64,000 nucleotides of DNA, from positions 517,575 to 581,574 of the forward strand of contig JAIXQD010000001.1 in the NCBI GenBank assembly GCA_027485855.1. The letters are read 5' to 3'. The DNA comes from Rickettsiales bacterium. Its GTDB lineage: Bacteria > Pseudomonadota > Alphaproteobacteria > G027485855. Both the position numbers and the translations under genes were made by a program. Under the pieces are notes generated by a model. It made no database searches. It saw only the letters and a program-made list of their open reading frames with translations, and was not told where the DNA came from. This document shows positions 1 to 64,000 of this stretch, one piece after another (position 1 is the stretch's first letter; each line of letters begins with the position of its first letter).

Positions 1-24
1 TTTGGCAGCGGGGGCGGTAAATGA
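1..24 (+). CDS. C-terminal end of an upstream gene, probably a Yej-type ABC permease (partial)
   Basis: The first 24 bases read FGSGGGK and a TGA stop in frame 1. The stop overlaps the ATG of the following ATPase gene as ATGA, which is typical of translationally coupled transporter subunits. The identity as a YejE-like permease is inferred only from the neighbour and from the usual yejABEF gene order. Too little sequence is present to confirm it. Confidence 0.4.
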   Translation, partial: FGSGGGK

Positions 25-1619
25 CCCTGCTCTCTGTTAAAAATCTCTCTGTTAGTTTTATGCAGCAAGGCCGCAGTGTGCTGGCGGCAAATAATATCAG
101 CTTTGCTTTAGAGGCCGGCCAAACTTTGGCGCTGATTGGCGAATCTGGCTCGGGCAAATCTGTCACGGCGCTGGCCATCCAACGGCTTTTGGCCAAAAAC
201 GCCGATGTAAGCGGTGAATCATGGTTTGAGGGGCAAAACACGCAAAGCCTGAGCGAAACACAATTACAACAGCTGCGCGGGCGACGCATTGGCATGGTTT
301 TTCAAGAGCCGATGACCTCGCTTAATCCGCTGCACCCGATAGAACAACAAATTGCCGAAACGCTGTTGCTGCATCAAGGCTTAAGCGCCAGTGCCGCCCG
401 CCAACGCTGTTTAGAGCTGCTCGATATGGTTGGCCTGCCGCAAGCCAGCCAGCGCCTTGCGGCTTATCCGCATGAATTATCGGGCGGGCAGCGCCAGCGC
501 ATCATGATTGCCATGGCTTTAGCCAATAACCCATCACTGCTGATTGCCGATGAGCCCACCACGGCGCTTGATGTGACCATTCAAGCGCAGATTTTAACCT
601 TGCTCAAAAATTTACAGCAGCAGCTCAATTTAGCTTTGCTACTGATAAGCCATGATTTAGGCATTGTGCAGCGTATGGCGCAAAAAATTGTGGTGCTTAA
701 AAATGGCCAAATTGTTGAGCAAGCCAGCACCACCGAATTATTTAATAGCCCACAACATGATTACACCAAGCACCTGCTCAATACTGTGCCGCAAGGCAGT
801 GCGCCTGCCATTGCTGCCGATGCGCCAGAGCTTTTGCAATGCCAAAACCTTAAGGTGCATTTTCCTATTAAGGGGGGCTGGCTGCGTCGCACCACCGCCA
901 CCATTAAAGCGGTCGATGGCGTTAGTCTTAAGCTACATGCGGGCGAAACCTTAGGCATTGTCGGCGAAAGCGGCAGCGGCAAAACCACTTTGGGGCTGGC
1001 GCTGTTGCGCCTTGTGGCCAGTGATGGGCCGATAGTTTTTATGGGGCAAAATCTGCAAGGGCAAAGTTTTGCGGCGCTGCGGCCGTTGCGGCAAAAAATG
1101 CAAATTGTTTTCCAAGACCCTTATGGCGCACTGTCGCCACGCATGTGTGTGGGTGATATTATTGCTGAAGGGCTTGATATTCACAACTTAGCCGATGCGC
1201 AACTCCGGCGCGAAAAAATCAACCAGGCTCTCAGCGAAGTGGGCCTTGTGCCAGATATGGCCAGCCGTTTCCCGCATGAGTTTTCGGGCGGGCAAAGGCA
1301 GCGCATTGCGATTGCGCGCGCACTCATCCTTCAGCCAGCCTTATTGGTGCTGGATGAACCAACCTCGGCGCTTGATGTATCGGTGCAAGCGCAAATTGTT
1401 GAATTGCTGCGCGGCTTACAGCAAAAATACGGCATGGCCTATATTTTTATCAGCCATGATTTGCGCGTGGTGCGTGCCATGGCGCATCAAGTGATTGTTA
1501 TGAAAAATGGTTTAGTGGTTGAGCATGGCTCGGCCGAGGCAATTTTTCATCAGCCACAACAGCCCTACACGCAGCAATTATTAGCGGCCGCACTTAACTT
1601 AACTGAGGTTGCTGTTTAA
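21..1619 (+). CDS. yejF: Peptide ABC transporter ATP-binding protein with two fused ATPase domains (YejF type)
   Basis: This is a cytoplasmic energy-coupling subunit of an oligopeptide or microcin C-type importer, with two complete ABC domains in one chain of 532 residues. The first domain has a Walker A GESGSGKS at about residues 40-47 and the signature LSGGQRQR. The second has GESGSGKTT near residue 315 and the signature FSGGQRQR. Both have Walker B followed by DEPT and an ISHD switch region. Each half ends in the oligopeptide-transporter C-terminal region (YTKHLL, YTQQLL). The length matches YejF, while Dpp/Opp systems use two separate ATPases. The ATG overlaps the stop of the preceding gene, so the permeases should lie just outside the window. 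Substrate specificity cannot be read from the ATPase. Confidence 0.85.
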
Positions 1620-1638
1620 CGCGGCCTTGTGAGTAGCT

Positions 1639-1682
1639 TTATTTCGCCCGAGTCCGGCGCTTATTTCGCCCGAGCCCGGCGG
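1639..1682. repeat. 22-bp tandem duplication at the 3' end of the DedA gene
   Basis: Bases 1639-1660 and 1661-1682 are the same 22-nt sequence (beginning TTATTTCGCCCGAG) with one mismatch. The inner copy carries the stop codon and last codons of the DedA gene. The outer copy repeats them beyond the stop. Confidence 0.8.
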
Positions 1683-2278
1683 TGCCGCCACACATAAACA
1701 ATCACCGCAAGCGTAATTACGGCCAAAAGGCCAAATTTTAGCCACAAAATACTTTGGGCCAAAAGCGTCTGATTAGCACCAATCACATAACCAAGCCCTA
1801 CCAAAATACTCACCCAAATCATGCCGCCCAATGCGGTAAAAATAAAAAACCTACGCAAATCCATGCGCGCCAAGCCGGCCGGGAAAGATATATAGTGCCG
1901 CACGCCCACCACCAATCGCCCTAAAAAAATTGCTGCGGCGCCATGGCGTTCAAAAAAATTTTCAACCTTGATAATTTTTGCTTCTGTTACTCTCAGCCAG
2001 CGACCATAGCGCAACAGAAAATTACGCCCCAGCTTTAACGCCAGCCAGTAATTAACCGCCGAGCCAAATAACGTGCCCAGCAAACTCGCCAGCAGCACCA
2101 GAAATAAATTCATATGACCCTGCTGCACTAAATAGCCAGCGGGCACCATGGTCACTTCAGAGGGTATGGGCACAAAAGTGCTTTCAAGGCTGGTCATAAT
2201 AAAAATGCCGCCATAGCCAAAATCATGAGTGAAAGTGACAATGGCCTGTAAAATATTGGGCAAAATATCGGCGAGCAT
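1661..2278 (-). CDS. DedA family inner-membrane protein
   Basis: A 205-residue polytopic membrane protein of the DedA/SNARE-associated (VTT domain) family. The motif ESTFVPIPSEV near residue 30 and the segment FLGRLVVGVRHYISFPAGL near residue 120 are the two conserved family signatures. The second carries the arginines linked in this family to lipid transport or proton coupling. Several hydrophobic helices follow, and the C-terminus is basic (WRHRRARAK). DedA proteins act in undecaprenyl-phosphate or phospholipid translocation and envelope homeostasis, but the individual lipid cannot be predicted. It is encoded just downstream of, and on the same strand as, the C40 peptidase. Confidence 0.85.
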   Translation of the reverse strand: MLADILPNILQAIVTFTHDFGYGGIFIMTSLESTFVPIPSEVTMVPAGYLVQQGHMNLFLVLLASLLGTLFGSAVNYWLALKLGRNFLLRYGRWLRVTEAKIIKVENFFERHGAAAIFLGRLVVGVRHYISFPAGLARMDLRRFFIFTALGGMIWVSILVGLGYVIGANQTLLAQSILWLKFGLLAVITLAVIVYVWRHRRARAK

Positions 2279-2283
2279 AAAAA

Positions 2284-3120
2284 CTACAAACGCCGTACAG
2301 CAATAATTTTTTGCCCGCGCACCAAAACATCGCGCAGCGGCTCTGTCGTCACTTGCATATGATGCGCATTGGCATGCACCAGATGCTGCTCATCGAGCAT
2401 CAGCCCCACATGTCCCGGAAAAAACACTAAATCGCCACGTTGATAAAGCAGCCCCTTACCATCGGGCGAGACCATGCGACCCATTTCGGCGCGCTGTAAA
2501 TCGGAATCACGCGGGCAAAATATCCCCGCCATATTAAGCGAGAGCTGCACCAAGGCCGAGCAATCAAGGCCCAGCGGCGTGCGCCCGCCCCATAAATAAG
2601 GCACGCCCACAAGATTAGCCGCCGTTGCCGCAAAATCAGGGCGCACCGCATCGGGCGCCAGCAAGCAGCGCGCATAAATATATTCGCCACTATTTAGTTG
2701 CGCAAAATCGGCGGTCATTTGCGTGACTGTAACCGCGCAATTAAGAGTGAGCTGCCCCACCGCACGCGTTTTTATGGTGGGCTGCGGATAAAGAAAAGCC
2801 ACCGGCACACCAATGCGGTGTGTGGCTGGCGTAATGCTACTGGCTAAACAAGCCGCCGGCACATATCCAACATAACGGTCAGTTTGGTTTTGCCCCCAAA
2901 CCCAACCCTCACGCGCTTCATAAACGGTGAAGACCTCACCAAAACGCAATTCGCTGGCATAAGAGGCCGTGGCATCGGGGCGGTCGGTCAGTGGGGCGCG
3001 TGGCACCACCACTTGCCAATCAATGCCCTCGGCAAAGCGTGTGGCCTCTACTTTGCCACGTAAAAAAGCCGCCGCTAAATCCGGCCGGTATGGATATACC
3101 CTAGGATCAAGCGGCGGCAT
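2284..3120 (-). CDS. NlpC/P60 (C40) cysteine peptidase with N-terminal SH3-like region
   Basis: A cell-wall peptidase of 278 residues. The C-terminal half is an NlpC/P60 domain: the nucleophile is in LDCSALVQLSL, the histidine in FPGHVGLML, and the third polar residue in LVHANAHH. LWGGRTPLG before the cysteine is typical of C40 enzymes. The N-terminal half, about residues 40-155, contains two bacterial SH3-like segments (EVFTVYEAREGWVWGQ and a second repeat), as in dipeptidyl-peptidase VI-type enzymes that cut the gamma-D-Glu to diamino-acid bond of peptidoglycan peptides. There is no signal peptide, which suggests a role in cytoplasmic recycling of imported muropeptides. The nearby M17 aminopeptidase and the Yej-type peptide importer fit that role. 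Confidence 0.85.
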   Translation of the reverse strand: MPPLDPRVYPYRPDLAAAFLRGKVEATRFAEGIDWQVVVPRAPLTDRPDATASYASELRFGEVFTVYEAREGWVWGQNQTDRYVGYVPAACLASSITPATHRIGVPVAFLYPQPTIKTRAVGQLTLNCAVTVTQMTADFAQLNSGEYIYARCLLAPDAVRPDFAATAANLVGVPYLWGGRTPLGLDCSALVQLSLNMAGIFCPRDSDLQRAEMGRMVSPDGKGLLYQRGDLVFFPGHVGLMLDEQHLVHANAHHMQVTTEPLRDVLVRGQKIIAVRRL

Positions 3121-3144
3121 AAAAGTGCTATCGGCTAATTAAAA

Positions 3145-3546
3145 TTAAGCAGCCGCGCTCTCATCTTCGCTGAAGCCCCAACCCGTGTCGGCGAGTGAGC
3201 CGCTGATGGAAGGTGTGGTGGCGGCAGCGTCGCGGATGAGCGAAGCAAATTCGGTCAGGAAGGCCGAGCCCTTCATGGTGCGCTGAACCAGCACATTGCG
3301 CCGGTCGGCATCATCGCGCTTACGACGAACCAAGCCCAGCTCGCCCAAGCGATCGAGGGCACGGCTGATGGCAGGCTTCGAGACATTAAGTTCGGCGGCA
3401 AGACCACGCACAGTGTGTGGCTTATCGCTGAGATAAACGGTGAGGGTCAACGCAATTTGACGGGCCGATAAATCGGGCGTGTCACGGCGCACAGAGGCCA
3501 CCATAACTTTGCGGAATAATTCCAGAGCTTGTAGATCGCTTTCCAT
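3145..3546 (-). CDS. MarR-family winged helix regulator
   Basis: A 133-residue DNA-binding protein. The helix-turn-helix is in HTVRGLAAELNVSKPAISRA and the wing in LGLVRRKRDDADRRNVLV, the standard MarR arrangement. The chain is slightly short at the C-terminus, which ends in an acidic and alanine-rich tail. Upstream on its own strand is a good Shine-Dalgarno (GGAGAGAAAG) before the ATG at 3546. It lies between the C40 peptidase and the M17 peptidase, all on the reverse strand, but a 277-nt gap separates it from the latter. Its ligand and targets are unknown. Autoregulation from that gap would be usual for the family. Confidence 0.8.
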   Translation of the reverse strand: MESDLQALELFRKVMVASVRRDTPDLSARQIALTLTVYLSDKPHTVRGLAAELNVSKPAISRALDRLGELGLVRRKRDDADRRNVLVQRTMKGSAFLTEFASLIRDAAATTPSISGSLADTGWGFSEDESAAA

Positions 3547-3823
3547 TATACTTTCTCTCCTTATGGTGGACTTTAGATAACTACCTCAAAGACAGGCAAG
3601 GTGCCTCAAAAGCCCTGTTGGCGGGATGAAGTATTTTTAACACCGATTCTTGCAGTGACAAGCCACATTATTGCAAAAAAGTGTTTTTTACACTCCTCAA
3701 ACCACCGAACTGATACAAAACAATACTCATGAGCGGCACAAATTAACCGGTAGAGCACAAAAACACAAAATTAACCTTTGCACCCCACCAATATTAAGAC
3801 CAAACGGTAAAACAAGCCCAAAA
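3547..3823. other. Intergenic region upstream of the MarR gene
   Basis: This is a moderately AT-rich spacer of 277 nt between the MarR gene and the end of the aminopeptidase gene, both on the reverse strand. It must hold the MarR promoter. I found no clear operator dyad or terminator in it. Confidence 0.5.
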
Positions 3824-5275
3824 TCAGCCCAAACGACCATAACGGTTTTGCAGCATGGCAAAAGCCGCACGCACAGCTTGAGCCTCGCCGCCTTCTGGGC
3901 GACCGGGCTTTGATAAAACATTCCAGGCCATCAAGTCAACATGTATCCACTCGGTTTTTTCGGAAACGAACTCATTTAAGAAGAGGGCCGCAGTAATGGC
4001 ACCAGCAAATGAGCTTTGGCCAGCATTGTTAATATCGGCAATTTTGCTGCTAATAAGGCTGCGATAGGGCTTATGCAGCGGCAAACGCCAAACAGGGTCG
4101 GCCACTTCGCGGCTGGCGGTCAAAAATTGCTCGGCCAGACTATCGCTATTGCTGAATAAAGCCGGCATGTCGGTGCCTAAAGCCACACGGGCCGCACCAG
4201 TCAGCGTGGCAAAATCAATCAGCACATCGGGCTTTTGCCGCACGGCCTCGGTGAGTGCGTCGCACAAAATAAGGCGGCCTTCTGCATCGGTATTGCCAAT
4301 TTCTACTGTTTTGCCGCTGCGCGTGCGCACAACATCACCCGGACGAAACGCATTGCTGCCAATAGCATTTTCAACCGCCGGAATCAGCAGCCGCAAGCGC
4401 ACCGGCATTTTCTCGGCCATAATCATTTGCGCTAAGGCCAGCATGCAGGCAGCGCCGCCCATATCTTTTTTCATCAGCAGCATGCCGCTGGATGGCTTAA
4501 TATCAAGCCCGCCCGTGTCAAACGACACGCCCTTACCCACCAGCGTAACTAACGGATGGGCGGCATCGCCCCACTGCAAATCAACCAAACAAGGCGCATG
4601 TGCACTGGCGCGCCCGACCATATGAATGGTAGGATAATTTTCCTTTATCAGGTCATCACCACTCACAACATTTATCTGCGCACCATGTGCCTGCGCTAGC
4701 TGCGCTGCGGCTTGGGCCAAAGTTTGTGGTGTGCAATCATTGGCGGGCATATTGATAAGGTCACGGGCTAAGTAAATAGCGCTGGCCATGCGCTTTGCTT
4801 GTGCGGCCTCTTTCGGCAGATGCAGGCGCACGCTGGCTTTTTTAGCCGGCAAATAATGGCGAAACTGGTAAGAGCCCAAAGCCCAACCCAGCGCCCACAA
4901 ATTTTGGGTAGCAAGCGGGGTACTCTCGGGCATTTTATAATCGCCCTCAGGCAATAAGCGCGGCAAGGCGGCTAGGTCCCATAATTCGGCAGGCTCGCTC
5001 ACCATGACGATAACTTCGCTGATAGCGCCTTTGGCACTGGGCAAAACGCTGACATTGCCCGCTGTTGCTGAAAAGCCCTGCACATCCAGCCAACGTTGCG
5101 TGCTGGCCGGTTGCTTCTTGCGCCATGCAGCATAGGTGCTTGGTGTTAACAGAGTGAGCGGCGTTAAGCCTTTGCCCTTGGCGCTGTTGGGCTTGCTGAC
5201 AAAACATTGCAATTGTGTGAGCGGCAATTGGGCCTGGGAGGGAGCTTGGGAAGGAGCTTGCGGGGCGTTACTCAT
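3824..5275 (-). CDS. M17 leucyl aminopeptidase family protein
   Basis: A 483-residue cytoplasmic metallopeptidase that removes N-terminal residues from peptides. The family signature NTDAEGRL with the metal-binding Asp and Glu is present. So are the other ligands, in LVGKGVSFDTGGLDIKP (Lys and Asp) and LLMKKDMGGAA (Asp). The N-terminal third is the less conserved regulatory-type domain. In many alphaproteobacteria this PepB/PepA-like protein is encoded beside a C40 peptidase, as here, and the two plausibly work together on imported wall peptides. The ATG directly follows the TAA of the upstream 91-residue gene, with no intervening base, so the two are probably coupled. Confidence 0.88.
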   Translation of the reverse strand: MSNAPQAPSQAPSQAQLPLTQLQCFVSKPNSAKGKGLTPLTLLTPSTYAAWRKKQPASTQRWLDVQGFSATAGNVSVLPSAKGAISEVIVMVSEPAELWDLAALPRLLPEGDYKMPESTPLATQNLWALGWALGSYQFRHYLPAKKASVRLHLPKEAAQAKRMASAIYLARDLINMPANDCTPQTLAQAAAQLAQAHGAQINVVSGDDLIKENYPTIHMVGRASAHAPCLVDLQWGDAAHPLVTLVGKGVSFDTGGLDIKPSSGMLLMKKDMGGAACMLALAQMIMAEKMPVRLRLLIPAVENAIGSNAFRPGDVVRTRSGKTVEIGNTDAEGRLILCDALTEAVRQKPDVLIDFATLTGAARVALGTDMPALFSNSDSLAEQFLTASREVADPVWRLPLHKPYRSLISSKIADINNAGQSSFAGAITAALFLNEFVSEKTEWIHVDLMAWNVLSKPGRPEGGEAQAVRAAFAMLQNRYGRLG

Positions 5276-5551
5276 TTATTTGGCCCCTGCTTCTGCGGTG
5301 CACTCTACCCTTGTGCCGCCATTACCACCCAGTGCCAGACAATAAGCAACGCCGCCGGTCGATTGATCGACACGAAACACCCCCGGCACCAAATTGCCAT
5401 TATTGGGGTTGCTATTTTGCATCAGCGAATAAGGGCCAAAGCGCTGCGCACTGGCCTCGGGCGCAAAACGCAGTAACAGCAAACTTGCGGCGATAAGGGC
5501 AAAACCAAGCAAAATGGCGCGGGGCGTATCAAGGCGCATAGGGTGCTCCAA
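5276..5551 (-). CDS. Small membrane-anchored or exported hypothetical protein
   Basis: A 91-residue protein of unknown function. A single hydrophobic segment (about residues 12-27, ILLGFALIAASLLLLRFA) followed by PEASAQ looks like a signal peptide with a possible cleavage after ASA. The rest, about 55 residues, is polar and contains two cysteines (YCLALGG and RVECTAE) that could form a disulfide. The stop codon directly abuts the start of the M17 aminopeptidase gene, so they form one unit. A start at the second methionine (MRLDTP) is equally possible. Confidence 0.65.
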   Translation of the reverse strand: MEHPMRLDTPRAILLGFALIAASLLLLRFAPEASAQRFGPYSLMQNSNPNNGNLVPGVFRVDQSTGGVAYCLALGGNGGTRVECTAEAGAK

Positions 5552-5677
5552 AGAATGGGTTGAACGCAGTTGAGTTTCAATAGGGGCTTGCTATAAACAT
5601 ATATTATAAAGCTTGCCCCGCTTGATGCAAGTTTAGTCTGTAGCTTGTTCGATTATCACCCAGATGAGAAATACATA

Positions 5678-7201
5678 ATGGAAAATGCCAATATCTATGC
5701 CGTACTCAAAGCGGCTTTTCCGGCTAATAGCGCCAAGCCTTGCCTGATTAGGCCCAATCTGCCCGCCATCAGCTATGGCCAGCTTGATGCACTGACAGCG
5801 CAAGTCGCGCATCTTTTAACCTCAATGGGTGTGCAGCCTGGTGATCGCGTAGCTGTACAAGTTGAAAAATCGGCCGAAAATTTGGCGCTCTATTTGGGCT
5901 GTGTGCGTATGGGCGCTGTGTATTTGCCGCTGAATACGGGCTACACCCCCAGCGAAATGGCCTATTTTTTAAATGATGCCGAGCCAAAATTGCTGGTGTG
6001 CGAGCCCGATAAACACGATGCCTTACAGCCGCTCTTGCCGCCCGATGCCGCCGCCCTTACGCTTGATGCACAAGGCCAAGGCACATTCAGCGACGCACTT
6101 TACGACCAGCCACACACAGACATAATTTACATGGCGCAAGAGCATGATTTAGCCGCCTTGCTTTATACTTCGGGCACCACTGGGCGCGCCAAGGCCGCCA
6201 TGATTACTCATGGGAATTTAGTCAGCAATGTGCGCACGCTGCACAAATCTTGGGGGTTTGCGCCCAATGATGTGCTGTTGCATAGCCTGCCCATTTACCA
6301 TGTGCACGGCTTGTTTGTGGCCTCGCATTGCGCGCTTTACAATGGCTCAAGCATGATCTGGCTCAGCAATTTTGATGCGGCACAAGTGATGCAACATCTG
6401 CCGCAAGCCACCGTCTTTATGGGCGTGCCCACACATTATACGCGGCTTTTGGCGCAAGCGTCTTTTAACCAAGACACTTGCCGCAGCATGCGTTTATTTG
6501 TATCTGGCTCGGCGCCCTTACTGGCAGACACGCATCGCGAATTTTTACAACGCAGCGGTCATGCCATATTAGAGCGCTATGGCATGACCGAAACAGGCAT
6601 GAACACCAGCAACCCCTATGCAGGTGAGCGACGCTGCGGCACGGTTGGCATGCCCCTGCCGGGTGTGAGCATCCGCATTGCTGATGCGCAAGGTAAGCCC
6701 GTGGCCCAAGGCGAGATTGGTATTATTGAAATTAAAGGCCCCAATGTGTGTGCGGGCTATTGGCGCAACCCTGAAAAAACCAAGGCCGAGTTCAGGCCCG
6801 ATGGTTATTTTATCAGCGGCGATATGGCCACCCAAAGCGCCGATGGCTATATCAGCATTGTGGGCCGCGCCAAAGATTTGATTATCTCGGGCGGGCTTAA
6901 TGTTTACCCCAAAGAAATTGAAGAGTGCCTTGATGCGCTGCCCGGTGTGCTTGAAAGCGCGGTGTTTGGCGTGCCCCACCCCGATTTTGGCGAGGCCGTG
7001 GTCGCCGCCATTACCCTAAAGGCCGGCAGCAGCGTTTTGCCCGAGGCGTTGCAGGCCGAGGCACGCCAGCAACTGGCGGCCTTCAAAGCCCCAAAAAGGA
7101 TTTTTATCCTATCAGCCTTGCCGCGCAATGCTATGGGCAAGGTGCAAAAAAACCAACTGCGGCAGCAATATCAAAACTTATTTACCGCTGCCGCAGAATA
7201 A
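5678..7201 (+). CDS. matB: Malonyl-CoA synthetase (malonate-CoA ligase), ANL superfamily
   Basis: This enzyme converts malonate, ATP and CoA to malonyl-CoA. It shows the ANL core motifs: the P-loop LLYTSGTTGRAKAAM, the adenylate-binding YGMTETGMNTSNPY, the SGD hinge region (YFISGDMATQSADG) and the C-terminal PRNAMGKVQK with the catalytic lysine. The stretch GMNTSNPYAGERRCGTVGMP is characteristic of MatB rather than acetyl-CoA or fatty-acyl-CoA ligases. I prefer the ATG at 5678 (507 residues, the usual MatB length) over an in-frame TTG at 5645. No malonyl-CoA decarboxylase or malonate transporter gene is adjacent, so the product may feed fatty-acid synthesis. Confidence 0.87.
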   Translation: MENANIYAVLKAAFPANSAKPCLIRPNLPAISYGQLDALTAQVAHLLTSMGVQPGDRVAVQVEKSAENLALYLGCVRMGAVYLPLNTGYTPSEMAYFLNDAEPKLLVCEPDKHDALQPLLPPDAAALTLDAQGQGTFSDALYDQPHTDIIYMAQEHDLAALLYTSGTTGRAKAAMITHGNLVSNVRTLHKSWGFAPNDVLLHSLPIYHVHGLFVASHCALYNGSSMIWLSNFDAAQVMQHLPQATVFMGVPTHYTRLLAQASFNQDTCRSMRLFVSGSAPLLADTHREFLQRSGHAILERYGMTETGMNTSNPYAGERRCGTVGMPLPGVSIRIADAQGKPVAQGEIGIIEIKGPNVCAGYWRNPEKTKAEFRPDGYFISGDMATQSADGYISIVGRAKDLIISGGLNVYPKEIEECLDALPGVLESAVFGVPHPDFGEAVVAAITLKAGSSVLPEALQAEARQQLAAFKAPKRIFILSALPRNAMGKVQKNQLRQQYQNLFTAAAE

Positions 7202-7215
7202 CCACAACAATCAAA

Positions 7216-7638
7216 CTAGCCGACTATTTCAAGGCCGCTAAAGAAAAAAGCGATTTCTTGCGCCGCTGTTTCGGGTGCATCCGAGCCATGCACGCTATTG
7301 GCTTCAATGCTTTCGGCAAAATCTTTGCGGATGGTGCCGGGGGCCGCATTGGCGGGGTTGGTGGCGCCCATCACTTCGCGGTTTTTGAGCACGGCATTTT
7401 CGCCCTCTAAAACTTGCACCACAACTGGCCCCGAGGTCATGAAAGCGCAAAGCGAGGCAAAAAATGGCCGCTCTTTATGTACGGCATAAAACGCCTCGGC
7501 TTGGGCGGCGCTGAGGTGCAAACGCTTTTGCGCGACAATACGCAAGCCGGCGCTTTCAAAGCGGGCATTGATTTGACCGGTTAAATTGCGGCGGGTGGCA
7601 TCGGGCTTCAAAATCGATAAGGTGCGTTGAACGGTCAC
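7216..7638 (-). CDS. ndk: Nucleoside diphosphate kinase
   Basis: A 140-residue housekeeping enzyme that transfers the gamma phosphate of NTPs to NDPs through a phosphohistidine. The catalytic histidine is His117 in NSVHGSD. The family signatures [12 protein letters not shown] at the N-terminus, ERPFFASL and [14 protein letters not shown] are all present. Its 3' end faces the end of matB with only 14 nt between the stop codons and no obvious terminator. Confidence 0.97.
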
Positions 7639-7830
7639 GGGGTCACTCCTGCAAACTGGTTAATGATGCGCTGCTTATAAGGCTTTATGGCGGCTCTGGC
7701 TAGAGTGTTATTTTGCTAATTTTATCAAATAGCTGCCGCCCCACTGTTGCGCCCAAGCTGTCAATCCTAGCGCGCATTTTCTTGTTGCAACTATTATTTG
7801 CAAGTAAAATGAAAAGATGAGGAGATATTT

Positions 7831-8529
7831 ATGCCCGTAGTGAAAAGCGATAGAGATATTAATTATTTTTATAGTTATGGCTATCCAATAACGCCAGATT
7901 GGTTTGAGCTGTCTGATTTAATTGACCAAAAAAACCCAGAGCGGCAGGCCTTTGTACAGCAGCACAAAAAGCTCAGAAGCGCCGCTATCATTGCCACTGT
8001 TGCGGTGGGTGCGTTGGGCTGTGCCGCGGTAGTGGGCGGATTCGCTGGGCTTATTGTTGCTCTTAAAATGGCCATGCCGGTTATTGGTGTTAATGCTGCG
8101 CAAGGCATTTTGCTTACGAGCCTTATAACAACGCTATTTGGCTCGGCTGTGCTCTGTGCCTATCCGCCCAAAAGTTTTCAAAAAATATTTGGCCATTTTG
8201 CCAAAGACGCCGAGCGTGAAAAGCTAAACCGCGCCGAAATGCACAGGCTCGATGCCGAGCTTGCCCCCTTCATTCAAGTCTTCAAGCAAAAACACGAAAA
8301 AATCGCTGCGATAAAAAGCCAACTGGCTGACACAGCAAAAATGGCCATTGCCCAAAAAACCGCCGACGGTCAGATGGTGCCCACATCTATCGAGGCCGCA
8401 TCCATCGAAGCTGCGGTTGCTGCCCCCATAGTTGCGGAAGCAGCAACGCCCGTGCGGCCCGTTTTAGCGCCCGTAAGGGGCGTCGTGCAACCGCGCGTTA
8501 AAATCACTGACGGCCCCATTCAGGCTTAA
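7831..8529 (+). CDS. Two-helix membrane protein of an island paralogue family, copy A1
   Basis: I do not recognise this family. The 232 residues divide into a soluble N-terminal segment with YPITPDWFELSDLIDQKNPE (about residues 18-40), a hairpin of two long hydrophobic segments (about 55-80 and 85-110), an amphipathic and probably coiled-coil region around LNRAEMHRLDAELAPFIQVF (about 130-160), an Ala/Pro-rich linker, and a terminal tail VKITDGPIQA. The same parts in the same order occur in the genes at 8554, 12221 and 13022. The ATG follows a strong GAGGAG Shine-Dalgarno. A cytoplasmic location of both ends is expected from the helical hairpin but not proven. Confidence 0.75.
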   Translation: MPVVKSDRDINYFYSYGYPITPDWFELSDLIDQKNPERQAFVQQHKKLRSAAIIATVAVGALGCAAVVGGFAGLIVALKMAMPVIGVNAAQGILLTSLITTLFGSAVLCAYPPKSFQKIFGHFAKDAEREKLNRAEMHRLDAELAPFIQVFKQKHEKIAAIKSQLADTAKMAIAQKTADGQMVPTSIEAASIEAAVAAPIVAEAATPVRPVLAPVRGVVQPRVKITDGPIQA

Positions 8530-8553
8530 AGGCCAAGAAAAAAGGAACAGAGC

Positions 8554-9222
8554 ATGAGCAGCGATACAAAAATAACTTATACCAGTGAGCTGAACGAGCC
8601 CATTAAACCTGCCGATAGAGATCTGGCTGCACTGGTTGACAATAATAGTGACGCACGAGAAAACTATTTAGCCCAACATAAAAAGGCTTATAGCAAAGCA
8701 AACTTTAGAAGCGGACTGATGGCCGCTACGCTTGGTGTTGTACTTCTAACGTCTATGGCAACATCCGCAATCTTTGCGGCAAGCGTCCTTTCGGCCGTGC
8801 TTTTGCCTGTTGCTGGCCCTCTGCTCACTGCTCTACTTATGACAACCACTGTTCTCGGCATTGGCATTGGAGCGCCGTTAGGATTTATAAAAATTATAAA
8901 AAAATATCAGAATGCCTTAGATAAAATGCTTGGTCTTACCGCGCTCAAGCAACTCAATGACGCGGAAGCAAAAAGGCTTAATGCTGCACTTGCGCCTTTT
9001 ATGGAGGCTTATCAATATAAACAAAAAGCAATTAAAGCCGCACTAAACATAAAAATTGCAGAAGAAACCGCAAGAGGGGAAATGGTGCCCACAGCACTGC
9101 CGCTAGCTGAAGCGGCGCCCTTGGTTGCTGAACAGGCACAACCCGTGCGGCCCGTTTTGGCGCCTGCCAGAAGCGTGGTTCAACCCCGCGTTAAAATCAC
9201 TGACGGCCCCATTCGGGCTTAA
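8554..9222 (+). CDS. Two-helix membrane protein of an island paralogue family, copy A2
   Basis: A 222-residue relative of the preceding gene, separated from it by 24 nt and with its own AAGGA ribosome site. The N-terminus is reshaped (YTSELNEPIKPADRDLAALV replaces the YPITPD segment) but keeps the position of the proline-rich motif. The hydrophobic hairpin is present, and the core motif is LNDAEAKRLNAALAPFMEAY. The last 25 residues, ending VKITDGPIRA, are nearly identical to copy A1, and the DNA encoding them is also nearly identical. Tail and core are thus conserved while the rest has diverged. Function unknown. Confidence 0.73.
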   Translation: MSSDTKITYTSELNEPIKPADRDLAALVDNNSDARENYLAQHKKAYSKANFRSGLMAATLGVVLLTSMATSAIFAASVLSAVLLPVAGPLLTALLMTTTVLGIGIGAPLGFIKIIKKYQNALDKMLGLTALKQLNDAEAKRLNAALAPFMEAYQYKQKAIKAALNIKIAEETARGEMVPTALPLAEAAPLVAEQAQPVRPVLAPARSVVQPRVKITDGPIRA

Positions 9223-9231
9223 AGATAAAAA

Positions 9232-9358
9232 CGTCAGCGACGCGACAAAAATAGCTTACACCAAAGAGCTGAGCCATCCCATTAAACCCGCCAGCAAGGT
9301 TCTGCCGCCGCCGCTTTTAATGCTTGGCGTGGCCACTGGCTACTGCTTGTTTGCATAA
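9232..9358 (+). pseudogene. Relic of a third A-type paralogue (start codon lost, truncated)
   Basis: Directly after copy A2 the DNA matches the start of A2: it encodes VSDATKIAYTKELSHPIKPA, against MSSDTKITYTSELNEPIKPA in A2. The initiator ATG has been changed. The similarity ends after about 30 codons, in PPPLLMLGVATGYCLFA, where a short hydrophobic remnant is followed by a stop. The membrane hairpin, core and tail are missing. Confidence 0.6.
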
Positions 9359-9528
9359 AGCATTTTTAAAGCCCGCATTGACTATAAGCCGTGTTGAAAG
9401 CCACATTGACGCTGAGCCGTGTTGACTGGCGTATCCATTTAGGACACCTTGACATTGTGCGGGGCGCTCATGCCCAAAATACACCGCACATTTCAACCTA
9501 AAATTTGGCCAATAAAACGGAGAGCATC
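9359..9528. repeat. Spacer with two 22-bp direct repeats, possible mobile-element end
   Basis: Bases 9376-9397 and 9404-9425 match at 19 of 22 positions (CATTGAC....AGCCGTGTTGA), a 28-nt period. A further TTGACATTG follows at about 9449. Regularly spaced TTGAC-containing repeats at one edge of a gene cluster recall the multiple terminal repeats of IS21-type elements. No transposase gene is present, so this is only a suggestion. Confidence 0.35.
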
Positions 9529-9942
9529 ATGACCAACGCCTTATGGGACGTGCAGGAGCAAATTTTTAATACACTCTGTGCAGATAGCGACATTCAAAAT
9601 CTGTTAGGTAACCCTGCGCGCATTTATGATTATGTGCCAGCAGATGTAATTTTCCCCTATCTGGTTATTAGCGAAATAGATGTGAGCCCATTTGATACCT
9701 GCGACCGCTATGGCTACGAACAATATTACCGCTTCGAGAGTTTTAGCCGCCAGCACGGATCAAAAGAAACAAAGCAAATATTACAAGCCGTGGTTGATTG
9801 CCTGCGCGGCAACAGCCTTACCCTAAATGGTCATGCCTTGGTCGATTGCCGATTACAGGGCATTCAAACCAAACGGCTGAAAGATGGCAAAACTACATTT
9901 GGCACAACACGCCTTGTTATTATAACACAGGAGATAATCTAA
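9529..9942 (+). CDS. DUF3168-type phage head-tail connector / tail completion protein (orphan)
   Basis: A 137-residue protein resembling the DUF3168 family, known from tailed phages and gene transfer agents, where it caps or completes the tail-neck junction. Recognisable features are the N-terminal WDVQEQIFNTLCADSDIQNL, the early IYDYVPADVIFPYLVI segment, the central YRFESFSRQHGSKETKQIL and the C-terminal strand DGKTTFGTTRLVIIT. I chose the ATG at 9529, which has a GGAGAG site 6 nt upstream, over an in-frame TTG at 9505. No capsid, portal or other tail gene surrounds it, so it is a phage relic or has been recruited. The stop overlaps the next ATG as TAATG. Confidence 0.65.
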   Translation: MTNALWDVQEQIFNTLCADSDIQNLLGNPARIYDYVPADVIFPYLVISEIDVSPFDTCDRYGYEQYYRFESFSRQHGSKETKQILQAVVDCLRGNSLTLNGHALVDCRLQGIQTKRLKDGKTTFGTTRLVIITQEII

Positions 9943-10589
9943 TGAACGGCTATAGCCAGACTCAGTTGGCAACGATGAGAGTTGTGTTTACACAGATGGC
10001 TGACAAGGTAGCAGAAGACGGGCACACACGCCTTGCTGAAGCTATGAGACATTTTTTATATGGCGAGGCTAAAGATTTTGATCTAACCGAAGAAGAGGTT
10101 TTAAGCGTACCAGCCATCGCCTCTGCCCGCGATAAAATTTGGAGCAGGGGATGGGTCGCGATAGAAAAAATAGTAAACGACATGCAGCGCACCAACAAAA
10201 TAGGCAGCAGAAAAAGCATTATTAACGATAGCCAACCGTTCAGCACACTTAGCATATCTGAACCAACGTCACTTCTTAGTCAATTTTCACACATCGTTGG
10301 CTCATCTACATTAAAAGCCTCGGGCTTTATTGAGGCAAATGTAGAACGAGAAGGTTATACACTCATAGGTAGTATTGACTTTGAGATAAAAGACTATTAC
10401 AATTTTGACCTTAAAGGTGATTTTTTTACAGATCTTTTTCGACAAGCACCTGTCAGGCTCTTAAGTAGCATTGCCAGCCCATACAAGCTTAATTTTGATA
10501 ATATTGAAGCCATGGTTTCGGCTGGCATGGCACAAAATTTTCTAACGGTGGCACGATGGAAAGAGACCAGAGATTATTTCAAGTTATAA
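9942..10589 (+). CDS. Hypothetical soluble protein coupled to the DUF3168 gene
   Basis: A 215-residue protein that I do not recognise. The ATG at 9942 overlaps the stop of the DUF3168 gene (TAATG), so translation is likely coupled. The N-terminal half is helical and charged. The C-terminal half, about residues 125-215, looks beta-rich, with the segment IDFEIKDYYNFDLKGDFF. That segment has a faint likeness to the D-x-Y-D region of colicin M-like lipid II hydrolases, but the aspartate after the tyrosine and the His-Arg pair are not there, so no such activity is claimed. It overlaps the next gene by 34 nt. Base composition is more AT-rich than the housekeeping genes. Confidence 0.6.
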   Translation: MNGYSQTQLATMRVVFTQMADKVAEDGHTRLAEAMRHFLYGEAKDFDLTEEEVLSVPAIASARDKIWSRGWVAIEKIVNDMQRTNKIGSRKSIINDSQPFSTLSISEPTSLLSQFSHIVGSSTLKASGFIEANVEREGYTLIGSIDFEIKDYYNFDLKGDFFTDLFRQAPVRLLSSIASPYKLNFDNIEAMVSAGMAQNFLTVARWKETRDYFKL

Positions 10590-11074
10590 ACCAAATTAGC
10601 CCTTGGCATTTATCTTGGCTATGGCCGGATGCATCTGAAAGAAGTAGCTGGCTATTTCAACATATGTTCATAGTTCAAATATACTGCCCTTTATTTGTAC
10701 TATTCGCTCTTTCTGCAAGCTTTAGCGAGGAGATAATAACTGCACCTATTATTATTGCCGCAATTTTAGGTTATGTTTTTCCTCTATACTGTGGATTACT
10801 TTGGGCATTAAGTTTTGTTATTTTTGCACTGAGTTCGCTGACCTTAATCATAAGTCATAAAAATACATTACGCCCAATTGCACGTCTTGCACTGAAGCTT
10901 TTTATTTTTATCGGCTTTATGTGGGTTTTTAGCTTTGGCGTTGCCTATGTATTTAGCAAAAACTTTCAAATGGACTCTTTTTGGTATCTGGCTTACGCAA
11001 CTGGATTTTGTGTATTTTATCTTTACAACGCACACACCGCGTTACAAAAAAGCAAAAACACCGCATCTGCATGA
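10556..11074 (+). CDS. Four-helix membrane protein of a second island family, copy W1
   Basis: A 172-residue integral membrane protein of unknown function. It opens with a short soluble segment containing ISPWHLSWLWPDASER, followed by about four hydrophobic helices (roughly residues 35-55, 60-95, 110-130 and 135-155) and a short polar tail ending KSKNTASA. The following gene repeats the opening motif and the tail, so this is one of a tandem pair. Its start overlaps the preceding gene by 34 nt and its stop overlaps the next ATG (ATGA), so the genes are co-translated. The Trp-rich motif just before the first helix probably sits at the membrane interface. Confidence 0.65.
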   Translation: MERDQRLFQVINQISPWHLSWLWPDASERSSWLFQHMFIVQIYCPLFVLFALSASFSEEIITAPIIIAAILGYVFPLYCGLLWALSFVIFALSSLTLIISHKNTLRPIARLALKLFIFIGFMWVFSFGVAYVFSKNFQMDSFWYLAYATGFCVFYLYNAHTALQKSKNTASA

Positions 11075-11565
11075 CCATAAAACAAATCCGCGCATGGCAT
11101 TTATCTTGGCTGTGGCCGGATGCGTCTGAAAGAAACAATCTAAAATTTAAGTTGCTGATAATTTCTCACTTATATTTGCCGTCATCCCTACTTTACACAA
11201 TGGCACTTGCGTGGAGAGTTGAGAAACCAAACCTGCTTGAAGAGGTTTTGGGCATCGCAGGCTTTATACATTTTGCTATAAGTTTATTTTTTTGGCCGAT
11301 AAGCCTTATATCGTTTTTGCTAATCCTTTTCTGTTCGTTATGGCCACATAAAAAACACCTTCTTGAAATGTCACGCCAATCGTTGCAGTTGTTTGTAATC
11401 GTTAGCCTTATGTGGATTTTAAGTTTTGGCTCAATGTTTACTCTGGCATACTATCTTCAAATGAATGGATATTGGTATTTTGGCTTAGTCACCATAATAA
11501 GTATTTATTACCTGTGCAAATCTCGCACTGTTTCAGCAATAAACAAAAACACCTCATCTGCATGA
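11071..11565 (+). CDS. Four-helix membrane protein of a second island family, copy W2
   Basis: The 164-residue tandem paralogue of W1. It starts at an ATG overlapping the W1 stop (ATGA) and opens IKQIRAWHLSWLWPDASERN. Helices again follow, and the C-terminus is INKNTSSA. The soluble motif and the last helix are conserved between W1 and W2, while the middle membrane part has diverged. This resembles the conservation pattern of the A/B family on either side. Its own stop again overlaps an ATG for a third copy. Function unknown. Confidence 0.65.
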   Translation: MTIKQIRAWHLSWLWPDASERNNLKFKLLIISHLYLPSSLLYTMALAWRVEKPNLLEEVLGIAGFIHFAISLFFWPISLISFLLILFCSLWPHKKHLLEMSRQSLQLFVIVSLMWILSFGSMFTLAYYLQMNGYWYFGLVTIISIYYLCKSRTVSAINKNTSSA

Positions 11566-11690
11566 CTATAAAACAAATCCGCGCATGGCATTTATCTTGG
11601 CTGTGGCCGGATACAACTGAAAGAGAATTAACCCTTTGTGGTATCCGGCCTACGCAACTGGATTAGTATATTTATTAGCCAAAATACAAG
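11562..11690 (+). pseudogene. Third W-family copy destroyed by an internal deletion
   Basis: The ATG at 11562 overlaps the W2 stop exactly as W2 overlaps W1, and the first 21 residues (MTIKQIRAWHLSWLWPDTTER) match. The sequence then jumps to the last-helix region: DNA at about 11637-11665 matches W1 at about 10980-11008 (GGTATCxGGCxTACGCAACTGG). The junction is out of frame, so the product is a 34-residue stub. The C-terminal part survives only in another frame (WYPAYATGLVYLL). Confidence 0.7.
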
Positions 11691-11965
11691 CGAGTGATAC
11701 GCCAGTCCCACAAACCAACCTGTTGCAGTTGTACGTTGAGACGGTCGTCACGCGCATCTGTTGTTCCGATGGTGTCTGCGGTGCCAATGCGAACAACGCC
11801 AATTCTGATGCCAGACGTCTTTATATCTTTTTCAAGCTCGTTAAGTGTTTTGTCCTTTGGGGAGACGTCAAACCCTACGTCACACTTATCATTAACGAAC
11901 CCTGTGGGGGTCATTTCAACTTTGGCATTCAGATATTTTTGCATAATTGTGCTTGGAATTTCCAT
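11675..11965 (-). CDS. Peptidase inhibitor I78-like protein
   Basis: A 96-residue protein on the opposite strand to the surrounding island genes. The C-terminal half carries the features of I78 inhibitors: IRIGVVRIGTADTIGTTDARDDRLNVQLQQVGLW, that is, a basic VRI strand, a G-T turn, a T-x-D-x-R-x-D-RLNV core and a terminal beta strand. Many I78 proteins have a signal peptide; this one does not show one, so it may act inside the cell or against an imported peptidase. The ATG at 11965 has a GGAG site 7 nt upstream. The 3' end overlaps the W3 relic. The assignment rests on motif pattern only. Confidence 0.55.
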   Translation of the reverse strand: MEIPSTIMQKYLNAKVEMTPTGFVNDKCDVGFDVSPKDKTLNELEKDIKTSGIRIGVVRIGTADTIGTTDARDDRLNVQLQQVGLWDWRITRLYFG

Positions 11966-12137
11966 TTTTCTGCTCCGTTTGTTATATCGCCACCATGGCT
12001 AAGATGGATTTAACTTTAGTGAATGAACCTTAGTGAATTCAGCTTCCACAATGCAACCTATATTACCCCCTTTTTTAGTTGCAGATAAAAATCGGCCCAA
12101 CAAAAACACTGCGTCAATCTCACTTAAACACCGAGCA

Positions 12138-12220
12138 GCATCACGTTTTTAGTACATGAAAGTATTTTGAAGCATTAAGTTATATGCTTAAACGGGGTAA
12201 CGCCATGAAGGTAAACGCCA
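12138..12220 (+). promoter_or_regulatory. Conserved 83-nt leader of copy B1 (matches 12939-13021)
   Basis: This noncoding segment runs from GCATCACG to the B1 start codon and is repeated before B2 with only two differences over 83 nt. It contains a small hairpin (AAGCAT, 8-nt loop, ATGCTT, about 12173-12192) that is intact in both copies, and ends in an AAGG ribosome site. The coding sequences that follow are much less alike. Confidence 0.7.
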
Positions 12221-12901
12221 ATGCCAAAAATTAAAACAAATAGTGATATAGATTATTACTACTCGATGGATTACCCCATAACCCCCGATTATTTTGAGCT
12301 CGCAAAATTAATTGACGGAGAAAATCCAGCGCGCAAAAATTATGTCGCCACATTTGAAAAATTAAGCCGCAAGCCATGGCTTATGGATAAGCTAGCAGGT
12401 GTCGCCCTTCCTATCACTGTGCTTGTAGGTTTTTTTGCCACCGCGATGGTGGTTAGTTCAATTTTGGCACCTATCATTGGGCCATTTGCAATTTTGGCAG
12501 CTTGTGGCTTGAATCTCGCCGCAGGATTACTAAGCCTCGCCGCTGTGCTAAAACATGGAAGCAAAATTGAGAAATTTTGGGCAAAAGTGAGCGGCCACGA
12601 TAAGTTGCATCAGCTCAACCTGGCCGAAGCCAAACGGCTTGATACTCAGCTTGCGCCGTTTTTTGATGCATTCAAACATAGAGAAGAGCAAGTCAAAGCA
12701 GCCAAGCGAGCCCTTGAGCTAGCAACGCAAACCCCAATTGTCATTCAAACGCCGGATGGCAAATTTGTTGCGGCAGGTATAGAGGCGCAAAAAACGGCGC
12801 TGCCCATCGCCACAGCGGCAACAGCTGTGCGCCCTGCCCTAACGCTGACCGGGCCCAAAAAAGCCGGCGTAAAAATTACCAGCGGACCAATACAGGCTTA
12901 G
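12221..12901 (+). CDS. Two-helix membrane protein of an island paralogue family, copy B1
   Basis: A 226-residue protein with the same architecture as the genes at 7831 and 8554: an N-terminal YPITPDYFELAKLIDGENPA segment, a two-helix hydrophobic hairpin (about residues 60-110), the core DKLHQLNLAEAKRLDTQLAP (about 126-145) followed by a charged helix, a variable linker, and a tail VKITSGPIQA preceded by VRPALT. Copy B2 begins exactly 801 nt downstream, so the two arose by tandem duplication of a unit comprising leader and gene. No known domain is recognised. A helix hairpin with long soluble arms argues for a membrane-anchored scaffold or an oligomer-forming protein, but this is inference. 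Confidence 0.75.
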   Translation: MPKIKTNSDIDYYYSMDYPITPDYFELAKLIDGENPARKNYVATFEKLSRKPWLMDKLAGVALPITVLVGFFATAMVVSSILAPIIGPFAILAACGLNLAAGLLSLAAVLKHGSKIEKFWAKVSGHDKLHQLNLAEAKRLDTQLAPFFDAFKHREEQVKAAKRALELATQTPIVIQTPDGKFVAAGIEAQKTALPIATAATAVRPALTLTGPKKAGVKITSGPIQA

Positions 12902-12938
12902 TTTCACCATCATAACTTCTCGGGCATAACTTCTATTG

Positions 12939-13021
12939 GCATCACGTTTTTAGTACATGAAAGTATTTTGAAGCATTAAGTTAAATGCTTAAACGGGGTA
13001 ACGCCACGAAGGTAAACGCCA
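12939..13021 (+). promoter_or_regulatory. Conserved 83-nt leader of copy B2
   Basis: The second copy of the leader at 12138-12220, offset by 801 nt. The two substitutions lie in the loop of the small hairpin and in a CATGAA/CACGAA triplet. The AAGCAT/ATGCTT stem and the ribosome site are unchanged. Confidence 0.7.
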
Positions 13022-13702
13022 ATGCCAAAAATTAAAACAAATAGCGATATAGAATATTTTTATGAGGTGGAGCGCCCAATCACCCCTAATCACTTAGAGC
13101 TAGAAAATTTAATCGACGACCAAAATCCAGACCGCAAAAAATATCTGGCCGATTTTAAAAAATTAAGCGGCAAACCAAGGATAATGGATAAGCTATTAAA
13201 TTTCATTGGTGGCATGGCTGTCATTGTCGGCATTTTCGGCACGATGGCGGCTTTTTCAATTTTAATTCCTTTTATTGGGCCACTATTTGCCGCTCTGGCC
13301 GCTGGCGCTTCAATTGCCGGCACTCTTATGCTGACCATGATATCTGCATCTAAGTTTTTTAACAAAGTTGAAAAATTTTGGGCCAAGCTCAGCGGCCACG
13401 ATAAGCTGCATCAGCTTAACCTGACCGAAGCCCAGCGGCTTGATACTCAGCTTGCGCCCTTTCTTGACGCCTTCAAACAAAAACAAGCGCAAGTTAAAGC
13501 CGCCGAAGAAGCCCTTAGGGAAATCAAAAGAATTAAAATTGCCGTTCAGGCGCCTGATGGCAAATTAGTTGCCGCAGAGATAGCCACGCCACAAGCGGCC
13601 CAAAAAATTGCCACAGCCGCAACGCCTGTGCGCCCTGCCGTAACGCTGGCTGGGCCCAAAAAAGCCGGCGTAAAAATTACCAGCGGGCCCATACAGGCTT
13701 AG
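13022..13702 (+). CDS. Two-helix membrane protein of an island paralogue family, copy B2
   Basis: The 226-residue paralogue of B1. The first eight residues (MPKIKTNS), the core DKLHQLNLTEAQRLDTQLAP and the tail KKAGVKITSGPIQA are almost the same as in B1. The rest of the N-terminal segment (ERPITPNHLELENLIDDQNP) and the membrane hairpin have changed strongly. The pattern of well-conserved blocks separated by diverged blocks suggests either selection on particular parts or gene conversion between copies. The gene is the last of the island before the GDPD gene, which starts 57 nt later. Confidence 0.75.
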   Translation: MPKIKTNSDIEYFYEVERPITPNHLELENLIDDQNPDRKKYLADFKKLSGKPRIMDKLLNFIGGMAVIVGIFGTMAAFSILIPFIGPLFAALAAGASIAGTLMLTMISASKFFNKVEKFWAKLSGHDKLHQLNLTEAQRLDTQLAPFLDAFKQKQAQVKAAEEALREIKRIKIAVQAPDGKLVAAEIATPQAAQKIATAATPVRPAVTLAGPKKAGVKITSGPIQA

Positions 13703-13759
13703 TTTTTCAGCTCTTACTTCTGCTGTGCAAATGCACAAATAGGTTTATACTGTGCTCCT

Positions 13760-14665
13760 ATGAATGGCATTTTCCTTCTTGGCGGGCATCGCGGGCTTGG
13801 CTGCACCGACTCTTCGCATGCGGCACAGCATAGAGCCGTGGCAAATTTGCCGGCTGAAAATACCATGGCCAGCTATAACGCGGCCTTTGCCGCTGGGGCT
13901 GACTTTATTGAAGTTGATATTGTGCCTTGCGCCTCGGGCGAATTGCTCTTGTGCCACTCGCTGCGTTTAGCTGAGCATGTGCTCACGCAAACATCCGCCC
14001 AAGCACCGCCACATGCTTATCTCAATCAACTTACATTGGCGCAGGCGCAACAACTGCCTGTTGGCCCCAATGGCACGGGCACTATACCCAGCTTACAGCA
14101 GCTTTTGACGGCGCTGCCCGCGCTTGCTGTTCATAGCCGCAGCAATTTTTGGCTTAATATTGAAATTAAGGGCGCCAAAGGCACAACCCAGCCCCATCAT
14201 AGCGCCGCACTCATTGCGCGCCTTGTGCAAGAGATAGACGGCTTCCCACTAGAGCGATTGTTGTTTTCGTCATTTGCTTTGTCTGAACTAGTGTTGTTAC
14301 ACAAGCTTTTGCCGAAAGCCGCTTTGGCGCTGCTGACTGTCGATGAGGGCGGCATCGGCAAAAACTTTTATGCTGACAGCGCTGAAACTTACCTGCCTTT
14401 TACCGCAAGCACAGTGCAGCAGGCATTGCAAGCTGTGCCGCTCACCGCCATTCACCCTGAATTACAAACCCTCAATGCCGAAGCGCTGAATGCCACACAT
14501 AAAGCGGGTTTAATGCTTAATTGCTGGTGCTGGCAAGAGCAGCCCTATAATACGCATAGCCATAAGCTAAAGCAGGCTTTGGCGCTTTGTGCGGCTCATC
14601 ACCAAAAATTAAACCTTATCACCGATTATCTTGACCAAGCACAAGCCTTTAGGACACCAACATGA
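13760..14665 (+). CDS. Glycerophosphodiester phosphodiesterase family protein
   Basis: A 301-residue TIM-barrel enzyme of the GDPD family, which hydrolyses deacylated phospholipids to glycerol-3-phosphate and an alcohol. The motifs are GGHRG at the N-terminus, AENTMASYNAAFAAGADFIE (PENT-like with the metal-binding Glu) and VDIVP. In the position of the usual catalytic His-Asp pair the protein reads LCHSLRL: the His is kept but the Asp is Ser. Other barrel strands (LNIEIKG, LLFSSF) are recognisable. There is no clear signal peptide, so it should be cytoplasmic. The stop overlaps the kup start (ATGA), so they are coupled. Confidence 0.75.
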   Translation: MNGIFLLGGHRGLGCTDSSHAAQHRAVANLPAENTMASYNAAFAAGADFIEVDIVPCASGELLLCHSLRLAEHVLTQTSAQAPPHAYLNQLTLAQAQQLPVGPNGTGTIPSLQQLLTALPALAVHSRSNFWLNIEIKGAKGTTQPHHSAALIARLVQEIDGFPLERLLFSSFALSELVLLHKLLPKAALALLTVDEGGIGKNFYADSAETYLPFTASTVQQALQAVPLTAIHPELQTLNAEALNATHKAGLMLNCWCWQEQPYNTHSHKLKQALALCAAHHQKLNLITDYLDQAQAFRTPT

Positions 14666-16533
14666 GTAGCACCACCCACCCGCAAAAAATTTCGGCCCTT
14701 GTTGTTGGTGCCATTGGTGTCGTTTATGGCGATATCGGCACCAGCCCGCTTTATGCCTTGCGCGAGTGTTTTTACCATGAAGGCGCGCCCCATGCCGATG
14801 CGTTGCATTTGCTTGGCGTGTTATCGCTGATTTTTTGGTCGGTGATGTTGGTGGTTTCGCTTAAATATGTCACTATCATCATGCGCGCCGATAATAAAGG
14901 CGAAGGCGGCACCTTGGCTTTGCTGGCCTTGGTCGGCAGGCTGACTAAAGGCAGCCCGCTTTTTGCTATCACAGCCGTGCTAGGCATATTTGCCACCAGC
15001 CTGTTTTATGGCGACAGCATGATAACACCCGCCATTTCTGTGCTGTCGGCGGTTGAGGGCTTGCAAATTATTGCGCCTGATCTCGCCCATTTTACCGTGC
15101 CGATTACCGTCACTATTTTATTTTTGCTGTTTGCCATTCAACGATTTGGCACAGCCATTATGGGCAAGCTCTTTGGGCCCATTATGATAGTCTGGTTTTT
15201 AAGCTTGGGTATTTTGGGCATCATCAGCATTGCCCAAACACCAGAAGTGCTGATTGCCATTAACCCCATGCATGCCATCACACTTTTTGCTACAGATCCC
15301 ATCAAAGCTTTTCTGTTGTTGGGCGCCGTGGTGCTGGCACTGACGGGGGCTGAAGCGCTTTACGCCGATATGGGGCATTTTGGCCGCAAGCCCATTAAAC
15401 TGGCTTGGTTTTTATTGGTGATGCCCTGTCTGTTGCTTAATTATTTTGGTCAAGGCGGCTTGTTATTGCGTGATGTCAGCGCCATTACCAACCCATTTTA
15501 TTTGCTGGTGCCAGAAATGCTGCGCGTGCCGATGATTGGCCTTGCCACCGCGGCCACCGTCATTGCCTCACAAGCGGTTATTTCTGGGGCCTTTTCAGTG
15601 ACCCAGCAAGCCATTCAATTGGGCTATCTGCCGCGCATGCGCATTATTCATACTTCTGCTGTTGAGCGCGGGCAGATTTATATACCGGCCATCAATAATC
15701 TGCTGCTGGTTTTTGTTATTGCTTTGGTTATAGGCTTCCAATCCTCCAGCAATCTTGCTGCAGCCTATGGCGTGGCAGTGACGGGCACGATGCTTATCTG
15801 CACCATGCTCATTTCTATTGTTATGGTTCTGGGCTGGCGCTGGCACCCGCTTTTGGTCTTACTGTTTCTGGTCACCTTCTTGTTTATTGATGGGCTGTTT
15901 TTTGCCGCCAACGCCATTAAGATTTTAGAAGGCGGCTGGCTGCCGCTGGCTATTGGTATTGGCATTTTTGTGGTACTCACCACATGGAAGCGGGGCCGTA
16001 TTTTGCTGTTCCAGCGCTTGGCCGAAGAATCGCTACCCGTAGAGACCTTGCTCAATAATTATTGCGTCGATACCGTGCGCGTAAAGGGCAATGCGGTATT
16101 TTTAACGGGTGCCACAGAGGGCGTGCCGCATGCTTTGCTGCAAAATCTGCGGCACAATCATATTTTGCATGAGCGCGTCATTTTACTGACGGTGGTCACC
16201 AATGATGTGCCGCATGTGCCCGAAAGCGAGCGGCTACAGGTGCATCAATTAGGGTGGGGCTTTTATCGGGTATTTGCCCATTTTGGCTTTATGGATACGC
16301 CTGATGTGCCGCAGGCCCTGCGCCTTGCCGCCGAACAGCATTTGCCGCTTTTGCCAGACGAAACCAGTTATTTTCTGGCGCGCGAAACGCTTATTCCAAC
16401 GCTTAAGGCCGGCATGGCTTTGTGGCGCGAAAAACTTTTTGCTTGGCTCTCGCATCATGCCAGCGCCGCCCGCGATTATTATAAATTGCCGCCAAATCGG
16501 GTGATTGAGCTTGGCGCACAAATAGAAATTTGA
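14662..16533 (+). CDS. kup: KUP-family potassium uptake protein
   Basis: A 623-residue potassium-proton symporter of the inner membrane. The N-terminus VVGAIGVVYGDIGTSPLYAL is the family signature, and GALTGAEALYADMGHFG, with the conserved acidic residue, is reproduced as ALTGAEALYADMGHFG. About twelve hydrophobic helices fill the first 430 residues. A soluble C-terminal domain of roughly 190 residues follows (VRVKGNAVFLTGATEGVPHA). The length is normal for the family. Its start overlaps the GDPD gene, and its 3' end faces rnhB. Confidence 0.93.
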   Translation: MSSTTHPQKISALVVGAIGVVYGDIGTSPLYALRECFYHEGAPHADALHLLGVLSLIFWSVMLVVSLKYVTIIMRADNKGEGGTLALLALVGRLTKGSPLFAITAVLGIFATSLFYGDSMITPAISVLSAVEGLQIIAPDLAHFTVPITVTILFLLFAIQRFGTAIMGKLFGPIMIVWFLSLGILGIISIAQTPEVLIAINPMHAITLFATDPIKAFLLLGAVVLALTGAEALYADMGHFGRKPIKLAWFLLVMPCLLLNYFGQGGLLLRDVSAITNPFYLLVPEMLRVPMIGLATAATVIASQAVISGAFSVTQQAIQLGYLPRMRIIHTSAVERGQIYIPAINNLLLVFVIALVIGFQSSSNLAAAYGVAVTGTMLICTMLISIVMVLGWRWHPLLVLLFLVTFLFIDGLFFAANAIKILEGGWLPLAIGIGIFVVLTTWKRGRILLFQRLAEESLPVETLLNNYCVDTVRVKGNAVFLTGATEGVPHALLQNLRHNHILHERVILLTVVTNDVPHVPESERLQVHQLGWGFYRVFAHFGFMDTPDVPQALRLAAEQHLPLLPDETSYFLARETLIPTLKAGMALWREKLFAWLSHHASAARDYYKLPPNRVIELGAQIEI

Positions 16534-16552
16534 TGGGCGCCGTTAAATAACT

Positions 16553-17173
16553 TTAGGCGCTCTTTGCTAAAAGTGCCGCGACAGGGGCAAAACTGCGCCG
16601 ATGTATGGCGGTGGCGCCATGCTGCTGCAAAGCCGCTAAATGCGCGGCGGTGGGGTAACCCGCATGCCGGTCAAAACCATAATGGGGAAATTGCTCATGC
16701 ATTTGCTGCATGAGAGTATCGCGGGCCACCTTGGCCAAAATTGAGGCCGCCGCAATGGATAAAGACAAAGCATCACCACGCACAATGGCCAGGCTGGGTA
16801 ATTGCGGCAAACGCTGATTGCCATCAACTAAAATTATGCTGGGCCTATGCGGCAAGGCCAACGCCGCGCGCTGCATGGCGAGGAGGCTTGCTTGCAAAAT
16901 ATTGATTTGGTCAATTTCGGCCACGCTGGCTTCAGCAATCGCCCAATAGCTATGTTGTTGAATGGCACTAAAAAGCTGAGCGCGTTTTTTGGCCGTGAGT
17001 TTTTTGCTGTCATTTAATTGAGCGGCTAAATCGGCAGGTGGGCTTGCCGCAGGCCAAATCACCGCTGCCGCCACCACCGGCCCCGCCAACGGCCCGCGCC
17101 CTGCTTCATCAACGCCGGCAACAAGCTGACCATTTAGACGGCCATGCTGGTTCTCATAGGTAAAATCAGGCAT
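16553..17173 (-). CDS. rnhB: Ribonuclease HII
   Basis: A 206-residue endonuclease that nicks RNA-DNA hybrids and removes misincorporated ribonucleotides. The catalytic motif [17 protein letters not shown] contains Asp22 and Glu23. The third aspartate is in [11 protein letters not shown] and the fourth carboxylate in SILAKVARD. The C-terminal [17 protein letters not shown] and HRRSFAPV are standard for RNase HII. It is encoded just after the lytic transglycosylase gene on the same strand, with a 6-nt gap. Confidence 0.95.
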
Positions 17174-17179
17174 AATTGG

Positions 17180-19066
17180 CTAGTTGAGTGCCGCAAGGCG
17201 AAGTGCTGCCGCGGGCTGCCTTAGCTCTGGCCATTCGCCTTTGGCGAGCAAGGCCTCGCTTTCGCAGGGTTGCCCCATGCGTGTGCGATAAAGCCAATAG
17301 CTGGTTAAAACATGGCTAACAAAAACCCGTGTCTCGCGCACCGGCAGGCTTTCTAAAAATAACAGCGGGTCATTTTGCGTATCTATGGCTGCCACTTGCT
17401 CAAGATAACGGGCAAGATTACCGGGCCCCCAATTATAAGCCGTGAGCAGATAAATAAAGTTACGGCCGATATGGTCTTTTTGTTGCAGGCGCTGCACATA
17501 GCTTTGCCCCAAAGTAAGGTTGGTGATGGGGTCCTGCAGGCGGCCACCACCCAGTGACGCTGCTGTGGCCGGCATAAGCTGCATCAGCCCCTTGGCTCCC
17601 TCTTGGCTTTCAGCCGCGGGCTCAAAGCGCGATTCTTGGCGCATAAGGGCAAACAGCAAAGCGGGGTCGGCCATAAAGCCCGATTTTGGCTGCCAATGCG
17701 GCAGCGGAAACAACGCTGCATCAAAAATCTTACCGCGCTGTAGCCATTGTCCGCCCATGCGCAAAGCCAAACGCGCCATTTGCTCGCGCTCGGCCAGCAC
17801 CAGCAAGGCCTCGGCCAAAACACTGCCGGCTTGCGGCTGTAGGCGCAGCAATTCTTCTTCGGCAAGGGCCGTTTTGCCTATGGCGATTAAAGCCAAAGCG
17901 CGCTGACCCGATGGGCTTAGATTTAACGCCTGCTCGTGACGCGCCTGCCATTGTGGCACGCTCCACTCATAATCACCGCTTTGGCCTAATTGCGCCAAAG
18001 CCAAACGGCCATAAAAACTGCGCCCATATTGACTGGCCATGCGCATTTGTAATTGTGCGCTGTCATCGTCTTTCATGGCGAGCGCTGCTCTTGCGGCCCA
18101 AAAATGCGCCGCCGCGCGTTCGCTTAGGCTAACCGGCTCTTGCGCACTGAGCAGCGCAAAGTTTTTATAGGCCTCGGCCATGTCGTGCTGACGATAGGCC
18201 GCAAGACCCGCAAACCAATAAATCTGCGGGTAGCGAGGCGCGACAATTTCGGTTGCGGGTAACAGCCCACGCAACACATGATCGCGGCCTTGATAATAAA
18301 AGCCACCAATCAGGGGCAATAACGCCATGGCTTGTTCGGTTGGGTTAAAGCTATCGCTATGACGCTCGAAAGCCGCCAGCGCTTGCAACGGGCTTTGCGT
18401 GGCTAAAGTGGCCATTTGTTGCACAATAGGCCGAGCGGCCGGCGAAAAGCGATAATCGGCCAATATCTGCTTATAGCTAATGGCTTTGCTTGCCGCAAAA
18501 ATATCGGCACCACTGCGCCAGCTGCTCACCGGCCTGATATTTGGCCACTGCATTTTTTGCTGCAATTTTTGCGTGGCCGCCCGTTTTTGCGCTAAGGCCA
18601 TAATGCGTGGCGCTTGCGGGTAATCGCCATAGGCTTTGAGCCAAGCGATAAGCTCGGGCAATTGCGGGCGCGACTTGCTGTGCAAATAGCGCTCGGCCAA
18701 GGCATGCCCCAGTAGCGGGTGCTGTGCCCCTAGAGCCGTTTGCAGCTTATCGGCCAGTTGCCAGTTACCGTCATCGATGGCGGCAAAAAGCGCGGCGGCA
18801 TTGCCATTATGTTTGTCATCCGCAACTTTGCCGGAAGGCACCTGAGCGGACACGTCAGGGCGGCGCTGCGGCCACGGAATAAAATCAGACAGGCTATCTG
18901 CCGCAAGATATGGCTGTGCTTCAGCCGATGTGCTTAAAACTGGATAAGCGCTGTTTTGCGGCGATAGCTCACAGAAAAGCACCAGCAAAAAGCTGGCACA
19001 AGCCAAGATAGTTTTGGCTAAAATAGAATTGGAGACGCGCAGTTCCATGCAGGTTTGATGCGACAC
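17180..19066 (-). CDS. Soluble lytic murein transglycosylase (Slt70-like)
   Basis: A 628-residue periplasmic enzyme that cleaves glycan strands to 1,6-anhydromuropeptides. An N-terminal hydrophobic segment (ILAKTILACASFLLVLFC, about residues 14-31) serves as signal peptide or anchor. A long alpha-helical superhelical region follows, with TPR-like repeats (for example YFAGLAAYRQHDMAEAYKNF). The catalytic SLT domain near residue 490 has ALMRQESRFEPAAESQEGAKGLMQLMPATA, with the catalytic Glu in QES. YNWGPGN and the C-terminal VLTSYWLYR also fit family 1 enzymes. A start at the Met at residue 7 is possible. Confidence 0.9.
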   Translation of the reverse strand: MSHQTCMELRVSNSILAKTILACASFLLVLFCELSPQNSAYPVLSTSAEAQPYLAADSLSDFIPWPQRRPDVSAQVPSGKVADDKHNGNAAALFAAIDDGNWQLADKLQTALGAQHPLLGHALAERYLHSKSRPQLPELIAWLKAYGDYPQAPRIMALAQKRAATQKLQQKMQWPNIRPVSSWRSGADIFAASKAISYKQILADYRFSPAARPIVQQMATLATQSPLQALAAFERHSDSFNPTEQAMALLPLIGGFYYQGRDHVLRGLLPATEIVAPRYPQIYWFAGLAAYRQHDMAEAYKNFALLSAQEPVSLSERAAAHFWAARAALAMKDDDSAQLQMRMASQYGRSFYGRLALAQLGQSGDYEWSVPQWQARHEQALNLSPSGQRALALIAIGKTALAEEELLRLQPQAGSVLAEALLVLAEREQMARLALRMGGQWLQRGKIFDAALFPLPHWQPKSGFMADPALLFALMRQESRFEPAAESQEGAKGLMQLMPATAASLGGGRLQDPITNLTLGQSYVQRLQQKDHIGRNFIYLLTAYNWGPGNLARYLEQVAAIDTQNDPLLFLESLPVRETRVFVSHVLTSYWLYRTRMGQPCESEALLAKGEWPELRQPAAALRLAALN

Positions 19067-19172
19067 TGTGCGCCAAGGCTCAATCTTTTTATTTCGTTAA
19101 CATGGTCGATTAGGGCTTGAACTAAGCTTTTTCAGTGGCTTAGGGGCTGGTTTTTAGCTTCTAACTTAAGCT

Positions 19173-20000
19173 TTAAAGGGCTGTAAGGCGCTTTTCTATC
19201 AATCGCCAATCGGCCCAAGCCTGTTTTTTGCTGGCGGGCTGCTGCAAAAGATAAAGCGGATGAAAACTGGCAATGGCCGGAATATCGCGCCCCGACTCGC
19301 AGCGATACACCATATCGCGCCCGCGCAGCTTGGTAATGCCATCGCTGCTTGCAAGTAAGGCCTTGCTGGCAGCGCCGCCCAAAAGTACCAAAAGCTTTGG
19401 CGCCACAAGCGCAATATGCCGCCGCACAAAAGGCAGACAGGCGGAAATTTCGGCCTCGGTTGGGCTACGGTTACCCGGTGGCCGCCAAGGCAGCAAATTA
19501 GTCAGATAGCTGTTGGTATCGCGCCCGCAGCGCACGGCCGCTAAAATACGATCGAGCAACTGCCCCGCTTTGCCCACAAAAGGCTGCCCCGCTCGGTCTT
19601 CATCGGCGCCAGGGGCATCACCCACCAGCATCAGGCCGCCCGCGGCAACCCCGGCTGCAAAAACAAAATGGCTGGCCCCGCGTTTAAGCGATAAACAGCC
19701 GTCAAAGGCCGCCCATTCGCTGGCGAGTGCCTCTAGGCTTCGGGCTTCTATTGTAAGCGCGGGCGCTGCTGTTAAAATGGGAGGCGATATGGGCGGCGCT
19801 GTAGCGGCTACTACCGCTGCCTTGCCCGCAAAAGCCGGCTTTGCGCTGGGTAAAATGCCAGCCCCTGAATCAGCCACCGGTGGCTTTGCAACCGGCAGGC
19901 TGGTTAAATCGAGCGGGATATCGGCAAGGCACTCATCAACGCCAGCCTCAAGCCATAGCTTAAGCGTTTCACGTGTTTCTGGTATTTCCGCGGTGAGCAT
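19173..20000 (-). CDS. Family-4-type uracil-DNA glycosylase
   Basis: A 275-residue base-excision repair enzyme. The motifs are GDAPGADEDRAGQPFVGKAG (uracil pocket and water-activating region), SYLTNLLPWRPPGNRSPTEAE and, near the C-terminus, IASFHPLYLLQQP with the catalytic-loop histidine. The N-terminal 95 residues are a variable Ala/Pro-rich extension. I place the start at the ATG at 20000 (MLTAEIPE), because the longer frame to 20132 would overlap the divergent ETF-QO gene by more than 80 nt. Of the cysteines that ligate the iron-sulfur cluster in classic family 4 enzymes, only one is seen (DGCLSLK). Confidence 0.85.
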   Translation of the reverse strand: MLTAEIPETRETLKLWLEAGVDECLADIPLDLTSLPVAKPPVADSGAGILPSAKPAFAGKAAVVAATAPPISPPILTAAPALTIEARSLEALASEWAAFDGCLSLKRGASHFVFAAGVAAGGLMLVGDAPGADEDRAGQPFVGKAGQLLDRILAAVRCGRDTNSYLTNLLPWRPPGNRSPTEAEISACLPFVRRHIALVAPKLLVLLGGAASKALLASSDGITKLRGRDMVYRCESGRDIPAIASFHPLYLLQQPASKKQAWADWRLIEKRLTAL

Positions 20001-20048
20001 TCTGGGTTTATACTGCACGCAATCTGTTTTTCCAAGACGAGGATGCAT

Positions 20049-21680
20049 ATGGCCCGCGATATCATGAATTATGACGTGCTCATTGTCGGTGGCGGGCCTG
20101 CGGGTCTGGCGGCGGCCATCAGGCTTAAGCAACTGGCCGTGGCGGCCTCGTGCGAGCTTTCAGTTTGCCTCATTGAAAAAGGCGCTGAAATTGGTGCGCA
20201 CCTGCTGTCGGGCGCGGTGTTAGAGCCCCGCGCCTTATTCGAACTCCTGCCCGATGCTTTGGCCATGGGTGCGCCTTTGCACACCAAAGCCAGCGACGAC
20301 CGCTTTATGCTGCTCACCAAAAAGCACGCGGTGCGCCTGCCCAACCCACCACAGATGCACAATAAGGGCAATTATATCATTAGCCTTGGCGAGCTGGGCC
20401 GCTGGTTGGCACAACAGGCCGAAGCCATGGGCGTTGAGATTTATGCCGGCTTTGCTGCGGCTGAAATTATCTATGATACACAAGGCCGCGTGCAAGGCGT
20501 GGCCACAGGCGATATGGGCATTGGCAAAGATGGTCAACCAACCGCGCGCCATGTTGCGGGTATCGAGCTGCATGCGCAGCAAACTATTTTTGCCGAAGGC
20601 TGTCGCGGTAGCCTCACCAAACAATTATTCGAGCGCTTTAAGCTGCGCGAAAAGTGCGACCCACAAACCTACGGCCTTGGCATTAAAGAGCTATGGGAGA
20701 TTGACCCCGCCCAGCATCATGCGGGCCGTATCATGCATAGTGTAGGCTGGCCGATGAGTAGCAACACTTATGGCGGCTCATGGCTTTATCATTATGGGCA
20801 AAATCTGGTGTCGGTTGGTTTTGTGGTGGGGCTTGATTATGATAATCCCAGCCTTTCACCCTTCGAGGAAATGCAGCGCTTTAAAACGCACCCGGCCATT
20901 GCGCCTATATTTAAAGGCGGGCGGCGCTTGGCCTATGGTGCACGGGCGATTAGCGAAGGCGGGCTGCAATCAATCCCCAAACTCACCATGCCGGGGGCTG
21001 TTTTAGCGGGCGATGCGGCAGGCTTTGTCAATGTGCCTAAAATTAAAGGCAATCATGCCGCCATGAAAAGCGGCATGCTGGCGGCCGAAGCTGTTTTTGA
21101 CCATTTGCAAAAAACCCCAGCGCTGGCCGAGGTCACCGATTTGCAGCAAAGGCTGGAAGCCAGCTGGCTTTGGGCCGAATTACATGCGGTGCGCAATATT
21201 CGCCCGGCCTTTCGCTGGGGGTTTTGGGCGGGCATGCTTTATGCCGCCATCGACACTTTGCTGCTGCGTGGCAAAGCGCCTTGGACCTTGCATCATCACC
21301 CCGACCATACCAGCCTGAAACGCAAAAACGAGGTTGAGCCAATTATCTACCCCAAGCCCGATGGTGTTTTAACCTTCGATCGGCTGTCTTCGGTGTTTTT
21401 ATCGAATACCAACCATGAAGAAGACCAGCCCTGTCATTTGCAGCTCAAAAACCCCGATTTAGCCATCAGCCATAATTACGCCCTCTATAATAGCCCTGAG
21501 CAAAATTATTGCCCTGCTGGCGTGTATGAAATTGTTAAAGATGCCGCGGGCCAACCACGCCTGCAAATCAATGCGCAAAATTGCGTGCATTGTAAAACTT
21601 GCGATATCAAAGACCCCACGCAAAATATCAATTGGGTGGTGCCCGAGGGCGGTGGCGGCCCCAATTATGGGCAAATGTAA
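20049..21680 (+). CDS. etfD: Electron transfer flavoprotein-ubiquinone oxidoreductase
   Basis: A membrane-associated flavoprotein that passes electrons from ETF (fatty-acid and amino-acid oxidation) to ubiquinone. It has an FAD-binding GGGPAGLAAAIRL motif at the N-terminus, the family stretch SVGFVVGLDYDNPSLSPFEE in the middle, and a C-terminal 4Fe-4S site built from CPAGVYE and CVHCKTCDIKDP. The end, INWVVPEGGGGPNY, is the standard ETF-QO terminus. I choose the ATG at 20049, six bases after GACGAGG, rather than the ATG at 20043. The gene is divergent from the glycosylase gene with a 48-nt gap that must hold both promoters, and it is followed after 3 nt by ispE. Confidence 0.95.
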   Translation: MARDIMNYDVLIVGGGPAGLAAAIRLKQLAVAASCELSVCLIEKGAEIGAHLLSGAVLEPRALFELLPDALAMGAPLHTKASDDRFMLLTKKHAVRLPNPPQMHNKGNYIISLGELGRWLAQQAEAMGVEIYAGFAAAEIIYDTQGRVQGVATGDMGIGKDGQPTARHVAGIELHAQQTIFAEGCRGSLTKQLFERFKLREKCDPQTYGLGIKELWEIDPAQHHAGRIMHSVGWPMSSNTYGGSWLYHYGQNLVSVGFVVGLDYDNPSLSPFEEMQRFKTHPAIAPIFKGGRRLAYGARAISEGGLQSIPKLTMPGAVLAGDAAGFVNVPKIKGNHAAMKSGMLAAEAVFDHLQKTPALAEVTDLQQRLEASWLWAELHAVRNIRPAFRWGFWAGMLYAAIDTLLLRGKAPWTLHHHPDHTSLKRKNEVEPIIYPKPDGVLTFDRLSSVFLSNTNHEEDQPCHLQLKNPDLAISHNYALYNSPEQNYCPAGVYEIVKDAAGQPRLQINAQNCVHCKTCDIKDPTQNINWVVPEGGGGPNYGQM

Positions 21681-21683
21681 ACC

Positions 21684-22529
21684 GTGATGATGTGGCAAGA
21701 GTCTGCACCAGCTAAGCTCAATTTATTTTTGCATGTTACGGGCAAACGCGCCGATGGCTATCATCTGCTACAAAGTTTGGTGGCCTTTACCGATATTGGC
21801 GACCTTCTGAGCTTTACGCCGCAACTCGCATTTAAGCTCACCATCGAAGGGCCCTTTGCGCCCGCGCTTGATGTTAAAAATAACAGCATAAGCAAAGCCA
21901 TAAAAGACTTCGCTGAAATGATTGGTGATGCGCCTATTGGCCATTGGCATTTACAAAAAAACCTGCCTGTTGCCAGTGGCCTTGCGGGTGGCACGGCTGA
22001 CGCTGCGGCAGCCATAAGGCTGATGGCGCGCATAAAAAATATCGCCCCCACCGATGAACGGCTTTTAAAAATCGCCGCACTGCAAGGCGCCGATGGGCCA
22101 ATGTGCCTTGCCAGCCAAACCGCCATGATTGCGGGCATCGGCGAGCAAATAGCGCCGCAAAAATTACCGCATCATTATGGGGTGGTGCTGGTTAATCCAA
22201 AACAGCCCTGCCCCACGCCCGATGTTTTTAAAGCCAGCAATTTTTTGCCGCAGGCACAGCATGCCCCTATCAACAGCATCAACGACTGGCAAAGCTTTTT
22301 ACCCACACAAAAAAATATGCTGATGCCCGCAGCCGTTGGCCTTGTGCCCCAGATTGCCGAAATATTATGGGTTTTGGCGCAGTCGCCCTTGGTGTGGCTG
22401 GCCCGATTAAGCGGCAGTGGTGCTACCTGCTTTGCACTCACGCCGGATGCTGATAGCGCAAAATCGCTGGCACAAGCGGCCCAGCATTATTGGCCCGATT
22501 ATTGGGTGGCCAGTGGCCAATTAAAATAA
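21684..22529 (+). CDS. ispE: 4-diphosphocytidyl-2-C-methyl-D-erythritol kinase
   Basis: A GHMP-family kinase of the MEP isoprenoid pathway, 281 residues. The substrate-binding segment SAPAKLNLFLHVTGKRADGYH with the catalytic Lys and the following LLQSL is characteristic. The ATP loop is LPVASGLAGGTADAAAAIRL (usually GLGGGSSDAA, slightly changed here). The conserved C-terminal LARLSGSGATCFAL supports the call. The ATG lies 3 nt after the ETF-QO stop, so both are transcribed together. A perfect 9-bp AT-only inverted repeat (22525-22547) overlaps the stop codon. Confidence 0.93.
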   Translation: MMMWQESAPAKLNLFLHVTGKRADGYHLLQSLVAFTDIGDLLSFTPQLAFKLTIEGPFAPALDVKNNSISKAIKDFAEMIGDAPIGHWHLQKNLPVASGLAGGTADAAAAIRLMARIKNIAPTDERLLKIAALQGADGPMCLASQTAMIAGIGEQIAPQKLPHHYGVVLVNPKQPCPTPDVFKASNFLPQAQHAPINSINDWQSFLPTQKNMLMPAAVGLVPQIAEILWVLAQSPLVWLARLSGSGATCFALTPDADSAKSLAQAAQHYWPDYWVASGQLK

Positions 22530-22558
22530 TTACTTAAAGTAATTATTGGGCCAAACTA

Positions 22559-23524
22559 TTACTGAGCAAGCCTTTGCCACAAAGCATAGCTGGCCTTGCC
22601 ATCAACCGGCAGGCCCTGTTTTTGCTGATAAGCACGAATGGCGGCGATGGTGCGGTTGCCCATGCGGCCATCGGCCCTGCCTTGTTTAAAGCCCTGCTTT
22701 TGTAAGGCGTTTTGAATATCACGAATCATCTCGCGGGTGACGGGCTGTGGCTTGAGCCGCTCAAGCGCGGCACTGGCATCAGCCGCACCCATTTGCTGCG
22801 CCTGCTGATACCAGCCTTGGGCTGCGGCAATATCGGGCGCGCCATCAATGCCAGTTTCATAAAGCGCGCCAAGCTGCATGGCCGCTGCGGCCATGCCACT
22901 GGCAGAGGCAGCCTCAAACCAACGGGCGGCTAATATTTTATCGGCTGGCACCAGCTTGCCCTCATTATAGGCCAGACCCAAACGATATTGCGCTTCGGTA
23001 TTGCCTACAATGGCCGCCCTGCGCAACCAATCTAAGGCGGCTGTGGTATCGGCAGCAATGCCATCGCCCGCACCAATACGCAAAGCTAAAGCCAACATGG
23101 CCGCAGCATCGCCTGTGTCGGCTTTTTGGCGCAGCGCTATGACTTCTGGGTTGGTACTATCGATTTGTGGCATGGCCGGAGCATTGTTGGTAACTGCCGG
23201 AGCCTCGGTTTTGGCAACTTCTTGTTTGCTGGCCTCTGCTGGTGGCACAACCGGGCTCGTGGGCGCGGCGCTTAATGTTAAAAAGGCCAGCCAGGCAAAA
23301 ATAACCAGCTGCGCCCCACCAAGGGCCAGCCATGTCCATTGCCAGCGTTTTTCGGCTTTGTGGGCATCGCGCTTGAGATGCAGCAGAGTTTTTTCAATGC
23401 GGAAGAGCTTAAGCACCACATCATCATCGTCATCAAGCAGGCTATGCTCAAGATGCGCCGCACGTCGTTTTGGACGATGCATGTCATCATCATTATGCAT
23501 ATCTCGACCTATAGCTGAAGACAT
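22559..23524 (-). CDS. Membrane-anchored Sel1-repeat protein with C-terminal peptidoglycan-binding domain
   Basis: 321 residues from the ATG at 23524, which follows AAAGGG. The N-terminus is cytoplasmic and very acidic (LDDDDDVVLKLF) with a short helical part. One transmembrane helix (about residues 65-83, WLALGGAQLVIFAWLAFLTL) is followed by a Pro/Ala-rich linker and three to four Sel1/TPR-like repeats (AMLALALRIGAGDG, AQYRLGLAYNEGKL, AMQLGALYETGIDG). At the C-terminus is a PG-binding-1 domain (IQNALQKQGFKQGRADGRMG). The topology puts repeats and wall-binding domain in the periplasm. A role in envelope assembly or stress, as for other Sel1 plus PG-binding proteins, is inference. Confidence 0.78.
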   Translation of the reverse strand: MSSAIGRDMHNDDDMHRPKRRAAHLEHSLLDDDDDVVLKLFRIEKTLLHLKRDAHKAEKRWQWTWLALGGAQLVIFAWLAFLTLSAAPTSPVVPPAEASKQEVAKTEAPAVTNNAPAMPQIDSTNPEVIALRQKADTGDAAAMLALALRIGAGDGIAADTTAALDWLRRAAIVGNTEAQYRLGLAYNEGKLVPADKILAARWFEAASASGMAAAAMQLGALYETGIDGAPDIAAAQGWYQQAQQMGAADASAALERLKPQPVTREMIRDIQNALQKQGFKQGRADGRMGNRTIAAIRAYQQKQGLPVDGKASYALWQRLAQ

Positions 23525-23710
23525 GAAAACCCTTTCGAGCAGACCCATTAAAGCTCTGGCAAGGGGGCCTTGCCGAATCCTTAATACTTAAAGCATAACG
23601 AATAGACCCCGTTGAAAGCAAACGAATTATCCCCCTAATTATCGCCCCCTTATTATCCCCCCTTGACCCCAAAGCGAGGCTGGCTTACGGTGTGCGCCGT
23701 TCTGGTTTGT

Positions 23711-23785
23711 TGGGGCGTCGCCAAGCGGTAAGGCAGCGGTTTTTGGTACCGCCATTCCCAGGTTCGAATCCTGGCGCCCCAACCA
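23711..23785 (+). tRNA. tRNA-Gln (anticodon TTG)
   Basis: A full cloverleaf with acceptor stem TGGGGCG/CGCCCCA, anticodon loop TTTTGGT with TTG, and T-arm CCAGGTTCGAATCCTGG. The encoded CCA is at 23783-23785. A terminator hairpin follows directly. Confidence 0.95.
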
Positions 23786-23790
23786 TAAAA

Positions 23791-23817
23791 ATCCCCCGCT
23801 GGTCGGGGGTTTTTTTA
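23791..23817 (+). terminator. Rho-independent terminator after tRNA-Gln
   Basis: CCCCCG, a short loop CTGGT and CGGGGG are followed by TTTTTTT. It lies six bases after the tRNA CCA end. Confidence 0.9.
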
Positions 23818-23848
23818 TGGTTTGTAGTTTCTAGTTTTGAAGAAGCTG

Positions 23849-23957
23849 GCAGGTTCGACCAAACGCGCAGCGTTTGGCGCGAGCAAAGCAAAGCCGAGGC
23901 AAAAGCCGAGCGCCAAAAATATGCCAAAGCATATTTTTGCAATCCTGGCGCCACAAC
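23849..23957 (+). pseudogene. Partial second tRNA-Gln (T-arm and acceptor end) split by an 82-nt palindromic insert
   Basis: The left part GCAGGTTCGA (to 23858) and the right part AATCCTGGCGCCACAAC (from 23941) together rebuild the T-arm and acceptor strand of tRNA-Gln almost exactly. The 82 nt between them contain CCAAACGC-GCA-GCGTTTGG (23859-23877), a GGCGC/GCGCC pair around a purine-rich middle, and AAAAATATGC-CAAA-GCATATTTTT (23915-23938). The copy lies about 90 nt after the complete tRNA gene and at the edge of the AT-rich AbiH region. Confidence 0.7.
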
Positions 23958-24172
23958 AAAAAAAACCGATTAAATGAACAGTAAGAATACACCCAATAAA
24001 TCACACAGCTTCAAGCCATACTTGGCTCCACACCTTCACTAAACATGAATTATTATAATTTTTATTGAGAGCAGAGCAAAAACTAAAATCTTGTGTGATT
24101 AACAAATGCTCCAAAATAGAAATAATCTGATATAAGATAACGTTGTTAGCTCGCTTTAAGAAAATCAATAGC
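23958..24172. other. AT-rich spacer upstream of the AbiH gene
   Basis: This is strongly AT-rich sequence compared with the housekeeping genes. It should contain the AbiH promoter. TATAAGATAA at about 24131 is a possible -10 region. No gene is seen. Confidence 0.4.
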
Positions 24173-25048
24173 ATGACTACGCTATACATAATAGGAAACG
24201 GTTTTGACCTGTGGCACAAACTACCTACCAGGTACGAAAATTTCTATGACTTTGCCAAAGAAATACTTGATGAAATCTCAGAATACTATTCGTTTGATTG
24301 GCCTAAAGGAGATAATCATCCATGGCACGACTTTGAAAATGCTTTAGGTAAGTTTGATTGGCATGAATTTTATGAAGCTCATAACAACGTAGATGCTAGT
24401 GCGGAAGATTTTCGACCAAGCTTTGTGTATGGACTAGAAGATGAACTCAAAGAAGTAGGCGATAATTACGTAGATAAGATAAAAGAGCTATTCCAAGAAT
24501 GGGTTTCGGGCATAGATATTACCGTGGCTGAGAAAAAAATGTCATTTGTAGATAGCTCCATGTTCATCAATTTTAACTACACCTCTACACTTCAATACAT
24601 ATATAACATCCCCGAAGAAAGAATATTACACATACACGGAAGAGCCGAGAGCTACGACGATTTAATATTTGGTCATGGTGAAACCATGCAAGAAGCTCCC
24701 GAGCTAGACGAAAGCGGTGACAGCAACCGCACTATGTTTTCAGACGCTCAGGCTGCGGCAAAGTATCTTTTTTACGCCATGCAAAAACCTGTTGAAATGC
24801 TTTTAGAAACACATAAAATTTTCTTTGAATATTTATCAAGCATACGAAAAGTAATTGTCATTGGTCACTCGCTTAATTGCATCGACATCCCATATTTTAA
24901 AGAAATCGCTAAGTTTGCTCCTAATGCCAACTGGACAGTTTGTACATATCAACCTGATCATCAAAGTCATTTTATCAATGCGCTATCCACATGCGGGATA
25001 CCAAACGACAAAATTGGTTTTTGTAAATACATAGATTTAGAAAGTTAA
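24173..25048 (+). CDS. AbiH family abortive-infection (phage defence) protein
   Basis: A 291-residue protein with the AbiH signature at its N-terminus: TLYIIGNGFDLWHKLPTRYENF. Other conserved parts are the central FINFNYTSTLQYIY, ILHIHGRAE, IFGHGE and IVIGHSLNCIDIPYF. AbiH was first found in Lactococcus as an abortive-infection gene against phage; its molecular activity is not settled. I use the ATG at 24173 because the family motif starts there, rather than an upstream TTG. The gene is much more AT-rich than its neighbours and stands alone, with no partner gene. It follows tRNA-Gln and a degenerate tRNA-Gln copy, which fits acquisition at a tRNA integration hotspot. Confidence 0.85.
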   Translation: MTTLYIIGNGFDLWHKLPTRYENFYDFAKEILDEISEYYSFDWPKGDNHPWHDFENALGKFDWHEFYEAHNNVDASAEDFRPSFVYGLEDELKEVGDNYVDKIKELFQEWVSGIDITVAEKKMSFVDSSMFINFNYTSTLQYIYNIPEERILHIHGRAESYDDLIFGHGETMQEAPELDESGDSNRTMFSDAQAAAKYLFYAMQKPVEMLLETHKIFFEYLSSIRKVIVIGHSLNCIDIPYFKEIAKFAPNANWTVCTYQPDHQSHFINALSTCGIPNDKIGFCKYIDLES

Positions 25049-25220
25049 GTTCATTATTGGCTTGATTTGTAGCGGAAGAATCCACATACACAAGAAGTTA
25101 AAATGCCTATCAAGTTTTGAGCACATGAAATCATAACTCTAGAGGGCAGTTTATCAAAAAACCAATTACTGCCAACGCATCCACAGAATTAAATTACATA
25201 AACTACCTTTATGTTTCAGT

Positions 25221-26441
25221 TTAAGCCAAGGCGGCCATGTTTAAACGTCGGTCAATGCTGCGATAAAGCCATGGCACGATAAGCGCAAAAGCCAAAGCCG
25301 TCCAAGCGAGTTGCGCGATATTTTGCAGCACGCCATCTTGCTGTACCAGCACCAGCGACGAATAATAAGCCCCCAGCGATGAGGCCAAATGTGTGACCGC
25401 GGATTGCAGCGATAAAAACGCGCCGCGCAAATGCGGTGGTGGCACCCGCGACGATAAAGTTTGTATGGCAACGCCCCGCCCCGTCATGGCAACCATAAAT
25501 AATACAAAAATCGCAACCACTGGCAACATGGCAAAATTATCGATAAAGCCGCTGTAAAGCGTGAAGGCAAATAATGTAGTAAACAGCCACACCACCCCAA
25601 GACCCGACCAACGATCGACCCCGCGCCCCGCCAGACGCATAGTAAAAAAGCTTAAAACGCCACCGGCCAAATAAAGCCAACCCAAATGCTGTCGCGGAAA
25701 GCCCAGATTAAATTGCAGATAAGCCGAAATATTAGGAATAATCATAAAGCCCGATAGCATCAGCAGCGCCATTAGCCCAAAACTTTTAATCGCCGCATTT
25801 TGTTGCAACACATCTTGCACATTGGCTAAAAGCTGCTTCGCCGTGTGGGCATTATTAAACGAGGCATAGGCCGGTAAAAAACGAAAAGCCATCAGCCACA
25901 CCAACGCCCCAAAAGCGGCCGTTGACACAAAAGGCGCGTGCCAACTAAACCACAAAGCGAGTTGCAGTCCTAAAGGCACGCCAGCAATTGTGGCCAAAGC
26001 AAACCCACCCATAACCTTGCCCATGGCCTGCCCGCGCCGCTCGGTTGGCACAATATCGGCAACCAGCGCAATGCCCAAAGCCGTAAGCGGGCCACCAAAC
26101 GCACCCGCAATAATACGCGCGGTTAGCATGCTGGCTTCGTCCCACACCACAGCGCCCAGTGCGGTTGCTGCAATTAAACCCGCCAAGCTCACCAAAATAG
26201 CCGCACGACGCTGAAAGCGATCAAGAAAAAATGCGCTGACCACGCCCATAAAGGCCGCCGCAAAAGTATAAGACGCACCAATAATGCCAATACGCTCAAT
26301 GGGGATACCAAGCTCATCGGCAAAATCAGGGCCCAGTGGCATCACCATCATAAAATCGGTGACATTGATAAATTGAATAAGCGCTGCCAATAAAATAACG
26401 CGGCGCTCAAGCGTAAGCTGCTGTTTGTCAGGAGTAGTCAT
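25221..26441 (-). CDS. MFS transporter (AraJ/drug efflux type)
   Basis: A 406-residue inner-membrane carrier with about twelve hydrophobic helices. The motif between helices 2 and 3 reads FLDRFQRRAAIL, the MFS G-x-x-x-D-R-x-x-R-R pattern in a reduced form. The helix 4-5 region contains ALGIALVADIVPTERRGQAMGKVMGG, typical of the AraJ/arabinose-efflux and drug:H+ antiporter 1 group. The substrate cannot be predicted. It stands alone on the reverse strand, with AT-rich DNA on its 3' side. Confidence 0.85.
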   Translation of the reverse strand: MTTPDKQQLTLERRVILLAALIQFINVTDFMMVMPLGPDFADELGIPIERIGIIGASYTFAAAFMGVVSAFFLDRFQRRAAILVSLAGLIAATALGAVVWDEASMLTARIIAGAFGGPLTALGIALVADIVPTERRGQAMGKVMGGFALATIAGVPLGLQLALWFSWHAPFVSTAAFGALVWLMAFRFLPAYASFNNAHTAKQLLANVQDVLQQNAAIKSFGLMALLMLSGFMIIPNISAYLQFNLGFPRQHLGWLYLAGGVLSFFTMRLAGRGVDRWSGLGVVWLFTTLFAFTLYSGFIDNFAMLPVVAIFVLFMVAMTGRGVAIQTLSSRVPPPHLRGAFLSLQSAVTHLASSLGAYYSSLVLVQQDGVLQNIAQLAWTALAFALIVPWLYRSIDRRLNMAALA

Positions 26442-26508
26442 TTATCGACAATCTGTAAAAGGTTTTAGAAATTAGCCTGTTAAATAGGCCCAACATAAAT
26501 AATAGCAA

Positions 26509-27714
26509 CTAAACAAGTGCAATAAGCCCCATGGCCGCTAAATGTTTTAAAATCTCGTGGCATTCGGTGGCGCTGATATTTGCATGTGCTGCCATAAACT
26601 GAGTTTCACTAAAAATATTTTGCTGCAACACCCACTCAGCGGCATCGGCAAAGGCAAGCGGAATGGTGGCGGTGTTTTTGCCGTCGGTTAGCTTGGCTAT
26701 TTGCGCCTCTCGCTGCACAACAACATGCTGATTGAGTAATCGGTAAGAAACCGCGGCCAATGGCAAAGTAATATCATGATAAGCATATTTGAATTGCGCC
26801 ATAGCCTGCTGCACGCGCTGCATGGTGGCGGGCTCACGACAAAATAGCGCCAAAGCATCACCCAAATAAGCCATTTGCTGGGCGAGCTGCTCGGGCTTAT
26901 GTGGCAAGGGCTGCGCCAATGCCGCCCGAAAAGCAGGCTCTTGCGCGGCGCGGTCTAACAGCACGGCCAGCATATCTAGCCCAACAAAAGGCGAGAGGCC
27001 AAACGTGGCATGCAGCGCATGGCTTTCGGTGGCCAGCGCATCATGATAAGTGCCACGCGGCAAATATAAAAAATCGCCCGCACGCAGGGTAATGTTTTGT
27101 GTGAGCGCGCCACAATGCGCCTTATGAAACTCGGGCGGTAAAGTCATGTAAAATGGATGGGCAATAGGGTCGGCAAAATGGCGCTCGTAAATATGCCAGG
27201 TTTTTTCGCCCGCCAAATGCAGCACAAATACATCATGCACATCAAAATGGGTAGAGAAGGCCGCATGCCCCTGACCTTTTGCGCTCAGGTGCGAGCCATA
27301 AATATTGACCAAAACCTTGCCTTGCAATTGTTGCTGCAGCATGTGCGCGACAGCACGCAAGCCAGCATTGAGCGAGCCCGCATTATTGGCCACCAAAGAG
27401 GCACCGCGCTGCAAGAATGGCGCCAGCTTAGAAAAATCAAGCACGGGCGGCACAGAATCTTCAAAAGTGGCAGGCCGGCTAAAAAACTCGGCGGGCGCAA
27501 TTTGTTTGCCATCTAAAAACAACTGCAAGCTTTGTGGCGACCAGATTCTTTGCTGCGACAGCATGGCGGCAAAGCCTGCCCAATCGAGAATATCGGCAAA
27601 CTTATCGGGCGCAGCAGCTGGCACATAAAGCGGCTTTTTGCCGTAATATTCGGCAAAAAACTGCGCCTCGCTGATAGGGGCAATTAAATGGGCTAGATTT
27701 TGTGGCACATGCAT
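26509..27714 (-). CDS. Cupin-4/JmjC-type oxygenase (ribosomal oxygenase-like)
   Basis: A 401-residue 2-oxoglutarate/Fe(II) oxygenase-like protein of the Cupin_4 group, which includes the ribosomal-protein arginine hydroxylase YcfD/RoxA. The N-terminal FFAEYYGKKPLYVPAA matches the usual F-x-x-x-Y-W-x-K-K-P-L entry. The iron site is HFDVHDVFVLHLAGEKTWHI (His and Asp), with the distal histidine in FLYLPRGTYHDALAT. The C-terminal winged-helix-like part (about residues 300-400) fits RoxA-type dimerising enzymes. The protein substrate cannot be deduced. The gene is monocistronic. Confidence 0.82.
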   Translation of the reverse strand: MHVPQNLAHLIAPISEAQFFAEYYGKKPLYVPAAAPDKFADILDWAGFAAMLSQQRIWSPQSLQLFLDGKQIAPAEFFSRPATFEDSVPPVLDFSKLAPFLQRGASLVANNAGSLNAGLRAVAHMLQQQLQGKVLVNIYGSHLSAKGQGHAAFSTHFDVHDVFVLHLAGEKTWHIYERHFADPIAHPFYMTLPPEFHKAHCGALTQNITLRAGDFLYLPRGTYHDALATESHALHATFGLSPFVGLDMLAVLLDRAAQEPAFRAALAQPLPHKPEQLAQQMAYLGDALALFCREPATMQRVQQAMAQFKYAYHDITLPLAAVSYRLLNQHVVVQREAQIAKLTDGKNTATIPLAFADAAEWVLQQNIFSETQFMAAHANISATECHEILKHLAAMGLIALV

Positions 27715-27877
27715 GGGGATAGTTTATGCCATTTTTTAATTTTTTTAGCCACTTGTTAGCGGCCTCTTAGTCATTGGCACAGATTTTGTATTTTAAATTT
27801 AGCATTTTTAGGCAGAATCTATCTTAACCTTGCTTGCAGCTACTGCTATAAGCTTGGTGTTTGTTGCTTTGGTATAA

Positions 27878-27903
27878 TTATGGTGAGCCGGCTTAGCACA
27901 GGG
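27878..27903 (+). repeat. Partial 5' copy of tRNA-Thr with promoter-like -10 box
   Basis: These 26 nt are identical to 28014-28039, which is the 5' flank plus the first 17 bases of the complete tRNA-Thr gene. A TATAAT sits just upstream at 27873-27878, so a promoter appears to lie before this fragment rather than directly before the complete gene. Confidence 0.8.
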
Positions 27904-27906
27904 CCC

Positions 27907-27969
27907 GCTGCCGAAGGCAGCAGAAGTCAAGCTGCCGAAGGCAGCAAAACTCTAATGCCGAAGGCAGCA
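27907..27969. repeat. Three tandem 24-nt units, each with a GCTGCC-GAA-GGCAGC palindrome
   Basis: The palindrome GCTGCCGAAGGCAGC occurs at 27907-27921 and 27931-27945. A slightly changed copy (TGCCGAAGGCA core at 27956-27966) follows. The spacers (AGAAGTCAA, AAAACTCTA, AAGAGTA) are similar, so the unit is about 24 nt. The array lies between the partial and the complete tRNA-Thr. Confidence 0.8.
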
Positions 27970-28022
27970 AGAGTAATGTGAAAGTGGCATGTTTTGGTTT
28001 AGTGAAACTGTACTTATGGTGA

Positions 28023-28097
28023 GCCGGCTTAGCACAGGGGTAGTGCAGCGGTTTTGTAAACCGAAGGTCGGGGGTTCAAATCCCTCAGCCGGCACCA
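28023..28097 (+). tRNA. tRNA-Thr (anticodon TGT)
   Basis: A cloverleaf with acceptor GCCGGCT/AGCCGGC, D-arm GCAC...GTGC, anticodon loop TTTGTAA with TGT, and T-arm GGGGGTTCAAATCCCTC. The encoded CCA is at 28095-28097. Confidence 0.95.
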
Positions 28098-28170
28098 TAG
28101 TTCTTATCATGGTCTCCAAAGCCACTCCCACCCCAGCACAAACAGCAATAACCAGCATATACAACACATA

Positions 28171-28203
28171 AAAAACAGGCTCCGGTTTCCCGAAGCCTGT
28201 TTC
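28171..28203 (-). terminator. Terminator of the SPFH gene, possibly bidirectional
   Basis: An inverted repeat AACAGGCTTCGG-GAAA-CCGGAGCCTGTT (reverse-strand reading) is followed by a T-run on the reverse strand and a short T-run on the plus strand. It can end both tRNA-Thr and SPFH transcripts. Confidence 0.8.
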
Positions 28204-28231
28204 ATCAAACCATCAAAAACGAACTAATCTC

Positions 28232-29194
28232 TTAGCCAGCGCTAGGATTAGCAGCTTTGGCTTTTGCCGCACCCGCTGGGCGTTGCGCCAAGGCCTCATT
28301 CAGCAGCGCCATTTGTGTCGCGTTAAAGCTATCGCCACCCTTCATGTCGCTGATAATCAAATTACCATCGCGGCCTACTTCGCGCAGCGTATCCATCCGC
28401 AGCACAAAATTCATCACCTCGACTGCTTCCTGCTCGGAAAGACCGGTTGATTTGCACACGCCTTCGATGTTGGCTTTCCAGCCTTCCATCATTTCGCGGC
28501 GCATATCGGCAATGCCTTTACCGGATAAACGCTTGGCATCGGCGTCAGCCTCGGCTTTGGCGACAATACGAATACGATCGGCTTGCGCTTCGTTTTGTGA
28601 GGCTTCAAGCGCGCGCTTACTGGCAATAACCTTGTTAAAGGCTGTAACCACTGTGCTATCGGGCACGGGGTCGCCCACGAGTGTTTCAACAATGGCAATG
28701 CCGTAATCGTTTTTGAAACGCTCGCCCAGCTTATGCTCGATGACTTCGCGGATTTTTTGGCGAGCGCCATAAATCTCATCGAAGGTGAGTTCGCGCGTCA
28801 GGTTCAGCACTTCTGCACGAATAAACGACTTCAGCTGCGTTTCCAGATTTTGCGAAACATAGTGCGATTTATAGCTATCTTGCACTTGCATTTGCACATT
28901 CACCGGAAGGCTCATGAAAGAATTATCGACGGTTTTAATGCCGATATCTTCTTTAAGTTCAAATTGCTGCAAACTGACGGTTGCTTCAACTTGTTGAAAC
29001 GGCCAGGGTGCTTTGATGTTTAAGCCTGGTTTAAGGGTTTTGGAATATTTACCACCAAACGAATTGAGCAAGCGCTCATGACGTTCAGGGACAATGGTTA
29101 TCATGCTGGTGGCAACTTTAATGCCAAACAAACCTGCAACGGCAGCACCACCCCACCATAAAAGCTGACCTATGGCTAAACCTTCGATAATCAT
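28232..29194 (-). CDS. SPFH/Band 7 domain membrane protein
   Basis: A 320-residue prohibitin/stomatin-type protein. It begins with one hydrophobic anchor (LLWWGGAAVAGLFGIKVA, about residues 10-27), continues with the SPFH domain (VPERHERLLNSFGGKYSKTLKPGLNIKAPWP, and the conserved IRAEVLNLTRELTFDEIYGARQKI), and then has a charged coiled-coil region rich in Ala, Glu and Arg (ASKRALEASQNEAQADRIRI). SPFH proteins form large rings around membrane proteases or microdomains. No FtsH or NfeD-type partner gene is adjacent. I choose the ATG at 29194, preceded by GGAGAG, over the ATG at 29209. Confidence 0.85.
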   Translation of the reverse strand: MIIEGLAIGQLLWWGGAAVAGLFGIKVATSMITIVPERHERLLNSFGGKYSKTLKPGLNIKAPWPFQQVEATVSLQQFELKEDIGIKTVDNSFMSLPVNVQMQVQDSYKSHYVSQNLETQLKSFIRAEVLNLTRELTFDEIYGARQKIREVIEHKLGERFKNDYGIAIVETLVGDPVPDSTVVTAFNKVIASKRALEASQNEAQADRIRIVAKAEADADAKRLSGKGIADMRREMMEGWKANIEGVCKSTGLSEQEAVEVMNFVLRMDTLREVGRDGNLIISDMKGGDSFNATQMALLNEALAQRPAGAAKAKAANPSAG

Positions 29195-29403
29195 TTCTTC
29201 TCTCCACACGTTAGGGGGTCAACATGTTGGCTTGCACCAACAAGCGCAAAGTCGCAGAATTTAAACCGCAGCGCGAATGAATAATTGGACAAGCCCGACG
29301 ATTTATCGGCTAGACAAACCATAGAAGATATGGAAGCCGGAAACATTTTAAAGAATGTGGGTATTGCTGTTAAAGCAGCTTAGGCTGCCCTTATAACTGA
29401 CAC

Positions 29404-30315
29404 TTAAAGCTTATGACCCGAAGCTTTGCTAGCAGCGGCTTTGCGTTTGGGTGTGGGGCGTTGTGCAGCAATATCAGTTTGCACGGCTGGCGCATTAAGG
29501 TTCGCTGCAACAGTTTTGGCAATAATAGTCGCCGGCGCCACGGTTGAGGCGACCTCTGCCATCGGCGCGATTTTACTACCAACATCAACTACCGGCGTTG
29601 GTGCTGCAACTGGCTTGGCTGTTTTACGCCAGATTTTAGCCAGCGCATTAAATTGCGCGCGCACCGGCCGCGTTAAATCAAACATGAAGCGCTTAACATG
29701 GCCAAACTGTGCCGATATCGCCTGATAAACAGGCAGTGCAGTAATTTTTTGGCCAAGATATTTGGTCCAATCGCGGGCCCAACCTGTGACTTGGTCATAG
29801 CCTTTATAAATCCAAGCGCCAATTTTAGTTTGGCTGGCCGCTGGCCTTACGGCCGTGAGCATACGGTCAAACATGACGGGCACAATCACTTTCTCGGCCA
29901 CCCATATGGCCCAAAATAATGGCCAGTTTAAGGTGACCATGGCAAAGCCCTGCACCACATTAAGTGCGCCCCAAACACCAAAAGGAATAACCAAGCTGGC
30001 CAAAGCCCAGCGCGGCGGTAATTTGGCCAGACGCTCTTCGGTTTTCTTGATGGCACTTATCTTGCCAACCTTGCTGCCAACATAATGGATAGCCCGAAAA
30101 ACTTGGGTCAGACAATAAACCGCAACGGCCGCAATAGGCGTTAAAACCTTAGAGCCCGGATAGCGTGTAGCGTTTGGCTTAGTGGGCTTGTTGTGAGCCG
30201 CACCAGTATCTGTGGCGTTATCTGTGGCGTTATCGGTAGCGCTATTGGGTGCAGCCGGTTTATCTGCAATGGGAGCGCCGCTTGCAGCGTTTTGAGCAAT
30301 ATTTTCTTGATTCAT
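29404..30315 (-). CDS. Hypothetical membrane protein with long basic tail
   Basis: A 303-residue protein that I do not recognise. It has a polar N-terminus with a short tandem repeat (ATDNATDNATD, residues 26-36), then hydrophobic stretches near residues 55-70 (VLTPIAAVAVYCLTQVF) and 105-150 (WALASLVIPFGVWGALNVVQ; WPLFWAIWVAEKVIVPVMF), a middle section rich in aromatic and basic residues, and a C-terminus rich in Ala, Pro and Lys (PKRKAAASKASGHKL). It follows no obvious operon. The base composition is like that of its neighbours. A membrane protein with a disordered basic tail is all that can be supported. Confidence 0.6.
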   Translation of the reverse strand: MNQENIAQNAASGAPIADKPAAPNSATDNATDNATDTGAAHNKPTKPNATRYPGSKVLTPIAAVAVYCLTQVFRAIHYVGSKVGKISAIKKTEERLAKLPPRWALASLVIPFGVWGALNVVQGFAMVTLNWPLFWAIWVAEKVIVPVMFDRMLTAVRPAASQTKIGAWIYKGYDQVTGWARDWTKYLGQKITALPVYQAISAQFGHVKRFMFDLTRPVRAQFNALAKIWRKTAKPVAAPTPVVDVGSKIAPMAEVASTVAPATIIAKTVAANLNAPAVQTDIAAQRPTPKRKAAASKASGHKL

Positions 30316-30786
30316 CTGGGCAACCTAGCAGACAAAAACCCAAATACAAAAACTTTCGTGCAAAAACTTTCGTGAGTGGCTTTAAGATATTTTGAAATAC
30401 ACATTTCTCAATAAACTGGCGGGCCTAAATAAACTGGCGGGATATTGCACTTGGTTGCGGCCCATTCCCCAATGTATCCGCAATTTTTGCACAATATCCC
30501 GCCATGAGGCGGTTAGTGTTTTAGCCGGTTTTCGTGCCACCCATTCCCCAATGTTGGCGCTAAACCTGCATAACACCGTCCCGTAACCAAGGCTCACAGA
30601 TAACCGGACTACCCATTCCCCAATGAAAGCCCGCTTTCTGCTTACCTATTTTGACCAGCGCCTCCCCCCTATTTTATCGGCCTTGTGCTGGTCAAAAATT
30701 TGCGACAAATTCCCCGTATATTTTATAAAAAACTTGACTAACTTTTATTTATCTGCTAAATTCTGGATTGTGCCGAACTATAACCT
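30316..30786. repeat. 471-nt intergenic region with repeated short motifs
   Basis: The motif CCCATTCCCCAATG occurs three times (30461, 30540, 30612). A perfect 13-bp inverted repeat TGGCGGGATATTG/CAATATCCCGCCA lies at 30435-30447 and 30492-30504. TAAACTGGCGGG occurs twice close to the left arm. I see no gene. It separates the ends of the autotransporter gene and the start of the hypothetical membrane-protein gene. Confidence 0.6.
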
Positions 30787-33198
30787 TTAAAACTGAAGGC
30801 GATATTTAAAGCCAACCGCCACTTCGGTCGATGCCCCACTCTCATGACCAGGATTAAAGCTGGTCAAGAAATTCACGCTAAATTGCTCACCTTCAGCAAT
30901 CTTCGCCGTATAGCCGGTTTGGAAATCAATCTGGCTGGCGCTGGGGGCAAGGCTGACGCGAGCATTCTTGAAGCTGACGCCACCGTTGCGATCCACACCC
31001 ACTGGCACCTTAGCCAAAGCGCTGCCCATTAAAGTACGGATGGGCTGGCTTACGGCCATGGTTAAGCGGTCGTCTTTGTGCCACACATCTTCGGCCAATA
31101 AACCCAAGCTGAAGCTTTGGCTGCGCATGGCGCTGAAATCGCTGAGCAAGCTGCCTTCCAACGATTGGGTTTCAGTCAGACCAGCATTATATTGGCCAAC
31201 CAACTGCACCTTGTTGTTCAAAGCATAGCGAGCAAAGGCGCCAGCAAATTTAGTGTCGCTGCCGCCAAAGGCCAAAGCGCCACTGCTGCTGCTGCCCAAT
31301 GCGCCACCTTCTTCGCGTAAGCTACCAACTTGCACACCCAAAGTCAGGCCCGTATTGATGGCCTTGCTGATTTCAGCAACATAGGCCGTGCGTGCTGCAT
31401 TATTATTGTTGCTGCTGGCGATGCCCAATTTCACCACCATGCCGTTTTTCAGCTCGGTGGCATAATTGGCCGCTTCCCCGCCATCGGCCAAAGCCAGATA
31501 GGGCGAGCCAAAAACATTGGCTGTAGCCAAAGGCGCGTGGCTTTCAACCGAGCCAGTTAAACCAAGGCTGCTATTGAGGCTGTGACCTTGGCTTAACGTC
31601 ATGCTCGATTTTTCGCCCATTTGGCTGGTAAAGGCCATTTGCGTATTTTGCATGCTGCGGCCTTGATCTTTTGGCTCAACCAGTGTGCGTGCATCGCTGT
31701 TATCGCTGCTGCTAAAGCTGGCCACACCAAAACCCAAAACATTTACTGCACCCGATGTGCTCTTAGCTTGCGGACGCAACCAGGCCGACAAACCCGATTG
31801 CACCGAGGCGCTCTTAATATTCATAGTCAGATCGGTTGTATAATCGCGCTGATAGCTATCAACAAAAGCCACCTGCTTTAAGCTGCTGGCATTGGCCAAG
31901 CTATTGCCAAACGCCCCGCCCAAAACCAGATTGCTTTGTGCTAAATTGGTGCCACCCGCTTGCACGCTGCTTGCTGTGGGAACACTGAGCGTGCCTTGTG
32001 GGCGCAGAGCATTTTCCAAATTAAGCATGCCACGGCCATAAACCGCATCTGTGCCAGCATCACCAAGGTCGGTGGCTGTGCTCAGCAAAATATCGGCCAC
32101 TTGCGCGCCGGTTAATTGCGCCCAATTTTCCATAATCAGCGCCGCGGCACCGGCAATGGTAGGAGCCGCAAACGATGTGCCCGACACCAAAGCAGGGCCA
32201 CCGCCAATATCCGTTGCCGTTAAACGACGGCCAGGAGCGGCTAAATAATAATTCATTGAGGCGCCAGCGCGATTAGAGAAGGTCGAGATGCTGTTATCTT
32301 GCTCAAGCGAACCTGCAATAATCATGCTGCCAGCAATGCCATTTAAGCCCGCATAAGCACCAGGATAGTTTGGCGTAATCGCGCCTTCGTTACCAGCCGC
32401 GGCCACCAATAAATTACCGCGCCCTGCGGCTTCACGCATGGCATCGGTCAGCGAGGTGCCCATAGCGTTGGGCGAACCCAAGCTCATATTGATAATTTTT
32501 GCCCCATTCAAAGAGGCATAACGCACACCAGCCGCAATATCGCGGTCATAAAAGCACTGACCGCAGCCATTAATGGCTGTCGAAGCATTCACCGCCAAGA
32601 TGGTGCTGTTATAAGCTACACCATGGCTGACGCTGTTATTTTTGCGGCCGCCGGCAACGCTGGCAACCCAAGTGCCATGACCGCTGGCATCTTGCAAATC
32701 TTCCCTGCGACCCGTCACAATATTAATGCTGGCCGCATGTAAGGCACCGGCAAACTCGGCATTATTCATATCAATGCCCGTATCGATAATGCCAATCACC
32801 ACGCCCTGACCGGTTAAGCCTTGTGCATAGGCGGTTGAAGCCTTAATCGCACCCAGCCCCCAGCTATTGCGATATTCAATGGTCTCAAACTGGGTTTTGT
32901 CGCCCATGGTACGGTTATTGACCAATTGCTGCTGGTTGTTGTTTGGGTTAGTGGGTGGCGCTGGTGGCTGCGTCAAATTGACGCTGGGGCCTTGGCTGAT
33001 CGTGGCACTGCCACCGCCGCCGCCGCCGCCGCAGCCCACCAGCACTAAAGCCAGCGCGCTGCTAACCAGCAATGAAGAATAGCGCGACATGACTGGCGCA
33101 TTCTTGATTGATGGGCTTTTGGGGGCGTGTTTAACACTTAACGAAAGGTTAAGGCCTGTCGCAAGTTGGGTGCCGTTTTGGCTTGGGGAATGGGGCAT
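30787..33198 (-). CDS. Subtilisin (S8) autotransporter lipoprotein
   Basis: An 803-residue surface protease. After a 36-residue extension, a lipoprotein signal runs from Met37 to the lipobox LVGC (Cys56), followed by seven glycines. The S8 domain has the triad motifs VVIGIIDTGID, SGHGTWVASVAGG and SGTSFAAPTIAGAAAL. The last 270-300 residues are a beta-barrel autotransporter domain ending in the outer-membrane sequence EVAVGFKYRLQF, with a C-terminal Phe. The ATG at 33198 has a strong GGAGA site, so the N-terminal extension is probably translated and may be an extended signal-peptide region. The upstream 370 nt are very AT-rich. The substrates are unknown; family members process surface proteins or degrade host or environmental proteins. 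Confidence 0.88.
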   Translation of the reverse strand: MPHSPSQNGTQLATGLNLSLSVKHAPKSPSIKNAPVMSRYSSLLVSSALALVLVGCGGGGGGGSATISQGPSVNLTQPPAPPTNPNNNQQQLVNNRTMGDKTQFETIEYRNSWGLGAIKASTAYAQGLTGQGVVIGIIDTGIDMNNAEFAGALHAASINIVTGRREDLQDASGHGTWVASVAGGRKNNSVSHGVAYNSTILAVNASTAINGCGQCFYDRDIAAGVRYASLNGAKIINMSLGSPNAMGTSLTDAMREAAGRGNLLVAAAGNEGAITPNYPGAYAGLNGIAGSMIIAGSLEQDNSISTFSNRAGASMNYYLAAPGRRLTATDIGGGPALVSGTSFAAPTIAGAAALIMENWAQLTGAQVADILLSTATDLGDAGTDAVYGRGMLNLENALRPQGTLSVPTASSVQAGGTNLAQSNLVLGGAFGNSLANASSLKQVAFVDSYQRDYTTDLTMNIKSASVQSGLSAWLRPQAKSTSGAVNVLGFGVASFSSSDNSDARTLVEPKDQGRSMQNTQMAFTSQMGEKSSMTLSQGHSLNSSLGLTGSVESHAPLATANVFGSPYLALADGGEAANYATELKNGMVVKLGIASSNNNNAARTAYVAEISKAINTGLTLGVQVGSLREEGGALGSSSSGALAFGGSDTKFAGAFARYALNNKVQLVGQYNAGLTETQSLEGSLLSDFSAMRSQSFSLGLLAEDVWHKDDRLTMAVSQPIRTLMGSALAKVPVGVDRNGGVSFKNARVSLAPSASQIDFQTGYTAKIAEGEQFSVNFLTSFNPGHESGASTEVAVGFKYRLQF

Positions 33199-33571
33199 GG
33201 GGTAATCTCCTATGCCCTTAGATAATCATTTCGGAGTTAATGAGGTCTTAATTTGCGCACGATGTAAGCCATTGTTTTTGAATACTAATTTTCGCTTTTT
33301 TGTCGCAAATTTTGGCAAATTACTGGTCAAATTTTGTATAGATTTAGACAAAATTTTAGATAATTTGTTTTGGTTAAATAACGTCTTGAATTGATTATTA
33401 ATTTTATAAAAGAACGAGCTTACCGCACTGTTAGCTCTGGACGCTGCGATTGAATTGGGCCACCATCGGCGATGATTTTCATGGTCGCGGGCTATCCAAA
33501 AGTGAGCACAATGACCCAAAAATATTTTTTGTTATCGCACAAAAATACATGCCAAAAATGCCTGAATTGTC
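33199..33571. promoter_or_regulatory. AT-rich divergent promoter region
   Basis: 373 nt lie between the divergent autotransporter and Cys-motif genes. The stretch 33280-33420 is very AT-rich and repeats CAAATTTTG-like words (about 33306 and 33328) and ACAAAATTTTA. This looks like a target for a nucleoid protein or regulator. No gene or RNA is evident. Confidence 0.4.
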
Positions 33572-34396
33572 ATGAGTAATGCGCGTCGTTCACAAAAGAA
33601 TGTGCATCAAGCACCCATAAATTGCCGTCTTGGCCGCTGTGGTGAGTGCAAACATTGGTCATCGGCTGCCAATGAGGCACGCGCGATGTATGAATTGGCG
33701 CGCTACACCGACCCTAATGTGCAATATGAGTATTATTTAGCCCAAGCAAAACAGGCCTTAACCGCCGATTTGCTTAATCCGCGCAATGCGGAAGATCGCG
33801 GCTGGTGCAAACAAGCCAGCCAAACCGATAATGTGAACGCCAAGCTGCTCTCGGTCGATTTAGCGAATGGCACAGTGGCCTCGCTGATTACTGACCGTTA
33901 TTTTGGCTGCACCGACTTTAAGCCCCTGCCAATGCCAGATACCGACCATGAGCCGGGCTATCATAAGCTGTTTCAAGTTCTGCCTGAAAACGACTTCTTT
34001 AATCGTGATATTAATTTAGAAACTGAGATGCTTAATGCTATGCCGGGCGGTGAAGCTCTCGACCCGCAAAGCAATCTTTCGCCGCTTAACCCCGATAATC
34101 CGGCTTATCGCTATAATTGCCTGTCTTTACGCATTAACCCCGTGCCCGCGCATGCGGCCTTTAAGCAGGATTTTTCAATTCTAAACATGATGCGCGAACC
34201 AGGTATTTTTAAAACGCAGCTGATGGCCAGCAATCAAGAGCAACACCTAAAAAGCAAAGCGAACAATAAAAACACGGAAGAGGCAGATTTGGCCCTGCCC
34301 ATGACCCTGCCGCGCCCAGACAATAAACCCCATAATAAACCCCGTTATCGCGAAATATCCCTGCCCTCCTTCAAGAAAAATAAAGCGGCCGGCTAA
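33572..34396 (+). CDS. Hypothetical protein with N-terminal CxxxxCGECKHW motif
   Basis: A 274-residue soluble protein of unknown function. Near the N-terminus is INCRLGRCGECKHWSSA, three cysteines and a histidine that could bind a metal. Further cysteines are at about residue 86 (RGWCKQA) and about 118 (YFGCTDFKPL). The pattern of a cysteine knot followed by W-C-K and F-G-C-T-D-F resembles small zinc-ribbon-type proteins that carry a CKHW-WC-GC-F arrangement, but I cannot name a family. The C-terminal third is polar and low in complexity (PRPDNKPHNKPRYREISLP). It is divergent from the autotransporter and precedes tRNA-Trp on the same strand. Confidence 0.6.
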   Translation: MSNARRSQKNVHQAPINCRLGRCGECKHWSSAANEARAMYELARYTDPNVQYEYYLAQAKQALTADLLNPRNAEDRGWCKQASQTDNVNAKLLSVDLANGTVASLITDRYFGCTDFKPLPMPDTDHEPGYHKLFQVLPENDFFNRDINLETEMLNAMPGGEALDPQSNLSPLNPDNPAYRYNCLSLRINPVPAHAAFKQDFSILNMMREPGIFKTQLMASNQEQHLKSKANNKNTEEADLALPMTLPRPDNKPHNKPRYREISLPSFKKNKAAG

Positions 34397-34491
34397 TCAT
34401 TCGACAAATCGTTCGATAAATATCTGGATTTTTGTTTTTGCCTGCGCTAATGCTTCTAGCACTGCAAACTGCAAGGTGCGCGGTATAGTTA

Positions 34492-34545
34492 TCTTTTGCC
34501 TTTTTTCAGAACTTCTGTTGAGTTTATCTCTCTAAAGGCAAAAGA
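34492..34545. repeat. 12-bp perfect inverted repeat upstream of tRNA-Trp
   Basis: TCTTTTGCCTTT (34492-34503) and AAAGGCAAAAGA (34534-34545) enclose 30 nt. A T-run follows the left arm. Downstream, CCAGTAACT occurs twice (about 34547 and 34584). The pair may be a terminator or operator before the tRNA. Confidence 0.5.
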
Positions 34546-34601
34546 CCAGTAACTAAGCAAGTGACTGAATCCGGAAACGGAAGCCAGTAACTGAATTATG
34601 T

Positions 34602-34677
34602 AGGAGCGTAGCTCAATTGGTAGAGCACCGGTCTCCAAAACCGGGGGTTGCGGGTTCGAGCCCCACCGCTCCTGCCA
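34602..34677 (+). tRNA. tRNA-Trp (anticodon CCA)
   Basis: A cloverleaf with acceptor AGGAGCG/CGCTCCT, D-arm GCTC...GAGC, anticodon loop with CCA, T-arm GCGGGTTCGAGCCCCAC, and encoded CCA at 34675-34677. It lies immediately before secE, the classic bacterial position. Confidence 0.95.
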
Positions 34678-34763
34678 TTTTTTGGCAGTATTTCTTTCGT
34701 GGTATTTTTTACTCGTATTTTTTGATGGGCTCTTTTCGGGTTTTTCTCACTTAGGATAACAGC

Positions 34764-34955
34764 ATGACCAAGTTTTTTAGTTTTTTGTCCGAAGTTAAGC
34801 GCGAGGGCCACAAGGTCACTTGGCCAACCCGCAAAGAAACCATGATGGGCACTGTTATGGTGCTTATTTTGGCCGCCTTAGCCGCCGTATTTTTTATGTT
34901 TGTTGACTGGGTGTTGGGCTCGTCCGTTCGCGCTCTACTGCAATTAGGAGCTTAA
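34764..34955 (+). CDS. secE: Preprotein translocase subunit SecE
   Basis: A 63-residue single-spanning membrane protein, an essential part of the SecYEG channel. The conserved amphipathic stretch [20 protein letters not shown] is followed by one transmembrane helix (about residues 30-52, [21 protein letters not shown]). The short one-helix form is normal for alphaproteobacteria. It lies between tRNA-Trp and nusG, 2 nt before nusG. Confidence 0.95.
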
Positions 34956-34957
34956 AA

Positions 34958-35488
34958 ATGACACAGCGCTGGTATGTGGTGCAGGCCTATTCGGGCTTCG
35001 AGAAAAAAGTAGCCGAGACCATTCGTCAAACCGCCGATAAAAAAGGCCTGTCCGATAAAATCGGCGAAGTGCTGGTGCCCACAGAAGAGGTGGTTGAAAT
35101 CCGCCGTGGCAGCAAGGTCAATAGCGAGCGCAAATTCTACCCAGGCTATGTGCTGGTGAAAATGGAACTGACCGATGCCACTTGGAGCATGGTCAAAAAC
35201 ACGCCTAAAGTGAATGGCTTTTTAGGTGGCAGCGGCAAGCCCTCACCCATTACCGAGAGCGAAGCACAGCGTATTCTTAATCAGGTGCAGGAAGGCATTG
35301 ATAAGCCCAAGCCCTCGATTATCTTTGAAATTGGTGAGCAAGTGCGCGTGGCGGATGGCCCCTTCACTTCGTTTAATGGCACTGTTGAAGATGTTGATGC
35401 AGAGAAATCGCGCCTTAAAGTGTCGGTCTCAATCTTTGGGCGCGCCACACCGGTTGAGCTTGAGTTCAGCCAAGTTGAAAAAATTTAG
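34958..35488 (+). CDS. nusG: Transcription termination/antitermination protein NusG
   Basis: A 176-residue transcription elongation factor. It has the NGN domain ([50 protein letters not shown]) and the C-terminal KOW domain ([42 protein letters not shown]). It binds RNA polymerase and Rho or ribosomal protein S10. It follows secE directly. The next gene is not rplK, as usual, but a PfkB kinase. Confidence 0.97.
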
Positions 35489-35500
35489 ACCTATACACCT

Positions 35501-36589
35501 ATGAGCTTTTCTATGAGCGAGGCCCCCGTCAGCACCCCTGCCACGCTTAACGGAGCAAGCCGCGCCTATGCTATATTAGGCATAGGCAGCGCTATTCTTG
35601 ATATTATCTGCCACACCGATGAAGCGCAGATTGCTGATTTAGGTTTAGCCCGTGGCGACATGACCCTCATTAACGAGGCGCGTGCCGAGCAGCTTTATGC
35701 CGCCATGAGCCAAACATTAGAGATGTCGGGCGGCACTGTGCCCAATACGGTTGCGGCCTTATCGTCTTTTGGGGCCACAACAGCCCATATCGCTTTACTG
35801 CGCGATGATAATTTTGGCGATATTATTCGCCATGATTTGCGCGCCGCTGGCGTTCATTTCCCCACACCCGCCAGCACCAAAGGTGATGGCACTGGGCGCT
35901 GCCTAATATTTGTCACGCCCGATGGCGAGCGCACCATGCAAACCTATTTAGGCTGTGCATCTCAGCTTGCGCCCGAGCATATCGATGAAGCGCTGATAGC
36001 CAACAGCCGCATGATATTATTGGCCGGCTATAGCTGGAACAGCCCCACCGAGCGCGAAGCCATGCACAAAACTTTTGCGCTGGCTAAAAAACATCAAACA
36101 GAAATTGCTTTTTCGCTCGCCTCTGAAAGCACGGTCAAACAACATCGGGACGAGTTTTGGCAATGGCTGCAAAATGGCCAGATTGATGTGCTATTTGGCA
36201 ATCGCCGCGAAATATGCGCGCTGGCCCGCACCAATGATTTTGAAGAGGCCTGCGCGTTGGTGCGCCCCTATTGCAAACTGACTGTGCTCACCCGCGGCAG
36301 TAAGGGCGCCACGCTGCTCACCCCCAATGACCGCATTGACGCGCCAGCGGCCAAGGTTGCTAAAGTCGTTGATACTACGGGCGCTGGCGATACATTTTCG
36401 GCCGGTGTGCTCTATGGCCATTTACATGGCCTAAGCCTGCAAGACAGCGCCGATTTAGGCGCACGCGCTGCGGCACAAATTATTCAGCAATCGGGCGCAA
36501 GGCCACTGACACCGCTTAAAGCATTGCTGCCGCGGCCTCTTGCACCTGCAACAGCGCCCACACATAACAGCAAAGCACCAACGCCGTAA
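35501..36589 (+). CDS. PfkB family sugar/nucleoside kinase (adenosine kinase-like)
   Basis: A 362-residue ribokinase-fold kinase. The C-terminal signature VVDTTGAGDTFSAGVLYGH carries the catalytic aspartate and anion hole. The N-terminus has AILGIGSAILDIICHTDEA, and the substrate-side GGTVPNTVAALSSFG is typical of the adenosine kinase/PfkB group. It sits 12 nt after nusG and is probably transcribed with it. Its 3' end overlaps the convergent DUF3429 gene by 74 nt. A start at Met5 (35513) is possible. The substrate is likely a nucleoside or sugar but cannot be fixed. Confidence 0.8.
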   Translation: MSFSMSEAPVSTPATLNGASRAYAILGIGSAILDIICHTDEAQIADLGLARGDMTLINEARAEQLYAAMSQTLEMSGGTVPNTVAALSSFGATTAHIALLRDDNFGDIIRHDLRAAGVHFPTPASTKGDGTGRCLIFVTPDGERTMQTYLGCASQLAPEHIDEALIANSRMILLAGYSWNSPTEREAMHKTFALAKKHQTEIAFSLASESTVKQHRDEFWQWLQNGQIDVLFGNRREICALARTNDFEEACALVRPYCKLTVLTRGSKGATLLTPNDRIDAPAAKVAKVVDTTGAGDTFSAGVLYGHLHGLSLQDSADLGARAAAQIIQQSGARPLTPLKALLPRPLAPATAPTHNSKAPTP

Positions 36590-36944
36590 CAACAAGGCGC
36601 AATCGCGCATAAATCGGCAAAATATGTATTTCGCGGCGAAAGACAAACTCAATAGCCAGCAATAGCGCAAAAATTATTGCTTGTAGTTTTAGCCCATAGT
36701 GCATTGGCATAAGCAAACTCGCCCAGCAGCATAAGGCCAATAAAGTGCTGGCCAATAAAGCTGGCCTGTAGGTCATTTTAACGCCCTGCATCCATAAGGT
36801 GCCGGCCATAAAAGCGGCAATGATGGCGCCATAGCTGATAAATAAATGCGCTCTTTCGGCATTCCAGCCCCAAAGGCACGCCACAAAAGGCACGAGCCCG
36901 GCTAATGTTAAAAATGCCATAAGCGGATAGTGTTTCATTGACAC
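36516..36944 (-). CDS. DUF3429 family membrane protein
   Basis: A 142-residue integral membrane protein with five predicted helices. The opening MAFLTLAGLVPFVACLWGW, the middle LFISYGAIIAAFMAGTLWMQ and the C-terminal PIYARLRLVVTALVLCCYV fit DUF3429, a family of unknown function common in proteobacteria. It is convergent with, and overlaps the end of, the PfkB kinase gene, and lies in the usually empty nusG-rplK gap. The start at 36944 could also be Met3. Confidence 0.65.
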   Translation of the reverse strand: MSMKHYPLMAFLTLAGLVPFVACLWGWNAERAHLFISYGAIIAAFMAGTLWMQGVKMTYRPALLASTLLALCCWASLLMPMHYGLKLQAIIFALLLAIEFVFRREIHILPIYARLRLVVTALVLCCYVWALLQVQEAAAAML

Positions 36945-37082
36945 ATGTTAGGGCTTTTGCCGCATAAGCTCAATAAATTTGGCTTATTGGCGGGTTTTTA
37001 TGTTGCAAAGTCGTGTTTTTGACGGCATAAGAGCGGTCTTGCTAAAGCAATCTTGTTTTCTGGGAGGCTTTGGGCTGATGTG

Positions 37083-37104
37083 CCATGGGTTCCGTGACCT
37101 ATGG
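37083..37104 (+). promoter_or_regulatory. Hairpin in the rplK leader, candidate L1 autoregulation site
   Basis: CCATGGGT and ACCTATGG form an 8-bp stem with one mismatch around a 6-nt loop, 52 nt upstream of rplK. L1 represses the L11-L1 operon by binding a leader hairpin in other bacteria. No sequence-specific L1 motif could be verified here. Confidence 0.35.
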
Positions 37105-37155
37105 GCCAACACTTGGTTCTGCCGCACCAGATGACACACAACACGGGAGACAAAC

Positions 37156-37584
37156 ATGGCAAAAGAAGTTGCCGGTTATATTAAATTGCAGGTGCCTGCT
37201 GGCAAGGCTAACCCCTCGCCCCCCATTGGTCCGGCCTTGGGTCAACGCGGTCTGAACATTATGGAATTTTGCAAACAGTTTAATGCCAAAACACAAGGCA
37301 TGGAAGCTGGTATGCCCATTCCTGTGGTGATTACCGCTTTCACCGATCGTACTTTTACCTTCATCACCAAAACGCCGCCCAATAGCTATTTCATCAAAAA
37401 AGCGGCCAAGCTTGAAAGCGGCTCACGCACGCCAGGCACTGCGGTTGCGGGTCAAATCAGCAAGGCGCAAGTGAAGGAAATCGCCAAGCAAAAAATGGTC
37501 GATATGAACTGCCTCGATGTTGAATCGGCGATGGCACAAATTGAAGGCTCGGCACGCTCAATGGGCATTAAGGTTGTGGAGTAA
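37156..37584 (+). CDS. rplK: 50S ribosomal protein L11
   Basis: A 142-residue protein of the GTPase-associated centre. The N-terminal [20 protein letters not shown], the middle [16 protein letters not shown] and the C-terminal [10 protein letters not shown] are diagnostic. The ATG has a GGGAG site. It is followed after 3 nt by rplA. Confidence 0.98.
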
Positions 37585-37587
37585 GAC

Positions 37588-38286
37588 ATGGCTAAAAATA
37601 AACGTTATAGCAAAGCGCTTAAAACCGTTAATCGCGATAAGCTCTATACCGCCGCCGACGCCATGAAAATGGTCAAAGCCAATGCAACCGCCAAATTCGA
37701 TGAAACCATCGAGATTGCGGTTAACCTCAATATCGACCCCAAGCAAGCCGATCAAAATCTGCGCGGCATGGTGGCTTTACCGGCTGGTACCGGCAAAAAT
37801 ATTCGCGTGGCAGTATTTGCCAAAGGCGATAAAGCCGATGCGGCCCTTAAAGCGGGTGCCGAGTTTGTGGGTGCCGATGATCTGGCTGAAAAAATCATTG
37901 CTGGCGAAACTGGCTTTGATCGCGTGATCGCCAGCCCCGATATGATGGGCGTGGTGGGTAAGCTGGGTAAGGTTTTGGGCCCAAGAGGCTTGATGCCCAA
38001 CCCCAAGCTGGGCACCGTCACCGCCAATGTCGCCGAAGCCGTTAAAGCGGCCAAAAGCGGCAGCATTGAGTTTCGCGCTGAAAAAACCGGCATTATTCAA
38101 GCCGGTATTGGCAAAGCCAGCTTCAGCGAAGACGCGCTCATGTCTAACTTTAAAGCGCTGATTGATGCTTTGCAAAAAGCTAAGCCCGCCAGCGTGAAGG
38201 GTACTTACCTGCTAAAAATCACCCTCACCTCGACCATGGGTCCGGGCGTGAAGGTTGATATTGCAGACATGTTTGCTGCCGCCTAA
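37588..38286 (+). CDS. rplA: 50S ribosomal protein L1
   Basis: A 232-residue protein of the ribosomal L1 stalk. Conserved segments are [58 protein letters not shown] and the C-terminal [11 protein letters not shown]. It also represses its own operon in other bacteria. Confidence 0.98.
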
Positions 38287-38562
38287 AAGCGGTAGCTTTG
38301 GTAAATTGTGGGGTGTTAAGCCGAAGGCCGCGCACCCCACAACCCTGTCTCAGACTGCGGGTGCATAAGTTTAGGCTTATGCTTAATGGCCCGCATAGAC
38401 GGAGTGTGAAAACCATTGTGTGCGGTTAGGATTTTTTTCCGGAACGCATACGGGCCTCACCTTTCGAGACAGGTTATACTGGTGTTGGGCTGTTGCAAAA
38501 TAGCGCGGCATTTATTGTAACCGAGCCATGCTCCGGCATGGCTCACAAGTAGGAGTGAGACC
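38287..38562 (+). promoter_or_regulatory. rplJ leader with hairpins (candidate L10(L12) leader)
   Basis: The 276-nt gap contains TTGTGGGGTG/CACCCCACAA (about 38305-38344) as a strong hairpin. A complex element at about 38355-38405 follows, in which GCATAAG pairs with CTTATGC and TGCGGG with CCCGCA, then AGACGGAG. An AGCCATGC/GCATGGCT hairpin lies at about 38523-38542, just upstream of the ribosome site. The middle element resembles the L10 leader that lets L10-L12 repress its operon. Its position is exactly that of such leaders. Confidence 0.55.
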
Positions 38563-39057
38563 GTGAATCGTACTGAGAAACAGGCGACTATCACCTCGCT
38601 GCATAATGCGATTAAAGATCAAGGCATGTTGGTGATTGCTCACCAAAATGGTTTGACTGTGGCCGAGTCCACAGACCTTCGTCGCAAAGTGCGCGCGGCC
38701 GGTGCCAACTTACAAGTGACCAAAAACAGTCTGGCCAGCAAAGCCATTGAAGGCACCCAATATGCCAACCTTGACGGGTTGCTGAAGGGGCCAACAGTGC
38801 TTGCTTGGGCGAAAGACCCACTCGCTGTTGCGAAAGTCATCGTTGATTATGCCAAGAGCAATGAAAAGCTCAAGCTGGTCGGCGGCGGTTTTGGCCCAGA
38901 AATGCTCGATGCCAACCGTGTTAAAGCTTTGGGTAACTTGCCCAGCCTTGATGCGTTGCGCGGCAAATTGGTGGGTCTGTTGCAAGCGCCTGGGGCACAA
39001 ATTGCCCGCGTGCTTGCCGCCAGAGCCAAAAAAGATGGTGGCGAGGCTGCCGCTTAA
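38563..39057 (+). CDS. rplJ: 50S ribosomal protein L10
   Basis: A 164-residue protein that carries the L7/L12 dimers and, with them, controls its own operon. The conserved LVIAHQNGLTVAESTDLRRK, AGANLQVTKNSLASKAIEGT and LVGGGFGPEMLD are present. It starts with GTG preceded by AGGAGTGAG. The C-terminal helix VGLLQAPGAQIARVLAARAK binds L12. Confidence 0.97.
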   Translation: MNRTEKQATITSLHNAIKDQGMLVIAHQNGLTVAESTDLRRKVRAAGANLQVTKNSLASKAIEGTQYANLDGLLKGPTVLAWAKDPLAVAKVIVDYAKSNEKLKLVGGGFGPEMLDANRVKALGNLPSLDALRGKLVGLLQAPGAQIARVLAARAKKDGGEAAA

Positions 39058-39158
39058 TAGCGCGCCCCTATTCATTTTAGGCCCTATTCATTTTAGGCCC
39101 TGTTCATTTTAGGTCATGCGTATCAATCAACCGTAACATCAATTAAGGAGTATGGGTT

Positions 39159-39533
39159 ATGTCGAAATTAGAAAAACTGGTCGAAGAATTATCAACACTC
39201 ACCGTGCTGGAAGCTGCCGACCTGTCAAAAATGCTTGAAGAAAAATGGGGCGTGTCTGCTGCAGCTCCTGTTGCCGCTGCGGCCGCTGGTGGCGCTGCTG
39301 GTGGCGCTGCTGCCGAAGAGCAAACCTCTTTCACCGTGACCTTGAAAGCCGCTGGCGACAAGAAAATTGAAGTCATTAAAGAAGTGCGGGCCATTACCGG
39401 TCTTGGCCTTAAAGAAGCCAAAGATCTGGTTGAGGGCGCACCCAAAACGCTTAAAGATGGCGCCACCAAAGAAGAAGCCGACAAGATCAAAAAGACCTTG
39501 GAAGCCGTTGGCGCTCAAATCGAAGTCAAATAA
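39159..39533 (+). CDS. rplL: 50S ribosomal protein L7/L12
   Basis: A 124-residue stalk protein. It has an N-terminal dimerisation helix region ([20 protein letters not shown]), an Ala/Gly-rich hinge at about residues 32-52, and the C-terminal domain with [20 protein letters not shown] and [10 protein letters not shown]. The length is standard. A strong terminator follows. Confidence 0.98.
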
Positions 39534-39556
39534 ACTCGATTTTATCGCTAACAAGA

Positions 39557-39588
39557 CCCGCTGCCCGCAATGGCAGCGGGTTTTTTTT
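39557..39588 (+). terminator. Rho-independent terminator or attenuator between rplL and rpoB
   Basis: A 9-bp GC-rich stem CCCGCTGCC/GGCAGCGGG with a 6-nt loop and eight T. It separates ribosomal protein expression from rpoBC, as attenuators at this place do in other bacteria. Confidence 0.93.
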
Positions 39589-40200
39589 GGCTTAATCGTT
39601 AAAACTGAAGACAGTATTGGTTGCAACATCGATATATACACAGCGCAATAATATTACAAAAAGTCAGGTTTAGCGCTGACATAAAAAGTGGGAATAATTC
39701 TATTGCGCGGGCGCGATTGATGGCCTATAAGCACTGCACCTAAACATATTTTCGGGTGGTGGCTGTAACGGCATGTTGTCGTTTGCGGCTTTGCAGCGCG
39801 AGCGCATGTTTGGACAGCGGCAAGCACAATGTACTGGTTATTGTGAACGGGTTATCGGCAGAGGTGCAAAAAGCGTGACAGTCAAAATCGTAGCGGGCAA
39901 AATCGTGCCAGGCACACTATAAACAAGCGGAAAATATTCCCACTCACCCACAGAACTTTGCTTTGTGGTGCAGTGGTTTTTGTTGTTTATACAATGTTGT
40001 TTTGACTGTTGTGCTTATAAACCGGTTGGTAATTTGAGTTAATAATTTTCTGCGGGCTTGCAGCGCCGTAATTTGTAGTGGTGATTTTTTGTTATATAGC
40101 GCCAACGCGCATCAACAAAAGTCATCGCTGGCAAAGTGTGAGACATTTCAAGAGAGCTTGTCAATCCTCATCAAGATTGGCAGCAGCAAAAGAGGGTATC
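39589..40200 (+). promoter_or_regulatory. 612-nt region upstream of rpoB
   Basis: The region holds no convincing gene. Because the preceding terminator is strong, it probably contains an rpoBC promoter. A stem-loop TGTCAATC/GATTGGCA (about 40159-40183) lies directly before the AGAGGG ribosome site and could modulate translation. A second, GC-poor segment around 39960-40060 is rich in TTGT words. Confidence 0.45.
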
Positions 40201-48614
<8,414 letters not shown>

Positions 48615-48681
48615 GCCTGCTGAGGCAAACGCGCTAAAAAGCTGGCGGTTGGTTTTGTATTATTCTTTGTGTAACAAAAGA

Positions 48682-48714
48682 GCGGGCTGTAGAGATTATC
48701 TGCAGCCCGTTTTT
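48682..48714 (+). terminator. Rho-independent terminator after rpoC
   Basis: A 10-bp stem CGGGCTGTAG/CTGCAGCCCG with a 7-nt loop and six T, 68 nt after the rpoC stop. Confidence 0.93.
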
Positions 48715-48883
48715 TGTGCATGAAATGCCGATAATAACTGCGCTTGCTGAGGCTTTTAGTGTGAGAATAAAAGCAACCGATTATATGTTGACCAAGCAGA
48801 TTTAGGGGGGAGCACCCCTCAAACATAGATGGCGCGGGCACAGCAGCAGGGGCGATAAGTTAGGTTGAACTGCTATTTATAAT

Positions 48884-50755
48884 TTAGCGCCGCAATATGT
48901 TTCTGATAGATCCTAAAATCGCCACGGGTCTTTGCAGCAGTGGCCCGTAAGCCTCAGCGTCTTTTTTGGCAATATGCTTTTTGAGTATTTTCACTACTTC
49001 AGTGTGGCCGCTCTGTTTCGCAAGAAAAAGAGCAGCGTCATTGTTGGCATGCGCATCCGCGCCATGTTCCAATAACAACTTCACCACATCGGCATGCCCC
49101 TTATCTGCCGCAGAACGTAGGGCTTCGTCATTATAGGCATGAACATCTGCGCTATGTTCCAGCAGCAGCTTTACTACATCGGTATGGCCATCGTATGCCG
49201 CCCAGCGCAGGGCTTGGTTATCTTGGGCATGAACATTTGCGCCGTGGTCTAGCAGCAGCTCAACCACAGCGGCGTGGCCATTTCGTACCGCAAAATTGAG
49301 GGCTTCGTCATTATTGGCATGAACATTAGCGCCATGTTCCAGCAGCAGTTTCACCACATCAGTGCGGCCACGCCCTGCCGCCCGATACAGGGCTTCGTTA
49401 TTATTGGCATGTACATTGGCGCCATGTTCTAACAACAGTGCCACAACATCGGTGTTGCCATGTTCGGCCGCCCAACGCAGGGCTTGGTTATCTTGGCCAT
49501 GAACATTTGCGCCATGTTCTAGCAGCAGTTTAACCACATTGGTGTGGCCATAATATGCCGCAAAACGTAGGGCTTCGTCATTTTTGGCATGTATATCGGC
49601 GCCACTGTTTAGCAGTAGTCTCAACACATCAGTGCGGCCGTTATATGCTGCCATACGCAGTGCTCCGTCATTTTTGTCATGTATATCAGCACCATGCTTG
49701 AGCAGGGCCTCTACAGTTTTTATAAGTCCGCTTTTTGCTGTTTTAATAAGATACGCGTTTTTTACCCATTCTCTTAAATTGGCGCTGTTGACCTTTTCTG
49801 CCAGCGCGGTGTCGTTAATGGGGACATGGGGCGCAAGGTTGCGGCTGGCCATTATAAGGTCAAACGCTGTGCAAAAATCAGCTTTATCAATAATGGGCAG
49901 GAGCAATGACGTTGCGGTATAAAGCTTGGAAAAAAATGCGGCGAGTGTGGGTAATTTATCAAGCAGGGCTTGCTGTTGTGATGCGGTTTGCTGGGTATCT
50001 TCAGCATTAAACAGCTTGGTGATTTTTCCGTCTTGTAGCACAAAGGCGGTTTTACCCATGCCGCTCGCCTCAAGATAAAGCAAAGTTTTCTCAGGGAAAT
50101 AGTCATTAAAAGCATTATCTTTTTGTGCGGCTGTGCACCAACGTGTGCCCGAGCCAAACTCTTGGCTGGCAGCCATGGTGAGCGGCATCACCAACCGCCA
50201 TTGTGCGGTTTGGCCAATGACTATCGCTTGGTTACTATCAATAAAACTCTGCTGGCTTGGGCTGAGGGGTTTAAACTCGGTGGCGGTCTCACCGCGCAGG
50301 GCTTTGAGCTGTTGGTAAAGTTCAAACGGGCTGTCGATGGCAAAAAGGTCGGTGCTGATACCGGCACGTTTTTTAATCACATTCGGCTTGTTGTGATAAA
50401 GCGTGAGATCGTCCGCGTATTTATATAAATCTTCTAACAAGAGCGGCTGTGGTGGATTAGTTTGCGTTTGCGCGGCCCAGTTTTGCCGATAACGTGTTAA
50501 GAGCCAGTTTTGATATTTGCTGGCTTGTTGTGCGGGTAAATCGGGCACGGCTGCGGCGATTTGCTGCATGGCTGTGCGTACCGCCGCGGCAAGCACATCA
50601 TCCCCCGCCACCTGCACATTTTGCGCAAACAGCGCAGCGATTTCGTCATGCAGCCTGCCCTGCCCACGACCCTGCCCACCCGCAGCACGCAGCGCCACAA
50701 TCGCCTGCTCAAAGCCGCTTAAATGCACAAGTAAAAGATTATTCGATAATCTCAT
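48884..50755 (-). CDS. Ankyrin-repeat protein with N-terminal GTRWCTA-motif domain
   Basis: 623 residues from the ATG at 50755. The C-terminal half, about residues 330-600, holds about nine ankyrin-type repeats, for example NDEALRFAAYYGHTNVVKLL followed by LEHGANVHA. The period is 30 residues instead of the usual 33, because the T-P-L-H turn is shortened to D-E-A-L. The N-terminal region is helical, then carries FGSGTRWCTAAQKDNAFNDY and a following beta-rich part (KTLLYLEASGMGKTAFVLQDG). I recall a similar W-C-T motif in phage-related proteins but cannot name a family. Ankyrin proteins in alphaproteobacteria often act on host or competitor proteins. No secretion signal is visible. Confidence 0.75.
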   Translation of the reverse strand: MRLSNNLLLVHLSGFEQAIVALRAAGGQGRGQGRLHDEIAALFAQNVQVAGDDVLAAAVRTAMQQIAAAVPDLPAQQASKYQNWLLTRYRQNWAAQTQTNPPQPLLLEDLYKYADDLTLYHNKPNVIKKRAGISTDLFAIDSPFELYQQLKALRGETATEFKPLSPSQQSFIDSNQAIVIGQTAQWRLVMPLTMAASQEFGSGTRWCTAAQKDNAFNDYFPEKTLLYLEASGMGKTAFVLQDGKITKLFNAEDTQQTASQQQALLDKLPTLAAFFSKLYTATSLLLPIIDKADFCTAFDLIMASRNLAPHVPINDTALAEKVNSANLREWVKNAYLIKTAKSGLIKTVEALLKHGADIHDKNDGALRMAAYNGRTDVLRLLLNSGADIHAKNDEALRFAAYYGHTNVVKLLLEHGANVHGQDNQALRWAAEHGNTDVVALLLEHGANVHANNNEALYRAAGRGRTDVVKLLLEHGANVHANNDEALNFAVRNGHAAVVELLLDHGANVHAQDNQALRWAAYDGHTDVVKLLLEHSADVHAYNDEALRSAADKGHADVVKLLLEHGADAHANNDAALFLAKQSGHTEVVKILKKHIAKKDAEAYGPLLQRPVAILGSIRNILRR

Positions 50756-51048
50756 ACCCACAACAATAAGTCCCGAAGCTAAAGACTTAATTATTTATGT
50801 CCGGTATTTTCGTGAAATGCCGAGCTATTCTCTGCCAAAAATTTACCGCAGCCGGCATTCCACGCAAAAAATTATGGTTAATTTACTATGAAACTATTAT
50901 TGCTGTTGCGAGTGCTTTTGCCAAAAGTCTAATGTCTAGGCATCAGAGGCCGGCGGCCAGTTTTTATATATCAGCGCCAACCTTTGCAGCATAATTGAGC
51001 CAAGCTGATTTTGGCGTAAAGATAACCACAGCAACTAAGGAGAGTTCC
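50756..51048. other. Intergenic region between the ankyrin gene and a small membrane protein gene
   Basis: This is an AT-rich divergent spacer. It ends in AAGGAGAG before the ATG at 51049. No other feature is seen. Confidence 0.4.
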
Positions 51049-51318
51049 ATGACCACAAATAACGATAAAGACAACAGAAACCTGCCCGTTCCCGTCAGCC
51101 TCGAAAAACAAGCCGCTGGCGCCGGTATTGGCGTTGTTGGTGGCATTGTGATTGCCGCCGTGACCCCGCTGGGTTGGATTTTGACCGTGCCATTGGCCGC
51201 TGCCTATGGCTGGCGCGTTGCCGTTAAAGGTTTTGGTGGTGCCAATCAAGAAATCGTTGACGGCGCCAAAGGCATTGTCAGCAAAGTCACTGGCAAAGGC
51301 GACCAGCCCAAGCCCTAA
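51049..51318 (+). CDS. Small glycine-rich membrane protein
   Basis: An 89-residue protein of unknown function, started by the ATG at 51049 with a strong AAGGAGAG. The central 45 residues are glycine- and alanine-rich and hydrophobic (AGAGIGVVGGIVIAAVTPLG and WILTVPLAAAYGWRVAVKGF), with two possible helices that could form a hairpin. The ends are polar (MTTNNDKDNRNLPVPVS; VTGKGDQPKP). It is followed by its own terminator, so it is a free-standing, possibly highly expressed gene. Confidence 0.7.
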   Translation: MTTNNDKDNRNLPVPVSLEKQAAGAGIGVVGGIVIAAVTPLGWILTVPLAAAYGWRVAVKGFGGANQEIVDGAKGIVSKVTGKGDQPKP

Positions 51319-51372
51319 GTTTTTTACCTAAGTTTTTACCTAAATTTTTTTTAGTATCTACTCATACGAAAA

Positions 51373-51400
51373 GCCGGTGCTGCACTGCACCGGCTTTTTT
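51373..51400 (+). terminator. Rho-independent terminator
   Basis: The stem GCCGGTGC/GCACCGGC with loop TGCACT is followed by six T, after the small membrane protein gene. Confidence 0.92.
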
Positions 51401-51521
51401 GTTAGTTTTTTATGGGCAGCGTTTGGATAAAATCACTTTTATGGGCTTTGCATGACGATATTTTACATGCTTAAATCTTTATTCCTTCCTTTGCTCCACC
51501 TTCTTTTGCATCAGGCCCATT

Positions 51522-52220
51522 TTGCTTTACCAAAAACTACGCGCGCCATGCGCCCGCCTTATTGACCCTGCCTTAGCTTTCGCCCTTGGCAATGTGTTGC
51601 TGTTTGTGCCGCTTGCAGGTGTGGCGCTGTATATAAGCATTGCCGCTGTTATACTGATTATTGTGGCATTACTGGCAGCGCCGCTGCACCCATGGCTCAA
51701 TAAAAGCGGCCATGCCATGGCCATTATTGCGCTGTCTTTAGCGGTGGTATTGGGGCAAGCCATGCTGCAGCAAGCCTATATACAAGCTGGCATCAGCTTT
51801 TTTTACATGGTGGGTGGTGCTTTGCTGGCCGCACGCTTATATGGCATAGCGCGGCCGCAAGGGCATGTTTGGCTAAGGGTTTTGCTTTTTCCGGCAAGCT
51901 GGTTTGTGGGCGGGCTAACATTTATTGGTTTATTGGCGGGCGGCTGGTCACTGTTGGCTTTGCCGCTGTCATTGCTGGCGACTGTGCAAATTATCCGTGC
52001 CGAGTTCTCGCCACGCACTGAACAAAATCTGCGTGCACCCTATTTAACGCTGGCCACAGTGGCCGGCTGGAGCGTGCTGGTGAGCTTGTGGCAATTTAGC
52101 CAAGGCAGTGATGCTTCTCAATTATGGCAAGCCGGCGGCCAGCTTTGCACGCTTTTGGGCTATATGCTGATTGCTGCTTTTGAGCAGCGTATTTATGCCG
52201 ATAAGCAAGCTGGAAAATAA
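51522..52220 (+). CDS. Hypothetical polytopic membrane protein
   Basis: A 232-residue protein with six to seven hydrophobic helices and short loops. The C-terminus is cytoplasmic-looking (FEQRIYADKQAGK). A distant likeness to lysoplasmalogenase/YhhN-type proteins (helices of similar length, LLGYMLIAAFEQR) is not enough to assign it. The start is uncertain: the open frame begins with TTG at 51522, preceded by no clear ribosome site. Confidence 0.6.
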   Translation: MLYQKLRAPCARLIDPALAFALGNVLLFVPLAGVALYISIAAVILIIVALLAAPLHPWLNKSGHAMAIIALSLAVVLGQAMLQQAYIQAGISFFYMVGGALLAARLYGIARPQGHVWLRVLLFPASWFVGGLTFIGLLAGGWSLLALPLSLLATVQIIRAEFSPRTEQNLRAPYLTLATVAGWSVLVSLWQFSQGSDASQLWQAGGQLCTLLGYMLIAAFEQRIYADKQAGK

Positions 52221-52259
52221 ATGTAAGCCTTAGCAAAAAAGGCCTTAGCAAAAAAAGCC

Positions 52260-53180
52260 TTAGTTTTTTACTTTAATATTTCCCGGCCAAGCGCCGCGCC
52301 ACACTTCGGCGCCCGCTTGATAATGCCCACGCCGCAAAGCGCTAATTTCGGCCACCGGCAAATCGCGCGCTAAAAGCCACACGCCCTCGCCGTTAGCGGT
52401 GCCCTGCACAGGCTCGGCATGGGCAAAACGGCCCGTAAAGCCATAGCGCTCTTCGCACGGGCCAAACACGCTGGCCGCAGAAACATTGGTGTCGGTTAAA
52501 GTCTGGCCGCCAGCTTGATAAACACAAGTGCCAACCCCACCCACCACCGGCACCACGGTATACATCTCTATGGCGCGGGCTTTGGCGGCATCAAACACCC
52601 GATGATAGCCCGATAATTTAGCCGTTTGTGAAGGCACAAATAAAATATCAATATCGTGCTGCTGTAATTGGGCAATGAGCGAAGTTTGCTGCACATCAAA
52701 GCAAATCAAAATAGCGCAGCGATAGCCTTGCCACGCAAAAATCTGTAAAACATCGCTGGCAACCATGCCTTGCATGCTAAGCTCGGCCGGAATAAAGCGC
52801 ATTTTATCTTGCACCACAACGCTGCCATCCTCGCGGATAAAATGGCAGCGATTGTAAAAATGGTCGCCCTCTTTTACAGGAAAAGTTCCGGCCAGCAGCG
52901 CCACCCCATGCTTGCGCACCAAAGCTGGCAAAGCAGCCAGCACCTGTTGCGCCACACTGGCCTCTTGCGCGGTGGTGTCGGCCAAAAGGCCGCTGGTGAA
53001 GCTCAGCCACGGCATCGAGCAATATTCGGGCAGCATCAGCAATTGCGCCCCCTCGCTTTTAGCGCGAGCCAGCCCTGACTCGATATGCGCCAGCCACGCA
53101 TCAAGCCCCGCATAAGTACGGCTATAATCCATCGCCCACAGTGCTAGTGACAGGGGCGCTAAGGTTAGGGGTGCGCTCAT
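52260..53180 (-). CDS. Carbon-nitrogen hydrolase (nitrilase superfamily)
   Basis: A 306-residue amidase-type enzyme. The catalytic Glu is in LLMLPEYCSMPW, the Lys in VVQDKMRFIPAE and the Cys in CAILICFDVQQTS. The core is the alpha-beta-beta-alpha fold of the superfamily (GARAKSEGAQLL). Spacing and length fit the branch of uncharacterised amidohydrolases that act on small amides. It lies just downstream of the GNAT gene on the same strand, a combination common in alphaproteobacteria and suggesting linked action. The substrate is unknown. Confidence 0.85.
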   Translation of the reverse strand: MSAPLTLAPLSLALWAMDYSRTYAGLDAWLAHIESGLARAKSEGAQLLMLPEYCSMPWLSFTSGLLADTTAQEASVAQQVLAALPALVRKHGVALLAGTFPVKEGDHFYNRCHFIREDGSVVVQDKMRFIPAELSMQGMVASDVLQIFAWQGYRCAILICFDVQQTSLIAQLQQHDIDILFVPSQTAKLSGYHRVFDAAKARAIEMYTVVPVVGGVGTCVYQAGGQTLTDTNVSAASVFGPCEERYGFTGRFAHAEPVQGTANGEGVWLLARDLPVAEISALRRGHYQAGAEVWRGAWPGNIKVKN

Positions 53181-53203
53181 CCTTTTAAACCCTCAATGCA
53201 AGC

Positions 53204-54178
53204 TTATGGCGTGGGGCTATTGGCATTGGCGGCAGGCTTCACACCGAAAGTGCCACCATAACGACGCAGCATGGCGCTTTCAGGCGGCTGGTCACGCAAT
53301 GGCGCAATATCGCCCACATATTGGCAAAAACGCGCCATTTGCAGCGGGTCGTGCAGATTGAGATAACCCAGCCACTGGCAATATTCGCCCAAAAGCAAAT
53401 ATTTGCCGATATTCATGACCTTGCCCTTATCGTCGGTGACTTTGGCCGGATGATCAACCAATGTCCAAATACCGCGTGGGTCATCGCTATGAATGGCTTG
53501 TTTCAGCTCGTCCAGATGCTCGGCCGAAAGCTGCGCTGCCACCGTTTGCAATTGCTCGGCTAAACGCGGCTGAATAAAGTGCCAGGTTTGCACATAAGGC
53601 AGCCAGCCAAAACGCGCCCAGGTATAAGCGCCATTTTGTAAGGTGGCGTAAAGCTCGACGGAATCCACACCCAGCTTACGATAAAGCCGAATGGAGTTTA
53701 AAATAAATTGCCGCCCCAAACCATGGCCGGCATAATCGCGGTGTATATTGATAAACACATGCTGCACAACTTCGTTTTTAAGATCGACCCTGCGGCTGGC
53801 CGACATAATGCGCCGACCTTGTGCGTCACGCAGACGCACTTGAAACAGCCCCTGATTGCCATTGCCGCGCAAAGATAAATGCGCCTCACCCGGCAGGCCA
53901 TCGGTGATTTTTTCTAAGAACTCAAGCGGCGACATGCGGCAATAGCGCGACCACTGCGCTAAATCTTCGGCGCTTTTGATGCCCGATATTTTGCCACCAA
54001 AAGTAAAATCTTGCGGTTGCTGTTGTGCATCGGTTTTACCCGCAGTAACTGGCGCCAAGGCCACAGGCGTAAGATGATTGACCGGCTGAAGATTAACCGC
54101 CCTGACATTGACAGCATTAAACCCTACAGGGGCAAACGCCGCCCAACGCGCTGCTGCGCCATTATATTGCTCATACAT
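53204..54178 (-). CDS. GNAT family N-acetyltransferase-like protein
   Basis: A 324-residue protein. The GNAT core is in the middle: VQHVFINIHRDYAGHGLGRQ is the acetyl-CoA-binding motif A with the R/Q-x-x-G-x-G/A pattern (GHGLGR), followed by FILNSIRLYRKLGVDSVELY and AYTWARFGWLPYV. The N-terminal 80 residues are of unknown type. The C-terminal 100 residues are helical and include AIHSDDPRGIWTLVDHPAKV. The acceptor cannot be predicted. Only 23 nt separate it from the amidohydrolase gene. Confidence 0.72.
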   Translation of the reverse strand: MYEQYNGAAARWAAFAPVGFNAVNVRAVNLQPVNHLTPVALAPVTAGKTDAQQQPQDFTFGGKISGIKSAEDLAQWSRYCRMSPLEFLEKITDGLPGEAHLSLRGNGNQGLFQVRLRDAQGRRIMSASRRVDLKNEVVQHVFINIHRDYAGHGLGRQFILNSIRLYRKLGVDSVELYATLQNGAYTWARFGWLPYVQTWHFIQPRLAEQLQTVAAQLSAEHLDELKQAIHSDDPRGIWTLVDHPAKVTDDKGKVMNIGKYLLLGEYCQWLGYLNLHDPLQMARFCQYVGDIAPLRDQPPESAMLRRYGGTFGVKPAANANSPTP

Positions 54179-54357
54179 TTCACGACACCCTCATCCACGC
54201 AGTTAAACCAAACTGGGTTCAAACCAGAAGACAACAGGTGCGGTGCTTTGCTGCACAGCAGGGCTCAACCCGCACAAGAAATCTGTGCATAAAGCATTGT
54301 TGCCACTCAATGCAATAAAAATTTTACTCTTAGGCAAAAAAACTTTAAAGCTCAGAG

Positions 54358-55200
54358 ATGAGCACTCAACGGGCCATCATTTTAGGCGCCTCCTCTTTGC
54401 TGGCAGAGCCGCTTTTGCAAGCGCTGTCGCGCCAAGGCTGGCAGGGCATTGCGCTTCGTCGCAAGGCACTAAAAACCCATATGCCAAAGGGCTTTTCAGC
54501 ACAGTGCGCCGAGTCTTGGCAGTGGCAAAATTTTATAAATAGTGAGCCAGTAGTGGTGTTTTCGCTGGTGCCATTATGGGTGTTGGCCGAGAGCGGCCTT
54601 AGGCTTGGCGCACAGCATAAATTGCTGGCGGTTGGCTCGACCAGCGTTTTAAGCAAAGCCAACAGCCTGCCATTTGAGCGCAGCGTGGCGCAGCGCTTAG
54701 CCAAAGCCGAGGCCGAGATTTTAGCCGCAGCACCACACAGCACAATTTTGCGCACAAGCCTGCTTTATGATGGCCAGAAAGACGCCAACATCACCAAAAT
54801 ATGCCAGTTTATCAGGCGTTTTGGCTTTTTGCCCGTAGCCGGCAAAGCCAGTGGCCGCCGCCAGCCGCTGCATGCCGATGATGCGGCAGCGGCCTTATTG
54901 CTGTGCGCCGAGCGCCGTGCGCCTTCAGGGCTGCTGCACATGTCTGGTAGCAGCACCATAAGCTTTGCTGACATGGCCAGCATCTGCTTTGCGGCACTGG
55001 GCAAGCGGCCGCGCTTACTGCATTTGCCGCTTGGCGTAGGGCCTGTTTTGCCCGCAGCCTTGGCAGGCGCATGGCAACGCATGAACCAGCATCAAGATTA
55101 CGGCACCAGCGATTGGCTTTTGCAGCAAGGCTGGAATGCAAGGGCTTTTACGGCTTCAGCCATAACAGCTTCTGCCGCACCCACAAAGCCAGCAGGGTAA
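54358..55200 (+). CDS. NAD(P)-dependent epimerase/reductase (extended SDR)
   Basis: A 280-residue Rossmann-fold enzyme. The nucleotide loop is present in altered form as RAIILGASSLLAEPLLQ (usually TGxxGFxG). Other SDR features are VFSLVPLW, LLAVGSTSVLSKA, and a late segment HADDAAAALLLCAE that resembles the I-H-V-D-D region. The expected Y-x-x-x-K is less clear (RSVAQRLAKAE). The position beside glycosyltransferases suggests a nucleotide-sugar substrate for O-antigen-type synthesis. Its 3' end overlaps the convergent GT2 gene by 53 nt. Confidence 0.7.
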   Translation: MSTQRAIILGASSLLAEPLLQALSRQGWQGIALRRKALKTHMPKGFSAQCAESWQWQNFINSEPVVVFSLVPLWVLAESGLRLGAQHKLLAVGSTSVLSKANSLPFERSVAQRLAKAEAEILAAAPHSTILRTSLLYDGQKDANITKICQFIRRFGFLPVAGKASGRRQPLHADDAAAALLLCAERRAPSGLLHMSGSSTISFADMASICFAALGKRPRLLHLPLGVGPVLPAALAGAWQRMNQHQDYGTSDWLLQQGWNARAFTASAITASAAPTKPAG

Positions 55201-55957
55201 TATAGCTGAGCGGTGAGGCACGAAAATGTCGCCAAAAATAGCGCATAAATCCACGCAGCTTATAAGATTGCACAATGCGTGCGGGCGAATCGCTGGTGTG
55301 CCCCGCATGACTAAGCGCTGGCCTTGGCAAAAACCAAACTTGCCCGCCCATGCGTGTGAGCCGCCAGCATAAATCTAAATCTTCCACATGCAGAAAATAG
55401 CCCTCATCGAAGCCATTCAGCTTTTGCCATGTAGCGCGTGGCAGCAGCATGGCCGCACCACTGGTGGCTGGCACAGGGCTTAGAGCCTCAGGCAGTGGCT
55501 TATGGTGCAAGGCAAGCCGCAACCAAGGCAGGCGCAGCACCTCGCCCCAAAAGCGCCAAGGCGTGAGCAAATGGCGACGGCTGCCGCTGGCTTCGTGCCC
55601 GTGCATATCAACAATACGCGGGCTGAGCAGCCAATCGCCTTGCAGGTTTTTTGCGGCGGCCAACAAAGCTGCCAAAAAGCCAGAAGGCGCTTGAATATCG
55701 GGGTTGATAAAAAGCAGGTAATCGGCGCTGGTGTGGCTGGCACCCAAATTACAGCCGCGGGCAAAGCCGATATTGCCATGGCCCGACAAAGTAATAAAAG
55801 CGGGCTGCTGCTGTAGCCAGGCGCTGTCTGCCGGAGGGTTGCCATTATCAACCACAACCAGCTCGGATAATTCGGGCTGATGTAACAAGCTTTGCACCGC
55901 CGTTTGCAACCATGGGCCAGTATGATAACTGACCATGATGACGGCAATGCTAGCCAT
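55148..55957 (-). CDS. Glycosyltransferase family 2 (rhamnosyltransferase-like)
   Basis: A 269-residue GT-A fold enzyme. The N-terminal IAVIMVSYHTGPWLQTAVQS, SELVVVDNGNPPADS and the metal-binding YLLFINPDIQAP are typical of the subgroup that adds rhamnose or a similar sugar to a polysaccharide. LNGFDEGYFLHVEDLDLCWR carries the catalytic acid. The C-terminus RYFWRHFRASPLSY is basic and amphipathic, typical of membrane-associated transferases. It is convergent with the SDR gene. Confidence 0.88.
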   Translation of the reverse strand: MASIAVIMVSYHTGPWLQTAVQSLLHQPELSELVVVDNGNPPADSAWLQQQPAFITLSGHGNIGFARGCNLGASHTSADYLLFINPDIQAPSGFLAALLAAAKNLQGDWLLSPRIVDMHGHEASGSRRHLLTPWRFWGEVLRLPWLRLALHHKPLPEALSPVPATSGAAMLLPRATWQKLNGFDEGYFLHVEDLDLCWRLTRMGGQVWFLPRPALSHAGHTSDSPARIVQSYKLRGFMRYFWRHFRASPLSYITLLALWVRQKLLWLKP

Positions 55958-55971
55958 TGAAGGCGGGCTTT

Positions 55972-56589
55972 TTAGTCGAACTTATACCCAAGCCGCAAAC
56001 CAAGATTATCCAAACCAGGATTAGAGCCATCGGCCAAAATATGGCCGTTTGATAAATGCTCCCAATAGAGGCTGAGGCTGGTGGTTTGGGTAAAGCGCCA
56101 GCCAAGCTCGGCGCCTAAATGAAACAGGGTTTTTGAGCCATAGCGCTTCACTTCGTTATAGTAGTAGGCCGTGGTGGGTGTGCGGTTGCCGGCAGCGTCA
56201 TAAAGGTCGCGGTTAGCTGTGCCCGTGTGCCGCGCCAAGCCAAAAAATGCCTCGGTGATTAAGCCTGATTGCCAATCATAGCCCCAAACTAAACCGGCAT
56301 GCACATGGCTGGTGTCGCCCGCCGTGCTCCAAGTGCCACCAAAATAAGGCTGTGGCGCCAAAATATATTTAAAGAAATCCGGCGACTGCCAACGAAATTG
56401 CAGATTGATATCTTGGCCATTTTCTTTGCGTTGGCCAAGCGAGGTAATTTCTTTAAGGTCGATATCATGCTGCAAAATGCCGCCGCGCACTTCAATAGGC
56501 CAATACCAATCGGCCGCCGCTGCCGGAGTAGCAAGGGCCGGCGTAGCAAGAGCAACAGCGGCAACCAAAGCAAAAACAAAATTGCGCAT
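55972..56589 (-). CDS. Outer-membrane lipid A 3-O-deacylase (PagL-like)
   Basis: A 205-residue outer-membrane beta-barrel. A signal peptide (VFALVAAVALATPALATPAA) is followed by eight amphipathic strands (for example LHHDIDL-like QHDIDLKEITSLG). The active-site region YWEHLSNGHILADGSNPGLD with the His-Ser pair and the following strand NLGLRLGYKFD with terminal aromatic match PagL-type acyloxyacyl hydrolases, which remove a 3-hydroxyacyl chain from lipid A. It is located in a polysaccharide/LPS gene group. The start ATG has AAGGAT. Confidence 0.82.
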   Translation of the reverse strand: MRNFVFALVAAVALATPALATPAAAADWYWPIEVRGGILQHDIDLKEITSLGQRKENGQDINLQFRWQSPDFFKYILAPQPYFGGTWSTAGDTSHVHAGLVWGYDWQSGLITEAFFGLARHTGTANRDLYDAAGNRTPTTAYYYNEVKRYGSKTLFHLGAELGWRFTQTTSLSLYWEHLSNGHILADGSNPGLDNLGLRLGYKFD

Positions 56590-56737
56590 GTGGGGATATC
56601 CTTGTTGAGTGAATTTTGGCGAAATAATTTGGAAAAATTATAGGCCAAAATCGCCCTTGCCGCCAACCGTATCATGAAGGCCCTAACCAGACTCAGGCTT
56701 TTGTGGCAAAGCTGCCACAGAATTGCTACAAAGCAGC

Positions 56738-57766
56738 ATGACACCAATCTTGGACACAATCTGGCTGCAGGCAATATTGCTATTTATGGGCTGTCTGATG
56801 CTCACCGCGCGCTTATGCCAAAGGCTTATTCCGTGGCTACAGCAAAAAGGCACGCTCGACCTGCCCGAGGCACGCCGCAGCCATGCCAACCCCACGCCCC
56901 GTGGTGGCGGCATCGCCACCAGTGCGGTTTTAGTGCTGGTTTGGGGCTTGTTTTGTGCCTGGCCCACCGCGCCTGCCTCTTTGCCGCTTGCCGTGAGCGT
57001 GATGGCAGCCTTAGCCATGGTTGCTTACGCCAATGATAGCGGCTGGCTGGGCCAAGCACATTTGGGCTTGCGCCTTTTAGTGCAAATTGCCGGCGTGCTG
57101 TGGTGCTTATCGGCTAGCCCGCTGGTGCCCTTAGCGGTATGGCTGGCTTGGCCCATGTGGTTGGTTTTTGCCCTGCTGGCTTTCGGCTGGGTTTGGCTGA
57201 TTAATTTATATAATTTTATGGATGGCATAGATGAGTTAACCGCAAGCTATACCAGCCTTGCGGCCTTGGGCATTGTGTTGCTGGTTTTGGCAAGCACCCT
57301 ACCCGCCTTATTGGCGCTGCAAGCCTTAGCCCTTTTGGCCGTTATGCTTGGTTTTTGGTTTTATAATCGTCATCCGGCAAAATTATTTTTGGGTGATGTG
57401 GGCTCTATTCCGCTTGGTTTTGCGGTGGGTTATTTATTATTGCAGCTCGCTTTATCTGGCTTTGTTTGGCAGGCCTTGCTGCTGATTGGCTATTACACGC
57501 TCGATGCCACGCTCACGCTGCTATGGCGTATTTATTGTCGGCACAAATTCTGGCAGGCGCATCGTTTGCATTTTTATCAACGGGCTTTGGCGGGCGTGGC
57601 TGGCAAACATAGCGCCATAATAAAATATATCATGCTGGCCCAAGCCCTGATTGTGGCGCTTACTTTGGCCAGCGTCAAACAGCCGCTATTTATTTTAGCC
57701 GCTGCCATGGTCATAGTTTTGTTACTCGCCACTTTGCAATTTTTGAGCACGCGCCATGAAAAGTGA
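56738..57766 (+). CDS. Polyprenyl-phosphate sugar-1-phosphate transferase (WecA/MraY family)
   Basis: A 342-residue integral membrane enzyme that starts polysaccharide repeat units on undecaprenyl phosphate. The motifs are DLPEARRSHANPTPRGGGIA (nucleotide-sugar side), YNFMDGIDELTA (aspartates of the active site) and YNRHPAKLFLGDVGSIPLGF. It has about ten helices. The donor is uncertain, commonly UDP-GlcNAc or UDP-FucNAc/QuiNAc types. It overlaps the following WbpM-like gene by 11 nt, so they are a unit. The start is the ATG at 56738. Confidence 0.88.
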   Translation: MTPILDTIWLQAILLFMGCLMLTARLCQRLIPWLQQKGTLDLPEARRSHANPTPRGGGIATSAVLVLVWGLFCAWPTAPASLPLAVSVMAALAMVAYANDSGWLGQAHLGLRLLVQIAGVLWCLSASPLVPLAVWLAWPMWLVFALLAFGWVWLINLYNFMDGIDELTASYTSLAALGIVLLVLASTLPALLALQALALLAVMLGFWFYNRHPAKLFLGDVGSIPLGFAVGYLLLQLALSGFVWQALLLIGYYTLDATLTLLWRIYCRHKFWQAHRLHFYQRALAGVAGKHSAIIKYIMLAQALIVALTLASVKQPLFILAAAMVIVLLLATLQFLSTRHEK

Positions 57767-59636
57767 AATTCGCACCGGCCTTGCCTTTTGCCACGACCTG
57801 CTCATGGCCTGTATTGCCTATTTATTTACGCTGTATCTGCGCATTGGCGATAGGCTATGGCAAGCACCACAGCCCGCCCTTATGGATGGGCTGATAGTTT
57901 ATTTGGCCATTGCCGCTTTGGTTTTTGCCGGCTTTGGCCTGTACCGCGGCTTGTGGCGCTATGCCTCAATCCGCGATGTGGTGCAGCTGTTTAAAGCCTG
58001 CACGCTGCATTTGATTTTGTTTTTACTGGTGCGTGAGCTTACGCCCTTTTTGCATGAGGTGCCGCGCAGCATGGCTATTGCCAGCTGGTTTGTTTTACTG
58101 ACACTGCTTGGTGCTGGCCGCTTGGCTTATCGGCTGCTGCGCGAAGCCAAAATGCTGACCTTGCTTAATCTGCACCCGCAAGATCGTGTGCCCGTGTTAT
58201 TAGTGGGCGCTGGCAATGAGGCTGATATTTTTATTCGCAGTTTAGCCATGGATAGCAATAGCGCTTACCGTGTGGTGGGCATTATCGATGACAAAGATAG
58301 TCGTCATGGTCGCAGCCTTAATGGGGTTGCGGTTTTAGGCGGGCTTGCCGATTTATCCACGGTGTGTATGCAATTATTTAACACCACAGATCAGCCACAA
58401 AAACTTATACTAACAGCACCACCGCATCGCTTTGGCCTTGAGGCCACACGCAAGCTTTTGGCGCAAGCAACAGAATTGGGCCTCGCCTTGGCTAGCTTGC
58501 CGGCTCTCACCGAATTTCAAACCCCCAACACCAGCCGCGCTATTAGCACCAAACCCATTGCCCTAGAAGATTTGTTAGGGCGGCCACAAATTGCTTTATC
58601 GGTGGCGCCACTTGTGCAGCTTTTTCAAAATCGCCGCGTACTGGTAACTGGCGCTGGCGGCAGCATTGGCGCAGAAATTGTCAAACAGCTGGCCGCCTTG
58701 GGGCCGCAGCAGATTATTTTGCTCGAACTGTCTGAGTATAATCTTTACCGCATCAGCCAAAGCTTGCAGCAAGATTACCCGCACATAAAAACGCAGGCCA
58801 TCTTGGCCGATGTGCGGAACGAAGTACGCATGGCGCATATTTTTGCCGAGCATCAGCCCGAGCTGGTTTTACATGCCGCAGCGTTAAAACATGTGCCAAT
58901 TGCCGAGCAAAACCCGCATGAGGCTGTCAGCATCAATGTTTTGGGCACACGCATTATAGCCGATGCGGCCATTAAAGCTGGCTGCATTGCCATGGTGCTG
59001 ATATCGACCGATAAGGCCGTTAACCCCAGCAATATTATGGGCGCCAGCAAGCGTTTGGCCGAATCTTATTGCCAAAGTTGCGATGCGGAAAGCCCATCAA
59101 CGCGCCTACTGACGGTGCGTTTTGGCAATGTGCTGGGTGCGTCTGGCTCGGTTGTACCGCTGTTTCAGCAGCAAATAGCAGAAGGCGGCCCTGTAACCGT
59201 CACGCACCCCGACATGACCCGTTATTTTATGAGTCTGGCTGAAGCGGTGACACTGGTTTTGCAAACCACAGCACATGCATTGGCCAAACCCAACCAGCGT
59301 GGCCGCGTTTATGTGCTGGATATGGGTGAGCCCATCAAAATTACTGATCTCGCCCAACAAATGATCAGGCTGGCCGGCCTGCGCCCACAAGAAGATATTC
59401 CTATTATCTTTACGGGCTTGCGCCCTGGTGAAAAACTGCACGAAGAACTATTTAACCAAAATGAAGTGCTTGAGGCATCAGGCGTTCGTGGCGTGCTGTT
59501 AGCGCGCGCCCAGCCAATAGATGCGGCACAGCTGCAAACACTCATGGATGAGGCAATAAAAGCCGCGCAAAGTTGGCAGAGCGATGCCACGCTGCGCCAG
59601 TCGCTTAAAAATGCTGTGCCCGAATTTGCGCCCTAG
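57756..59636 (+). CDS. WbpM/CapD-type nucleoside-diphosphate-sugar 4,6-dehydratase
   Basis: A 626-residue membrane-bound enzyme that makes UDP-4-keto-6-deoxyhexose sugars for surface polysaccharide. It has four N-terminal helices (about residues 1-115), a Rossmann-like domain with VLLVGAGNEADIFIRSLAMD, and a C-terminal SDR domain with VLVTGAGGSIGAEIVKQLAA. The catalytic region LISTDKAVNPSNIMGASKRL has S-T-D-K and M in place of the usual Tyr, as is normal in this family. RYFMSLAEAVTLVLQT and GLRPGEKLHEELF follow. It works directly with the preceding transferase. Confidence 0.92.
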   Translation: MKSEIRTGLAFCHDLLMACIAYLFTLYLRIGDRLWQAPQPALMDGLIVYLAIAALVFAGFGLYRGLWRYASIRDVVQLFKACTLHLILFLLVRELTPFLHEVPRSMAIASWFVLLTLLGAGRLAYRLLREAKMLTLLNLHPQDRVPVLLVGAGNEADIFIRSLAMDSNSAYRVVGIIDDKDSRHGRSLNGVAVLGGLADLSTVCMQLFNTTDQPQKLILTAPPHRFGLEATRKLLAQATELGLALASLPALTEFQTPNTSRAISTKPIALEDLLGRPQIALSVAPLVQLFQNRRVLVTGAGGSIGAEIVKQLAALGPQQIILLELSEYNLYRISQSLQQDYPHIKTQAILADVRNEVRMAHIFAEHQPELVLHAAALKHVPIAEQNPHEAVSINVLGTRIIADAAIKAGCIAMVLISTDKAVNPSNIMGASKRLAESYCQSCDAESPSTRLLTVRFGNVLGASGSVVPLFQQQIAEGGPVTVTHPDMTRYFMSLAEAVTLVLQTTAHALAKPNQRGRVYVLDMGEPIKITDLAQQMIRLAGLRPQEDIPIIFTGLRPGEKLHEELFNQNEVLEASGVRGVLLARAQPIDAAQLQTLMDEAIKAAQSWQSDATLRQSLKNAVPEFAP

Positions 59637-59639
59637 CGC

Positions 59640-60086
59640 CTAACTCAGCAATAAATCACGCGCAGCATTAATGCGTGCGGCTAAATAAGCACTGCCGCCG
59701 CGATCTGGGTGGTTGACCGACATCAGCTTGATGTGCGCGGCTAAAATATCGTCTTCGCTGCAATTTTCGGCTAAACCCAAAATTTCTAAAGCTTCGGCCT
59801 TGGTCATCTCGGCCGATGCACCGCCCGCTGGCTGCTGTTGTTTTTTGAAGCTGTGCTGCTGATACCAGCGCGCAAAATAAGGATAGATAAACGGCAACAA
59901 GGCCACCAGCACGGCCTCACGCCCGCTCACAATTAAGGCAATAGCCGCACCCACCAGCAGCATGGCCAGCAACTGCCCCAATATATCGGCGCCGCTGTTT
60001 TTGGGTAAGGACGCATACCAGCTAGAGCCGCGCCACAAGGCAAAGCCCGCCCCCAATGCTAAGATGATGTAAAATAATATTGCCAT
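59640..60086 (-). CDS. Membrane-anchored J-domain protein (Pam18/TIM14-like)
   Basis: A 148-residue protein with two short hydrophobic segments (about residues 4-20 and 35-65) and a C-terminal J domain of the short type: ALEILGLAENCSEDDILAAH, SVNHPDRGGSAYLAARINAA with the HPD motif. This arrangement, membrane anchor first and J domain last, is that of mitochondrial Pam18/TIM14 and its alphaproteobacterial relatives, which activate an Hsp70. It is convergent with the WbpM-like gene and divergent from the glutamine synthetase gene. Confidence 0.8.
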   Translation of the reverse strand: MAILFYIILALGAGFALWRGSSWYASLPKNSGADILGQLLAMLLVGAAIALIVSGREAVLVALLPFIYPYFARWYQQHSFKKQQQPAGGASAEMTKAEALEILGLAENCSEDDILAAHIKLMSVNHPDRGGSAYLAARINAARDLLLS

Positions 60087-60175
60087 ATCAGTGACTTAGA
60101 CGAAAACCGCCCCTATGGTTGGACTTTTACACCTAACCCAAGCTACACTGCGAACACCAACAAAGGGTTAAGCCA

Positions 60176-61516
60176 ATGAGTCAATTAGAAGATTTTATCC
60201 GCCAGCACCGCATCACCGAGGTCGAGTGCCTTGTGCCCGACATGGCCGGTATTGCTCGCGGCAAAATTTTACCTGCCGAAAAACTTTTGCGCATTTTGCG
60301 CGATCGCGGCCTGCGCCTGCCCGAGGCCGTGTTCATCACCGGCGTGACGGGCGATTATCCGCCCGATGAAGATGTCACCGGCGTTGAAAATTCGGATGTG
60401 TATATGGTGCCCGACGAAAGCAGCGTGCGCCTCGTGCCATGGTACCCCGAGCCCACAGCGCAAGTGATTTGCGATTGCTCTTATGTGGATGGCCGCCCCG
60501 TCGATATCTCGCCGCGCTCAGTTTTGCGCCGCGTCTTAGAAGCCTATGCCGAGCATGGCTGGCAACCGATTGTTGCCCCTGAGCTTGAGTTTTATCTCGT
60601 CAAAGTCAATAAAGACCCCGACTACCCGCTGACGCCGCCCGTGGGCAAATCTGGCCGCACAGAAAGTGGCCGGCAGGCTTTTGGTATTGATGCGGTTAAT
60701 GAGTTCGACCCGCTATTTGAAGATGTTTACGACTATTGTGATGCGCAAGATATCGATGTTGATACGCTGACCCATGAGGCCGGCGCCGCGCAGATTGAAA
60801 TTAACTTCAATCATAGCGATGCATTATCGCTGGCCGACCAAGTGTTTATGTTTAAGCGCACCGTGCGGCAGGCCGCTATTCGGCATCAGGTTTATGCCAC
60901 TTTTATGGCCAAGCCCATGCAAAGCGAGCCGGGCAGTGCTATGCATATTCATCAAAGCGTTATCGATAAAAATGGCCAAAATATTTTTGCCGAGGCCAAT
61001 GGCGATGACAGCACCTTATTTTTAAACCATATCGCCGGATTACAAACCTATTTGCCGCTCACCACCCCGCTTTTGGTGCCTTATATCAACTCATATCGGC
61101 GTTTGGTGCAGGGCTCGGATGCGCCGATTAACGCCCATTGGGGGCGCGATAATCGCACCACGGGTTTTCGGGTGCCGCTCTCTGCTGCCACTGATCGCCG
61201 TGTTGAAAATCGCATTCCGGGGGCCGATGCCAACCCTTATTTGGCCATGGCCGCAAGCCTGGCCTGCGGCCTTTTGGGCATGCGCGAAAAACTTATGCCT
61301 GCGCCAGCGGTCAGTGGCAGCGCGCATCAATTGCCTTTTGGCTTACCGCGTCACCATTTTGATGCGCTGCAACGCCTGAATGATTGCGCGCCCCTAAAAC
61401 AATTGCTGGGCGAGCGTTTTGTGCGTGCCTTCACCTTTATTAAAAATGATGAATTTGCCGCCTTTATGCGGGTTATTTCAAGCTGGGAGCGGGAAAACCT
61501 GTTGCTGAATGTATAG
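60176..61516 (+). CDS. Glutamine synthetase family protein (gamma-glutamyl-amine ligase type)
   Basis: A 446-residue ATP-dependent ligase of the GS superfamily, of the PuuA/GlnT branch (shorter than GlnA). Active-site features are APELEFYLVKVN, the ammonia/amine-side AAQIEINFNHSDAL, HIHQSV, the arginine loop INAHWGRDNRTTGFRVP and PGADANPYLAMAASLACG. The N-terminal VECLVPDMAGIARGKI fits this branch. GlnA-type adenylylation tyrosine sequence is not present. The substrate may be a polyamine or another amine; this is inferred from the branch. The stop overlaps the next start by 8 nt. Confidence 0.85.
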   Translation: MSQLEDFIRQHRITEVECLVPDMAGIARGKILPAEKLLRILRDRGLRLPEAVFITGVTGDYPPDEDVTGVENSDVYMVPDESSVRLVPWYPEPTAQVICDCSYVDGRPVDISPRSVLRRVLEAYAEHGWQPIVAPELEFYLVKVNKDPDYPLTPPVGKSGRTESGRQAFGIDAVNEFDPLFEDVYDYCDAQDIDVDTLTHEAGAAQIEINFNHSDALSLADQVFMFKRTVRQAAIRHQVYATFMAKPMQSEPGSAMHIHQSVIDKNGQNIFAEANGDDSTLFLNHIAGLQTYLPLTTPLLVPYINSYRRLVQGSDAPINAHWGRDNRTTGFRVPLSAATDRRVENRIPGADANPYLAMAASLACGLLGMREKLMPAPAVSGSAHQLPFGLPRHHFDALQRLNDCAPLKQLLGERFVRAFTFIKNDEFAAFMRVISSWERENLLLNV

Positions 61517-61985
61517 GCTTTTGGTCTTATTATGGCTGTTGCCGCTTACCGCTTGCGCTGACACACTGGCTTTTTTAACTGGCGAAGACCAAGCGGCCAT
61601 TGCCACACAGGCACAATGGCAAGGGCAAAATGCGCTTAGCCAAGCGCCACTGACCCTCACCGCGCGTGAGGCCAGCGGCTGGCAAGCCATTAAAAACCAG
61701 CTGCACCCCAAGGATGCCGCTTTGTTGCCCGCAGCTTTGCCAAAGGGGCAAATGGCGGTTGCGGTATTTTTGGGCACACGCAGCAATGGCTGTTATGGCG
61801 TTGAGATTATTCGCACCGAACGACGCTTTGCCGCAGGCGAGCGCGATGAGTTAGCGGTGATTTATCAAGAGCGCGCCCCAAAAGCCAATGCGCTATGCAG
61901 CCAAGCGCTCACTAGCCCATGGGCGATAAAATTTGTAACCGCCTCGCCGCAACAGCCAAATTTTGAAAAAATCCACACGCAGTAA
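61509..61985 (+). CDS. Lipoprotein with PrcB-like C-terminal domain
   Basis: A 158-residue exported protein. The signal peptide MYRLLVLLWLLPLTAC ends in a lipobox LTAC (Cys16). The C-terminal half, AVAVFLGTRSNGCYGVEIIR, followed by AVIYQERAPKANALCSQALT and PWAIKFVTAS, matches the PrcB C-terminal (PF14343) pattern, where the usual T-G-G-Y is replaced by N-G-C-Y. PrcB is a spirochaete dentilisin subunit. The function in proteobacteria is unknown. The gene overlaps the GS gene, so expression is linked. Confidence 0.75.
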   Translation: MYRLLVLLWLLPLTACADTLAFLTGEDQAAIATQAQWQGQNALSQAPLTLTAREASGWQAIKNQLHPKDAALLPAALPKGQMAVAVFLGTRSNGCYGVEIIRTERRFAAGERDELAVIYQERAPKANALCSQALTSPWAIKFVTASPQQPNFEKIHTQ

Positions 61986-61992
61986 TATCTGC

Positions 61993-62460
61993 TTACGGCA
62001 CTATTTTTTGTGGTGAGCCTGCGGGCTCTGCCTCAGTTTTACTTTGTTCTGTTTTGATTTTTTCAGCTTTATTTTTCTCAGCCATATTTTTTTCGGGCTT
62101 ACTTTTTTCTGGCTTACTTTTTTCAGCGGATACATTTGGCGTAATTACACTTGGCGCCGGTTGCTCAATAGGGGGAGCTGCTGGCGGGGGTGCGTCTGCC
62201 GTAATCTCTGCTTTGATGCTCACTGGTTTTGCGCTTACGCCAGTGACTGCCACCAAGCGATTAGCAATTTCAGGCTGGGGCTCTTTGTAGCATTCTATCT
62301 CACCGAGGCTTTGATAACACCAGCGCGGCTGATTTTGCCAATCGGCCAGTTCGGCTTCGCCTGGAGCATTGACGTGTGAGGCAGCACAGCTGGCTGGCCC
62401 CAAAAGGCTTACCAGCAAGGTCAATGTTGTGGCGCGTGGGATAGCATGAAAAAATCGCAT
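61993..62460 (-). CDS. Hypothetical lipoprotein with Lys/Glu-rich repetitive tail
   Basis: A 155-residue protein. The signal peptide ends LLGPASC (Cys25), a plausible lipobox, and the mature part has WCYQSLGEIECYKEPQPE, a short disulfide-type motif of unknown function that I associate with alphaproteobacterial envelope proteins. The C-terminal 45 residues are a repeat of K-S-K-P-E-K type units (KSKPEKSKPEKNMAEKNKAE), which should be disordered. It precedes the GT9 gene's end on the same strand, separated by 3 nt. Confidence 0.65.
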   Translation of the reverse strand: MRFFHAIPRATTLTLLVSLLGPASCAASHVNAPGEAELADWQNQPRWCYQSLGEIECYKEPQPEIANRLVAVTGVSAKPVSIKAEITADAPPPAAPPIEQPAPSVITPNVSAEKSKPEKSKPEKNMAEKNKAEKIKTEQSKTEAEPAGSPQKIVP

Positions 62461-62463
62461 GGT

Positions 62464-63447
62464 TTATTCTGCCGCGCTATTCCTTGATAAATCTTTAGCA
62501 AATTTTTGCTCTATGGCTTGCAGCACATCCGCCACCGCTAAGCCCAACATATGCGAGCGCGGCGGGCTGGTGGTCATGTCGGAGGCGTAAAGCATTTCAT
62601 AGCTTTCGGGGCAGCGCAAACTATGCGCTTTCACGCCAAAAGCGCCATAAACGCGCTCGTCCGATGGGCCATAAAGACCCAAAGTCGGAATACCAACAGC
62701 GGCCGCAATATGCATCAGGCCAGAATCATTGCCCACATAAAGCGCACAGCGACTTAAACATGCCGCAGCCTCGGCCGGATTCGTGCGGCCAGTTAAATTT
62801 ATCAGCTGGTTTGCTGGCAGGGCTTGCAGTAAGGGCTGTATTTGCGCGTCTTCGCCCTTTGCGGCCAAAATAACAATGGGCGCTGCTGGCAAAAGCCCAT
62901 CATGTGCCGTAAGGCGTAAAGCGAGTTGTGCAAAACGCTCGGCGGGCCATTGCTTACCTAAAGATTGGCTGGTTGGCCCCAGCGCCAGCACCGGCACGGG
63001 TGGTATGTTGTGGGCGGCAAAAGCTGCATCAGCCGCGCTCCAATAAAGCTTGGGTGGCAAGAGCGGCGCTTTGGCAAACACCGCCGACAGCTCTTGCACC
63101 TTATGGGTAAAAGGTGCGCTGCGCGGCACGCCCAAACGCGGGCCACGAAACAGCCGCGTAATAAAACTATCGCGCAAATCAATAATAAGGTGCCATTTTT
63201 GCTGTTTAAGTTTTTGCCATAATTTAAGCCAGTGCAGATTATATTTTTCTTTGCGCAGCGTGATAATTTGCACCACTTGCGGTGCAGCCGCAAATAAGGG
63301 CGCCGGCACCACACCACACACCACCGTGATGGCAGCATCAGGGTATAGTTTATGCAGATGCGCCAAAAGCCCCGTCGAGAGCACGGCATCGCCCAGGCGA
63401 TTGGCGCTTATAAACAAAATATTTTTGCTGTTTTCTGTTTGTGGCAT
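62464..63447 (-). CDS. Glycosyltransferase family 9 (heptosyltransferase-like)
   Basis: A 327-residue enzyme of LPS core synthesis. ILFISANRLGDAVLSTGLLA is the GT9 N-terminus. The donor-binding region has NLTGRTNPAEAAACLSRCAL and YVGNDSGLMHIAAAVGIPTL, with the D-S-G-x-x-H signature. I choose the ATG at 63447, preceded by AAGGA, since the longer frame to 63513 overlaps the divergent ygfZ gene. The sugar donor is ADP-heptose in the family prototype; other donors are possible. Confidence 0.85.
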   Translation of the reverse strand: MPQTENSKNILFISANRLGDAVLSTGLLAHLHKLYPDAAITVVCGVVPAPLFAAAPQVVQIITLRKEKYNLHWLKLWQKLKQQKWHLIIDLRDSFITRLFRGPRLGVPRSAPFTHKVQELSAVFAKAPLLPPKLYWSAADAAFAAHNIPPVPVLALGPTSQSLGKQWPAERFAQLALRLTAHDGLLPAAPIVILAAKGEDAQIQPLLQALPANQLINLTGRTNPAEAAACLSRCALYVGNDSGLMHIAAAVGIPTLGLYGPSDERVYGAFGVKAHSLRCPESYEMLYASDMTTSPPRSHMLGLAVADVLQAIEQKFAKDLSRNSAAE

Positions 63448-63482
63448 TGGCAATTTCCTTATTCTGTCCCAAGATAAAGCCG

Positions 63483-64000
63483 ATGAATGAAATTGGCTAT
63501 CTTTTGCTGCCACAGCGCGGCGTTTTACAGCTTTCCGGCCCGAATGCTGTGACCTTTTTGCAAGGGCTGATTAGCCAAGATATGGCGCAAGTCAGCCAAA
63601 CACAATGTCAGTGGGCGGCTTTACTGACTGCTCAAGGCAAATATCTCTATGATTTTTTTATCTATACCGATGGTACGGATTTTTATCTTGAGGGCGAAAA
63701 AACCCAATTGGCCGATTTGGCCAGCAGTCTTAATCGCTATAAGCTGCGCAGTAAAATAACCCTACAGCCTGCGCCTGACTTGCACGTTATTGCTGGCTTT
63801 GGCGCACCACCCAATAGCGTGCTCATCAGCCCCGACCCGCGCCACAAAAATATGGGCTGGCGTGGCCTATGGCCCAACAGTAAAGCTTTGCCCGACCTGC
63901 CCTTGCTGGATTTTTCTGTGTGGGATAGTGCACGCATCGCATTATCGCTGCCCGATGGCCGGCGCGATTTAATTTTTGAAAAATCAACACTGCATGAAGG
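63483..64000 (+). CDS. ygfZ: YgfZ/GcvT-like folate-binding protein, 3' end outside window
   Basis: The first 172 residues of a tetrahydrofolate-binding protein that helps iron-sulfur cluster enzymes. MNEIGYLLLPQRGVLQLSGP, the segment ISQDMAQVSQTQCQWAALLTAQGK and YDFFIYTDG fit YgfZ/CAF17, with the domain of the T-protein of glycine cleavage. DGRRDLIFEKSTLHEG lies at the window end, before the expected K-G-C-Y-x-G-Q motif. The reading frame is open to base 64000. It is divergent from the GT9 gene with a 35-nt gap. Confidence 0.85.
   Translation, partial: MNEIGYLLLPQRGVLQLSGPNAVTFLQGLISQDMAQVSQTQCQWAALLTAQGKYLYDFFIYTDGTDFYLEGEKTQLADLASSLNRYKLRSKITLQPAPDLHVIAGFGAPPNSVLISPDPRHKNMGWRGLWPNSKALPDLPLLDFSVWDSARIALSLPDGRRDLIFEKSTLHE

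Follow-up and report, generated by a model that had tools for sequence, protein, structure and literature searches.

Is the DNA between positions 7831 and 13702 one island of expanded membrane-protein genes, or do separate elements lie side by side there? The first-pass annotation of the window (the whole 64,000-nucleotide stretch of Rickettsiales bacterium DNA analysed here) had proposed a single island in which two unrecognised families, of two-helix and of four-helix proteins, had expanded together. Its inventory was correct. The four intact two-helix copies correspond to the forward-strand ORFs W1 (7831-8529, 232 aa), W2 (8554-9222, 222 aa), W3 (12221-12901, 226 aa) and W4 (13022-13702), each supported by alignment and W1 in addition by a profile match (E = 2e-110). 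Their relic, at 9221-9292, measures 72 nt. The four-helix family has two copies, B1 (10556-11074) and B2 (11071-11565), and a relic, B3, starting at 11562, so that decayed copies exist in both families as claimed. Neither family is matched in Pfam, PHROGs or NCBIfam, and PADLOC returned nothing for representatives of either. However, the joint island did not survive: the two-helix genes are scattered over several loci of the genome, and the four-helix genes belong to a separate operon, together with a tail-terminator gene (9505-9942) and an ORF that we call X (9942-10589), both omitted from the earlier account of this interval. The 6-kb stretch is a composite of two unrelated things, a cluster of hairpin proteins and a displaced module derived from a gene transfer agent (GTA).

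W1-W4 form one tandem cluster of a lineage-restricted hairpin family present at several sites of the genome. Compared with W3, the other two-helix proteins are 32-60% identical over their length, the highest value being that of its tandem copy W4. The 83-nt leader of W3 (12138-12220, forward strand), with an inverted repeat TTGAAGCAT/ATGCTTAAA, was duplicated along with the gene (copy at 12939-13021). The match of 12138-12904 to 12939-13705 (blastn E = 6e-155) and the hits of a whole-genome profile search (E between 1e-96 and 3e-115) place the similarity within the family far beyond chance. The relic, on the same strand, retains only the 5' end of a W2-like gene, without start codon, and is 74% identical to that of W2. 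The proteins share a short N-terminus, a two-helix hairpin, a coiled coil and an Ala/Pro-rich tail that ends, in W1-W4, in the invariant peptide VKIT[S/D]GPI[Q/R]A. Divergent relatives occur at three or more other sites of the same genome, and the C-terminal tail is shared by five more hairpin proteins, for a total of about 20 proteins; about a quarter of the genome was read as stretches, so these counts are lower bounds. No relatives were found in about 780 alphaproteobacterial and phylum genomes (the closest being of the same class), in viral contigs or in protein-family libraries, and a scan of genome contigs with W4 as query gave no match. The L10 protein of this genome has its best match in Azospirillum (58%), which places the genome loosely. 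The W profile also picked up, among the phylum genomes, a type I restriction specificity protein (L008), a coiled-coil artefact. The predicted hairpin structure (pLDDT 66) had no match in the PDB.

Purifying selection acts on the copies (dN/dS 0.3-0.44). The hairpin is their most diverged portion, and the last 40-60 codons have been homogenised between tandem neighbours; over the last 36 codons, W1 and W2 share 81% nucleotide identity, against 36-54% elsewhere. A profile trained on 11 tails ranked five other hairpin proteins first among all sampled C-termini, the best three scoring well above reversed controls. The purifying selection and this ranking speak against lineage-specific duplicates drifting without a shared function, with a common tail that would be mere low-complexity sequence, a reading that the Ala/Pro richness of the tails and the lack of relatives beyond this genome in the sets searched would otherwise fit, and which we regard as improbable. 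An equally small probability attaches to a fast-turnover surface-variation or defence island. Tandem copies, relics, a local drop in GC and an AbiH-like gene 10 kb away would suit it, but selection on the two-helix copies is purifying, their sampled relatives elsewhere lie between housekeeping genes without adjoining mobility genes, no signal peptide or surface signature was seen, and PADLOC assigned representatives of neither family to a defence family.

Chlamydial Inc proteins form families of many paralogues with a bilobed hydrophobic domain (a two-helix hairpin) and coiled coils, features that the hairpin family shares. Its numerous paralogues, tandem clusters and conserved C-terminal tail, in a genome that also contains ankyrin-repeat paralogues, could therefore be taken to indicate effectors secreted into a eukaryotic host. 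Unlike Inc proteins, the hairpin family has a conserved C-terminal peptide and belongs to an alphaproteobacterium, and the secretion check, which covered VirB4 and FHIPEP, yielded no candidate route: VirB4 (PF03135) has no match in the 97.8% complete genome, and the sole FHIPEP protein of this flagellated bacterium is flagellar FlhA, encoded between FlhF-like and FleN-like genes, so that the flagellar type III system was the only one found. We accordingly dropped the idea of type IV or type III effectors and consider an Inc-like role very improbable. A functional parallel in layout is offered by chemoreceptors with a C-terminal tether peptide, which combine a membrane hairpin, a coiled coil, a flexible tail and a family-wide terminal peptide. 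The likeness concerns the way of working, as the hairpin proteins have no sensory or signalling domain and no sequence relation to chemoreceptors. We tentatively suggest that the hairpin proteins may serve as anchors in the inner membrane, with N- and C-terminus both cytoplasmic, and that their conserved C-terminal peptide would dock to a cytoplasmic partner common to all of them.

The second component, at 9505-11664, is an operon of its own, low in GC, whose gene combination is also that of the RcGTA-like cluster elsewhere in the genome. It consists, on the forward strand, of the tail terminator, X, B1, B2 and B3. Translational coupling, previously attributed in part to the stretch as a whole, holds for these genes: the stop and start codons overlap at 9505/9942 (TAATG), 10556/11071 and 11071/11562 (ATGA in both), and B1 starts inside the upstream X gene (9942/10556). 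It does not extend to the two-helix genes, which are separated by gaps of 24 to about 120 nt. The tail terminator (likely start ATG 9529) matches PF11367 (E = 3e-21) and PHROG 176 and is the only GTA structural gene of the window block in Pfam and PHROG searches. The genome's only other PF11367 gene lies in the GTA cluster (C34), and the two phage/GTA-type proteins are 45% identical. B1 and its tandem copy B2 are small polytopic membrane proteins with four and three to four candidate helices, respectively, and are 33% identical. In B3 (11562-11664), the first 22 codons remain (86% identical), followed by an internal deletion and a 39-nt 3' piece (85%). The GC content of the B array is 0.38.

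C34 encodes terminase, portal, protease, HK97-type capsid, connector, stopper, tail terminator, tail tube, GTA-gp10, hub, NlpC/P60 and megatron proteins; this syntenic set, with GTA-gp10 and megatron among its head and tail genes, identifies it as an RcGTA-like gene transfer agent cluster (NF048004, E = 2e-166, under its curated cut-off). Between the stopper and tail genes, on both sides of the tail terminator, lie two X genes (X10818 and X16645), next to membrane genes in tandem (G1-G6 and H1-H3), as well as two decayed X 3' ends. These inserts have a GC content of 0.40, compared with 0.55-0.56 in the flanks on both sides. In Rhodobacter capsulatus, stopper and terminator have consecutive locus numbers (Rcc01689 and Rcc01690; PMC7296036). 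C34 shares the head and tail gene set of RcGTA-type agents and differs from them in the low-GC arrays of X and membrane genes that interrupt the series stopper, terminator and tail tube, whereas the window has no GTA, just a tail terminator accompanied by an X module. A limited literature search found no paper on cargo arrays inside a GTA head-tail gene block.

What, then, is X? The window copy (X9942) is a soluble protein of 215 aa, 24-28% identical to X10818 and X16645 (blastp E = 3e-18 and 3e-8). Profile searches revealed relatives in two other alphaproteobacteria, in neither case within a GTA, with homology above shuffles (41 versus at most 25); the next gene encodes a 7-helix protein in one and a protein with one N-terminal helix in the other. 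All five X proteins contain D-x-Y-[D/N]-[F/W], as DxYD in X16645 and the two relatives and as DxYN in X9942 (D-x-Y-N-F) and X10818. The X profile aligns with colicin M at D226/Y228/D229, although its match in the PDB was weak (2xtr_A, E = 1.0) and was lost with a narrower profile. The motif region is like that of colicin M-like lipid II hydrolases, whose active-site motif is DxYD(x5)HR (PMC8469651); unlike theirs, the HR half is absent from all five X proteins, and N replaces D229 in X9942 and X10818. X had no match in Pfam, NCBIfam, PHROGs or phage collections, and by profile it matched neither PF14859 nor DUF3289; in the first three libraries, the G and H proteins likewise had no match. A low-confidence model of X (pLDDT 60) had no significant structural match; colicin M was not among the matches listed, and the highest-probability PDB match was a T6SS effector complex (9jdi, E = 0.15). 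Weak matches of X to L086, L088 and L090 were noise, and matches to viral folds were artefacts of long strands. No recognisable export signal and no receptor or translocation domain was found in X. We infer from the motif and the genomic setting that X is a putative colicin-M-like toxin-type protein.

The neighbours of X invite the same comparison. The immunity protein PmiA has four helices and about 137 aa and is encoded downstream of its toxin in the same orientation; orphan immunity genes with toxin remnants are known for its type, and some Pseudomonas tailocins carry colicin-M-like pairs as cargo (PMC5277000). BmiA is a further comparison (PMC4661593), and a DUF3289 effector is paired with a small three-helix immunity protein (PMC12135965). 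B1, B2, G1-G6 and H1-H3 are likewise small proteins (the B, G and H proteins all being 140-176 aa) with two to four candidate helices encoded beside X, mostly downstream and on the same strand, which is a generic feature. No homology was found among B, G and H by sequence comparison, and the D[T/S]xGxP motif preceding the second helix of PmiA was not seen in them by eye. The locus is like colicin M/PmiA systems in its small candidate membrane genes downstream in the same direction (PMC5277000, PMC12135965), in membrane genes kept beside remnants of the putative toxin gene and in carriage on phage-derived clusters (PMC5277000), and unlike them in that the immunity-like genes form arrays of 2-6 and are placed within a GTA structural cluster. 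By this analogy, B1 and B2 are putative immunity-type proteins. Of the defence, competition or surface-variation roles first envisaged, a competition-type role is best supported for the four-helix family.

X may then target the envelope, perhaps by way of the lipid II cycle as colicin M does, with the B proteins and the G and H arrays of the GTA as its inner-membrane immunity proteins. The GTA would carry the pair as cargo, as in some Pseudomonas tailocins, immunity genes would be kept and diversified as X copies decay, like orphan immunity genes, and the cargo would have been duplicated at 9505-11664. The competing reading, which we consider unlikely, though less so than those discussed for the hairpin family, takes X and the arrays as ordinary phage-type accessory genes of a GTA or prophage ancestor, the membrane proteins serving superinfection exclusion or holin-like timing of lysis and X being a neck or assembly accessory. 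Their position between stopper and tail genes, the overlap of X9942 and X10818 with upstream structural genes and the small polytopic proteins, typical of exclusion and holin genes, all accord with it. Against it, relatives of X stand beside other membrane genes away from phage or GTA contexts, X matches neither PHROGs nor phage collections, and decay to 3' ends while membrane genes multiply is unexpected for a structural protein. Viral contigs searched with the hairpin, B, G and X families yielded nothing, and Rfam gave chance matches only on the locus. We give an even chance to the best explanation as a whole, namely a W cluster of hairpin anchors with a docking tail and a separate GTA-type operon in which X is of toxin type and B, G and H of immunity type.

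The hairpin family represents a large class of membrane proteins without a match in any library or other genome searched, and its conserved C-terminal peptide, homogenised within each cluster, provides a handle for finding the partner. The usual description of GTAs is that of streamlined particles for gene transfer. It is possible, at well below even probability, that this one bears its own toxin-immunity cargo, X being released or delivered with the particles and the immunity arrays deciding which neighbours survive, which would couple gene exchange to kin discrimination. Should X and the arrays form a toxin-immunity system, the production of GTAs would tie DNA transfer to the killing of non-kin.

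All gene coordinates of the first-pass annotation were confirmed by ORFs, alignments and self-comparison, as were its two repeated membrane-protein families, all on the plus strand: four intact two-helix genes (W1-W4, 7831-8529, 8554-9222, 12221-12901 and 13022-13702) plus a 5' relic, and two intact four-helix genes (B1, 10556-11074; B2, 11071-11565) plus a relic with an internal deletion (B3, 11562-11664). Its view of a single island was not borne out: the W-type array, flanked by ndk on the minus strand (7216-7638) and a gene of GDPD type at 13760-14665, is broken by a different operon. This starts with a phage tail terminator at 9505-9942, overlooked at first reading (PF11367, E = 3e-21; PHROG tail terminator), and continues with overlapping genes for X9942 (a soluble 215-aa protein, 9942-10589), B1, B2 and relic B3. 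GC content is 0.44 in the terminator, 0.42 in X and 0.38 in B, versus 0.46-0.49 in W, and with this lower-GC operon inside the W array the interval is therefore composite. The W3 and W4 units are self-similar far above chance (E = 6e-155), including a duplicated 83 nt leader (12138-12220 and 12939-13021) that carries a short inverted repeat and has no match in Rfam. On the minus strand, 3' of relic B3, lies a 96-aa ORF (11675-11965) whose C-terminus resembles by eye a peptidase inhibitor I78 domain, a likeness without Pfam support.

Within the genome, a single W copy as query matched nothing beyond its three neighbours; a profile of all four added a fifth member, on contig C31, and iterated profile search revealed three tandem clusters of four genes, in the window, on C31 and on C6, as well as a further pair on C15. 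The C31 cluster adjoins cox genes and its fourth gene runs on into contig C3, the two parts overlapping by 33 identical residues, while the C6 cluster sits between unrelated ORFs and dnaJ-dnaK. Similarity by hhalign was strong for W against C31 (probability 98%) and weaker against C6 (93-94%), where it involved chiefly the coiled coil and tail. In all members a short N-terminus precedes a single long run of hydrophobic residues that fits a hairpin; a coiled coil containing an LNxxExxRL-like motif follows, then an Ala/Pro-rich segment and a peptide at the very end. When a profile trained on 11 tails was run against all sampled C-termini, with reversed sequences as controls, the top untrained sequences were five other hairpin proteins: three from a C31 four-gene cluster, one on C3 and one on C6. 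The best three (E = 3e-6 to 5e-4) stood clearly above the best reversed control (0.23) and the last two (E = 0.017 and 0.027) did modestly better than it; homology beyond the tail was seen for the C6 protein only (E = 5e-8). No family member was found in 399 genomes of the phylum with the W profile, in 385 genomes of the class with the C6 profile, in viral contigs, or in a genome-contig scan with one copy as query; the nearest of the available genomes belong to the same class. None of the libraries searched contains the hairpin family; tentatively, its proteins might be membrane anchors with a docking tail. In PADLOC, one hairpin protein with the shared tail (L065:4245-5126) weakly matched LeoBC/LeoB (E = 4e-4); coiled-coil composition probably accounts for this.

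Tandem neighbours of the family show dN/dS of 0.30-0.44, and the copies are therefore maintained. The hairpin is the most diverged part of the gene (33-39% identity in W3/W4 and C6c/d), and the final 40-60 codons are the most alike, synonymous sites included. Tail nucleotide identity is 81% in W1/W2 (36-54% elsewhere), 89-95% in the C15 pair (52-68%) and 84-90% in C6c/d (51-76%), a within-cluster pattern suggestive of local gene conversion at the 3' ends or of swapping of the 5' parts. That the hairpin proteins are type III or VirB-type effectors is argued against by the failure to find VirB4 in the genome and by the flagellar neighbourhood of its sole FHIPEP protein.

Other families are also repeated in the portion of the genome that was sampled. 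They include at least nine BLAST-linked ankyrin-repeat ORFs, several in tandem (window 48884-50761; L055, L056, L064, L067); a tandem array of four soluble paralogues of an unrecognised family, overlapping or nearly so, on a contig shared with two hairpin-family genes (L047:4575-7814); tandem, co-oriented unknown ORFs, at least two BLAST-related, adjoining the C6 hairpin cluster (L028:7050-9444); and a five-copy family of small unknown proteins (107-133 aa), tandem at L067:1010-2231 and L062:18313-19002. The window also holds an AbiH-like abortive-infection gene (24143-25048) in an AT-rich patch directly after tRNA-Gln (23711-23785).

Elsewhere in the genome, PF11367 occurs in one place only, an RcGTA-type gene transfer agent (GTA) cluster on C34 with terminase, portal, prohead protease, capsid, connector, stopper, tail terminator, tail tube, GTA-gp10, hub protein, NlpC/P60 and a megatron match. 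The cluster's tail terminator shares 45% identity with the one at 9505-9942. The stopper and terminator loci of R. capsulatus are numbered consecutively (Rcc01689, Rcc01690; PMC7296036), whereas on C34 an X relative, X10818, and six tandem membrane genes (G1-G6) separate them; the start of X10818 overlaps the end of the stopper gene. Between terminator and tail tube lie H1, H2, a second X relative (X16645), H3 and a tape-measure-like gene. Two more X 3' ends persist as relics, one lying between G3 and G4 and the other behind H3, and the inserts have a GC content of 0.40 versus 0.55-0.56 in the flanking GTA genes.

X9942 shares 28% identity with X10818 (E = 3e-18) and 24% with X16645 (E = 3e-8). 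The 385 class genomes contained two convincing relatives, both outside a GTA or phage context, whose homology to X scored clearly above 30 shuffles (41.5 versus at most 17, and 41.2 versus at most 25). Directly after one comes a seven-helix protein; the other is frameshifted in its contig and precedes a protein with a single N-terminal helix. All five X proteins share D-x-Y-[D/N]-[F/W]. Colicin M requires D226, Y228, D229, H235 and R236 (consensus DxYD(x5)HR; PMC8469651), and a PDB profile search with X aligned it precisely at D226/Y228/D229, at a weak E = 1.0. We do not claim X for the colicin M family because this match was not reproduced with a narrower X profile, the HR is missing from X proteins, and the low-confidence X model had no significant structural match, its highest-probability one being a T6SS effector-immunity complex (E = 0.15).

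X and the small membrane genes are nevertheless best read, by analogy, as a putative toxin-immunity system. The B, G and H proteins have no mutual sequence relation (hhalign probability about 1% or less), and all are 140-176 aa long with 2-4 candidate helices. Colicin-M-like systems likewise use immunity proteins that are small, polytopic and placed in the inner membrane, and whose sequences are poorly conserved (PMC5277000, PMC4661593). Here, each related soluble X gene is paired with a different small membrane family. PmiA has about 137 aa and four helices and is encoded downstream of its toxin gene, co-oriented (PMC5277000); BmiA has three helices (PMC4661593); and the immunity protein of a DUF3289 effector, a domain with a proposed resemblance to colicin M (PMC11148199), is 95 aa long and combines a signal peptide with three helices (PMC12135965). 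As with orphan pmiA genes accompanied by upstream toxin remnants (PMC5277000), membrane genes here outnumber X, and X copies decay first. Colicin-M-like pairs are also carried as cargo by tailocin clusters and prophages (PMC5277000), and the carrier here is similarly a phage-derived particle cluster. The most valuable lead is the association of a GTA with X and membrane-gene arrays, a combination duplicated in this interval, outside the GTA cluster.

Follow-up and report, generated by a model that had tools for sequence, protein, structure and literature searches.

The question raised by this locus is how the noncoding leaders of two tandem genes could stay nearly the same while the genes behind them diverged. 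The locus lies in the window, that is the whole stretch of 64,000 nucleotides of a Rickettsiales genome which was analysed, and it is formed by two tandem copies, B1 and B2, with a start-to-start spacing of 801 bp and a repeat unit of 12138-12904 (Table 1). It is a clean and quantified case of a noncoding leader which escapes the divergence of the gene behind it, and it brings up the usual confounder met when conservation is taken as function, namely gene conversion versus selection on the leader. B1 has the architecture of its family: an N-terminal segment, a hydrophobic hairpin (about 54-111), a helical core, an A/P-rich linker and a short conserved C-terminus, in this gene VKITSGPIQA. The limits of these parts were taken from alignment, from hydropathy in the case of the hairpin, and from the helices in a low-confidence model.

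Table 1. Coordinates of the B repeat units and of the neighbouring paralogues in the window
Feature	Position	Strand	Remarks
Paralogue A1	7831..8529	+	About 40% identical to B1; without the B leader
Paralogue A2	8554..9222	+	B family; without the B leader
Leader of B1	12138..12220	+	83 nt; 81/83 identical with 12939-13021
Gene B1	12221..12901	+	226 aa; open reading frame and alignment
Spacer between repeat units	12902..12938	+	Without leader homology; the only matches are 3 nt (TTT) after the stop codon
Leader of B2	12939..13021	+	Alignment with the leader of B1
Gene B2	13022..13702	+	226 aa; protein 60% identical to B1

The base-level alignment bore out the coordinates and the count given in the original prediction, as the two leaders differ only at 12183 (T/A, in the loop of an inverted repeat) and at 12206 (T/C). 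The first eight codons, which had been described as alike, share 23 of 24 bases, and the first 10 residues are the same. The N-terminal segments and hairpins had been said to differ strongly, and at base level their identity is indeed 70% (codons 9-65) and 63%, respectively; the linker shows 66%, the core 86%, the C-terminal tail 92% and the whole CDS 74%. The block-by-block comparison that had been proposed thus upholds the better conservation of the leader against the whole CDS and against the N-terminal, hairpin and linker blocks (63-70%). The tail is the exception: with 2 differences in its last ~54 nt, it shows no significant shortfall in similarity against the leader (P = 0.17). Both ends of the B unit are well kept, and the leader is not alone in this. 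Homology between the copies sets in abruptly at 12138/12939 and ends 3 nt past the stop codon, the flanks being otherwise unrelated. The border between noncoding and coding sequence is ignored by the near-identical block: in 12138-12244, from the leader through codon 8, just 3 of 107 nt are different even though wobble positions are counted, and two runs of 45 and 36 bases are identical.

Synonymous sites of B1 and B2 show 0.44 differences per site (dS about 0.66), and 22 of 66 four-fold sites are different, against 2 of 83 positions in the leader (P = 3e-7). The binomial probability of two or fewer differences in 83 is ~4e-18 at the synonymous rate of the pair and 1.5e-6 if the lower tail rate is used. 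Neutral drift since the duplication would have left the leaders far less alike, and the leader must therefore be either younger than the rest of the unit, having been copied over, or constrained. Another way out had been offered by the original prediction: strong diversifying selection on the protein would drive the coding parts apart, and the leader would then reflect a true, young age of the duplication. The hairpin, N-terminal and linker blocks are strongly different at the protein level, as this reading expects; it is nevertheless very improbable, because synonymous sites have diverged as well (~44% different) and dN is lower than dS in every measurable block (0.11-0.66), the fast ones included. 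The values of dN/dS are 0.54 in codons 9-65, 0.44 in the hairpin, 0.11 in the core, 0.66 in the linker and 0.22 in the tail, these being pairwise averages over blocks long enough to be measured, in which single positively selected sites may hide. With about 44% of synonymous sites different and all dN/dS values under 1, B1 and B2 go back to an old duplication, and their proteins are only weakly constrained outside the core and the tail.

Several elements can be recognised in the leader. The inverted repeat AAGCAT/ATGCTT, predicted to be intact in both copies, is present as AAGCAT-N8-ATGCTT at 12170-12189 (stem of 6 bp) before B1 and as AAGCATT-N6-AATGCTT at 12971-12990 (stem of 7 bp) before B2, and the ribosome-binding site GAAGG, 9 nt before the start codon, is intact in both leaders. 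The functions suggested for the leader fared worse. A regulatory RNA finds no support, the folding energy being no better than that of shuffled sequence (z = -0.41 and -0.47) and any Rfam match at E <= 1 being absent; nor does a shared operator, if understood as a genome-wide one, the inverted repeat having only its two matches in 2.37 Mb at <=3 mismatches. The proposed search for further copies of the leader returned only the two known ones in the 2.37-Mb genome, and none in 57 class-mates or viral contigs; it is also missing from A1, A2 and the rest of the family. No consensus sigma-70-like promoter was found inside the leader by a simple scan. A regulator private to B1 and B2, or plain promoter and initiation constraint, is possible. 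A hidden frame overlapping the start codon, MLKRGNA(M/T)KVNANAKN, was also considered as the reason for the conservation and was rejected, its upstream part being broken by a stop in B2, where the inner ATG is lost too.

The reading preferred here, to which a probability of roughly 0.48 can be given, is gene conversion acting locally on the two ends of the B unit, perhaps with its seed in a short stretch under constraint around the start. B1 and B2 would represent an old tandem duplication of an orphan membrane-hairpin gene, and homologous recombination would have recopied short end tracts between the neighbours long after the duplication, above all the leader together with codons 1-8 (12138-12244) and, to a lesser degree, the final ~54 nt of the gene. 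The middle has diverged, its hairpin and linker being under little constraint, and may have fallen below the similarity needed for recombination and so escaped; the probable seed of the tract is a short region around the start that is held by constraint (ribosome-binding site, start codon and possibly a promoter). It would then be copying, not selection, that keeps the leader uniform, and RecA-type homologous recombination that does so. Between these otherwise diverged paralogues there is a tract of near-identity which takes in noncoding and synonymous sites, as conversion would produce. Conversion also accounts for a block at either end of the unit, whereas a regulatory leader accounts for the 5' end only. 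Inside the coding region synonymous divergence falls to 5/24.5 in the tail and rises to 25/38.7 in the hairpin, the other blocks lying at about 0.42; the permutation P of this patchiness is 0.61, with 0.06 for the tail and 0.03 for the hairpin. As the patchiness within the B coding region is not significant, the argument for conversion is drawn from the way the block runs on across the start codon, from the tail and from other arrays.

A synonymous patchwork is also met in several further tandem arrays of this genome, among them those of C1/C2 and X1/X2, which belong to the B family. C1 and C2 (contig 24) have a near-identical block in codons 1-38 (113/117 nt), upstream sequences which are not alike, and saturated hairpins; conserved residues are encoded by the same codon in 35 of 37 cases inside the block and in 57 of 83 elsewhere (P = 0.002). 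X1 and X2 (contig 15) are alike only in their 3' third (same codons 52/62 vs 24/55, permutation P < 0.001). A1 and A2 resemble each other at the 3' end (P = 0.03), C2 and C3 in the core (P = 0.004), and Z2 and Z3, ankyrin genes unrelated to the B family, in the middle (P = 0.015). When each array is represented by a single pair (C1/C2 and Z2/Z3 where there are several), the patchiness of the six pairs combines to P = 4e-5, and this value, like the other P values of the array comparisons, those for the Z and Y leaders included, is a guide, the comparisons having been picked after the data were viewed. Protein constraint is no explanation for the patchiness because the measure takes only codons of unchanged residues. 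The near-identical block shifts its place from array to array, as short-tract exchange between neighbours would leave it. In the C1 array a remnant of another family tail (ATCAACCAACCAACACTAGCGTGA) is seen at L027:14399-14460, downstream of the C1 stop codon, and it shows that tails were exchanged or frameshifted there.

The leader may instead be kept by purifying selection, as a module for cis-regulation and translation initiation, while the protein drifts under weak constraint and no DNA is exchanged; this is a real though lesser possibility and a close second to conversion. Such a module could, just as tentatively, comprise a promoter or operator that contains the AAGCAT/ATGCTT inverted repeat, the ribosome-binding site and the A-rich first codons. 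The conserved block stops at codon 8, where the constraint of an initiation region usually fades, and both the inverted repeat and the GAAGG site have been kept in the two copies. Leaders are also kept better than expected in two other arrays: those of the ankyrin genes Z1 and Z3 are identical at 40 of 41 nt, against 67 of 148 four-fold sites different (45%, P = 2e-7), and Y1 and Y2 (contig 6) keep 29 of 31 nt around a perfect inverted repeat, GCGCAAGTAATTTGCGC, with diverged flanks and leaders otherwise diverged (P = 0.01). Well-kept Z and Y leaders are a prediction of start-region selection, and random conversion tracts alone do not predict them; it counts against conversion that such tracts are not expected to favour leaders, yet the leader is best kept in two unrelated arrays. 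On the other hand, the two long identical runs and 3 changes in 107 nt are tighter than is usual for promoters and untranslated leaders, which at comparable divergence are generally less well kept. Selection would further have to act on a leader for which neither RNA structure nor an Rfam match was found, nor a consensus sigma-70 promoter, nor a third copy in the genome, and which the rest of the family does not carry, and it leaves the low synonymous divergence at 3' ends unexplained. Both processes may act, and one genome cannot separate them; the host order is represented in the collections by this genome only, and no single-copy outgroup to polarise the changes was found in those searched.

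It had also been suggested that the leader is a recombination site. In the Vpma/Vsp genes of Mycoplasma the conserved 5' untranslated region (-1 to -72) with the signal-peptide codons is the proposed recombination site, and it adjoins a xer recombinase (PMC2268961). The anatomy of B is similar at first sight, since in M. agalactiae and M. bovis a 5' leader of ~70-80 nt and the first codons are conserved, the bodies are divergent and the genes are clustered. However, the B leaders are two direct copies, both on the plus strand 801 bp apart, with no further copy in the genome, and an intact gene follows each of them; no inversion was seen and no lipoprotein signal recognised. All matches to PF00589 and PF00239 in the genome lie outside the window (tyrosine recombinases on C10, C15 and at C9:179 kb, one resolvase on C21), and a site for switching or shuffling genes, as in Vpma/Vsp, is extremely unlikely. 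Hardly more credible is an assembly artefact or chimera in which the assembler copied one leader into the other copy. The assembly is fragmented (34 contigs, contamination estimate 9.5), but the leaders differ at two positions, have distinct flanks and lie on one 676-kb contig, and arrays on other contigs show a pattern of like kind. With the regulatory RNA, the genome-wide operator, the recombination site and diversifying selection set aside, the options of the original prediction are narrowed to gene conversion, which is the reading favoured here, and selection on a leader private to the pair.

Tandem duplicates are known to show partial homogenisation or constrained leaders, and the B case is of that kind; its signal is of good quality, its surprise moderate to low. 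Partial gene conversion (concerted evolution) of tandem paralogues is known to give the features met in B, that is conserved ends, a diverged middle, homologous neighbours and near-identical tracts which ignore coding borders. B differs from such systems in that no single expression site with pseudogene donors is seen, both copies being intact with leaders of their own, and in that the homogenised part is the leader, not an antigen core. Ordinary conservation of promoters and translation starts in duplicates likewise produces constraint just upstream of the start which fades within a few codons; the B leader is tighter and longer than this, with 98% identity over 83 nt at a dS of 0.66.

Further observations were made on the ankyrin and Y arrays and their motifs. 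The tandem ankyrin-repeat genes occupy C9:498603-505205 (L029:604-7206, minus strand) and have a 43-nt leader that is almost the same in each copy; before the second copy it serves also as the C-terminal codons of the first. The two Y-type paralogues at L048:6245-7838 (minus strand, contig C6) carry their repeat about 17-33 nt before the start codon, within diverged leaders. In the genome the pattern GCGCAA-N1-8-TTGCGC has 28 occurrences and its reversed control 0. Six sites with the motif CTTAA(A)CGGG were counted in about 0.9 Mb examined, five of them lying in B and ankyrin leaders (window 12187 and 12988; L029 2033, 5804 and 7220), a post hoc count possibly due to chance. It is unlikely that the genome actively remodels many orphan tandem families by means of short 5' leader cassettes, the leaders of B, Z and Y serving as anchors dedicated to recombination or as a regulatory element in common (B and Z have the CTTAA(A)CGGG motif in both), with control staying uniform as host-interaction-like protein bodies diversify.

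Young tandem arrays made up of orphan genes are numerous in this genome, and this is the setting of the B case. The B family itself, whose roughly 18 hairpin proteins are orphans absent from the other genomes searched, is a second point of interest. Its members are spread over five contigs of their own genome (C6, C9, C15, C24, C31), the loci being window 7831-9222 and 12221-13702, L022, L024 and L030-L045, and a decayed partial copy follows A2 at about 9221-9292. Relatives of the B proteins were found in none of 384 genomes of the class, nor among GTDB contigs, viral contigs, phages or plasmids, and Pfam gave nothing above cut-offs for any family member tested. The AlphaFold model of B1 is of low confidence (mean pLDDT 49). 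The architecture of the family recalls secreted membrane-hairpin effectors; no homologue of VirB4, as would belong to a type IV secretion system for effector-like proteins, was found.

Other features of the window lie between the paralogue arrays or close to them. A second tandem family at 10556-11664 comprises three copies of membrane proteins with a IKQIRAWHLSWLWPD start, of which the third is a remnant with its 5' end joined directly to a 3' segment and the middle deleted. A phage tail-completion gp17-like gene (PF11367) at 9529-9942, situated between the paralogue arrays, is perhaps a relic of a prophage or of a gene transfer agent.
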